This document shows positions 1 to 38,583 of a stretch of 38,583 nt of DNA, piece by piece. The notes under the pieces are model-generated. The model made no database searches. It had not been told where the DNA came from and saw nothing but the letters and a program-made list of their open reading frames with translations. How positions within the stretch are numbered: position 1 is the first letter of the stretch; every line of letters begins with the position of its first letter. The stretch lies in the IMG/VR virus record IMGVR_UViG_3300045946_000253, positions 1 to 38,583 of that record; one strand, written 5' to 3'. Both the position numbers and the translations under genes were made by a program. The stretch comes from a virus.

Positions 1-140
1 GTCGTCACGCATATCGTCCATCCTCCTGCGTGGTGGCCAGGACGAAGGCGCCTCGGGTCGTGCGTTCGAGTTCGTGGGCTTTGACGCCGCGCATGCAAAT
101 GCGATGGACCTGCTGATACATCTGGCGGCTGTCCGGCAAT
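1..140. repeat. Terminal direct repeat, left copy
   Basis: Bases 1-140 reappear at 38444-38583 with a single difference (T at 14, G at 38457). The repeat covers the 3' end of the RepA-like gene, and the difference is silent (CGA versus CGC, both Arg). This is what an assembler produces from a circular or circularly permuted molecule. A true short terminal repeat is the alternative, but a repeat cutting through a coding sequence makes that less likely. Confidence 0.9.
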
Positions 141-1267
141 TCCAGTTCGGCCATGAGCTCTTTAATGCTCATGGGCATGCGGTACTGCATGAGGGCCGTA
201 TAGATCTTCTGCCGCATGTCCCCATAGTCCCCACTGCCCGACGCCTGGCCCTTGTATGTGAGCCAACACTGCCCGTCGCGAAACTGCATCGTCAGGTGGT
301 GCGTGGCATCCTTGCCGCGCCGCACCAGCGCCGCCAGCGTCAACTCCTCCTCCTGGCGTTCCACCATCAAGAGCGCATCCGCGACCGCCTGCTTGGCGAT
401 ACTGCCATGGAGCGTATCGAAGATGTTGACGTCGTCGCGGCTGCGCTTGCGGCGGTGATCGAGGGCCACAAAGGCGCAGTGGTGCTGTTTGGCCAGCCAG
501 CGCAGCGGGAAGACCATCTGGCGCATCTCGGTAAACAGGTCATGGCCTTTGCCCTGGGACGGGGCGTAGAGATACGACAGCGGATCGATCACCAGCAGCC
601 GCGGCGTATGCTGTTCGCAGATCTCCTGCACCCATTGCAGCAACCCTTCGTCGAAGGTGGGCACGTTATCGACGCCATGGATGAAGCGCAGCGCCCCTTC
701 CTCCAGCGTCAAGCCCGGATCGAGCTCATGCAGCCGCTGGCGCGTATCCTGTTCGTCGTCTTCGAGGCTGATAAACACCACGGTGCCGGTCGGCACCTCC
801 CACTGGGTGAGCCAGTGCCCGTACCGCGCCACCGCCAGCGCCAGGCTGTACGCCAGATAACTTTTGCCGCTCTTGGGGGTGCCACCGAGAATCGTTAAGC
901 CCTCGGCAATGAGGCCGTCCACGAGCCAGGCCACCGGCTGCATCGGGTCCTCGAGCAGCCGCGCCCCATCGCGCCACGCAAACGGGTCGATCGCCTGCGG
1001 CAGCGCCGTCATGGCCGCAAACAGATCGGGGAGATACACGTGCTTTTCCTTCCGGAGCCCGGGCAGGAAGCGCCCGGCAAACAGCACAAAGTTTTCTCGC
1101 CGGATGCGCTTCAGGCGCTGCAGCACCACCGGGTGAAACAGCAGCCCAGGGTTGGCTTCTTCGTCGGGATCGCGGATCACTTGCAGCACGGCCATGACAA
1201 AGGCGTCGTCATTAAAGTCCTCCAGCATGGCCACAATCGTATCGATATGCTCTCGGCGCCAGCTCAT
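5..1267 (-). CDS. RepA-like replicative helicase (AAA_25 / RecA-fold ATPase)
   Basis: A 420-residue hexameric-helicase-type ATPase, probably unwinding DNA at the phage origin. Walker A is G129-T-P-K-S-G-K-S136. An acidic LED stretch lies at 168-170, and Walker B is LLVID with Asp228. The family's usual DHRRK-type element and a 'HGSIA' sensor-like stretch follow. Residues about 350-415 look like a winged helix. This resembles the RSF1010 RepA / AAA_25 proteins found in plasmids and phages. The start overlaps the upstream DUF1874 gene by ATGA. Transcribed leftward, it ends at the contig junction, directly before the GTCGTCAC iteron array (38381-38451 in closed coordinates), which supports a role in origin opening. 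A DNA repair or recombination ATPase of the same fold is the alternative. Confidence 0.8.
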   Translation of the reverse strand: MSWRREHIDTIVAMLEDFNDDAFVMAVLQVIRDPDEEANPGLLFHPVVLQRLKRIRRENFVLFAGRFLPGLRKEKHVYLPDLFAAMTALPQAIDPFAWRDGARLLEDPMQPVAWLVDGLIAEGLTILGGTPKSGKSYLAYSLALAVARYGHWLTQWEVPTGTVVFISLEDDEQDTRQRLHELDPGLTLEEGALRFIHGVDNVPTFDEGLLQWVQEICEQHTPRLLVIDPLSYLYAPSQGKGHDLFTEMRQMVFPLRWLAKQHHCAFVALDHRRKRSRDDVNIFDTLHGSIAKQAVADALLMVERQEEELTLAALVRRGKDATHHLTMQFRDGQCWLTYKGQASGSGDYGDMRQKIYTALMQYRMPMSIKELMAELELPDSRQMYQQVHRICMRGVKAHELERTTRGAFVLATTQEDGRYA

Positions 1268-1650
1268 GCAAGCCTCCTCAGCAGCCCAAAGCTATAGGCG
1301 CCCTGCGCCACCATCCTGGCGACGCGTGCCGTATTCCCCGTCGTCTGCCGCTCCAGCGTCTCGTACGATTCGATCTGGAAAATGAGCGCGTCATCGTGAT
1401 ATCCCAGCAGCGGCAAGGTGCGGCATGGCGGCGGCAACACCACGCCGGTCAGGTGTTCCAGCGCCGCGGCCAGGAAGGGATGGGTCACACAGGAGACATA
1501 GCCATCGGCCATGAGCCACCTGGCCGCGCCAGGCGTGTCGATCAGGACATACTCATACAGCCCGCCATGCCCCAGCAGATGGCACGGCAGCACGTAGCGC
1601 GTGCCGCGGGGCGGGGCGTACGGGAGGGGACCGGGCAGCTGGCGAGGCAT
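1264..1650 (-). CDS. DUF1874-like protein, candidate viral ring nuclease (AcrIII-1 type)
   Basis: The start is the ATG at 1650, preceded by GAAAGGG; a longer reading to 1743 lies inside the upstream gene and is not preferred. The 128-residue product has the layout of the DUF1874 / STIV B116 family: an N-terminal strand (RYVLPCHLL), an 'A..WLMADGYVSCVTH' block, a helix (PFLAAALEHLTG), an Arg after 'LPPPC', then a 'DDALIFQI' strand. The reference member, SIRV1 gp29 (AcrIII-1), degrades cyclic tetra-adenylate and so blocks type III CRISPR signalling; its key His47 sits in 'SIGHDST'. Here His57 falls at the equivalent place and Arg77 matches Arg66. The Glu88 equivalent is not clean (Glu100 or Glu97), and Arg85 seems absent. 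Family membership is probable; ring-nuclease activity is inference. Confidence 0.6.
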   Translation of the reverse strand: MPRQLPGPLPYAPPRGTRYVLPCHLLGHGGLYEYVLIDTPGAARWLMADGYVSCVTHPFLAAALEHLTGVVLPPPCRTLPLLGYHDDALIFQIESYETLERQTTGNTARVARMVAQGAYSFGLLRRLA

Positions 1651-1660
1651 AGCGACCCTT

Positions 1661-1882
1661 TCAGGCGTCTGAGGTGGTGCGATGGACCCCGCCCTCGCGC
1701 ATCCACGCCTCCAGGTCATGGGCGGGGTAGCGGATGCGGCCATGTTTCTTCACATACGGTGGCCCGTAGCCCCGCCCCTTGCCCGCCGTGCGCCAGTGCG
1801 CCAGCGTCGAGACGGCAAAGCCCGTCAGCGCGCTCGCCTCGTGCGGGGTCAGGTAAGGGGAGGGGAGAGGCCAGGGCGTCAT
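1661..1882 (-). CDS. Small helix-turn-helix protein (AlpA/excisionase-like, HTH_17)
   Basis: 73 residues. 'LTPHEASALTGFAVSTLAHWRTAGKG' followed by 'PPYVKKHGRIRYPAHDLEAWM' is the typical MerR-like HTH_17 layout: recognition helix, wing, then the 'I-R-Y...DLEAW' ending. Such proteins act as excisionases (directionality factors) or early transcription regulators. It overlaps the Ner-like gene by ATGA and is third from the end of the upstream leader of the replication module. Excisionase is plausible because the phage carries a tyrosine integrase, but no experiment-like evidence is visible in sequence. Confidence 0.75.
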   Translation of the reverse strand: MTPWPLPSPYLTPHEASALTGFAVSTLAHWRTAGKGRGYGPPYVKKHGRIRYPAHDLEAWMREGGVHRTTSDA

Positions 1883-2139
1883 CGCTGCGTCTTTCTGCGG
1901 CGCCCCAGTTCCTGGGGATAGCGTTCGGGCCAGAGATCGGCGGGCTTGCGCCCGATCTTTTTGGCAATGGCCAGCTCAATACGCGGGGAATGGATAAAGA
2001 GCGCGGCGTTGCGCACCGCCTGTCGCGTGACGCCGACGTCTTTGGCGATGTCGGCAAAACTCGACCCATGGATGGAGAGCTGATACAGCAGCCAGGAGGC
2101 ACGATGCTTCGGACTGGTAGGCATTTCCATAGTTGTCAT
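1879..2139 (-). CDS. Ner-like DNA-binding regulator
   Basis: 86 residues. 'QLSIHGSSFADIAKDVGVTRQAVRNA' is an HTH, and it is followed by 'PRIELAIAKKIGRKPADLWPERY', the characteristic ending of the Mu Ner / Nlp (SfsB) family. Ner proteins repress early and repressor promoters, as Cro does in lambda. It is the first gene behind the leftward promoter at 2213-2242 and faces the XRE repressor gene, so a Cro/Ner-like role in the lysis-lysogeny switch is likely. GGTAAG lies just upstream of the ATG. Confidence 0.8.
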   Translation of the reverse strand: MTTMEMPTSPKHRASWLLYQLSIHGSSFADIAKDVGVTRQAVRNAALFIHSPRIELAIAKKIGRKPADLWPERYPQELGRRRKTQR

Positions 2140-2212
2140 GTATACTTACCGTTGAGCAGCGCACAGTGTTCTATAGAGGCGATACGGGTCAAACATTACG
2201 ATTGTCATGGAC

Positions 2213-2242
2213 ATAATACTCCGTACAAAAGTTCGGCGTCAA
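2213..2242 (-). promoter_or_regulatory. Leftward early promoter (PL-like)
   Basis: Read on the minus strand, TTGACG (2242-2237) and TATTAT (2218-2213) are separated by 18 bases. This is a good sigma70-type promoter about 70 bases upstream of the Ner-like start. It sits in the 193-base divergent region (2140-2332) between the regulator and the repressor. A plus-strand CATAAT overlaps the same bases (2212-2217), but I find no matching -35, so the repressor's own promoter is unassigned. A GTGC-GTATAT-GCAC inverted repeat near 2293-2306 could be an operator. Confidence 0.6.
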
Positions 2243-2332
2243 GCGTAAAAGACACCAGCGATTGAAAAAAACGCGTGCCTCTGGGGGACAGGTGCGTATA
2301 TGCACGTGCCTAAGCAATGGAGAATTTGCCCC

Positions 2333-2803
2333 ATGGCCGCAAGTACTGCAGTGGAACAGTCATTTGCTGAACGGGTGAAGTATCTTGTCGAAAAGTTTGT
2401 TTCGGTGACCGCGTTCAGTCGAAAAGTTGGCGTGAGTGATAGCACGGTGCGGAAATGGATCAAAGGCGAGGCGGAGCCCAGGCGGGATCATCTTGTGGCG
2501 ATTGCGATCAGTATGGGGGTGCGGTTGGATTGGCTTGCGATGGGTGTTGGCCCGATGACTGGAGAGGGAGAGGCCACGCCAGCGGCAGGCCATCTGCCTG
2601 TGCAATCGTCCATCCTGTTGGATGATCTCCAATTACTTCAGGCCGTCATGGTGGCTGTGGAGCGTGAAGTCCTCCGCCAGCACAAAGACGTGCAGATCGA
2701 GACGAAAGTCAAACTTGTGGGGATGGTCTACCGCTTGGCGAAACACGAACCCATGGATCATCTCGCCGCTATTGCTGCCGAGTATGTGTCCATGCTTAGC
2801 TAA
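2333..2803 (+). CDS. XRE-family phage repressor
   Basis: 156 residues from the ATG at 2333, with GGAG 10 bases upstream; an in-frame ATG at 2300 would add 11 residues. The N-terminus holds an HTH_3/XRE domain: 'VTAFSRKVGVSDSTVRKWIKGEAEPRRDHLVAIAISMGVRLDWLAMG', with the helix-turn-helix at about 26-45. The C-terminal half is helical. It shows no Ser-Lys S24/LexA peptidase motif, so SOS-induced self-cleavage is not supported. Position opposite the Ner-like gene marks it as the likely lysogeny repressor. Bases 2804-2829 carry only the next ribosome binding site. Confidence 0.8.
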   Translation: MAASTAVEQSFAERVKYLVEKFVSVTAFSRKVGVSDSTVRKWIKGEAEPRRDHLVAIAISMGVRLDWLAMGVGPMTGEGEATPAAGHLPVQSSILLDDLQLLQAVMVAVEREVLRQHKDVQIETKVKLVGMVYRLAKHEPMDHLAAIAAEYVSMLS

Positions 2804-2829
2804 TCTTCGTCTCTGTATGAAAGGATCCT

Positions 2830-3108
2830 ATGGCCCTGCTGGTTGCTGAACTCTATGATGCCCTGCTCGATGCCCAGGTGGACGAAGCGAAAGCCCGCAA
2901 AGCCGCTGAAGCCGTGGCCAACTACGAGACGCGGTTTGGGTCAATCGATGGCCGCATGATTGCGCTCGAAGGCCGCATGGCGGTTGTCGATGCGAAAGTG
3001 AGCGCGCTCGACAGCAAGGTGACCTGGATCGGTTCAACGCTCATTGCCCTGATGCTCCTCACCCTGGGCGGGGTGCTTACCGTGCTTTATCGGCTCTCGG
3101 CGTCGTGA
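2830..3108 (+). CDS. Small coiled-coil protein with C-terminal membrane anchor
   Basis: 92 residues. Residues 1-60 are alanine-rich and heptad-like ('DEAKARKAAEAVANYE...'), with a repeated 'ALEGRMAVVDAKVSALDSKV' pattern. One membrane helix follows at about 67-88 (WIGSTLIALMLLTLGGVLTVLY). It resembles DUF1640-type coiled-coil membrane proteins found in phages and their hosts. AAAGGATC precedes the ATG. It follows the repressor closely and may be co-expressed in the lysogen. Its 3' end overlaps the convergent integrase gene by 22 bases. A superinfection-exclusion role is possible but unproven. Confidence 0.65.
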   Translation: MALLVAELYDALLDAQVDEAKARKAAEAVANYETRFGSIDGRMIALEGRMAVVDAKVSALDSKVTWIGSTLIALMLLTLGGVLTVLYRLSAS

Positions 3109-4256
3109 TCCTCCCCCCTGACCGCCTTCCCGACTCTTCTCGCCGCCTCCGCCACGGGCGCATGTAACAGATGGATGTACCGCTTGGTCGTGGCATATTG
3201 CGTATGCCCGAGCAGCGCGCCAATCATCGGCAACGACTCGCCCTGCTCTGCCGCCACACTCGCAAACGTATGGCGCAAATCATACAGTCGTGTCCCCTCG
3301 GGCAGCCCGGCCAGCCGCCGGATGGTGCGCCAGGTGTGCGTCACATTCACCACGGGGGCCTTGCCGTCCCGCCCCGGAAACACCCACGGACTGGCCTGGG
3401 GTAACCCGGCCAGCGTCGCCAACGCCTCATCACTCAGGTAGAGCACCCGTGGCCCCGTCTTGGAATCGGCCAGCCGGATGAGCCGTGCCTCCCAGGCAAT
3501 GCGATCCCAGGTGAGCCCGAGCAGTTCCCCAGGCCGGGCCCCGGTAAACAAGAGCACCCGAATGACCGCCAGCACCGCCGGCGAGGCCAGCCGGTCATGC
3601 GCGAACTGATCGAGCAGTTCGAGGACGCGCCGCCGCTGCGCTGCGGTGAGCATCGTCTCCCGCCGGCGTTCCCGGTAGGGCGCAATCCCTGCAGCGGGAT
3701 TGTCTCCCGCGTAGAGTCCCCAGCGCGTCGCCAGCCCGAACATGGTGGACACGAGACTCAGGCACCGGTTGGCAATGACGGGAATCTCGTGCATGGCGTG
3801 GTGCAACGCCAGCAGATCCTGGGGCGTGATGGTCTCCAGCAGGAGCGGCCCCAACCGGGGCAGCAGATGCAGCCGCAGATTGGTGCGGTCGAGGCGTTGC
3901 GAGGACGGCTTTTTGCGCGTCGCGGCATGCTCGGCGAGATACCTGGCGGCGAGCTCGGCAAACGTCGTGCGGGGCGGTGGGGTGCGATCCACGACGAGGC
4001 CGCGTTGCAGATCGGCCAGGCGCAGCCGGGCATCGTAGCGCGCCTGGTCGGCGGTCACCACGCCATGGCGTCCGAGGCGTATCTTGTGTTGGGTGCCGTG
4101 GACGCGGATGTGGAGGAGATAGGTTTTGACGCCACTGGGGTAGACGCGGACGCCAAAGCCGGGGAGGACACTATCCCACTGGACATACTCGGTGGCACGG
4201 GGCGTCAGGGCATCGACGGTGGATTTGCTGAGGCGCACGGGGGGTGCTATGCTCAT
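3087..4256 (-). CDS. int: Tyrosine recombinase (phage integrase)
   Basis: 389 residues from the ATG at 4256 (AGGAGAC upstream); the frame stays open to 4547 but those residues look non-coding. Residues 10-75 form a DUF4102-type arm-DNA-binding domain ('LPGFGVRVYPSGVKTYLL...IRLGRHG...A'). Residues 98-185 form the core-binding SAM-like domain and 200-375 the catalytic domain. Catalytic residues are Arg241 (TGARPGE), Lys266, Arg328 (LYDLRHTFAS, with Tyr325 in the usual His position), His351 (LGHTQ) and the nucleophile Tyr360. It would integrate the phage at a host att site. The repeat-bearing non-coding region behind its start is the natural attP. Confidence 0.95.
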   Translation of the reverse strand: MSIAPPVRLSKSTVDALTPRATEYVQWDSVLPGFGVRVYPSGVKTYLLHIRVHGTQHKIRLGRHGVVTADQARYDARLRLADLQRGLVVDRTPPPRTTFAELAARYLAEHAATRKKPSSQRLDRTNLRLHLLPRLGPLLLETITPQDLLALHHAMHEIPVIANRCLSLVSTMFGLATRWGLYAGDNPAAGIAPYRERRRETMLTAAQRRRVLELLDQFAHDRLASPAVLAVIRVLLFTGARPGELLGLTWDRIAWEARLIRLADSKTGPRVLYLSDEALATLAGLPQASPWVFPGRDGKAPVVNVTHTWRTIRRLAGLPEGTRLYDLRHTFASVAAEQGESLPMIGALLGHTQYATTKRYIHLLHAPVAEAARRVGKAVRGEDHDAESR

Positions 4257-4340
4257 CGAACGGGTCTCCTGGCAGTGAGGCGACTCGTGAGGCACGGTGG
4301 GAGAGGGACACTCCTGCCGTGCCGTTTTTTTTCGGCTGCT

Positions 4341-4560
4341 ACGGTAGCACCACGGTAGCAGGAAGGCAATGCTCCGCCACGTCTCACCTGAAGTTTCCGT
4401 GCTACCGGTCTCGGAGAGCCTCGCGCCGCGCCTCACCCGCATCGTCTCGCATACGGCCGTGTGTTGTATGCTATGCTGCACGCCTGATGGTGTATGGATG
4501 AGATATAGCACGGGAAAACGCGGCAGAGGACTGGTGCGCGGTAGCACAGCGGTAGCACAG
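4341..4560. repeat. Five CGGTAGCA repeats, candidate attP / integrase arm sites
   Basis: The 469-base stretch 4257-4725 between the integrase and the HNH gene has no convincing gene. It holds five copies of CGGTAGCA(C): 4342-4350, 4353-4360, an inverted copy at 4399-4408, and two tandem 11-mers CGGTAGCACAG at 4539-4549 and 4550-4560. Short repeats in both orientations beside an integrase with an arm-binding domain are typical of attP. The core cannot be fixed without attL/attR or a host site; I see no tRNA 3' end in it. The same stretch must also hold the late-operon promoter, which I could not identify. Confidence 0.5.
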
Positions 4561-4725
4561 CGCCGACACCGTGGCCCACGCCGCCGCGGCGCAGACGCCT
4601 GGAAGGCGCTGGCGCGGGTGCTCAGGGGGCAGGGTGAGCGTGGAGCGTACCGTGCAGACTTGCGCGATGTGCACGCACGTAGTACGCTACCAGGCCAAGA
4701 TAACGGTATTTAGCAGGAGTCTCCG

Positions 4726-5076
4726 ATGCCCTGGCGTCCCCCTTCGCATGCCGCACTCACCCGCTCCCGTACCGCGAGCGACCAGCGCTATACCCAGGAG
4801 CGTCGCGCTCGCCATGGCCCAGACCCCCGTGGTACCATGCGGTGGCGTCGCCTGCGGGCGCGCATCCTGAGCCGCTTCCCGCTGTGCGCCGATCCGTTCT
4901 GGACGCATGCGAAGACGGGGGCTGTGGTGCCAGCGACCGACGTGGATCACCGGGTCGGGATCTGGGAGCGGCCCGATCTGGTCTGGGAGGAGAGCAACCT
5001 GCAAGCGCTCTGCCGGGCGTGTCATCAGCGCAAGTCACAGGCTGAGCGGCGCCTTCCCACCCCGGCACCCCGTTGA
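4726..5076 (+). CDS. HNH endonuclease
   Basis: 116 residues, basic N-terminus. The HNH fold is clear: 'DVDHRVGIW' (first His), 'EESNLQALCRACHQRKS' (Asn, Cys-x2-Cys and final His). Small HNH proteins encoded just before the terminase of HK97-like phages assist the terminase in DNA cleavage for packaging. CAGGAG lies upstream of the ATG. It is the first gene of the rightward morphogenesis operon, 96 bases before the small terminase. Confidence 0.85.
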   Translation: MPWRPPSHAALTRSRTASDQRYTQERRARHGPDPRGTMRWRRLRARILSRFPLCADPFWTHAKTGAVVPATDVDHRVGIWERPDLVWEESNLQALCRACHQRKSQAERRLPTPAPR

Positions 5077-5172
5077 CAGGGGTGGTGGAGGGGGGAGGCA
5101 AAAACCTGGGGCTTTCGCGCTACGAGCGGCGCGCGCAGCCGTGCACATTTTTTCAAGGGTTTTGGAGTGTTT

Positions 5173-5670
5173 ATGGGATCTCGTGGTCCGAAGCCGACGC
5201 CGACAAAGGTCTTAAAACTTCGGGGCTCCTGGCTGGCGACAACGCGCCACGGCGAACCGCAGCCCACGGTGGAACTGCCGCCGTGTCCTGCCTGGCTTGA
5301 TCCGCTCAGTAAAAGCCTGTTTCGCACGCTCGCGAAACAACTCGTGGAACTCGGGATTCTGACCCGCATCGACCGCCAGGCGCTCGCGCGCTATTGCGTG
5401 TTGTCGATCCGCTGGCGGAAAATGGAACAGTTCATTCAGAGCCATGGCGAAGTGTGCGCAATTTACAGTGAGCCAGACGAAGACGGACAGCGCGTGCTCC
5501 TCAAGATCGACCTGTATCCCCAGGTGCGTCTTGCCAGTACCCTGGCAACGGAACTCCTCCGCATCGAGAATCATTTTGGTCTGACACCCAGCGCGCGGAC
5601 TGCGTTGCAGGTGGAGAAGGCCCCGCATGCCGACCACGACCAGAAAGCGAAATTCTTCCGCCAGGCGTAA
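5173..5670 (+). CDS. terS: Terminase small subunit (P27 family)
   Basis: 165 residues from the ATG at 5173 (GGAG at 5164-5167; a GTG at 5167 would add two residues). It starts 'MGSRGPKPTPTKVLKLRGSW', the hallmark of P27-family small terminases, followed by 'PPCPAWLDPLSKSLFRTLAKQLVELGILTRIDRQALARYC'. The protein recognises phage DNA and hands it to the large subunit. Its 3' end overlaps the large-subunit start by 44 bases, suggesting translational coupling. Confidence 0.9.
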   Translation: MGSRGPKPTPTKVLKLRGSWLATTRHGEPQPTVELPPCPAWLDPLSKSLFRTLAKQLVELGILTRIDRQALARYCVLSIRWRKMEQFIQSHGEVCAIYSEPDEDGQRVLLKIDLYPQVRLASTLATELLRIENHFGLTPSARTALQVEKAPHADHDQKAKFFRQA

Positions 5671-7360
5671 GCCGCTCACCAAAGCGTGGCGCCAGGTACT
5701 CGGAACGATTCCGGGCTACGACCCGGAAGCCACTGCCCACGATGCGTGGTTCGACCCTGCTCTGGCCGAGAAGTTTTTGGGCTTCTTCCCGGTATGCCTG
5801 CGGCACATCGAAGGCGCCGTGGCCGGAGAGCCCTTTGTGTTGGAACCCTGGCAGCAGGCCATTGTCGCCAACCTGTTTGGCTGGCAACGTCTCGATGAGC
5901 GTGGGAGGCAGGTGCGGCGCTACCGCGAGCTGTTTCTGTACGTCCCCAGGAAGAATGGGAAGACGCCGCTGTGTGCCGGGATCGGCCTGGCGGTCCTGTT
6001 TTGCGATGACGAAGTGGGGCAGCAGAACTATATTGGCGCTGGAGATCGGGAGCAGGCCGGGAAGCTCTTCCGCTATGCCAAAGGGATGGTCGAGCGCGAT
6101 CCCGACCTGACTCGCCGCTGTCGGATCTATGGCGGCAATGCCACCGCCGGGCAATCGCGCTCGATTGTGATCGAGCAGGAAGCCTCCTTCCTGCGCATCG
6201 TGGCCACGGATGCCGAGACGGCGCATGGCGACACGACGCACCTGGCGATTATCGACGAGCTGCACGTGCAGCAGAGTCGCAACTTCTTCTATACGGTGCG
6301 CACCTCGTTTGCCTCGCTCAACCGCCGCCAGCCGCTGTTTATCCAGCTCACCACGGCCGATTATGACCGCCCAAGTATTTGTAACGAACAGTATCAGCTG
6401 GCCTGCCGCATTCGCGATGGGCAGATCCAGCGCCCGGACTTTTTGCCGGTGATCTATGAAGCGCCGCTGACCTGGGAGGGCGCGGACCTCGACTATACCG
6501 ACCCGGCGGTGTACCAGCAGGAGCAGATCTGGGCCATCGCCAACCCGAACCTGGACGTCAGCGTGTCCCGTGCCTACCTCCGCAATGAGTTTCAGCGGGC
6601 GCAGGAAACCACCGGCTACTTGCCGACGGTGCTCAGGCTGCATCTCAATGTGCGCACCCAGCAGGTGTCGATGTGGCTGGATCTGCAGAAATGGGACGCC
6701 AGCGCCGGCGCGGTCGATGCCGTGGCCTTACGCGGGCGCGAGTGTTGGGCCGGGCTGGACTTAGGTGCCACATCGGACTTAACGAGCCTCTGTCTCCTCT
6801 TTCCCGAGGGGGACGACGTCTATCAAGCCCTGTGGTATAACTGGGTGCCGGAGGAGACCGCCAAGAAACGGGCGCGCAACGGCGATCCGGTGTATCTGGA
6901 GGCGCTGGAGCGCGGTGAGCTGGAGACCACCGAGGGCGACGAAACCGACTACGCGGTGATCCGCTCGCGTATCCAGGACCTCGCCGACGTCTACGTGATC
7001 AAGGAGATTGCGGTAGATCGGCTGTTTCAGGGCGTGGAATTCTGTCAGAACTTGATCAAGGATGGGTTCGAGATCTGCGCCTTTGGCCAAGGCTTCATGT
7101 CCATGGCGGCCCCGACGCAGGAACTGGAGCGGCTGGTAAACCGGGGCACCTTCCACCATGGCGGCACCACACTGGTGCGCTGGACGGCGGGCAACTGTGT
7201 GGTGCGGCGCGATCCAGCGGGGAACCTGAAGCCGGACAAGGACAAGAGCGCCGATAAGATTGATCCGATCGTGGCCGCGCTGATGGCCCTGGGGAGAGTC
7301 ATGGTCCGACCGGAGGCGAAGGGGAGTGTGTATGATGAGCGGGGGCTGGTGAGCGTATAG
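5627..7360 (+). CDS. terL: Terminase large subunit (Terminase_1 type)
   Basis: 577 residues. The N-terminal packaging ATPase has Walker A V106-P-R-K-N-G-K-T113 and Walker B LAIID-E with Asp210/Glu211. The C-terminal RNase-H-like nuclease has Asp378 in 'AGLDLGATSDLTSL', and the family's closing 'SADKIDPIVAALMAL' is present near the end. The complex cuts concatemeric DNA and pumps it into the prohead. The gene is full length and keeps all key residues. Together with the P27 small subunit and the preceding HNH gene it is a standard HK97-like packaging module. Confidence 0.95.
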   Translation: MPTTTRKRNSSARRKPLTKAWRQVLGTIPGYDPEATAHDAWFDPALAEKFLGFFPVCLRHIEGAVAGEPFVLEPWQQAIVANLFGWQRLDERGRQVRRYRELFLYVPRKNGKTPLCAGIGLAVLFCDDEVGQQNYIGAGDREQAGKLFRYAKGMVERDPDLTRRCRIYGGNATAGQSRSIVIEQEASFLRIVATDAETAHGDTTHLAIIDELHVQQSRNFFYTVRTSFASLNRRQPLFIQLTTADYDRPSICNEQYQLACRIRDGQIQRPDFLPVIYEAPLTWEGADLDYTDPAVYQQEQIWAIANPNLDVSVSRAYLRNEFQRAQETTGYLPTVLRLHLNVRTQQVSMWLDLQKWDASAGAVDAVALRGRECWAGLDLGATSDLTSLCLLFPEGDDVYQALWYNWVPEETAKKRARNGDPVYLEALERGELETTEGDETDYAVIRSRIQDLADVYVIKEIAVDRLFQGVEFCQNLIKDGFEICAFGQGFMSMAAPTQELERLVNRGTFHHGGTTLVRWTAGNCVVRRDPAGNLKPDKDKSADKIDPIVAALMALGRVMVRPEAKGSVYDERGLVSV

Positions 7361-7369
7361 GGAGGGGGT

Positions 7370-7555
7370 ATGGACCAGCAGAGTCCACCACCGCGGCACA
7401 GTATTCCTCCGCCGACGCCGCCAAGGATTCAACACATCATTCAAGTGTTACTTGAACATCAGCAGCAAATCTGTCACTATCCCACCGGCACCCTTGAAAT
7501 TCATTTCCACCATGGCTCGGTGAAGGCCAAGCTGACCCTTCACTTACCCTCTTAG
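7370..7555 (+). CDS. Small hypothetical protein
   Basis: 61 residues, with a proline-rich start (SPPPRHSIPPPTPPR) and then an amphipathic helix (IQHIIQVLLEHQQQICHY) and a possible hairpin (TLEIHFHHGSVKAKLTLHL). GGGAGGGGG stands just before the ATG and the gene fits tightly behind the terminase. No family recognised. The 63 bases after it hold only the portal leader. Confidence 0.6.
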   Translation: MDQQSPPPRHSIPPPTPPRIQHIIQVLLEHQQQICHYPTGTLEIHFHHGSVKAKLTLHLPS

Positions 7556-7618
7556 TCGTCCACGACACACTTATCCCACCCGGCCGTGTGTCCTCCCTGC
7601 TGAGGATATGACGGCTGT

Positions 7619-8938
7619 ATGCGCTGGATCCCCTGGCTCCGCCCCAAAGCCCAGAGCAATGGCGGCACCACGAGTGACCTGCAGACGCCCTCGGCCTGGC
7701 TCCTGTCCTGGGCGAGCGGCATGCGCACCAGTGCGGGCATTGCGGTGGGGCCGGTGACGGCCATGACGCTGCCGATCTACTATGCCTGCCTGCGCAACAT
7801 CAGCGAAGATGTCGGTAAACTGCCGCTGCATACCTACCGCCGCATGGCGCGCGGCAAAGAACGCGCGGTCGATCACCCCGCGTATGCCCTGCTCCATGAT
7901 GCGCCCAACCCTGATATGTCCGCTATGACCTTCCGCGAGACGCTCACCCATCACGCCCTGGCCTGGGGCAATGGCTATGCGCAGATTCTCTGGGACGGCC
8001 GCACCGTCGAATCCCTGTGGCCGATCCACCCGAGCCGGGTCCAGGTGCGCCGCGATGATGACGGGCGCCTGGTGTATGACGTGTACGGCGGGGAACTCAC
8101 GGTGCCCGGCGGGTCGCGGGCCGGCGTGCAGCGGTTGCGGCAAGAAAACGTCCTGCACATCAAAGGACTCGGGGCGGAGGGCTACGAGGGCTACAGTGTG
8201 CTGCGCCTGGCCGCCGAGTCGCTGGGCATGACCCTGGCGGCGCAGACCTTTGGCGCCACCTTTTTTGGCAATGGCACGACCATTGGCGCCATTCTCACCC
8301 ATCCCAACACGCTCTCCGACAAAGCCACGCAGCGCCTGCGGGAGTCGTGGCAGACGATTTATGGCGGCCCGGGCAATGCCAACAAGATGGCGATCCTCGA
8401 AGAGGGGATGAAGTACGAGCGCCTGGGGATTCCGCCGGAGGAAGCCCAATTCCTCGAAACCCGGCAGTTCCAGGTCGAGGAAGTGTGCCGCTGGTTCCGC
8501 ATGCCCAAGTCGAAAATCCACGATCTGACCGACTCGACCTATTCCAATATGGAACAGCAGAACCTGGAATACGTGCCCGATACGCTGATGCCGTGGCTCG
8601 TGCGGTGGGAGCAGGAGCTGAAGCGCAAACTGTTCGCGGACGAGCCCGCGTATTTCGCCGAGCATGCGGTGCAGGGACTCTTGCGTGGGGACCAGGCGGC
8701 GCGGGCGAGTTTTTATAAGGACCTGTTTGGGGTGGGGGCCATCAGCCCGAACGATATTCGCGAGCTGGAGAACATGAACAGTCTCGGGCCGCAGGGTGAT
8801 CAGTATTTCGTGGCCAGCAACAACTTTACGCCACTGGCGATGGTCATGGAGCAGGAAACCCCCGAGGAGCCCGAGACGCCCTTCCCGGTCCTCCCCGGCC
8901 GCAATGGCAATGGCACGCACCCAGAGGAGGAGGACTAA
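7619..8938 (+). CDS. Portal protein (HK97 family)
   Basis: 439 residues. Characteristic segments: '[30 protein letters not shown]' near the start, '[38 protein letters not shown]', '[42 protein letters not shown]', and '[44 protein letters not shown]'. This is the dodecameric head-vertex ring through which DNA enters. The ATG at 7619 has GAGG 13 bases upstream, a rather long spacing. The stop overlaps the protease start (TAATG). Confidence 0.93.
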
Positions 8939-10032
8939 TGCCCCTCCCAACCCCCCGCGAGGGCGAGACGCACGACGACTTCCTCAGCCGCTGTATGGGC
9001 GATGACACGGCCAACGCCGATTTCCCCGATCAGGAGCAACGCGCCGCCGTCTGCCATCGCCAATGGCGCGAAGCGCATGGCGAGCAAGCCGCCGATGGCA
9101 CCACGGCGGCCTGCTGGTCGAATCACCTCGGCATCTGGGCCATTGAGCCGCTGTGGTTTCAGCAACAGGTGGCGCTGTTCCAGGCCGGGCATCTCCCGCT
9201 CTGGGCGGCGCACCAGACGCTCGAAGCCCGGGAGCGTCGGACTTATACCATGGAGGAGCACACGGCGCTCATCCCCATTGCGGGCCCGATGACCAAAGGG
9301 GACTCGAAATTTGGCGGCACCAGCACCGTGCGCACCCGCCACGCCTTGCGCCAGGCAGCCCGCGATCCCGAGGTCTCGAGCATCGTGCTCCAGGTCTATA
9401 GCCCCGGCGGGCATGTCGATGGCGTCCAGGACCTCGCCGATGATGTCTGGCGGGTACGTCACACGAAGCCTGTGGTGGCCCATATTGAAGACCTGGGGGC
9501 GAGTGCGGCGTATTGGGTGGCCTCGCAGGCGGGACGCATTAGCGCCAACGCGACGGCGGAAATTGGCAGTATTGGCACCATGGCCGTGCTGGAGGATTCG
9601 TCGAAACGGCTCGAGCGCCTGGGCATCACCGTGCATGTCGTCAGTACCGGCCCCTACAAGGGCCTGGGAGTGGATGGCGCGCCGGTGTCGCAAGAAGCGC
9701 TGGGCTATGTGCGGGCGCGGGTGGAGGCGATCAATCAGCATTTTCTGGCCAGTCTGCAGCGCGGCCGGGGCCTCACCGGGGAGGCGCTCGCCGTGATCAG
9801 TGATGGCCGCGTGCACCATGCGGCACCGGCGCGGCGGTTGGGACTCCTCGATGCGGTCCAGAGCCTGGATCAGACGCTGGAGGAGTTGCGGCAGGGGCGC
9901 GGGGTGGCCGCGCCGTTGCGAGGGCCCGGCGCGGCCGCGGGCCATCATGCCGCACGGGCCAAACTGGCCTTGCGGGCACAACAGCGTCGGCATTATGACC
10001 TGACGCATCCCAGAAGGGAGAGCACCCGATGA
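8938..10032 (+). CDS. Head maturation protease (S49 / SppA-like)
   Basis: 364 residues. Residues 1-45 match a conserved phage segment ('[18 protein letters not shown]...[15 protein letters not shown]') often fused to prohead proteins. The S49 fold follows: '[18 protein letters not shown]', '[13 protein letters not shown]', catalytic Ser189 in '[11 protein letters not shown]', and Lys241 in '[10 protein letters not shown]'. It cleaves the capsid delta domain, or scaffold, during head maturation. Its 3' end overlaps the capsid gene (ATGA). The basic, alanine-rich C-terminus (about 320-364) may act as scaffold; no separate scaffold gene is present. Confidence 0.9.
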
Positions 10033-11435
10033 GCACCACGTTCGAGGTCCCCAAGAGTCAGGTCATTAAAAACCTGAATCAGCTCCGCGCCGAGAGCACG
10101 CGCCTGCAGCAGCAAGCTCAAGCCCTCATCGAACAGGCAGACGATCAGGGCCGCCACATGACCGATGAGGAAAAGGGCGAGTTTGATAGCCTTATTGCCC
10201 AGGCCGACGCCTACGAAAAGGACTATATCGACCAGTTCGAGGCCGACCAGAAGGCGGCCCGGCGGTTGCTTCTGGAGGAACGGCGCCAGGGCATTGACCG
10301 CGCCCCGTCGGCGCTCAACACGTTTACGCAGGGCCCCCTCGCCCGCATCACGCACCTCCATGATCGGGTGCTCGATGATCCCAAGCGCGGCTTTGCCTCG
10401 ATGGGGGACTTTTTTACCACGATCTATCAGGCGGCCATCCCGGGGCGCGGCCTGTTTGATGAGCGTTTGCTCAAGATGCAAGCCGCCGCCAGCGGCATGA
10501 ACCAGGGCGATCCCACCCAGGGCGGGGCGCTGGTGCCGCCGGCCTTCTCGCAACAGATTCTCGATGTGGTGAACGCCTCGCCGGACAACCTGATGGCGCT
10601 GTGTCAACAGTTCACCGTGGTGGGTGAAAGCCTCACGTTCCCGGTGGCGGGCGACAGTATTGGCCCGTCGCGCTATGGCGGCTGCCAGGCCTACTGGATT
10701 GCCGAAGCGGACCAGAAAACGGCCTCCTTTCCGCGCACCAAGCAGCTCAAATTGGAACCGCAGGAACTGGCCGTGGTGGTCTATGCCACCGATAAATTGC
10801 TCCGCAACGCCCCGGCACTCGATGCCTATATTCGCCGCGCCGCCTCCGAGGCGATCATGTTTAGTGTCAACGATGCCATCCTGTTTGGTACCGGCGTTGG
10901 GCAACCGCTGGGGATCATGAATAGCGCGGCGCTGGTCACCACCCCTGCTGAGGGCGGCCAGACCGAGTTGCTGGTGCTCGAAAACATCAACAATATGTAT
11001 GCCCGGCTGCACCCCCGGGCCGAGCAGGGCGCACGCTGGTTCGTCAACAAAGATGTCGAACCGGCCTTAGAAATGCTCAACCTGCAAATTGGTACCGCCG
11101 GCTTTCCGGTGTTCCTCGCTACCCCAACGGGATGGCCCAACGTTGCCGAGGCCCCGCAACGGCGCCTCAAGGGTTTGCCGCTGCAGACGGTGGAATACTG
11201 CCAGACGCTGGGGACGACGGGGGATATTATTCTGGCCAACCTGGGCTTCGTGGCGCTCGGTGTGCAAGGCGGGCTGGAAGAGGATATTAGCATCCATGTC
11301 CGGTTCCTCTGGGACGAAACGGCGTTTCGTTTTGTGTTTCGCGTCGATGCCCAGCCCATGCTGAGTCAGGCCCTGGCGCCGTACCATGGCACCGCGACGC
11401 TGAGTGCGTATATTGCGCTCGCGGCCAGACCCTAG
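10029..11435 (+). CDS. Major capsid protein (HK97 fold)
   Basis: 468 residues. Residues about 10-90 are a coiled-coil delta domain ('[21 protein letters not shown]...'), expected to be removed by the preceding protease. The HK97 core follows ('[42 protein letters not shown]', '[48 protein letters not shown]', closing '[26 protein letters not shown]'). This is the shell subunit. It is the most strongly placed head gene, flanked by protease and decoration candidates. Confidence 0.93.
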
Positions 11436-11450
11436 AAAGGAAATGATCCC

Positions 11451-11771
11451 ATGCCAAGTACCACCACGCTGACGACGGAGGAGAAAATCCTGGTGCACGT
11501 CCAGCCCTTGACGGAGGCCGGCAACCCGGCACCGGTCGATGGCGCAGCCACCTTCACGGTGACTTCAGGGACCTGCACCATTGCCCCGGTGGATGATCTC
11601 AGTGCCTACGTCGTTTCAGGCAGTGCGCCGGGAGACTCGCTCATCACCATGCATGTCGATGCCGATCTGGGGGCCGGGGTGGTGCCGGTCGAGGATACCC
11701 TCACGGTCACGGTGATCAGTCCCACGGCGGCCTCGCTGGCTGTCACCGTGGACGCCCCCGAGCTGAAATAG
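11451..11771 (+). CDS. Ig-like protein, candidate head decoration protein
   Basis: 106 residues with alternating beta pattern: 'PAPVDGAATFTVTSGTCTIAPVDDLSAYVVSGSAPGDSLITMHVDADLGAGVVPVEDTLTVTVISP', typical of a bacterial Ig-like (Big) domain. AAAGGAAA precedes the ATG. Placement right behind the major capsid protein suggests an outer-capsid decoration or fibre-like protein that may bind host surfaces or mucus. Function inferred from fold and position only. Confidence 0.65.
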   Translation: MPSTTTLTTEEKILVHVQPLTEAGNPAPVDGAATFTVTSGTCTIAPVDDLSAYVVSGSAPGDSLITMHVDADLGAGVVPVEDTLTVTVISPTAASLAVTVDAPELK

Positions 11772-11785
11772 GCAAGGAGGACGCT

Positions 11786-12265
11786 ATGCAACTGCGGACC
11801 ATGGTTAACGTCGTGGGCGCCCTGTTGCCGCTTGACATCACCGGCGCCGCCCAGACCGGGCAATGGATCAGCCTGAAATACTACCGGCGCCTGACCATTA
11901 TCCTCAACCAGGGCGCCTGGGCTGGCGGCACGCCGGCCGTGACGCTCACCCAGGCGCAAAACGTGTCGGGCACCGGGGCCAAACCGCTGGCCTTCACGAA
12001 GCGCTACCAGCAGGCCTGGAATACTGGTGCGACCGGCTATGTCGAGACGGCCGTGACGGGTAACACCTTCAACCTGCCCAGCAGCGCCAACCAGATGCAT
12101 TTGATCGAAGTGGCGGCGGAGAGTCTGGACATCAACAACGGTTTTGATTGTGTGCGGGTCAATGTGGCCTCGCCGGGAGCCTTTGCCGATCTGCTGACCG
12201 GCATGTATTTGCTCTCCGGGGCGCGGTATGAGGATGGGCGCCTCAACAATGCCCTGGCGAACTAG
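11786..12265 (+). CDS. Hypothetical head protein
   Basis: 159 residues, beta-rich, with no cysteine cluster or membrane segment (for example 'GQWISLKYYRRLTIILNQGAWAGGTPAVTLTQAQNV' and 'VRVNVASPGAFADLLTGMYLLSGARYEDG'). Homologous-looking proteins lie behind the capsid gene in several siphophages and are usually called capsid stabilising or hypothetical. AAGGAGG lies upstream of the ATG. It is most likely a minor head or decoration component. Confidence 0.6.
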   Translation: MQLRTMVNVVGALLPLDITGAAQTGQWISLKYYRRLTIILNQGAWAGGTPAVTLTQAQNVSGTGAKPLAFTKRYQQAWNTGATGYVETAVTGNTFNLPSSANQMHLIEVAAESLDINNGFDCVRVNVASPGAFADLLTGMYLLSGARYEDGRLNNALAN

Positions 12266-12273
12266 GAGCCGGC

Positions 12274-12834
12274 ATGGCGCTGTCGCTGCTCATTCCCCCG
12301 GCGAGTGAGCCGGTGTCGTTGCAGGAGGCCAAGGACCATCTGCGGCTCGATACCGAGGCGCATGACACGCTGGTGCAGATGCAGATCCAGGCCGCGCGGG
12401 AGCACGTCGAAATGTTCACCCGGCGGCAACTCGTCGTGGCCACGTACCTGCTGACGCTCCCGGCCTTCGCGCCGGTCATGGTGCTGCCGCTACCGCCGTT
12501 GCATGCGGTCATGCAGGTGCAGTACCGCGACCCGCAAGGGGTGCTGACCGTGCTCGATCCGAGCGCCTATACCGTGGACACGAGCAGTGAACCGGGGCGG
12601 CTCTACGTGACGACCATTCCGCCCACGAGTACGGCCCTTGATGCGGCGCAGATCACCTTTGAAGCGGGCTATGGGGCCACCGGAGCAGACGTCCCCGGCC
12701 GCATACGGGCCGCCATTCTGCTCCTCATGGCCGATCTGTACGAACATGCGGAGGCGCAGGCAGAGGTGCGGTTGCAGGACAATACGACGGCCTGGCGGCT
12801 CCTGTGGGGAGCCAGGGCGGAAGTCATTAGTTAA
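12274..12834 (+). CDS. Head-tail connector (HK97 gp6 / phiE125 gp8-like)
   Basis: 186 residues. The start 'PVSLQEAKDHLRLDTEAHDTLVQMQIQAAREHVEMFTRRQLV' is the signature of gp6-like connectors, and the C-terminal 'VPGRIRAAILLLMADLYEHAE' helix is also typical. The protein forms a ring below the portal and joins head to tail. GGAGCC precedes the ATG, nine bases after the previous stop. Confidence 0.88.
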   Translation: MALSLLIPPASEPVSLQEAKDHLRLDTEAHDTLVQMQIQAAREHVEMFTRRQLVVATYLLTLPAFAPVMVLPLPPLHAVMQVQYRDPQGVLTVLDPSAYTVDTSSEPGRLYVTTIPPTSTALDAAQITFEAGYGATGADVPGRIRAAILLLMADLYEHAEAQAEVRLQDNTTAWRLLWGARAEVIS

Positions 12835-12848
12835 GGGGAGAGCCCCGT

Positions 12849-13259
12849 ATGCCTGATCTCGTCATTATCCCTACTGCGGTCCTTGCTGGCCCTGGGGCGG
12901 TGTTTTATCAAGGCATCGCCGGTGCGGCGATTACTGCCGGGCAGGCGGTCACCCTGGATACCGCCAGTAAACAACTCACACTCGCCGATAGCAACGCCGC
13001 GGTGGAGCTCGCCACGGTCAAAGGGATTGCGCTGCACGCGGCGAGCACGGGCCAGCCGTTGCGGATTCAAACCAACGGCACCATCACCCTGGGGGGCACG
13101 ACGGTGGGCATGATCTACGTCCTCTCGGGGACCCCGGGCGGGATTGCGCCGGTGGCGGAACTGGTGGCCGGGATGCATACGTCGATTCTCGGCGTGGGGG
13201 CGGCGAGTGGGACGCTCAAACTGTCCCTGTCCAATTCGGGCCAACAGGTGGCGGTGTAG
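12849..13259 (+). CDS. DUF2190-like capsid cement protein
   Basis: 136 residues. 'AGPGAVFYQGIAGAAITAGQAVTLDTASKQLTLADSNAAVELATVKGIALHAASTGQPLRIQTNGTITLG' is the repetitive small-residue beta pattern of DUF2190-type decoration proteins. These cement the expanded capsid. GGGGAGAG lies upstream. Its position among the connector genes is common for this family. Confidence 0.65.
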   Translation: MPDLVIIPTAVLAGPGAVFYQGIAGAAITAGQAVTLDTASKQLTLADSNAAVELATVKGIALHAASTGQPLRIQTNGTITLGGTTVGMIYVLSGTPGGIAPVAELVAGMHTSILGVGAASGTLKLSLSNSGQQVAV

Positions 13260-13268
13260 GAGTCACGT

Positions 13269-13586
13269 ATGCAGGCAGGACCCCTCCGGCATCGGGTGAC
13301 CATTGAAACCAAACGCGAAGATCGCGATGCGCACGGCGGCGTGGTCGAGGTCTGGGAACCCCTGACTACCGTGTGGGCCAGTGTGTCCCCCTTGCAAGGC
13401 CGGGAGCTCTTCCTGGCGCAGCAAGTTGATGCCCGGCTGTCGCATCGGGTCATTCTGCGGTATCAGCCGGATCTCACGCCGACGCAGCGGCTGCTGTTCA
13501 AGGACCGCCCGCTCTATCCCGTGGAAGTCCAGCACGTCGATGAACGCAATCGGACCACGGTCCTTCTGGCGATGGAGAATCTGTAG
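13269..13586 (+). CDS. Head closure / head-tail adaptor protein
   Basis: 105 residues. 'GPLRHRVTIETKREDRDAHGGVVEVWEPLTTVWASVSPLQGRELFLAQQ' and 'HRVILRYQPDLTPTQRLLFKDRPLYPVEVQHVDERNRTTVLLAMEN' match the SPP1 gp16 / Phage_H_T_join family. It plugs the connector after packaging and accepts the tail. The stop shares one base with the next start (TAGTG). Confidence 0.9.
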   Translation: MQAGPLRHRVTIETKREDRDAHGGVVEVWEPLTTVWASVSPLQGRELFLAQQVDARLSHRVILRYQPDLTPTQRLLFKDRPLYPVEVQHVDERNRTTVLLAMENL

Positions 13587-14002
13587 TGGCACAGGCGTTT
13601 GATCTGTCCCTGCTCGGGGATCAGGAACTCAACCGGCAATTCAAGGCGCTCCCGCTGGTGGTGCAACGGAAACTCCTGCGCCAGAGTTTTCGGGAGGCGC
13701 TGCGCCCGGTGCTCACCGCGGCGCGGGCCAACGCACCCCGGTTGACCGGCCTGCTGGCGCGCACCCTGCGCCTGCGGGCGCTGAAGCGCCGCCGTGGCCA
13801 GCTCGGCATGATGGTCATCTCCGGCACGCGGGCATCGCTCAAGATTCCCGCCACGCATCCGTGGTATTACCCAGCCCATGTAGAGCTTGGGACGTCGAAA
13901 ATGCCCGCCCGGCCGTATTTGCGCCCGGCTTTTGACACGCAGCGCGAGAGCATGGTGCGCACCCTGGCCCGAGGCATCGAGGAGGCCATGCGCCACGTAT
14001 GA
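13586..14002 (+). CDS. Tail completion protein (HK97 gp10 family)
   Basis: 138 residues from a GTG at 13586. The body 'LPLVVQRKLLRQSFREALRPVLTAARANAPRLTGLLARTLRLRALKRRR' and the end 'HVELGTSKMPARPYLRPAFDTQRESMV' are typical of gp10-like proteins; the 'RPYLRPAF' motif is the family signature. It acts at the head-tail junction. It overlaps both neighbours, which indicates translational coupling. Confidence 0.9.
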   Translation: MAQAFDLSLLGDQELNRQFKALPLVVQRKLLRQSFREALRPVLTAARANAPRLTGLLARTLRLRALKRRRGQLGMMVISGTRASLKIPATHPWYYPAHVELGTSKMPARPYLRPAFDTQRESMVRTLARGIEEAMRHV

Positions 14003-14409
14003 TCTCGATCAAAACCGCCCTCTATCAGTATCTCTCGACGCATCACGCGGTGGTGGCGGTGATCGGGACGCACGTCTACCCGCAGGCCGCGCCGACCAGC
14101 ACGGTGCAGCCCTATGTCACCATGCAGCGCCTGACCCATCTGAATGACCGCCATCTGGTGGGGGTGACCGACCTGGCGCACCTCACCATGCAGCTCGATA
14201 GCTGGGCCCTGAGTAGTTGCGACAATGAGCAGGTGACCGAGGCGCTCCGGCAGGCCCTCGATGGCTACCGCGGATCCATGGCCGGCGTGGCGGTGGAGTA
14301 TTGCGCCGTGATCAACGAATTTGATTCCTACGAGCCACCCACCGATGGCTCCGAACAAGGCATTTTTCACACCGCCATGGACGTGGAGATGTGGCATCGG
14401 CGGGACTAG
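13999..14409 (+). CDS. Tail terminator (DUF3168)
   Basis: 136 residues. 'ALYQYLSTHHAVVAVIGTHVYPQAAPTSTVQPYVTMQRLT' and 'VTEALRQALDGYRGSMAGVAVEYCAVINEFDSYEP...GIFHTAMDVEMWHR' match the DUF3168 family, related to lambda gpU, which caps the tail tube and sets its end. The start overlaps the previous stop (ATGA). Confidence 0.88.
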   Translation: MISIKTALYQYLSTHHAVVAVIGTHVYPQAAPTSTVQPYVTMQRLTHLNDRHLVGVTDLAHLTMQLDSWALSSCDNEQVTEALRQALDGYRGSMAGVAVEYCAVINEFDSYEPPTDGSEQGIFHTAMDVEMWHRRD

Positions 14410-14418
14410 GAGGAGCGT

Positions 14419-14853
14419 ATGCCAGGCGCACCAGTACGGGTCGGCACCGGTACCAGTATTACCTTTGAAACCAGCGGCTTCACGGCGCAGATTATTACGA
14501 TTAGCTGGACTGGCATGGCACGCGCCTCGCTGTCGGCCACGCACCTGTTGAGTGCGATCCCTGGCCCGGGCGAAATTGGCGGGGCGGAGTTTTTCCCGCC
14601 CAAACTGGCCGACCTGGGGGAACTCCGGCTGGAGTGTAACTTTGACCCGGACAATTCGGTGCCACCGCTGAATGCCCTGCCCGAGCCGATTGTCATTACC
14701 TGGCCGCTGATCGACGGCGACCTCACCGCCTCCCACTGGGATACCAACGGCTTTGTCGTCGGCTTTGAAATTACCGATAACGTGGAAGAAATTATCCGCG
14801 CTACCATCACCGTGAAACTCACCGGCGTGGCGACGATGACCCCGGCGACGTAG
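14419..14853 (+). CDS. Major tail tube protein
   Basis: 144 residues, almost all beta ('GTGTSITFETSGFTAQIITISWTGMARASLSATHL', 'LECNFDPDNSVPPLNALPEPIVITWP', 'FVVGFEITDNVEEIIRATITVKLTGVATMTPAT'). The closing 'A-T-I-T-V-K-L-T-G' strand is common in tube proteins. It lies between the tail terminator and the tail chaperones, where the tube gene belongs in this phage type. AGGAGG precedes the ATG. Confidence 0.85.
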   Translation: MPGAPVRVGTGTSITFETSGFTAQIITISWTGMARASLSATHLLSAIPGPGEIGGAEFFPPKLADLGELRLECNFDPDNSVPPLNALPEPIVITWPLIDGDLTASHWDTNGFVVGFEITDNVEEIIRATITVKLTGVATMTPAT

Positions 14854-14861
14854 GAGGACCT

Positions 14862-15263
14862 ATGGGCTTTCTCTCCCGTGACATGATTCTCGGGGCGGAC
14901 GATTTGCGCCGCGAGCTTGTCCATCTGGAGGAATGGGGCGGCGACGTGTATGTGCGCATGCTCACCGGCGGCGAGCGCGAACTGTTCGAGCAGTGGGCGC
15001 TCGCCTACCGTGACGACTCCTTCGGCTCCAGCCCAACGCCGCGCAATCTGCGGGCCCGCCTGGCGGTGCTCACCGTGTGCAATGCGGAGGGCCACAATCT
15101 CTTTACGCTCGCCGACGTGGACGCCCTGGCCGCCAAGGCGTCGGGGCCGATCGAGCGCCTCTTTGATGTGGCCTGGCGCTTGAACCGGCTGGGATCCGGC
15201 GAAGTGGAGACCTTCCTGGGGGAATCGAACGCCAGCCTGAACGGCGCTTCTGGTTCCGTTTAG
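14862..15263 (+). CDS. Tail assembly chaperone (gpG-like)
   Basis: 133 residues. 'ILGADDLRRELVHLEEWGGDVYVRMLTGGERELFEQW' and 'RARLAVLTVCNAEGHNLFTLADVDALAAKASGPIERLFDVAWRLNRL' are characteristic of the phage tail chaperone that escorts the tape measure during tube assembly. It ends in a short low-complexity tail (ESNASLNGASGSV), as expected where a -1 frameshift bypasses the normal stop. AGGAGG precedes the ATG. Confidence 0.87.
   Translation: MGFLSRDMILGADDLRRELVHLEEWGGDVYVRMLTGGERELFEQWALAYRDDSFGSSPTPRNLRARLAVLTVCNAEGHNLFTLADVDALAAKASGPIERLFDVAWRLNRLGSGEVETFLGESNASLNGASGSV
15218..15224 (+). promoter_or_regulatory. Candidate programmed -1 frameshift site (GGGGGAA)
   Basis: In the gpG frame the codons read CTG GGG GAA. 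A one-base slip back at G-GGG-GAA would continue in the -1 frame without a stop, through residues that read '...RRFWFRLALALGMSVRQCQ', into the downstream chaperone frame. That bridging peptide looks like genuine GpT/DUF4035 sequence, so the frameshift itself is well supported. The exact slip site is less sure, since GAA to GGA re-pairing is imperfect. The fusion would be 239 residues, ending at 15580. Confidence 0.6.
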
Positions 15264-15277
15264 CGCTGGCGCTCGGG

Positions 15278-15580
15278 ATGTCGGTCAGACAGTGTCAACA
15301 GGCGGTGGATAGTGCGGAATTCGTGGGCTGGCAGGCCTATGCATTGCTCGAACCGTTTGGAGAAGAGCGCGGCGATCTGCGAGCCGGGATTGTCGCCGCG
15401 ACCATCGCCAACGTCAACCGGGGCAAGAACACCCGGCCGTATCGCCCACGGGAGTTTATGCCGACGTTCCGGCCCCGACCGCCAGAACCAGAGCCGGTGC
15501 AGACGGTGGAGGAACAGCAGCGCATTCTCAGTTTGCTGGCGCTGGCCTCGGGGGGGAAGATCGTTACCACGGAGGCTTAA
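15278..15580 (+). CDS. Tail assembly chaperone, frameshift extension (gpT-like, DUF4035)
   Basis: Shown from its first ATG, giving 100 residues: 'MSVRQCQQAVDSAEFVGWQAYALLEPFGEERGDLRAGIVAATIANVNRGKN...YRPREFMPTFRP'. 'EF..W.AY..LEPFGEER.D' is the DUF4035 signature. No ribosome binding site precedes this ATG, and the same frame is open and protein-like for at least 60 bases upstream, so it is probably made only as a -1 fusion to the gpG-like protein. In lambda the G-T fusion and G together assemble the tape measure. Its stop overlaps the end of a reverse-strand gene by a few bases. Confidence 0.85.
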   Translation: MSVRQCQQAVDSAEFVGWQAYALLEPFGEERGDLRAGIVAATIANVNRGKNTRPYRPREFMPTFRPRPPEPEPVQTVEEQQRILSLLALASGGKIVTTEA

Positions 15581-16068
15581 TAGTGGATGGTTCCGGCCCA
15601 TAGACTGGGATATCTGAGGCAGTCCGTTTGGATGTGGACTGCAAAGCGCCTGGGAGACCACGTTGGTATGACCTGAGCCATGTGCGAGAGAATTAATTCC
15701 CCGGCGTGCAACAACGGAGACTCCCCTGTAACGAACAGAAGTTGCCGCAGCATTGGGAAGGTCAACCCGGCGCGATGCATCTGCAACATCGTTTCTGCCA
15801 GATCGCTCAGGGAGCGACAAAATGGCCCCATCATGGGCAGCAAGGCGTTCTCCTCTCTTTCTGGCTTCCGCATGTCCGTCCTGGGAGGGGGTGACTGCTC
15901 AGGAGCGCCAGTGGTGCGTTCTCGCAAGCGTTCGATGGCCGCACGGGCCTGCGCCTCGGTACTCGTCCCGGCCTGGGCAGAGAAGGGCCGCAAGTCCTCC
16001 GTGGTGAAAAAGCTGCCGAAAACAATAGCCCCCAGGAGCAACAGGATGATCCGACGTTTCGAAAACAT
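15577..16068 (-). CDS. Membrane-anchored or secreted hypothetical protein (moron candidate)
   Basis: 163 residues on the strand opposite to the surrounding tail genes. The N-terminus 'MFSKRRIILLLLGAIVFGSFF' is a basic stretch followed by a hydrophobic helix: a signal peptide or membrane anchor. An Ala/Arg-rich region and a Pro-rich linker (about 35-75) follow, then a helical domain ('FCRSLSDLAETMLQMHRAGLTFPMLRQLLFV'). It starts three bases after the stop of the small regulator at 16069-16230, forming a two-gene cassette. Position, orientation and membrane targeting suggest a lysogen-expressed accessory gene, for instance superinfection exclusion. No family recognised. Confidence 0.7.
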   Translation of the reverse strand: MFSKRRIILLLLGAIVFGSFFTTEDLRPFSAQAGTSTEAQARAAIERLRERTTGAPEQSPPPRTDMRKPEREENALLPMMGPFCRSLSDLAETMLQMHRAGLTFPMLRQLLFVTGESPLLHAGELILSHMAQVIPTWSPRRFAVHIQTDCLRYPSLWAGTIHY

Positions 16069-16230
16069 TTACGTCCCTTTCTGCGGTGACGGTGTGAGCC
16101 GCGACCATTCCTGGGCGAGCAGCCGGGCCAGTACCGCATAGTGTTTTTCGCCCGTGTGCGCCGCGATCTGTTTCAGCAAGCGCCACGTGGCAGCGTCCAT
16201 CTTGGTGTGATGTTGTTGGTGGGGGTTCAT
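16069..16230 (-). CDS. Small helical DNA-binding-like protein (possible ribbon-helix-helix regulator)
   Basis: 53 residues: 'MDAATWRLLKQIAAHTGEKHYAVLARLLAQEW' after a short polar N-terminus rich in His/Gln. The pattern (one strand-like segment, then two helices with a Gly between) recalls CopG/Arc-type proteins, but the match is weak. A strong AGGAGG lies 8 bases before the ATG, so translation is well supported. The stop (16069-16071) abuts the ATG of the membrane protein. A palindrome at 16252-16269, 22 bases upstream of the start, could be its own operator. Confidence 0.65.
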   Translation of the reverse strand: MNPHQQHHTKMDAATWRLLKQIAAHTGEKHYAVLARLLAQEWSRLTPSPQKGT

Positions 16231-16251
16231 CCTGGTCCCTCCTGAAGCAAT

Positions 16252-16269
16252 TATGTCCTAAAGGACATA
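16252..16269 (-). promoter_or_regulatory. Operator-like palindrome overlapping a leftward promoter
   Basis: TATGTCC-TAAA-GGACATA: perfect 7-base arms around 4 bases. On the minus strand the -10-like CATAAT overlaps one arm, upstream of the 53-residue gene; no good -35 is seen. The site lies in the divergent gap between that gene and the tape measure gene. It is the kind of site a small autoregulator would bind; the binding itself is inference. Confidence 0.5.
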
Positions 16270-16307
16270 TCGGATGCCACTGAAAAACTCTTGAGTGGAA
16301 AACGCGC

Positions 16308-19112
16308 ATGGCGATTTTACGCTCCCTCATCGTCAGCCTGGTGGCCCGGACAGAACACTTTGACCAGGGTATGCGCAAAGCCGAGGCCTCGTTACGCGGT
16401 TTCCGTGGGGCCACGACGCAGTTTCGGGGCCAGATCCGGGGGCTCACCACGGAACTCCTGAAATTCAGTGCCGCGCAGGCCGGCATTGCCACGGCCCTGG
16501 ACGCAACGCGCAAAATCTTCCAGAGCGGCCTGGATCTGGAGCGGGTCCAGCAGGGGTTGCTGAATATTACGGGCTCCGCGGCCGGGGCCAAACAGGCACT
16601 CCTCCTGCTCGAACAAACGGCCCGCACCACCGGGTTTAGCCTCACGGTGCTGGCCCAGGGTTTCACGGCGCTGCAAACCGCCAGCCGCGGCACCACCCTC
16701 TCATTTGAGGACACCACGCGCATCTTTGAACAGTTCATTCGCGCGGCCCGCGCCACCGGCGTGCAGGAAGATCAACTCGGCAACGTGTTTGAAGAACTCA
16801 CCGAATTGATCAACCAGCAGACCATCTCGGTGACCGATCTCGTCCCTCTCTTGAAGCAGTTCCCAGGCATCATGGACGCTATGGCCCGGGCCATGGGCGT
16901 CTCCCGGGCGGAACTCGACCGCATGAGTCAATCGGGCGAATTGGTGACGACGGTGGTGCTCCCCCGGTTGGCCGAGGAGATGGGGAAGACCTCGGGACAG
17001 GCGGCGATGCCGCTGACCGATTCGGTGAAGGAGCTCACCACCGCCTGGGATGAACTGAAGCGGACCCTGGCGCAATCGGGGGCTCTGGAGATCGTGACCG
17101 ACGGCATCAAAGGGATCACGCAGGCCGTGAAAGACCTCGTAAGCTTCCTGAAAAGTAACGAGAGCTGGCTCATCAAATTGTTGCAGCTCGTGCCCGGGAT
17201 GGACCTCCTGCGCCCGAGGAGCGCCGAAGCCCCCGGCACTGGGGGCCTGGCGCCCGGTGAGCCCCGTCCGGGCGATGTCGTGCCGCCTCCGGAAGTCCGC
17301 ACCACGCCTACCCCAACGGCCCCACCCGAGGTGAACGCGCGTGAGCGGGAAATACAACGCCTCTCCGAAGAGATTGACCGCCGCTACCAGGAGGTTGAGG
17401 CGCTCACCAAGCGGGCCACTGAACGGATGCAGCAGTTTCCCCAGTCCGCCCAGTCCATCCAGGCCATTATGGAGGAGACGGCCGCCGCGATCGGAAAGTT
17501 GATCCAGGAGGCAGAACAGCTCGCGCAGCAACTGGAGAAAAGCATGCGCGAACTGGAGCAGCAGGGGCAGCAGCTCCAGAACCAGGTCGGGAAAACGGCG
17601 GCCGCGATCAGCCCGCAGCGGGCGAAGATTCGCCAGGTCATTGAGCGCCTGGCGCCAGAGTATGGCCTGGACCCGCGGTTGGTCGAGGCGGTTGTGAAGC
17701 AGGAATCCAATTTTGACCCCCGCGCCGTCAGTAAAGCCGGCGCTCAGGGGCTTATGCAGCTCATGCCGCCGACCGCACGGGCGATGGGCGTGACCGATCC
17801 GTTCGACATCGAACAAAACCTGCGCGGCGGCATGAAGTACCTGGCGCAACTCCTGAAGCAATTCAATGGGGACATGGAAAAGGCGCTGGCCGCTTACAAT
17901 GCCGGACCGGGGCGGGTGCTCGAAGCCGAGCAGACGGGACGTCCCCTTCCCAAAGAAACCCTGGACTATGTCCCGAAGGTTCTCGGGGAAGTAAAACGCC
18001 TCGGGGACGAAGGGGCGGACGCCATGGACACGACCGCCGCGGCGACCACGACCGCCACGTCCCGCATGGAGGAGCTCCGGGAGAAGTCGGCCCGGGCGCA
18101 CCAGCAACTCGAAGAGATGAAAAGGGCGGCGCAGCAAGGCATCGTGGACCAGGAACGCATGGCGGCCGAAGATCGCTACATCGACTTGCTCATTGAAACG
18201 CAGAACGAAGTCAATGCCCTCACGATGTCGGAAGAGGAATTAGCCCGCACCTCCCTGGACCGCATGGAACGACAAACGGCCGCGGCACGGGAACTTCGGG
18301 ACGCGATGCGCAAAGATCCCACAAGCGTCCGCGCCATCGTTGCAGAGGACCTTGCCGGCCTCCTGGAGCAACGTCAGCGCCTGCAGGCGACCAGTACGCT
18401 CGATGACATGCGCCGTGGGCAGCAGCAGAGTGTCAACGAGGTGATTGGTGGGTTGCGCGACCAGTCGGCCCAGTTGCGGCTGAGCACCGAGGGGTACATG
18501 CAGTATCGGTTGGCGGTCCTGGGGGCCTCGGAGGCGGAGAGCAAGGAGGTTACCAGCCTGCAAAAACTGAACACGGCCATGGAGCAGATCCGTGACATCG
18601 GGCAAACCGTGTTCGATAACCTCTCGGAGAGCCTGGCAAACTTTGTCGCCACCGGCAAGATGGACTTCAAATCCCTGGCCGATGCGATCATTGCCGACCT
18701 GGCGCGGATCGCGCTCCGAGCGACCATTACCGAATGGGGCCAGAAGCTCGTCACCCTGGGGCTCGGCGCCCTCGGCGGCACGCCCAGCAGCGACCCGGCA
18801 GTGGCCACGCTGACGTCCATTGGGAGCCTGCCGCTGCGGCAACACGGCGGGCCGGTGTTTTCCAACCGTGCCTACCTGGTCGGCGAAGCCGGCCCCGAGC
18901 TGTTTGTGCCCGGGCGCGGTGGCACCGTGGTCTCCAACCAGGATTTGCGGAGCATCGGCGACAGTGCCACGGTGCATCTGCACTTTCCCGGCGTGACCAC
19001 GCGGCAGGAGGCCGACGCCATCCGGCGCAGTGCCGGCCAGATTGGCTCGCAGATCCTGACCGCCCTCGAACGCACCCGGGCACGCAACCATCTCCCCCAT
19101 CCCGCGAGGTAG
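16308..19112 (+). CDS. Tape measure protein with lytic transglycosylase domain
   Basis: 934 residues. Residues about 60-230 match the TIGR02675 tape-measure N-terminal domain ('LLNITGSAAGAKQALLLLEQTARTTGFSLTVLAQGFTALQTASRGTTLSFEDT'). Residues 340-445 are a coiled coil. Residues 444-562 form an SLT lytic transglycosylase domain with Glu466 in 'VKQESNFDP', 'GAQGLMQLMP' and 'AAYNAGPGRV'. A lambda gpH-type C-terminal segment ('NLSESLANFVATGKMDFKSLADAIIADLARIALRATITEWGQKL') lies near 760-830. It sets tail length and locally opens peptidoglycan during DNA entry. TGAGTGGAA precedes the ATG. Confidence 0.93.
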   Translation: MAILRSLIVSLVARTEHFDQGMRKAEASLRGFRGATTQFRGQIRGLTTELLKFSAAQAGIATALDATRKIFQSGLDLERVQQGLLNITGSAAGAKQALLLLEQTARTTGFSLTVLAQGFTALQTASRGTTLSFEDTTRIFEQFIRAARATGVQEDQLGNVFEELTELINQQTISVTDLVPLLKQFPGIMDAMARAMGVSRAELDRMSQSGELVTTVVLPRLAEEMGKTSGQAAMPLTDSVKELTTAWDELKRTLAQSGALEIVTDGIKGITQAVKDLVSFLKSNESWLIKLLQLVPGMDLLRPRSAEAPGTGGLAPGEPRPGDVVPPPEVRTTPTPTAPPEVNAREREIQRLSEEIDRRYQEVEALTKRATERMQQFPQSAQSIQAIMEETAAAIGKLIQEAEQLAQQLEKSMRELEQQGQQLQNQVGKTAAAISPQRAKIRQVIERLAPEYGLDPRLVEAVVKQESNFDPRAVSKAGAQGLMQLMPPTARAMGVTDPFDIEQNLRGGMKYLAQLLKQFNGDMEKALAAYNAGPGRVLEAEQTGRPLPKETLDYVPKVLGEVKRLGDEGADAMDTTAAATTTATSRMEELREKSARAHQQLEEMKRAAQQGIVDQERMAAEDRYIDLLIETQNEVNALTMSEEELARTSLDRMERQTAAARELRDAMRKDPTSVRAIVAEDLAGLLEQRQRLQATSTLDDMRRGQQQSVNEVIGGLRDQSAQLRLSTEGYMQYRLAVLGASEAESKEVTSLQKLNTAMEQIRDIGQTVFDNLSESLANFVATGKMDFKSLADAIIADLARIALRATITEWGQKLVTLGLGALGGTPSSDPAVATLTSIGSLPLRQHGGPVFSNRAYLVGEAGPELFVPGRGGTVVSNQDLRSIGDSATVHLHFPGVTTRQEADAIRRSAGQIGSQILTALERTRARNHLPHPAR

Positions 19113-19115
19113 CCG

Positions 19116-21581
19116 ATGGCCCTGACGTTCTTTCATGACGTGGACTTTCCCCTGCCGCTGCGAGAAGGGCTGCGCTGTAGCCTCCGGTTTCACACCGAGA
19201 TTGCGCAGACCCGCAACGCACGCGAGCAACGCCATTGTGCCTGGTTCGATCCCCTGTGGGAACTCGATCTGGCCCCGCTCCTCATCTATCAAGACACCTT
19301 TGACACCCTGGTGGCCTTCTGGCGCGCCCGGGCCGGGGCCAGCTTTCGCCTGCGCCATCCGCTCGACCACGCCGCCCAGGATGTCGCCCTCGGTGAGGGC
19401 GATGGCGCCAGCACCACCTTTCAACTGGTGCAGGCGTATCAGTCGGGCTATCCGGGCGAGACGATCACGGCGCGGCGGCTCGTCTTCCTCCCCGTGCCTG
19501 CGACCGTCACGGTGACCATTGCCGGCACCCCCACGACCGCCTTCACCGTCGATGGCACCACCGGCGTGCTCACCCTGGAGACGCCGCCTATGACCGGACA
19601 GGAGGTGCGTTGGAGCGGCATCTACGACCTGCCCATGCGCTTCGTGGCCCAGGAAATGCCCACCGATCTCTTCGATGTTGGCCTGTTTCGCACCAGTCTG
19701 CTGCTGCAGGAAGACCGGGGCACGGCGAGCGCCCCAGTGCGGATCGCCGAGGACCTGGTGCCCACCACCGTCGCCGTCCGGCTGCCGCCGACGATGGCGC
19801 TCGGCTCGCTGTTTGGCCCGGCGCATCGGCTCCTGGTGCTGACCGGCGACGCCGAGGTGACCGAACGGCTGGATGTCGGCGCCGGCAGTCGCCTCAGCGC
19901 TGAAACCGGCTATCAGTTTCGCCCCTGGGCCGAGATGCAACAGCTCCTGGCCTTTTTCTGGGCCCGTCGTGGCCGCTATGCCTCGTTCCAGGTCCAGGAC
20001 CCGAGCGATCACACCCTTACCGAGCCCGCCCTCTGTGGCACCGCTGATGGCCTGCAGACGGTTTTTCCGCTCGTCAAGCAGTATGTCTCCGGCAGCCAGA
20101 TCATGGCCCGGCGCCTCTATCGTCCGGTCGCCCCGGTGCAGGTCTTTGTGGATACCGTGCTGCAGACGAGCGGCGTCACCGTCGATCCGCTCCATGGCCT
20201 GCTGACCTTTGCCACCGCTCCGGCCGCCGGGCAGGTGGTGACCGCCACCTGCGCCGATTTTGACACCCTGGTACGCTTTGATACCGATACCCTAGAGATC
20301 ACCCTGGATACCCTGGACGTGGCGACCGTGACTGGCCTCACCCTGACCGCGGTCACGGAGGAACCCGTGGCCATCACCTATCACGCCGGCCAGACCGGGC
20401 GTCCGATCACCGCCACCCTGGGCTGTGGCGTCGTGGCCGTGGCCCCGCCGGCGCCGCCGCCCCTGGGGCTCGAGTTTGGCCATACCGAGGGGCCCGGCAT
20501 GAGTGGGATGCGCTTCGCGCTGGGACCTGGCCTCACCTACACCTTCTATAATCTGTTGCGCGGCATCAATGTGCTCACGGTCGGCCTCGTCTTCAGTCAT
20601 GCCGGGCCGGGCATCCTGCTGGATCTGGGGGGCGTCGAGACCTTTGCCGACCTGCCGGGACCGTATATTCCCTTCGTGCAGATCCAGCTCGAAGAGGGCG
20701 GGACGAGTTCTCTTCGCCCCCTGGTGCGTGCTGGCAGCGGCGGGACGCTCCCGGTCATCCACAATGACCCGTGCAATCCGCACACGCGCTATTACAGCCT
20801 GGAAGGTCTGCTGTCATCGGATAATACGGCGCACATCGACGGCCCTGCGGACCAGCGGCTGCCGGTGGCAAGCGCCGACGTCTCCGTGCTGATTCTGAGC
20901 TGTGTGGTCAATACGGCCACGGTGTATTGCTCGGGATCCACCTACGGCAAGCGCCTGTTCACCTCCAATGGACTCAGCGAGGGATGGTTTGAGCGCTATG
21001 GCATCATGGATCTCGAAGGCTGCTGGTCTGTCACCAGAGGCCCCACGCCCACGTGGTATGTCGATCCCCCCCACAATGTGTATGGCCGCGAGCCGCTCCT
21101 GGGCTGCCAGCGGGCGAGCGATGGGGTGAGCTTTGCAGGCGGTGGCCCCTGGATGCTCTATGAATGCCTCATGGTCCGGCATCTCATCGCCGGACCGCCA
21201 CAGCTGCCCTCGCTGCTCACCCCGCCAAACCCGGCCATCGAGGCAGGGATTTTTCAGATCCATCAGACCATGCTGCAGTATATGACCGCGCGCTATCAAC
21301 TCGGGCTCACCCCCGCGTATACTGCCGAAGGCATCCTTGGCCATTGGACCCTGGACCCAACCACGCTGGGCAGTCTGGGGACCCTGGATGCCCCGGTGGG
21401 CGTCTGGCACAGTCAGCAAGGCGGCATGCGCCTCCAGGATGTGCCGCTGGGGATGACCACCTTTTCGCCCATCCTGCGTGCCATGCCCCGGCCGACCATT
21501 CCCCTGGAGACCACGCTGCGCCTGTTCGATGGCAGCCCAGTGCTCACCACCGCCCCGGTACTGGCCGGAGGTGGCGCATGA
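19116..21581 (+). CDS. Tail protein with two DUF2460-like modules and a long C-terminal domain
   Basis: 821 residues. Two DUF2460-like halves are visible. One covers about 1-195 ('LREGLRCSLRFHTEIAQTRNAREQRHCAWFDPLWELDLAPL...LVAFWRARAGASFRLRHPLDH'). The second covers about 230-430 ('TERLDVGAGSRLSAETGYQFRPWAEMQQLLAFFWARRGRYASFQVQDPSDH'). Each has an aligned 'ALGEGDGASTTFQLV' / 'ALCGTADGLQTVFPLV' stretch. A Pro-rich hinge near 443-455 leads to about 365 unrecognised residues. DUF2460 proteins belong to the distal tail of lambda-like and GTA-type particles. The usual protein is about 200 residues, so this one is duplicated and extended. Its stop overlaps the next start (ATGA). Confidence 0.8.
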   Translation: MALTFFHDVDFPLPLREGLRCSLRFHTEIAQTRNAREQRHCAWFDPLWELDLAPLLIYQDTFDTLVAFWRARAGASFRLRHPLDHAAQDVALGEGDGASTTFQLVQAYQSGYPGETITARRLVFLPVPATVTVTIAGTPTTAFTVDGTTGVLTLETPPMTGQEVRWSGIYDLPMRFVAQEMPTDLFDVGLFRTSLLLQEDRGTASAPVRIAEDLVPTTVAVRLPPTMALGSLFGPAHRLLVLTGDAEVTERLDVGAGSRLSAETGYQFRPWAEMQQLLAFFWARRGRYASFQVQDPSDHTLTEPALCGTADGLQTVFPLVKQYVSGSQIMARRLYRPVAPVQVFVDTVLQTSGVTVDPLHGLLTFATAPAAGQVVTATCADFDTLVRFDTDTLEITLDTLDVATVTGLTLTAVTEEPVAITYHAGQTGRPITATLGCGVVAVAPPAPPPLGLEFGHTEGPGMSGMRFALGPGLTYTFYNLLRGINVLTVGLVFSHAGPGILLDLGGVETFADLPGPYIPFVQIQLEEGGTSSLRPLVRAGSGGTLPVIHNDPCNPHTRYYSLEGLLSSDNTAHIDGPADQRLPVASADVSVLILSCVVNTATVYCSGSTYGKRLFTSNGLSEGWFERYGIMDLEGCWSVTRGPTPTWYVDPPHNVYGREPLLGCQRASDGVSFAGGGPWMLYECLMVRHLIAGPPQLPSLLTPPNPAIEAGIFQIHQTMLQYMTARYQLGLTPAYTAEGILGHWTLDPTTLGSLGTLDAPVGVWHSQQGGMRLQDVPLGMTTFSPILRAMPRPTIPLETTLRLFDGSPVLTTAPVLAGGGA

Positions 21582-22681
21582 AAGTCATCTCCGACGCCTT
21601 GCAGACTGTGCTCGCCGCGCCCGCCAATATGCTGGCGCGCTGCTGGCAGATCATCACCCCACGCGGCGAGGTGCTGGCGTTTACTCGGCATACCCGTGAT
21701 CTCTGGGTCGAGGGCCTGCGCTATCAATCCCTGTGGGGCGTGCGGGACGCCGCCATGGACACCCACGAGGGGCTCACCGTGGGCAATCAAGACGTGTCCC
21801 TCTTCCTGTCGCGCCTCGATGCCCATGCCATCGACGCCGGGCGCTACGATCTGGCCGCGGTGCGGGTCTTTGACGTTGACCCGCAGCAGCCCGAGGCCGG
21901 GATCTTGCCGCACACGGTGGGCGTCCTTGGCAACATCACCCGGCGCGATGGCCAGGCCACGTTGGAAGTCCGCGGCCCCAGCCAGTTCCTCCAGAGCAAA
22001 TTGGGCGAAGTGCTTACCGCCACCTGTCCGGTACGCCTGGGCAGTCCCCGCTGTGGCGTCCAGCTGGCCGATGTGCCGGTGACCGCCACGTGGGTGATCA
22101 GCATCACCCCCGCGACCCTCCAGGTGCCTGGCCTGCTCATGGCGCAGTCGGGGTTTGCCCCGGGCCAGGTGATCGAGATCCAGGATTCCGTCAGTAACGA
22201 CGGGGTCTATGTGCTCGCCACGGTCGAGGCGGATGTGCTCACGCTGCAAGGCAGTCTCCCCGGCAGCGCAGAAACCACCCTGTGCAGCGTGGTACGCCGC
22301 AACGGCTATACCTACCAGGGGACCCTTGCCAGTGTGGACCCCCAGGCCCCCCGGCGGATTTTTACCACCGAGCCCCTCCTGGATGCGCAGGGCACCCCCG
22401 CGCCCGCCGGGTGGTTTCACGAAGGCAACGTGCAGTGCCTGAGCGGCGCCAACGTCGGCGTGGTGGCACACGACATCCGCACCCAGAGCGGCCTCACGTT
22501 CACGCTCTATGAGGAGTTCCCTTTTGCCCTGGTGGTGGGCGATACGGTGCTGCTGGAGGTCGGGTGCTCCAAGCGGTTCAAGGAGGATTGTATCGGCAAG
22601 TTCAACAACGGCATCAACTTTCAGGGTTTTCCCCATGTCCCGGTCCCTGAGGAAGTGTTTAACAGTCCCGTGAGCTTTTGA
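21578..22681 (+). CDS. Distal tail / hub protein (DUF2163, BR0599 family; gpL-like)
   Basis: 367 residues from the ATG at 21578 (GGAGGT upstream, overlapping the previous stop); the frame is open further upstream but that part is a shadow. DUF2163 covers about 1-170. A C-terminal BR0599 segment has 'YEEFPFALVVGDTVLLEVGCSKRFKEDCIGKFNNGINFQGFPHVP'. Cysteines in 'CPVRLGSPRCGV' and 'CSKRFKEDC' match the arrangement that binds an iron-sulphur cluster in lambda gpL; cluster binding here is inferred. It follows the DUF2460 gene and precedes the NlpC/P60 gene, as in lambda-like and GTA tail tips. Confidence 0.88.
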   Translation: MKVISDALQTVLAAPANMLARCWQIITPRGEVLAFTRHTRDLWVEGLRYQSLWGVRDAAMDTHEGLTVGNQDVSLFLSRLDAHAIDAGRYDLAAVRVFDVDPQQPEAGILPHTVGVLGNITRRDGQATLEVRGPSQFLQSKLGEVLTATCPVRLGSPRCGVQLADVPVTATWVISITPATLQVPGLLMAQSGFAPGQVIEIQDSVSNDGVYVLATVEADVLTLQGSLPGSAETTLCSVVRRNGYTYQGTLASVDPQAPRRIFTTEPLLDAQGTPAPAGWFHEGNVQCLSGANVGVVAHDIRTQSGLTFTLYEEFPFALVVGDTVLLEVGCSKRFKEDCIGKFNNGINFQGFPHVPVPEEVFNSPVSF

Positions 22682-22690
22682 GGAGCCCTC

Positions 22691-23152
22691 ATGGTCACCC
22701 GTGCCGATGTCATCGCCGAAGCCCTGACCTGGCTCGACACCCCCTGGCAGCACGGCCAGGCGACCCGTGGCGTGGCCACGGATTGCGTCGGGTTGCCGCT
22801 GGGGATCGCCAAAGGCCTGGGGCTGGTGGACCTGGCCTATACCCCCCAGCTGTACACCGACCAATGGCATCTGCACAAGCGCCGGGATGTCGATGAGCAG
22901 CTCCTGGCCATCCTGCGGCAGTTTCCGCTCCGCGAGGTGGCGCTCAGCAGTCGGCGCCCCGGCGACCTGCTGGTGTTTCGCTGGGCCCCGCGGCGCCCCT
23001 GTGGGCATCTCGGGCTCTACATGCCTGGCGAGCAGGTGCTGCACGCGCGCGCCGGGGACGACACCAACCGGGTGCTGCTGCAGCCGTTGCACGGGCGCTT
23101 GCTGGCCATGGTCGCCACGGTGATGGTGCTCACCATGCTGGAGGATGCCTGA
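22691..23152 (+). CDS. NlpC/P60 tail peptidase (gpK-like)
   Basis: 153 residues. 'TPWQHGQATRGVATDCVGLPLGIAKGLG' carries catalytic Cys32; His106 in 'CGHLGLYMPGEQVLHAR' is the second catalytic residue, and His118 may complete the triad. The 'RRPGDLLVFRW' strand is typical. These tail-tip cysteine peptidases cut peptidoglycan cross-links or process tip proteins during assembly or entry. GGAG lies upstream of the ATG. The stop abuts the GTG start of the tip protein. Confidence 0.9.
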   Translation: MVTRADVIAEALTWLDTPWQHGQATRGVATDCVGLPLGIAKGLGLVDLAYTPQLYTDQWHLHKRRDVDEQLLAILRQFPLREVALSSRRPGDLLVFRWAPRRPCGHLGLYMPGEQVLHARAGDDTNRVLLQPLHGRLLAMVATVMVLTMLEDA

Positions 23153-26100
23153 GTGTCTGCACGCCAGGGAGTGCAACTCGGCGCGGCGGCTGTCGGCTTT
23201 GCGGTTGGGGCCTACTTTGGCCAACCCCAGCTCGGCCTGGCCGTCGGCTCGCTGCTCGGCGCCGTGGTGGCGCAGGTGGCGTTCCCGCTCGACCCGATTG
23301 TGAACCGGCAAGACAATGTGGCCGACATTGCCATTACGAGCGCCGCGCTGGGCGTCTTCAAGCCCATCGTCTACGGCGTCTGGCCCCTCGGGGGGAACCT
23401 CATCTGGATCTATCCGCCCCTCGCCATCGAGCACAGCGAGAGCAGCGCCCCGGACAGTGGCAAGGGCGGTTTTGGCGGCCCCAAGCAAGTGACCATCACC
23501 ACGACCTATCGCCGCCACGGCATGGTGGCCCTGTGCGAAGGGCCGATCAATCGCCTGACACGCATCTACGTCGATGCCACGTTACTCTATGACGAGGCAC
23601 AGCCAGATGGATGGAACGTCAGTGCCGGGCAACCCAACGGCGATCCCGGGGGCGCGGAAACCCTGGACCCGCCGGATACCATCCTCTACGAAAAAGCCAG
23701 CGCCGATCAGCTGCAGAAATTTGTGCTGTTCCGTGGCACCGCGACCCAGGAACCCTGGGCCTTTGCCGAAAGCCTGGCGGACGTCGGCCCGGGCGCCCTG
23801 CCGGCTTACCGCCACACCGCGGTGGTCGGGTTTACCCTGGATCTGGGTCCCACCGGGCGCCTCCCCAACCTGCGCTTTGAAGTCTCCACCACCGTCGACG
23901 CCCTGGGCGTGCCACAGTTCGTCCACTGGCTGCCCACCGATCACGCCCTCTGGACCATCTGGACGACGGGCCCGACGGCCCTGACCGGGGCCGGGTTTGC
24001 GGTGCAGTATGATCCCTTTGCCGTCACCCCGGTGGATCGGACGCCCCTGCACGTCGGGCTCGTGGACGAGCCCCAGTCCGGCAATCGCACCCCGGCCGCC
24101 ACGGCCCGGGCGCAGAGCAGCGCCGGGCAAGACGCCATCGCCATTCAGCGGGCCAATGGCACCCTGGCCATGGTCACCTCGACCGGGGCATTGGTGGTCG
24201 ACGACCTTGACCCCCGCACCGAGGAGGAGCGCGCGCAGCAGACCCCCCTGTTGACCGGGTACCCCAGCCTGTGTGCCCGGCCCAATGCCCAGGACGGCCG
24301 GGTGACCACCCTCGCCTATTCCCTGGGGCAGATCCCGGCCCTGGGGCAGTGTGAGACCCAGAGCGCGAGCCCCGGCTTTCAGCGCGTGCCGCTGCCGGGC
24401 GTGGGCTTTCAGGTCGTGTGGAATGGCCCCGCCGCGGCGCTCTATGTGTCGCTCCCGTCCCAGGGCACCGTCGCGCGCCTCACCGGCTATAGCCCTCTCG
24501 TGCTGGTCGAGGAGATCCCGTGCGGCACGGAACCGACGGCGTTGCTGGTGGCCAGTGATGGCACCTGCTGGGTGACCGACCAGGCCGGCGATGCGGTGTA
24601 TCAGTTCACCACGACCGCCGACCGCAGCCCGCCCATCGTCGTTGGGGCCGCCCCGGGCAGCCTGGCTGAAGCCACCGATGGGGCTCTCTGGGTGGCGCTC
24701 CAGGGGGATCGCCTGCTGGCGCGTCTCACCCTGCCCGGGCCCACCGTCACCCCCATCCCGCTCCCCGACTTCCCGTCGGTGCTCGCCGCCGGGCTGGACG
24801 GCACGTGCTGGGCCATCACCCCGGCCTCGCGTATGGTGTATCAGGTGCAGCCCGATGGCACGACGATCGGGATGCAGGTGCCCCGTGGTCCGCAACAGCT
24901 CGCCGTGGACGAGCAGGGCACCTGCTGGGTCGTCTGTGCGCAGGCGCGGGCGGTGGTCCGCCTGGGCGCAGACGCCACCACCGCGGCCTTCCCCGAAGCC
25001 CACAATGCCCTAGCCTGCGTGGTGCGCGATCTCAATCTGCGGGCCGGGATGCCCCCGGCCTGGATTGATGTCAGTGGCCTTGATGCCACGCCGGTCAACT
25101 ATGCCATCTTTGGCAGCGCCGCGGCCACCCGGCCCCTCGAAGACCTGGCCATGTCCTATCAGTTCCTGGCCGTCGAAACGGGTACCGGGTTGCGCTACCT
25201 GTTCAAAGGCGGCAGCCCGGTGGCGACCATTGCCGAGGCGGCCAGTCTGGCCAGTGACGACGATAGCCACCAGGGCAGCCTCACCGTCGAACGCGCGCAA
25301 CCCCAGGAGATCCCCACGGAAGTCACCGTGGTCTACCCGGCTCCGGCGCGCCACTTCCACACCGCCGAACAAACCATTCAGCGGCCCCATGATGGCCCGC
25401 GTATCGCCGTGGTGCACAACAGCCCGGTCGCCTTTGACGATGCGCAGATGGCGCGCAATCTGGCCGAAATTCTGCTCTATGAGCCCGGCCTGGCGCGCTA
25501 TGCCGCCACCGTAGCCTTGCCGCCCATGGCGAGCCGCCTCGAACCCGGCGATCTGGTCACCCTCACCACGACGGAGGGCCAGATCTACGATGTGCGGCTT
25601 ACGAAAAGCACCACCGGCAGTGATAATCGGGTGCACTGGGAGACGGTACGCCATCGCAGCTATCTCTATGAAGACTTCGCCGCTTTCCCGGCCGAGGAGC
25701 CCGGCGGGGTGATCGTGATCCAGCGGCCAGCGGCGGTCGAGCTGTTTGTCGTCGAATATCCGCCGCTCGATGACGACGTGGAAAGCCTGCGACTTGGCTT
25801 TGCGGTGTGCCGCAGCACCGGCGTGGGGGACTTCTTCCCGGTGACCACGATCTTTGAATCCACCGATGGCGGCGCCAGCTACCAGGCCGTCATGCTGTAT
25901 CAGACCGCGGCCACGGTCGGCACCGTGGCCAGTGTTTCCCCGGTCGTGCAGCTCCATACCTGGGACCGCGTCAGCGTGCTCACCGTCGTCCTGCGCCCGG
26001 GCTCCCCGCCGCTCACCTCCGCCAGCGAGGAAGCCCCACACTATGCCATGCTCGGTGAGGAGTGTGTGGCCTTCGTGCACGTCACGGCCACGGCACTCGA

Positions 26101-26758
26101 GACCTACGAGCTGCGTATCCTGCGCCGCGGCAGCCGGGGGACCGAGCAGCGCCTGCCCTCTGGCGCTCCTGTCTCCTTTGTGCTCCTCAATGCCGTGCTG
26201 CGCAATCGTACCCGCACCCTCCGCACCCCCGATATTGGCCTGACGCGCCACTACAAGGCCGTCCCCAGCGGCACAAACATTGCCGCCGTGACCGAGCAGG
26301 CCGTGCCGTTTCGCGGCGTGCACGGGCGGCCCTGGGCGCCGGTGAGCGTCCAGGCCAGCCGTAGCGACACCGGCGTGTGGACGATCACGTGGCTCCATCG
26401 GAGTCGGGTGCGGGGGACCTGGATCGATCTCAGCGGCATTACCTATGATGCGGATGATCTCGGGCAGGATGACGTCACAGTGTATACGGCCACTGACCCG
26501 CCGGTGGCGGTGCAGACCTATCGCCCGACGCATCCGGCCCGTGCCGAAACGCCTGGCACCCTGGTGTACACCCTGGCATTGCAAGAGGAGGATTTTGGCA
26601 GCGCGCAAGCGGCGCTCACCGTCGGGGTGCGGCATCTGCGTGCCGGGCTGCTGGGCGAGGAAACGCGGCTGCAGACGACCACGGGCTGGCGCTGGGACGG
26701 CGAGAACGTGGCCTGGCCTCCCGCCGTGATCCCCACGTGGTATGCCACGTTTGACTAA
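23153..26758 (+). CDS. Tail tip / host specificity protein (gpJ/GTA-like) with beta-propeller-like insert
   Basis: 1201 residues from a GTG at 23153. The N-terminus is glycine-rich ('GAAAVGFAVGAYFGQPQLGLAVGSLLGAVVAQ') and followed by 'VNRQDNVADIAITSAALGVFKPIVYGVWPLGGNLIW', usual in large tip proteins. A Phage-tail_3-type region ('VVRDLNLRAGMPPAWIDVSGL...YQFLAVETGTGLRYLFKGG') resumes at about 620, then 'GEECVAFVHVTATALETYELRILRRGSRGTEQR'. Between about 250 and 620 sits a run of repeats of the type 'EPTALLVASDGTCWVTDQAGDAVYQF', 'PGSLAEATDGALWVALQGDRLLARL' and 'PQQLAVDEQGTCWVVCAQARAVVRL', which look like NHL/Vgb beta-propeller blades. The protein builds the tail tip and probably contacts the receptor. 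Confidence 0.85.
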   Translation: MSARQGVQLGAAAVGFAVGAYFGQPQLGLAVGSLLGAVVAQVAFPLDPIVNRQDNVADIAITSAALGVFKPIVYGVWPLGGNLIWIYPPLAIEHSESSAPDSGKGGFGGPKQVTITTTYRRHGMVALCEGPINRLTRIYVDATLLYDEAQPDGWNVSAGQPNGDPGGAETLDPPDTILYEKASADQLQKFVLFRGTATQEPWAFAESLADVGPGALPAYRHTAVVGFTLDLGPTGRLPNLRFEVSTTVDALGVPQFVHWLPTDHALWTIWTTGPTALTGAGFAVQYDPFAVTPVDRTPLHVGLVDEPQSGNRTPAATARAQSSAGQDAIAIQRANGTLAMVTSTGALVVDDLDPRTEEERAQQTPLLTGYPSLCARPNAQDGRVTTLAYSLGQIPALGQCETQSASPGFQRVPLPGVGFQVVWNGPAAALYVSLPSQGTVARLTGYSPLVLVEEIPCGTEPTALLVASDGTCWVTDQAGDAVYQFTTTADRSPPIVVGAAPGSLAEATDGALWVALQGDRLLARLTLPGPTVTPIPLPDFPSVLAAGLDGTCWAITPASRMVYQVQPDGTTIGMQVPRGPQQLAVDEQGTCWVVCAQARAVVRLGADATTAAFPEAHNALACVVRDLNLRAGMPPAWIDVSGLDATPVNYAIFGSAAATRPLEDLAMSYQFLAVETGTGLRYLFKGGSPVATIAEAASLASDDDSHQGSLTVERAQPQEIPTEVTVVYPAPARHFHTAEQTIQRPHDGPRIAVVHNSPVAFDDAQMARNLAEILLYEPGLARYAATVALPPMASRLEPGDLVTLTTTEGQIYDVRLTKSTTGSDNRVHWETVRHRSYLYEDFAAFPAEEPGGVIVIQRPAAVELFVVEYPPLDDDVESLRLGFAVCRSTGVGDFFPVTTIFESTDGGASYQAVMLYQTAATVGTVASVSPVVQLHTWDRVSVLTVVLRPGSPPLTSASEEAPHYAMLGEECVAFVHVTATALETYELRILRRGSRGTEQRLPSGAPVSFVLLNAVLRNRTRTLRTPDIGLTRHYKAVPSGTNIAAVTEQAVPFRGVHGRPWAPVSVQASRSDTGVWTITWLHRSRVRGTWIDLSGITYDADDLGQDDVTVYTATDPPVAVQTYRPTHPARAETPGTLVYTLALQEEDFGSAQAALTVGVRHLRAGLLGEETRLQTTTGWRWDGENVAWPPAVIPTWYATFD

Positions 26759-26767
26759 GGAGCCGCC

Positions 26768-27424
26768 ATGGCCGAACCAGCCAAACTCATTCTGAGCGAC
26801 TTTGACAGTTACGGCGCGGCAGGGCCCGCGATGATCGTCGATAGCGTGACGGGCATCCAGGGCAGTTCCTTGTCGTATACCAAAACCACCGCCCTGAACG
26901 ACCGCCGCTGGCTGGTGCCCAAAACCACCCTGGGGTTGCCCGTCGGCCTGCGCCGTGGCATCATGAGCCTGGCCTGCAAGCGCTCCGTGGCCGCTCCGGA
27001 CTCCTGCATGTATGGCCTCAGTGTCGGGCAGTCGCAGCGCGATATCACGCTCAGCGGGACCTGTTACACCTTGACGTTCATGCGCGATAGCAGTGTCGCG
27101 CACCGCCTGCGCCTCACCAAACACACCAGCGGTGGCCTGGCGATTGGCACGCAGCTGGCGTTTGCGCTGGTGCCCGATAGTGCCGACGTGCTCACCATGC
27201 GGCTGGCATGGGATTTTCAAGACGGCGGCGCGGTGTTTGAAGCCTGGCTCGGTAGTGCGCTCGACTACAGCGACCTGGTGAGCCAGTTTACCTATGTCGA
27301 TTCGCCCCCGCTGGCCTCCGGGGCGGGCACGGTGGGCGAAGGGTTTGGCTCGACCAACGCCAACATGGCCACCTCGGGGTATACCACGTGGTTCGATAAT
27401 ATCGACGTGCAAGGAGCCGCCTGA
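26768..27424 (+). CDS. Hypothetical tail-tip associated protein (lectin-like fold possible)
   Basis: 218 residues, beta-rich, no signal peptide or membrane segment. 'LILSDFDSY...VDSVTGIQGSSLSYTKTTALNDRRWLV' and 'VLTMRLAWDFQDGGAVFEAWLGSALDYSDL...YTTWFDNIDVQG' resemble laminin-G/concanavalin-type phage proteins, but the match is by pattern only. AAGGAGCC precedes the ATG. It lies between tip and fibre genes and shares a TGATG overlap with the fibre, so a fibre-associated or adhesion role is likely. Confidence 0.6.
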   Translation: MAEPAKLILSDFDSYGAAGPAMIVDSVTGIQGSSLSYTKTTALNDRRWLVPKTTLGLPVGLRRGIMSLACKRSVAAPDSCMYGLSVGQSQRDITLSGTCYTLTFMRDSSVAHRLRLTKHTSGGLAIGTQLAFALVPDSADVLTMRLAWDFQDGGAVFEAWLGSALDYSDLVSQFTYVDSPPLASGAGTVGEGFGSTNANMATSGYTTWFDNIDVQGAA

Positions 27425-28989
27425 TGACCGTGGCCACCGACACCATCAAAGGCATCTACCTGGTCGAAGGCCAGGCGCAGAAAGAAGCCCGCAGTAACGA
27501 ATGGTTCGACCAGCTCGCCCTCAACCTGGCCGGGTATCTGAGCAAAGATGTGGCCGGGGCGGGGACGGTGACGCTCACCGATACCGTGGGCGGCGAAGCC
27601 CATCACGCCACGCTGTGCTTCACCGGCGCCTTGACCGGGGACCGCACGGTGATTGTGCCGAGTGCCGAGCGCGTCTATTTCGCCGGCAACCTGACCACCG
27701 GGGCCTTCACCCTGACGGTGACGACCGCCGACGGCAGTGGCGCGGTCATCCCGCAAGCCAGCTGGCTCATTCTGGTCTGTGATGGGGTGAATGTCACGGC
27801 CCCGGCCTTTACCAGTGGTTCGAGTGTGCCACCAGCCTCAGAAACCGTGGCCGGGATTGTCGAACTGGCCACCCCTGCGGAAACCACCCCCGGCATCGAC
27901 ACCACCCGCGCGACGCATCCGGCCGGCGTCAAAGCCGCCCTCGATGCCCGCGTCGCGCCCAGTGGCACGGCGCTCAGCGTGGCGCGCTATGCCGCATCGG
28001 GCACGGCGCTGGAGGCGAGCCCGCTCACCCTCGATGGCAGCGCCAATCTGGGCCTGCGCACCACCACCCCGACCTCGGCGGTGCACGTCCTGGCGGACGA
28101 GGGCCAGTCGGCGGTGGTGACGCTGGAGCAGTACGCCGCCGCCCTCACCACCACCGGCGCTCTGGCTCTGCGCAAAGCCCTGGGCACCGCGGCGGTGCCG
28201 GGGCGCCTGCCCCTCGACGCCCAGATCGGCGGCCTGACCATAACGGGCTATGTGCGCAATGCCGCTGATAGCGCCGATGCTTTTACCGTGATGTGCCGCA
28301 ACCGGGTGGAAATTGACAGCGTCGATGCGCAGGGGCGCACCGGCGCCCGCTGGATGCTGCTTCTCAGCCCGGGGGCCTCGGCCACCGCGGCCGAAGCGCT
28401 GCGCGTCACCCAGGCCGGCAACCTGCTGCTGGGCGTGACGACGCACGGCACCAATCTGGCGCATGGCCTGGCGCTCGGGCCGGGCACCGCCCCCACGACC
28501 TCGCCCACGGATACCGTGCAACTGACCGCCGTCGACCGCGGCGGCACGGCGGGCAAGCGCAGCCTGCAGGTGCGCACGGAGGATGGCACCACCCATGTGC
28601 TGGGCGACCTCAGCGGCCTGGGCACCACGCTCACGGCGACGCTCGGCAGCGGCGCCAGCTACCAGGAGCTGTCGGTCAAGGGCTCGCAACTCTTTGTCGG
28701 GCAGAGTAGCGTGCAAGAACGGGCCCAGGCCCTGCTCAGTAGTAGCTGGGTGGTGTCAACCGATGCCACGCGGACGGCCCGCCTGACGGTGAGTGCCTAC
28801 GACGCCACCGCGGCACGCGAGGGGCTGCGGGTGGAAGCCGATGGCACGGCGGCGCGCCTGGGCTTTTACGGCAGTGCCGCGGTGGCCCGCCCGACGGTCT
28901 CGGGCAGCCGGGGCGGCAACGCGGCACTCGCGTCAGCGCTGACGGCGCTGGCGAATCTGGGGCTGATGACGGATAGTTCCACCGCATAG
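27424..28989 (+). CDS. Tail fibre protein
   Basis: 521 residues, rich in Ala/Thr/Gly/Ser. The N-terminal 130 residues are a compact beta domain ('GTVTLTDTVGGEAHHATLCFTGALTGDRTVIVPSAERVYFAGNLTTGAFTLTVTTADGSGAVI'), then 'ETVAGIVELATPAETTPGIDTTRATHPAGVKAAL', a motif common in fibres. The shaft is repetitive, and the C-terminus 'RPTVSGSRGGNAALASALTALANLGLMTDSS' is a recurrent fibre ending. It probably makes first contact with the host surface. Confidence 0.85.
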   Translation: MTVATDTIKGIYLVEGQAQKEARSNEWFDQLALNLAGYLSKDVAGAGTVTLTDTVGGEAHHATLCFTGALTGDRTVIVPSAERVYFAGNLTTGAFTLTVTTADGSGAVIPQASWLILVCDGVNVTAPAFTSGSSVPPASETVAGIVELATPAETTPGIDTTRATHPAGVKAALDARVAPSGTALSVARYAASGTALEASPLTLDGSANLGLRTTTPTSAVHVLADEGQSAVVTLEQYAAALTTTGALALRKALGTAAVPGRLPLDAQIGGLTITGYVRNAADSADAFTVMCRNRVEIDSVDAQGRTGARWMLLLSPGASATAAEALRVTQAGNLLLGVTTHGTNLAHGLALGPGTAPTTSPTDTVQLTAVDRGGTAGKRSLQVRTEDGTTHVLGDLSGLGTTLTATLGSGASYQELSVKGSQLFVGQSSVQERAQALLSSSWVVSTDATRTARLTVSAYDATAAREGLRVEADGTAARLGFYGSAAVARPTVSGSRGGNAALASALTALANLGLMTDSSTA

Positions 28990-28999
28990 GAGAAGACGT

Positions 29000-29257
29000 G
29001 TGGCCAACAACAGCGACTTCATCTCCCGGTACCGCTCGCATACCACCACCTTCCTGCACGCCCTCGACGCGCTCATGGCGGCGCGGCGCCAATGGGACGC
29101 CTTAGACCTCGGGAACACCTTGACGGAGGAGGACTTTGCAGGGGCCAACGCCGATCTCACGGTTGCCGAACTGACTGCGGCGGTGAGTAGTGTGGAAGCG
29201 ATCAACGGGTTTATCGCGGCCGGCCACGCGACTAACCTGTTTGAGCTACTGGTCTAG
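29000..29257 (+). CDS. Small hypothetical protein
   Basis: 85 residues from a GTG at 29000 (GGAG 10 bases upstream). Two helical halves: 'DFISRYRSHTTTFLHALDALMAARRQWDAL' and 'LTVAELTAAVSSVEAINGFIAAGHATNLFELL'. No cysteines or membrane segment. Similar small helical proteins follow tail fibre genes in other siphophages, but none has a function I can name. A fibre-assembly or lysis-regulating role is possible. Confidence 0.65.
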   Translation: MANNSDFISRYRSHTTTFLHALDALMAARRQWDALDLGNTLTEEDFAGANADLTVAELTAAVSSVEAINGFIAAGHATNLFELLV

Positions 29258-29268
29258 GAGAGCCGGGC

Positions 29269-29511
29269 ATGGCGTTGCCCTCGCCGGAGAACGCCCGCGG
29301 CTGGCTCGGCATGGTGCTCTACGTCGTCGAGCGCGGCGGGCCGATAACGCTCTTGCTCACGCTGCTCTTTGCCGGGCTGGGCATCTGGGGCCTGACGCGC
29401 GAGGTGCAGCGCGTCCACCTGGTCAATAGCACCCTGTGGGCGCAGCTCCTCGAGGCCCAGAAGGCGCAAATCGAGCTCGCAGCCCGCTGTAAACCTCTGG
29501 ACGAGAGATAA
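29269..29511 (+). CDS. Single-pass membrane protein, holin candidate
   Basis: 80 residues with one membrane helix at about 24-43 ('GGPITLLLTLLFAGLGIWGL') followed by a charged coiled-coil-like tail ('TREVQRVHLVNSTLWAQLLEAQKAQIELAARCK'). AGGAGAG precedes the ATG. Size, topology and place behind the fibre gene are compatible with a small holin or spanin-like lysis protein. No endolysin gene stands beside it, so the call remains tentative. Confidence 0.5.
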   Translation: MALPSPENARGWLGMVLYVVERGGPITLLLTLLFAGLGIWGLTREVQRVHLVNSTLWAQLLEAQKAQIELAARCKPLDER

Positions 29512-29519
29512 GGTGCGCT

Positions 29520-30968
29520 ATGTCGCTGTATGTCCTGCTCCTCCTGCTCCTCCTGCCCCGCCTGCTGCTGGCGGCCCCGTGCACCCACTACGCTGCCCCC
29601 AATGGCGCAGGGAATGGGTCATCGGTGACCCAACCAATGACCATTGCATCATTTTGGGCGGTGGCGCAGCCCGGCAGTGTGTTATGTCTGGTCGATGGCG
29701 TCTACCGTGGCACCCCCAACATGATTCAGGCCCCCACGACCATGGCCGGCACGGAGACGCAGCCCATCACCATCCGAGCGCTCACGGACGGGCTGGTGCT
29801 CATCGATGGCGAGGACAAGCGCCGTCCCGCTGACCTGCAGGGCAGTTTTGGGGTGCTCGAGGGCGTCAATGTGCGGGCTGGCGATAACATCAATCTGGCC
29901 TTGCGCGGCTCCGACTGGATCGTGCGGCGCATCGTAACCTGGGATGTCGGGGCCGGTGGCGATGGCCAGATCACCATCAGCGGGTATCGCAACACGCTGG
30001 AAGATTGTGCCGCCTTTGGCCCGGCACGCAAGCAGATCACCGCGGGCTCGGGGGGTGGCGGGCCCCGGAGCAATACCATCCGGCGGTGCTGGACGCGCTG
30101 GGAAGCCAATCTCCACCAGACCAGCAACCCGTCGGCGTCCACCGAAATCGGCTATGGCCAGGATACGGTGCTGGCAGAAAATCTGCTGGCGACGTGGGAC
30201 ACGCAGGGGCGCGTCACCGAACCCGAAGGGGTGCTCAACCTGTTTGGCACGCAGGACTCGAGCATCCTGGCGTCCATCTTCTACGTCGCGCCCGGGGCGG
30301 TCTTTTCCCCCCAGCGGGTGCTGTTTGCCACCAGTGACGCGGGGAGTCATGCCCAGAGCGGCGACTATCACCCCACCGAGCGCACCCGGCTGCAGCAACT
30401 GGTCACCTTCCTCCCCCCCGAGATGGCCACGAAACAGAGCGCGCACTTTACCAAAGCCTCGCAGGGACCAGCCGGGGGCCCGAACTGGGTGGACGAGCTG
30501 ACGGCGATTGGCGGCACCCCGCCCACCTTTACCACGAATTGGACGCCAGGTGCGATACGGCACGGGGCGACGCTGGCCGAGGCCACCGGCGGCGCGTCGC
30601 TGTGGACGCAGTATGCCGGATTGTGCCATCAGGTGGTGAACGGCGCGGTGACCAGCCAGCCGCTGTGGCCCTGGCCGATGAACGCGCGGATTGTGGCGGC
30701 GCTGGAACAGGCGGGGTATCCGCCGGTGGACGTGACCGCCGTCATGGAACAGCTCCTGGGACCGATTCCGGCCGCCTGCCGCACCCAGGCCCCGCCAGAA
30801 CCTGAGGGCGCGGTGGTGCTGGAGGTGGCCACGGATGGCGGGCAGACCTGGAGTGAGGCGCTCACCTTCCCGCAGGTGCCGGCCTCGCTGTGTCTCAGGC
30901 TCAAGGGGGAGGTGGCCGTCAGTACGCGACTCTGTCTGGACCAGCCGGCCACCCGGGAGCGACGCTAA
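29520..30968 (+). CDS. Secreted right-handed beta-helix-like protein
   Basis: 482 residues. 'MSLYVLLLLLLLPRLLLA' is a signal peptide. The mature part reads like a parallel beta-helix of the pectate-lyase type: 'GSVLCLVDGVYRGTPNMIQAPTTMAGTETQPITIRALTDGLVLIDGED', 'GVNVRAGDNINLALRGSDWIVRRIVTW', 'ITISGYRNTLEDCAAFG', 'SNTIRRCWTRWEANLHQ'. One Asp-box-like 'TDGGQTWSEAL' lies near the C-terminus. The fold suggests polysaccharide binding or cleavage. A signal peptide is odd for a virion protein, so it may be exported by the infected or lysogenic cell. Its stop overlaps the next start (TAATG). Confidence 0.7.
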   Translation: MSLYVLLLLLLLPRLLLAAPCTHYAAPNGAGNGSSVTQPMTIASFWAVAQPGSVLCLVDGVYRGTPNMIQAPTTMAGTETQPITIRALTDGLVLIDGEDKRRPADLQGSFGVLEGVNVRAGDNINLALRGSDWIVRRIVTWDVGAGGDGQITISGYRNTLEDCAAFGPARKQITAGSGGGGPRSNTIRRCWTRWEANLHQTSNPSASTEIGYGQDTVLAENLLATWDTQGRVTEPEGVLNLFGTQDSSILASIFYVAPGAVFSPQRVLFATSDAGSHAQSGDYHPTERTRLQQLVTFLPPEMATKQSAHFTKASQGPAGGPNWVDELTAIGGTPPTFTTNWTPGAIRHGATLAEATGGASLWTQYAGLCHQVVNGAVTSQPLWPWPMNARIVAALEQAGYPPVDVTAVMEQLLGPIPAACRTQAPPEPEGAVVLEVATDGGQTWSEALTFPQVPASLCLRLKGEVAVSTRLCLDQPATRERR

Positions 30969-31198
30969 TGCTTTCGGCCATGCCCCACCATTTCGTCTGC
31001 GATGCCTGTGCCAGCATCCAGCCGCTCGACCTGTTGTGCCACACGACGCACACGCAGCGTACCTTACTGTGCCTGCGCTGTTGCCACTGCGAGACGCACC
31101 GGCTGGACGCGGACCCGGGCGGGCGCGTGGTATGGACTGAGCAGCACGGCTGGCGTGGTCTGGAGGACAGTCCCTGGCGCACCAGGCGCCATCAATAA
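30968..31198 (+). CDS. Small zinc-ribbon-like protein
   Basis: 76 residues from the ATG at 30968 (a second ATG at 30980 is possible). Two cysteine pairs, 'CDAC' near residue 11 and 'CLRCCHC' near 35-41, with several His nearby ('HTTHTQRT', 'CETHRLD'), suggest zinc binding. A conserved-looking 'VVWTEQHGWRGLEDSPWR' ends the protein. Function unknown. The stretch 31199-31307 holds no gene; I see no convincing promoter or terminator there. Confidence 0.6.
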   Translation: MLSAMPHHFVCDACASIQPLDLLCHTTHTQRTLLCLRCCHCETHRLDADPGGRVVWTEQHGWRGLEDSPWRTRRHQ

Positions 31199-31307
31199 AC
31201 AAAGCTTCTGCGGCGTTTCCGGTTTCCTGCCGCTGGGGCGATTATGCTTGTGGGACCTCTCGTCCATTGAACGAGAATAACCCTGGTCCTGCACAGAAAG
31301 GTTGGCG

Positions 31308-31787
31308 ATGACGCCACAACGCTATAAAACGCTGCGCCATATGGAAACGGTGCGCAATTACCTGAACGTCTGTATCCGCGAACTGCTCACACGCGGCGAA
31401 CAGCACGATCAATCGAAGCTCGAACCGCCAGAGGTCGAAGCCTATGACGTCATTACCGATCTGCTGCGCGGTCTCACCTACGGCTCTCCGGAGTACCGCG
31501 CCGTCTTGAAGGCGCAGCAGCCGGCCATTCAGCATCATTATCAGACCTACCGCCATCACCCGGAGCACTTTGCCAACGGGGTGGACGGCATGACGCTGAT
31601 TGACCTGCTGGAAATGGTGTGTGATTGGAAGGCGGCGACGCTCCGACATGCCGATGGGGATCTGTATCAGAGCCTCACCATCAACCAGCAGCGCTTTGGC
31701 CTGGCGCCGCAGACGGTGCAGATCCTCCACAATACGGTGGACTGGCTGCAGGCGCAAGATGTGTGGCACAAAGCCCACGAGTCCTAA
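31308..31787 (+). CDS. DUF5662-like protein
   Basis: 159 residues from the ATG at 31308 (AGAAAGG upstream; a TTG at 31302 adds two residues). 'VRNYLNVCIRELLTRGEQHDQSKLEPPEVEAYDVI' and 'IQHHYQTYRHHPEHFANGVDGMTLIDLLEMVCDWKAATLRHADGDLYQSL' match the DUF5662 family seen in many phages: an 'HD.SK' motif followed by His-rich helices. The pattern could form a metal site, as in HD-domain hydrolases, but no activity is known to me. It is the last rightward gene, converging on the methyltransferase-like gene with an 87-base gap. Confidence 0.75.
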   Translation: MTPQRYKTLRHMETVRNYLNVCIRELLTRGEQHDQSKLEPPEVEAYDVITDLLRGLTYGSPEYRAVLKAQQPAIQHHYQTYRHHPEHFANGVDGMTLIDLLEMVCDWKAATLRHADGDLYQSLTINQQRFGLAPQTVQILHNTVDWLQAQDVWHKAHES

Positions 31788-31857
31788 TTGCTCGCCCCCA
31801 TCACGCAGCTCGTGGCGGCGTGGTGTCCGTGCGCCAGAACCTGACCTTGCATGACCT

Positions 31858-31918
31858 TCTGGCGCGGGGCGGGCTCAGCGCCGGCGCCGGTCGGTGACGT
31901 CTCTGGCGCGGGGCGGGC
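31858..31918. repeat. Pair of 17-bp direct repeats at a gene end
   Basis: TCTGGCGCGGGGCGGGC occurs at 31858-31874 and 31902-31918, 44 bases apart, straddling the 3' end of the leftward methyltransferase-like gene where the two operons converge. A G/C-rich inverted stretch (GCGCCGGCGCC) lies between them. It may act in bidirectional termination, but there is no T-run. It could also be a chance duplication. Confidence 0.4.
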
Positions 31919-32474
31919 CTTCCAGGTGAGACCACTGCTGCGCCATGGCGCTGGCAACACCCTGGTACGTCAGGCTGCGCGCCTGCGCCCGCCCCCGGCT
32001 CTGTCCCATGCGCCAGCAGCGTTGTTCCCGTGGTGCGAACGTCAGCACGGTGGGCTGCAAGAGCGGCACGTGCTTGAGCCATAGGCAGGTGGTTTTGATC
32101 TCCGCATGCCCGAACATCCAGGGCTGCACGATCTGATCGGGGGGACGCAGCCGGGTACTGAGGCAGCCCACCGGGTTTTCCAGGACAATGCGGGGCACCG
32201 GGGCGTCGAGTAACGTCTGGACAAAGGCCAGCGCCGCGGCTTGTTCCTGCTGCCGCATCGGCCACCAGCGGGCGCCGGAGGCGGCGAGATAGGTACAGGG
32301 CGGAAACGCGATCAGCAGATCCCAGCCTGCCCCCAGGAGATCCCGGACGTCCCCCTGATAATGCGGCCCTGGCGCCATGGACGGCTGCAGATCACTACTG
32401 ACGGCGTCGTGACCCAGCGCCAGGAAGGCATCACGGACACGGCCAGACCATTCGCAGGCAATCAAGACACGCAT
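31875..32474 (-). CDS. DNA cytosine methyltransferase-like protein
   Basis: 199 residues from the ATG at 32474 (GGGAGGGGG upstream); the longer open frame to 32657 overlaps another gene. 'MRVLIACEWSGRVRDAFLALGHDAVSSDL' is a SAM-binding-like start, 'GDVRDLLGAGWDLLIAFPPC' ends in the Pro-Pro-Cys60 motif, and 'IVLENPVG' (Glu99) corresponds to motif VI of C5-cytosine methyltransferases. The protein is about half the usual length and lacks an obvious target-recognition domain. It is a common phage family whose activity is not settled: protection from restriction or base modification. It is the last gene of the early operon. Confidence 0.7.
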   Translation of the reverse strand: MRVLIACEWSGRVRDAFLALGHDAVSSDLQPSMAPGPHYQGDVRDLLGAGWDLLIAFPPCTYLAASGARWWPMRQQEQAAALAFVQTLLDAPVPRIVLENPVGCLSTRLRPPDQIVQPWMFGHAEIKTTCLWLKHVPLLQPTVLTFAPREQRCWRMGQSRGRAQARSLTYQGVASAMAQQWSHLEGPPRARDVTDRRRR

Positions 32475-32566
32475 CGCTCCCCCTCCCCCGCATAGAGCTT
32501 GTCTTTCCGGGTGCAGGTGTGTTAGTCTGCGGCTGGGAAGGTGGGAGGTAGTAGCCCATCCCCCGC

Positions 32567-32812
32567 TCAAGGACTGTCGGTATCTGCCGCCCCGGTCATC
32601 CCCCGTGAGGGCCGGGGCGGCTCCTCCAGCGCCTCCAGATCGGCCTCGACTTCCCACTGCGCACCGCCGGCAATGGCGTATTCGGCATACGGCGGCACCA
32701 GTTTCCGTTCGACCCAGCGGCGTGCCGTAATCGCGTACACCTCGCCATCCCCCGCCCAGCGCACGGGCTCGCCGAGGGCAAAGCGCCAGACGGCGCGTGT
32801 CGTGTCGCTCAC
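32567..32812 (-). CDS. Small beta-barrel-like hypothetical protein
   Basis: 81 residues. 'FALGEPVRWAGDGEVYAITARRWVERKLVPPYAEYAIAGGAQWEVEADLEALEEPP' is a pattern common in small phage proteins with an SH3-like barrel. Function unknown. The start overlaps the previous stop (ATGA). The 92 bases between it and the methyltransferase start hold only that gene's leader. Confidence 0.65.
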   Translation of the reverse strand: MSDTTRAVWRFALGEPVRWAGDGEVYAITARRWVERKLVPPYAEYAIAGGAQWEVEADLEALEEPPRPSRGMTGAADTDSP

Positions 32813-33030
32813 GGGGTCTCCTCGTCGGCGGCCGGCCGCGCGGCGGGCGCGGCGATCAGCGTCGCAATGGTGTCCACGGGTTCCTGCACCAGCATCCAGT
32901 CACGAGAGACAAACGTCACACAGGTCGAACCGTTCTCGTGCACGATGATCGACGTCACCAGCGCGAGATTGACCAGCACGGGGTCGTCGCAGAGATCAGT
33001 CAAGCGCACGAGCCAGGCGGAGGGCGTCAT
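32809..33030 (-). CDS. Small FlbD-like hypothetical protein
   Basis: 73 residues from the ATG at 33030. 'LVRLTDLCDDPVLVNLALVTSIIVHENGSTCVTFVSRDWMLVQEPVDTIATLI' resembles the FlbD/YlzI type ('RLT.L...P..LN...I..I....G..V.....V.E..D.V...I'). Such small beta proteins occur in many phages without known function. ATGA overlaps on both sides tie it into the operon. The tail is Ala/Pro-rich. Confidence 0.6.
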   Translation of the reverse strand: MTPSAWLVRLTDLCDDPVLVNLALVTSIIVHENGSTCVTFVSRDWMLVQEPVDTIATLIAAPAARPAADEETP

Positions 33031-33548
33031 CCTAACACCCGCTCGATCTGCCCCCAGTCGTCGGGGTGCCACACATACGTCGTGACGTGCTGCACCCGGT
33101 CGAGCGCCTCCAGCCACTGGCGCTGCGCCGCCGTCGGCACCTTGCCGGGCATCTTCAGCTCGGCAAAGACGAGCCTGGCACCGGCGCCAGCGGGATCCAC
33201 ACGCACCAGCGTCACGTCCGGAAAGCCAGCCGGGCTGTTTCTGGCGTTGTAGACATGGTAATACATCCACCCGTGGTCGAAGGCGAACCGCTTGACGGCC
33301 TCCTGAAACGCCTTCTCCGTCTTCAGCGGCGGCAGCGTCGTCGGGCCGGAGCGGTGGACTTTGTTCCAGGTGCTGCAGGCCGGGCACAGGGGCACGCCCG
33401 GGCCACAGGTGCACGGGCGCAAGCACTCGGGACAGGTGACGTCCGCGACGTTCCAGGTGGCCAGGGTGGCGCGGGGGTCGCTGCAGGCCACGGTGGCCGC
33501 GGTGAAGTCGCCGGGATGGGTGAGGCGATGAATGACACTAGGCGGCAT
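33027..33548 (-). CDS. VRR-NUC (PD-(D/E)XK) nuclease with N-terminal zinc-binding motif
   Basis: 173 residues from the ATG at 33548 (GAGGAGAAG upstream). Residues 39-58 have Cys pairs 'CPEC', 'CTC', 'CPAC'. The nuclease domain follows: 'TEKAFQEAVKRFAFDHGWMYYHVYNARNSPAGFPDVTLV' with Asp111, then 'LVFAELKMPGKVPTAAQRQWLEAL' with Glu130-x-Lys132, and 'TTYVWHPDDWGQIERVL' closing the VRR-NUC fold. Such nucleases resolve branched DNA or aid recombination. In this operon it may serve as the resolving partner of the RecT-like protein. Confidence 0.88.
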   Translation of the reverse strand: MPPSVIHRLTHPGDFTAATVACSDPRATLATWNVADVTCPECLRPCTCGPGVPLCPACSTWNKVHRSGPTTLPPLKTEKAFQEAVKRFAFDHGWMYYHVYNARNSPAGFPDVTLVRVDPAGAGARLVFAELKMPGKVPTAAQRQWLEALDRVQHVTTYVWHPDDWGQIERVLG

Positions 33549-33756
33549 CGGTCGGCTTCTCCTCTGGGTTGGTGTGCCGGTGGAGACAGTTGCTACAGAC
33601 CTCGCGGCCAAGCACCTGCAGATTCCGGGTACAGGCGCAGTGCGGACACGGCCAATGATACGCCGCGGCCGAGGTCTCGAGGCGCTGGACGGCGCCTGCC
33701 CTGGACTCCGATCCAGGGACACGGGGGCGCGTGGAGCGCTTACGGGGTGGGGGCAT
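33538..33756 (-). CDS. Small zinc-finger protein
   Basis: 72 residues. A basic N-terminus ('PPPRKRSTRPRVPGSESR') precedes 'CPHCACTRNLQVLGREVCSNCLHRH', a two-pair cysteine motif likely to bind zinc. AGGAGGT lies before the ATG. The 3' end overlaps the VRR-NUC start. Role unknown; a DNA- or RNA-binding early protein is plausible. Confidence 0.65.
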   Translation of the reverse strand: MPPPRKRSTRPRVPGSESRAGAVQRLETSAAAYHWPCPHCACTRNLQVLGREVCSNCLHRHTNPEEKPTDAA

Positions 33757-33774
33757 GGGGCACCTCCTGGCGCC

Positions 33775-35397
33775 TTAGCGCCCGAAGCGGACACGATACA
33801 CGCGCACCCGCTCGCCCCCGTCGGCGGCGTATTGCGCGTACAGATACAGCAGGCGCCGGCGGTGCCAGGCGCGGTGGTCCCACGGAATGGTCGAGGCAAT
33901 CTGCCCCGGCGTGGTCAGCTCCTCCAGGAGCAGCGTCCAGGTGACGCCGCCATCCTCACTCCGAAAGAGCCGCATGCCACTACTGAGCGCCAGCCAGATG
34001 GCCGGATTCGGGGAGCCGATGACCTGACTGGCGGCGTACGGCAGGATGCGTCCTGGCGCGATCCAGGTGCCCTGCGCCACGGTGTAATGATGCCGCGGCG
34101 CCCCGGCATAGTTCCCGTTATTAATGACCGCCACAATCCACGGCTGGTGCGCCCAGTTGGCGGTCAGCCAGCCGGTCTGCCAGTAGCGGGCGTCACTGTC
34201 CGACGACCCCGCAAAAAGCTGCGAGCTGATGGCCACCGGCTCCTGCTGGTACGTGAGCGGCAGCGTGACCGGCACCCCCTGGGCGTCGCGCCAGGTCTGG
34301 CCCCCATCGTCACTCGCCACATAGATGTACGCATTGGGATTGGCGTAACAGTGCTGCCCGCCCTGTTCCTCACTGTACTGCAGGCAGCGGAAGTGGTAGG
34401 CATGCAGCCTGCCGGTGGCATCGCCGTACACAAACAGCTGGTTACTGCGGTAATGATCGGCATCCCCCAGGGCCTGGTTGTGGCCCTGCGCGAACGGCCT
34501 TGGCCCGAGGCGGCGCCAGGTCTGCGCCTGTACGTCATAGCGCGCCATGCCGGTCGACCAGCGCCGATCGTGATAGCCGGCACTGCACTGCACGCACTCG
34601 CGGAAGCTGAGCACGATACTGCCGTCCACGGTATAGGTGCGCTGCGGGTAGGTGATTTGATTGCCGGGCAGGGCGGCAATGCCCGGTTCATCCGTCGTCC
34701 AGTCGACCTGACACTGGCCGGTGCACCCGGCGTTGCCTGGGGTGCTTTTGTTGGGGTGGGGCCCCGCCGGCTGGCCCAGAAACGTCCAGGCCGCGACGCT
34801 CGATGGCGCCTGCGCCCGCCAGTACTGCCACGGGGTTGAGTGCATGTTGGACCACACATGCACCACGCCCGCCGTATCGACGGCCAGGCCGGGCGTGGTA
34901 TGGATGTCGGGGTAATTGGTGGTCACCACACTGGGCGCGCTCCAGGTGCCAGCGGCGCCGTCGTAGCGCCTGACCGCTACCTCATTGGTCGGGGTGAGTG
35001 CCACGACATACACGTCATCCTGCTCGGGGGCCGTGGGCGAGGGAAAGGTCGTGATGGGCGAGTTAAACGACGCCCGATTGGCGGCCACGGTGGGGAATTC
35101 GCCCAGCACCTCCAGGGTGGGCTCCAGCAGCTCCGTGGGCAGGTCCTGCGCGGCAGACGGCGTGTGAGTCAGGGTACAGCGCCCGGGCGTGCCACCTGCG
35201 GCGTGGCAGGGCCAGGAGAGGCTCTGCGGGCTGGGAGCGGGGGCCTGGTGCGGTGGGGCGGAATGCCCCCCAGCACCCCACGTACCGGCACCAGGCAGGA
35301 GCACCAGACTGCCCCAGAGCAGCCAGCGCCGGGCGGCGACACGGAGCAGGCCCCGTCCCGCGATACGGTGGCGCTGGCGGGGTGTCGGATCAGGCAT
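33775..35397 (-). CDS. Membrane-anchored BNR/Asp-box beta-propeller protein
   Basis: 540 residues from the ATG at 35397 (GAGGAGTCC upstream). A basic N-terminus leads into a hydrophobic segment at about 25-42 ('WLLWGSLVLLPGAGTWG'), a signal sequence or anchor. A Pro-rich linker follows, then a sialidase-like propeller of BNR_4 type: 'FNSPITTFPSP...DDVYVVALTPTNEVAVRRYD', 'PGLAVDTAGVVHVWSN', and Asp boxes 'SDDGGQTW' (about 361-368) and 'SEDGGVTW' (about 480-487). Several cysteines suggest an exported protein. It lies inside the leftward early operon, not with the tail genes, so it probably acts at the surface of the infected cell. The glycan substrate, if any, is unknown. Confidence 0.75.
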   Translation of the reverse strand: MPDPTPRQRHRIAGRGLLRVAARRWLLWGSLVLLPGAGTWGAGGHSAPPHQAPAPSPQSLSWPCHAAGGTPGRCTLTHTPSAAQDLPTELLEPTLEVLGEFPTVAANRASFNSPITTFPSPTAPEQDDVYVVALTPTNEVAVRRYDGAAGTWSAPSVVTTNYPDIHTTPGLAVDTAGVVHVWSNMHSTPWQYWRAQAPSSVAAWTFLGQPAGPHPNKSTPGNAGCTGQCQVDWTTDEPGIAALPGNQITYPQRTYTVDGSIVLSFRECVQCSAGYHDRRWSTGMARYDVQAQTWRRLGPRPFAQGHNQALGDADHYRSNQLFVYGDATGRLHAYHFRCLQYSEEQGGQHCYANPNAYIYVASDDGGQTWRDAQGVPVTLPLTYQQEPVAISSQLFAGSSDSDARYWQTGWLTANWAHQPWIVAVINNGNYAGAPRHHYTVAQGTWIAPGRILPYAASQVIGSPNPAIWLALSSGMRLFRSEDGGVTWTLLLEELTTPGQIASTIPWDHRAWHRRRLLYLYAQYAADGGERVRVYRVRFGR

Positions 35398-35614
35398 GAA
35401 GGGACTCCTCTGTACATGTGCAGTAGTCGATGTCCCAGAGGCGGTCGATGGGGCCACGCTCGACCGCCGGACTGGCCGCGATCTCCTGCATGAGCCAGTG
35501 CAATAACCCCTGCTCGGTCTCCGGCGTGGAGAGGGCATAGACCAGCCCGCCCTGGCAGCACGGACAGCGCAGCACCCAGGCAGATGGGGCGCTCTCGGGG
35601 CTAGTCGGCGGCAT
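35390..35614 (-). CDS. Small cysteine-containing hypothetical protein
   Basis: 74 residues from the ATG at 35614 (AAGGAG upstream). 'WVLRCPCCQGGLVYALSTPETEQGLLHWLMQEIAASPAVERGPIDRLWDIDYCTCTEESL' has Cys pairs at both ends, which could form one zinc site. It overlaps the BNR gene start by 8 bases and the upstream zinc-finger gene by 14. No family recognised. Confidence 0.6.
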   Translation of the reverse strand: MPPTSPESAPSAWVLRCPCCQGGLVYALSTPETEQGLLHWLMQEIAASPAVERGPIDRLWDIDYCTCTEESLHA

Positions 35615-35840
35615 CCTCAGGCTCCTTCCGTAAGCCCTGGCGCCGCATCTCGCGTTGGCGGTAGTTATAATGGCGGCTATAGCGGCTATGCCGGGCACGG
35701 CAGGGCAGACACGAGACCATGTCACGATAGGGTTGTCGCTTGCCGCAATGGGGGCAAAGCCCTTGCGCTTTTCTCGCGTGATAGATTGCCTTCTCCCTGG
35801 CAGACATATATTGCCTACGGATGTTCTCATCAGTCCACAT
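35601..35840 (-). CDS. Small zinc-ribbon protein, basic
   Basis: 79 residues. 'GLCPHCGKRQPYRDMVSCLPCRARHSRYSRHYNYRQREMRRQG' is a Cys-x2-Cys...Cys-x2-Cys ribbon followed by a strongly basic helix, as in small nucleic-acid-binding phage proteins. GGAGGAGGG lies upstream of the ATG. The start is only 11 bases from the 27-bp repeat array, so that array is this gene's leader and could control it. Confidence 0.7.
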   Translation of the reverse strand: MWTDENIRRQYMSAREKAIYHARKAQGLCPHCGKRQPYRDMVSCLPCRARHSRYSRHYNYRQREMRRQGLRKEPEDAAD

Positions 35841-35851
35841 CGTTCGCCCTC

Positions 35852-35986
35852 CTCCCCAGGGTTACAGATTTAGTGACTCTCCCCAGGGTTACAGATTTAG
35901 TGACTCTCCCCAGGGTTACAGATTTAGTGACTCTCCCCAGGGTTACAGATTTAGTGACTCTCCCCAGGGTTACAGATTTAGTGACC
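35852..35986. repeat. Five tandem 27-bp repeats (iteron- or centromere-like)
   Basis: Five copies start at 35852, 35879, 35906, 35933 and 35960; all are identical except for the last base of copy 5. Each contains GTTAC-AGATTTA-GTGAC, an imperfect inverted repeat, joined by a C-rich CTCTCCCCAG linker. The 27-base period is about two and a half helical turns. The array lies between the ParB-fold gene (whose last codons enter copy 5) and the zinc-ribbon gene. It could be an operator array, a partition site or a second set of replication iterons. There are no spacers, so it is not CRISPR. Confidence 0.9.
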
Positions 35987-36964
35987 ATTCGTTGAGAACA
36001 TCTCCTGCTGCCATGTATCCGGGTTATAAGGACGCGGGGTGTGTAGCATCTCTCCCCGCGGGGTGATATACCTCAAGATCTCTTTGCCCGTATGCGGTGT
36101 ACCTTCCAGGCGCAGCGGTCTCTCAGCATTGCCAATTTGCAGATGTTGGATGGCACGTTCCTCGTAGGCGGCATTCCATGCCGTAGCTGGATAACGACAC
36201 AGGACATGCCAATCAATGGTCAACACATTGGAAGTCCGGAGAAACAGATGCAACACCTGCCGTGGATCATCTTTTGCTAAGCGATCATTCATCGCCACGT
36301 TCTGCCAGAACTCTTCAGCATCGGTGCCTGTAAAACGCAACGTCACAAGAGCGATTGGCATGACTGCGGCACGCCGCAGGGAGCTGGTGATTGCCTGGGA
36401 GGCTCCCTTAATCAATTGAAAAAAGATGTGGGCCTCCTCCTTCCATTCATGCATAAAGGCCCGACGAATCATGACATTATCGGTATACATCCGGAGGCTC
36501 ATCCCACGGGAGGCGGGCGCAAATCCCGAAGCCATAAGCGGTAAACACGCGCTGAGGAGCTTGGCCTGGCTTTTATTGAACTGGAGGGTGTCAGGAAGAT
36601 TCAAGGCATCAAAGCGCACCGCAAGCGAGCGGCGGTCATGCTGATCGTGAATCGCATACCACTCGCCAATCTCTTCCTCGGTCTGGACCTGGATCTCTTC
36701 GAGCACGAGTGGGACCGTGACGCCGGAGAGCACGATAGCGGAGAGCCGTTGCTTGCCATTGATGCAAGACCGTTTCCCATGCAAGACACATGCGGCGATC
36801 AGACTCCATGGCCGCCAGGTTCCCGCCTTCATTTGCAGGGCATAATTTTGAATCGTCATGGGAATCGCTGGTCGTTGCCTGGCATACATCTCATGGATCA
36901 GCATGTGCTGCGCCAGGTCAGGTGTGACGTCGATCGGTGTATAGGTATGCTCTTGGTGTTCCAT
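35978..36964 (-). CDS. ParB-fold (DGQHR-like) DNA-binding protein
   Basis: 328 residues from the ATG at 36964 (GAGGAAAGGAAT upstream); a longer frame to 37540 runs through another gene. 'QRPAIPMTIQNYALQMKAGTW' and 'INGKQRLSAIVLSGVTVPLVLEEIQVQTEEEIGEWYAIHDQHDRRSLAVRF' match the ParB/Srx-type N-terminal domain, where 'INGKQRL' (68-74) replaces the usual DGQHR. The rest is helical and shows no clear ParB HTH. Such proteins are frequent in phages without a ParA. Possible roles are DNA binding at the adjacent 27-bp repeats, or a CTP/ATP-dependent switch. Both are inference. Confidence 0.7.
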   Translation of the reverse strand: MEHQEHTYTPIDVTPDLAQHMLIHEMYARQRPAIPMTIQNYALQMKAGTWRPWSLIAACVLHGKRSCINGKQRLSAIVLSGVTVPLVLEEIQVQTEEEIGEWYAIHDQHDRRSLAVRFDALNLPDTLQFNKSQAKLLSACLPLMASGFAPASRGMSLRMYTDNVMIRRAFMHEWKEEAHIFFQLIKGASQAITSSLRRAAVMPIALVTLRFTGTDAEEFWQNVAMNDRLAKDDPRQVLHLFLRTSNVLTIDWHVLCRYPATAWNAAYEERAIQHLQIGNAERPLRLEGTPHTGKEILRYITPRGEMLHTPRPYNPDTWQQEMFSTNGH

Positions 36965-37019
36965 AGGATTCCTTTCCTCGCCCTGCCCGGCAGTGGTGAC
37001 GCACTGCCGGGCGCACAGC

Positions 37020-37754
37020 CTACGCCGGATGGTCCACGGGCTCCGGCTTCCCCTCGCTGCGATCAAACAAGAGAGCGACGTTGCGCTGCGCCGCCTCGCG
37101 CCCCACCGGCGCCGGCTCCTGCGGCAGCGGCTCGGGCTCGGGGGGCTCGTCCAGGGTGCCGGTCTGCGGGTCGAAGCGCACCGCCTGCGCCGTCTGCCGC
37201 TCGTCCACCTCCGGCAGCCCCAGGCCGCACAGCGCCAGCGTGGCGCGCCGCTTCGCCTTCGATTCCGCCTTGTGCAGCGCGTTGGCCAGCTCGGTGCCGG
37301 TGAGCGGCGCCAGGAGCGGCTCCCCGTCCGCCGTCTTGCCCTCCTGAAAATAGCGCTTGCCACTCTCGGTGGTCTTCCACGTCCCTTTCGGCTTGAGAAT
37401 CGGCACAATCCCCTGGGCTTGCTCGATCCGTCCCTCCGGGGTGCTCGCTTCCACGGTGACAATGTAGAGCCCGTCCACGGTGCGCTCGCGGGAGAGCACG
37501 CGCATCGAGACGCGGTGGCGCTTCCGGAGCTGTTCGGCACACTCGCGGGTGGCGTACCAGACCATCTCGCCGGCCTCGCTGCGCAGCACGATAAAGGGGC
37601 GCGTCAGGGGATTGAGCCCGCTGGAATGGCACAGCGCCAGGTAATACTGAATCCGATCCTCCGGGCTGAGCTTGGCCAGATCGCCGACCAGGAGGGCGCG
37701 GCCAATGGCCTCCGGGTCGATTGCGGGCATATAGGGGGCTAAAGCGTCGGACAT
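37020..37754 (-). CDS. RecT-like single-strand annealing protein
   Basis: 244 residues. 'LSPEDRIQYYLALCHSSGLNPLTRPFIVLRSEAGEMVWYATRECAEQLRK' and, at about 155-185, 'ELANALHKAESKAKRRATLALCGLGLPEVDE' are typical of the RecT/Redbeta superfamily in phages. The acidic, Pro-rich C-terminus (about 195-220) is common in partners of SSB-like proteins. It would anneal single-stranded DNA in recombination-dependent replication. GGGAGG precedes the ATG. No exonuclease partner of the usual kind is adjacent; the VRR-NUC protein in the same operon is the nearest candidate. Confidence 0.7.
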   Translation of the reverse strand: MSDALAPYMPAIDPEAIGRALLVGDLAKLSPEDRIQYYLALCHSSGLNPLTRPFIVLRSEAGEMVWYATRECAEQLRKRHRVSMRVLSRERTVDGLYIVTVEASTPEGRIEQAQGIVPILKPKGTWKTTESGKRYFQEGKTADGEPLLAPLTGTELANALHKAESKAKRRATLALCGLGLPEVDERQTAQAVRFDPQTGTLDEPPEPEPLPQEPAPVGREAAQRNVALLFDRSEGKPEPVDHPA

Positions 37755-37828
37755 CGTGGCCTCCCTGGGGAGAAGACTCCCCTGCAGGCGGTCGTGGAAA
37801 TCTGGGGCATCCTGGGCCCAAAAACGGC

Positions 37829-38077
37829 CTAGCCCGCCTCGGCCTGCCCTGGACCCTGGCGAACGCCAGGGTCCAGGGGCTCCGGGGCCGCCTTGGTGAT
37901 GGTCGGGCGCAAGCGTTCGACCACGGTGAGCAGGCGGCGCAGATGGGTGCGTTGCGCGTCTTTCAGCGGCGCGCCCGTGAGCACTCGCAGGCGGGCATGG
38001 GCGTACACCTCGCGGTCAAAAGTGGTCATCTCTGGAAAGGCCAGCTCGACCAGCCGGAGCAGCTGCGTATCGTCCAT
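37829..38077 (-). CDS. Small helical hypothetical protein
   Basis: 82 residues from the ATG at 38077 (GGAGGATG upstream). 'DDTQLLRLVELAFPEMTTFDREVYAHARLRVLTGAPLKDAQRTHLRRLLTVVERLRP' is helical and charged. The C-terminal 'EPLDPGVRQGPGQAEAG' is encoded by a perfect 14-bp inverted repeat and may be a read-through of that hairpin rather than a folded part. First gene downstream of the candidate origin. Confidence 0.65.
   Translation of the reverse strand: MDDTQLLRLVELAFPEMTTFDREVYAHARLRVLTGAPLKDAQRTHLRRLLTVVERLRPTITKAAPEPLDPGVRQGPGQAEAG
37847..37878. repeat. Perfect 14-bp hairpin
   Basis: CCCTGGACCCTGGC (37847-37860), loop GAAC, GCCAGGGTCCAGGG (37865-37878). The very stable stem lies in the last codons of the 82-residue gene. 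In the direction of transcription (minus) the nearest T-run, TTTTT, follows about 20 bases later, too far for a classical terminator. It could attenuate transcription, protect mRNA or act in replication as a single-strand structure. Confidence 0.85.
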
Positions 38078-38124
38078 ACATCCTCCAGGGTAAGAAAATA
38101 CGAAAGTACAAAAGTACAAAATTT

Positions 38125-38140
38125 ATACACAGGTGTGTAT
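38125..38140 (-). promoter_or_regulatory. Operator-like palindrome at a leftward promoter
   Basis: ATACACA-GG-TGTGTAT, perfect 7-base arms. On the minus strand the -10-like TATAAA overlaps its edge, about 45 bases upstream of the 82-residue gene; the -35 is poor, so an activator or repressor would be needed. A tandem AAAGTACA pair (38103-38118) sits between it and the gene. It may restart transcription beyond the origin block. Confidence 0.45.
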
Positions 38141-38182
38141 GGCCCTACTCTCCGTTCGCGCGCGCGTCGCGCGAGGAAAAGC

Positions 38183-38451
38183 GTGACGACAGTGACGACA
38201 ATGGCCTCTTGCCCTACGGCCATGCGGTCCATCTGCTGTCGTCACGCCTGGATCACCTGTGACGACAGTGACGACAATTTCCACGGTTTTTCCTCTAAGT
38301 TCTTGTGAAAGAACGACATAATTTTTCGTATTGTTTTGTCACAGCGTAACCTATTGTTCTGGAAAGCATTACGCAAAAGTGTCGTCACTGTCGTCACTGT
38401 CGTCACTGTCGTCACTGTCGTCACTGTCGTCACTGTCGTCACTGTCGTCAC
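38183..38451. other. Candidate origin of replication (GTCGTCAC iterons plus AT-rich segment)
   Basis: The 370-base non-coding gap between the RepA-like gene (closed coordinates) and the 82-residue gene contains 13 copies of GTCGTCAC. Two inverted pairs sit in identical 20-mers at 38183-38202 and 38259-38278, one direct copy is at 38238-38245, and eight direct copies run from 38381 to 38451. Between the two groups, 38276-38380 is clearly A+T-rich against a G+C-rich genome and holds a 6-bp hairpin (GTTCTT-GTGA-AAGAAC, 38299-38314). Iterons flanking an easily melted segment beside a helicase gene is the standard theta-origin layout. No DnaA box was confirmed. Confidence 0.65.
38381..38451. repeat. 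Tandem 9-bp array, seven perfect units plus a partial eighth
   Basis: GTCGTCACT repeats with a strict 9-base period from 38381; the last unit, GTCGTCAC at 38444, runs into the stop of the RepA-like gene. The unit is the same core found inverted at 38183-38199 and 38259-38275. A 9-base spacing is unusual for protein-bound iterons (about 20-22 is common), so it may bind a filament-forming protein or be hypervariable in length. Reads translated as Val-Thr-Thr repeats are not a gene. Confidence 0.9.
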
Positions 38452-38583
38452 GCATAGCGTCCATCCTCCTGCGTGGTGGCCAGGACGAAGGCGCCTCGGG
38501 TCGTGCGTTCGAGTTCGTGGGCTTTGACGCCGCGCATGCAAATGCGATGGACCTGCTGATACATCTGGCGGCTGTCCGGCAAT
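38444..38583. repeat. Terminal direct repeat, right copy
   Basis: The same sequence as bases 1-140 except G at 38457 for T at 14. It re-encodes the last codons of the RepA-like gene on the minus strand, so the reading frame continues from here into the start of the window. Unique genome length would be about 38,443 bases. Confidence 0.9.

Follow-up and report, generated by a model that had tools for sequence, protein, structure and literature searches.

The third gene of an early operon in a temperate phage encodes a 128-amino-acid (aa) protein that we assign, on solid grounds of sequence comparison, to the DUF1874 family (PF08960; AcrIII-1/Crn2) as a strongly divergent variant. We put the chances at about even that it is a phage counter-defence protein directed against type III CRISPR signalling, and its most likely role would be the interception of cyclic oligoadenylate. 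All positions refer to the window, which is the whole 38,583-nucleotide stretch analysed (IMG/VR record IMGVR_UViG_3300045946_000253, positions 1 to 38,583).

The 128-residue open reading frame reported by the first-pass annotation is present and lies on the minus strand, a detail omitted there (Table 1). It belongs to a tight leftward early operon that runs from two HTH regulators through the 128-aa gene to an AAA_25 ATPase. The putative promoter ahead of this operon is near-consensus sigma-70 and came from a search in which 2 promoter-like sites were seen against 0.5 expected. The ATG lies 10 nt past the HTH_17 gene and is preceded at 5 nt by the SD-like sequence GAAAGGG. We regard the frame as coding-like because its GC3 (0.81) resembles that of TerL (0.79) and portal (0.82); GC3 of the opposite-strand ORF at 1396–2265 is 0.62. 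Gene order and the promoter-like site agree with the earlier placement of the gene in an early operon, behind regulator genes.

Table 1 Features of the leftward operon and codons of the putative active site (positions in the window)
Feature	Position	Strand	Remark
AAA_25/RepA-like ATPase gene, downstream of 128-aa gene	5..1267	-	4-nt ATGA overlap
DUF1874/AcrIII-1-like gene, 128 aa	1264..1650	-	ATG at 1650-1648, stop ends at 1264
Thr104 codon	1339..1341	-	At near-invariant Glu88 position
Arg101 codon	1348..1350	-	Probably equivalent to Arg85; behind 5-residue lid insertion Tyr96-Glu100
Arg77 codon	1420..1422	-	Equivalent to Arg66 of SIRV1 gp29
His57 codon	1480..1482	-	Equivalent to catalytic His47 of SIRV1 gp29
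HTH_17 excisionase-like regulator gene, directly upstream of 128-aa gene	1661..1882	-	
HTH_35 repressor-like gene (phrog_769), first of operon	1879..2139	-	
Sigma-70-like promoter TTGACG-18-TATTAT before operon	2213..2242	-	10/12 matches
CI-like repressor gene, divergent from leftward operon	2300..2803	+	

Single-sequence scans of the protein against Pfam, PHROGs, NCBIfam, PADLOC and PDB sequences returned nothing related, and it falls far under the curated cut-off of Pfam PF08960 (26 bits). In a tblastn search of plasmids, the best match was a Vibrio YddF protein at an insignificant E value of 0.06; this protein is itself a Pfam DUF1874 member (66 bits), and pairwise BLASTP between the two gave E = 2e-10. 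A match to MT835869 was rejected, as it falls within an unrelated 756-aa frame. We then compared the protein with an alignment (A1) of 14 named DUF1874 proteins, unselected by motif, using hhalign, which gave a score of 32.85 (E = 3e-5, probability 73%); the controls reached maxima of 19.9 (200 shuffles) and 18.0 (400 other frames). Scanning IMG/VR with a degenerate DNA motif yielded 84 stretches, almost all coding for DUF1874 proteins. With the 128-aa sequence alone as query, phmmer matched L146 at 5.9e-8 and L046, L134, L105 and L106 at ~1e-5, all of them DUF1874 proteins. A DUF1874 profile built without the query scored it at 17.5 bits, compared with a maximum of 5.7 for 5000 shuffles and 50.8 bits for the lowest-scoring other member, and among 11,720 frames only DUF1874 proteins and the 128-aa ORF reached an E value of 1. 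Judged against shuffles and other members, these scores reflect genuine homology and make the protein an extreme outlier. In a phylogenetic tree its end branch was the longest by far (3.83 changes per column; median 0.53), and its placement near L146/L105 is unsure.

The protein is also predicted to adopt the DUF1874 fold. AlphaFold2 run with 55 family sequences produced a model with a pLDDT of 87.3 and a pTM of 0.80, weak only at the N-terminal tail and the strand 4–5 connection; the single-sequence model (pLDDT 36) was uninformative. All 16 Foldseek matches to the PDB at E ≤ 1e-3 were DUF1874 chains, and VIA aligned the model to SIRV1 gp29 with Z 13.7 (1.7 Å over 99 residues) and to 6SCF, the anti-CRISPR structure of the same protein, with Z 13.8. 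Because the AlphaFold2 model is alignment-guided and not independent, the claim of homology rests on the sequence controls. The DUF1874 ancestry that the first-pass annotation had suggested was borne out by profile, single-sequence and fold evidence, each of which could have failed. That annotation had named the lack of a DUF1874 match by profile search as counter-evidence; this is what Pfam gave, but the more sensitive comparisons overturned it.

Active-site residues were placed using four MAFFT modes and 68 DUF1874 members, with gp29 residue numbers taken from alignment to chain 2X4I and residue roles drawn from PMC1796864 and later papers. Because most of the 68 members had been picked by the motif GH..TA..NR, they overstate conservation at its positions; the 14 unselected members of A1 nevertheless show no variation at the Asn, the Gly, the His or either Arg, and little at the Glu. 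The proposed equivalence of His57 with His47 and of Arg77 with Arg66 held in all four modes, at positions where all 68 members carry the family His and Arg; a one-residue insertion precedes Arg77 in the alignment. An Arg85 equivalent, suggested to be missing, is probably present as Arg101, which every MAFFT mode and hhalign pair with Arg85, although pairwise BLASTP puts Tyr96 there. Glu88 had rightly been called ambiguous, since Thr104 occupies its position in every mode, with Glu97 and Glu100 in the insertion just ahead; as speculation, one of these two could substitute for the missing Glu. Other near-invariant positions are replaced as well: Pro22 for Asn8, Thr56 for Gly46 (the Gly before the catalytic His), Leu60 for Thr50 and Pro75 for Asn65. 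In the crystal structure of AFV3-109, His45 and Arg64, the equivalents of His57 and Arg77, are in contact, a Glu reaches the catalytic His from the other dimer subunit, a second Arg lies in the dimer contact, and the strand 4–5 connection forms a lid that is open or closed (PMC1796864). Both the insertion and the Glu-to-Thr change of the 128-aa protein are located within this lid.

AcrIII-1 cuts cA4 using a His as general acid (PMC12830947, PMC7371418 and PMC7293037), and the H47A variant of SIRV1 gp29 is catalytically inactive (PMC7213978). In the mechanism that we propose, the 128-aa protein would be made early from the leftward operon and would form the cradle-shaped DUF1874 dimer, with cyclic tetra-adenylate or a similar cyclic oligoadenylate as its presumed ligand. 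In cleavage, His57 would serve as general acid, Arg77 and probably Arg101 would bind phosphate or close the lid, and CARF effectors would stay unactivated, an anti-CRISPR outcome. A role directed at cyclic oligoadenylate is favoured because His57 and Arg77 are kept; cleavage is its most likely mode, and sequestration would be the other. From the AcrIII-1-like interpretation of the first-pass annotation, the DUF1874 ancestry and the early-operon position stand, and that the protein works like AcrIII-1, as an active ring nuclease, is what we chiefly infer. We do not claim bona fide AcrIII-1 membership, because the Glu, Asn and Gly of the family are replaced. To judge from a title in the reference list of PMC12751052, one study contests that AcrIII-1 acts as an anti-CRISPR when natively expressed. 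We tentatively consider it possible that the substitutions of Glu88 by Thr, Asn8 by Pro and Gly46 by Thr, together with the longer lid, mark a remodelled pocket that captures a different signal (such as cA3, cA6 or some other cyclic nucleotide used in defence) or makes the protein a sponge for cyclic oligoadenylate. If so, the protein would escape profile annotation as well as the restriction to cA4 that characterises known AcrIII-1 proteins.

The replacement of Glu88 and other near-invariant residues, together with the longer lid, would also suit a sponge with a DUF1874 fold, binding cyclic oligoadenylate and no longer cleaving it well. This fold can sequester without cutting, because gp29 H47A, although catalytically dead, retains cA4 binding (apparent KD ~25 nM; PMC7213978), and such a role has been proposed for the ring-nuclease candidate Csx15, which shows no clear activity on cA4 (PMC12409355). 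A pure sponge would, however, have no need of the catalytic His, which is retained with Arg77, and we consider this reading rather unlikely. We give a similarly low likelihood to repurposing of the protein for DNA binding, replication or regulation in the early operon, or for a different cyclic nucleotide. The retained His57 and Arg77 argue against such a change, but the strong divergence of the active-site motif argues for it, and the neighbours of the gene encode a RepA-like ATPase and an excisionase-like regulator. DNA binding is the main rival to the cyclic-oligoadenylate role: in vitro, AFV3-109 binds dsDNA at ~5 µM, and STIV B116 was originally described as nucleic-acid binding. In the family, however, such binding is weak and lacks a defined target, and the DUF1874 members found within CRISPR loci link the family to cyclic oligoadenylate.

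Extreme divergence and the loss of near-invariant residues are also what a decaying former AcrIII-1 gene, now functionless, would display. Such decay is improbable given that the frame is intact, has a coding-like GC3 and an SD-like site, and is coupled to the next gene by an ATGA. That the protein is unrelated to DUF1874 and resembles it by chance would account for the lack of a match in Pfam, PHROGs, NCBIfam and PADLOC, but it is contradicted by the shuffle and ORF controls and by independent single-sequence matches that land on DUF1874 proteins, and we regard it as extremely improbable.

The protein shares with AcrIII-1 (SIRV1 gp29, PDB 2X4I/6SCF) the predicted fold, the equivalents of His47 and Arg66, probably that of Arg85, and a viral gene. 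It differs in its low identity (~12%), a ~16-residue N-terminal extension, the replacement of Glu88, Asn8, Gly46, Thr50 and Asn65, and the 5-residue lid insertion. Its best annotated relative is the Crn2-type YddF protein WP_261887467.1 of Vibrio aerogenes plasmid pLMG19650, with 27% identity over 110 residues and a shared C-terminal FGLL.R. In contrast to the 128-aa protein, this relative has a canonical AIGHEST motif and 66 Pfam bits and is encoded inside a type III CRISPR locus, the location typical of Crn2 host ring nucleases; the 128-aa gene lies in a phage early operon. The nearest tree rows are phage DUF1874 proteins (L146, L105 and L106), which have the same short N-terminal hairpin form and keep Trp45 (KRW or KKW; ARW in the 128-aa protein), but carry canonical motifs and score 87–99 Pfam bits (two scanned: L146 and L106). 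They come from different phages that have no neighbour genes in common save a weak integrase match in L105. The Crn2 domain of Marinitoga Csx1-Crn2 (PDB 8Y6Z/8Y7F/8Y7G) was one of the top matches in both Foldseek and VIA, whereas that protein is a host effector fusion with a canonical active site and is known to be highly active on cA4.

Neither a near relative of the 128-aa protein nor a close homologue attesting selection on His57 was found in IMG/VR and 84,980 GTDB genomes. Motif scans for query-like 'TH' variants found none (one returned two canonical members, one nothing and one only L106), and the protein was absent from 29 phage records with the same terminase, most of which are fragments. 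The host search identified terminase relatives in two Planctomycetota MAGs only, and these are too distant (46–52%) for a host to be named. A 2025 survey reported AcrIII-1 in 36 of 28,114 phage genomes (PMC12409355), and known phage ring nucleases are detected through profile search. Such counts may miss divergent members, because the 128-aa protein is homologous yet unseen by single-sequence scans against Pfam, PHROGs, NCBIfam and PADLOC. If the protein is active, the active site can do without the Glu, Asn and Gly that are near-invariant in the family; if it is inactive, a new ligand or sequestration would be indicated.

DUF1874 proteins were also observed in type III CRISPR loci. On the Vibrio aerogenes plasmid (L046, 2998–5131), the YddF/DUF1874 gene lies in a type III CRISPR locus between cas1 and the gene for a CARF-type effector, and directly upstream of the latter, which encodes a 604-aa protein with TM-CARF-like PADLOC matches. 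A type III locus of a Planctomycetota genome (L157; genome G109, contig C12), which includes Cas10 and Cas6-RT-Cas1, encodes a 738-aa effector-Crn2 fusion protein (4947–7160, plus strand) that combines a CARF_m2--CARF_LON-like region (residues 65–525; PADLOC, 132 bits) with a DUF1874 domain at the C terminus (72 Pfam bits). It is apparently a self-limiting fusion distinct from Marinitoga Csx1-Crn2, which was described as unique in 2020. In both loci (L046 2998–3315; L157 4947–7160, residues 635–738), the DUF1874/Crn2 proteins are matched at ≤1e-28 by the PADLOC model PDLC01147, whose name, 'Csx16', may therefore mislead annotation.

The phage record itself is a virus contig with an integrase and a Phage_capsid-family capsid protein, and its source is a temperate phage. 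A 140-bp direct terminal repeat (99%; window 1–140 and 38444–38583) makes it probable that the record is circular or circularly permuted. At 38380–38451, this terminal repeat is abutted by the 9-bp repeat TGTCGTCAC in eight perfect copies. No Rfam matches were found in the window. A 27-bp unit, CTCCCCAGGGTTACAGATTTAGTGACT, forms five perfect tandem copies at 35852–35985 between early-strand genes, and a 587-aa BNR_4 (BNR-repeat) protein is encoded at 33775–35538 on the minus strand, which is the early strand of the phage.
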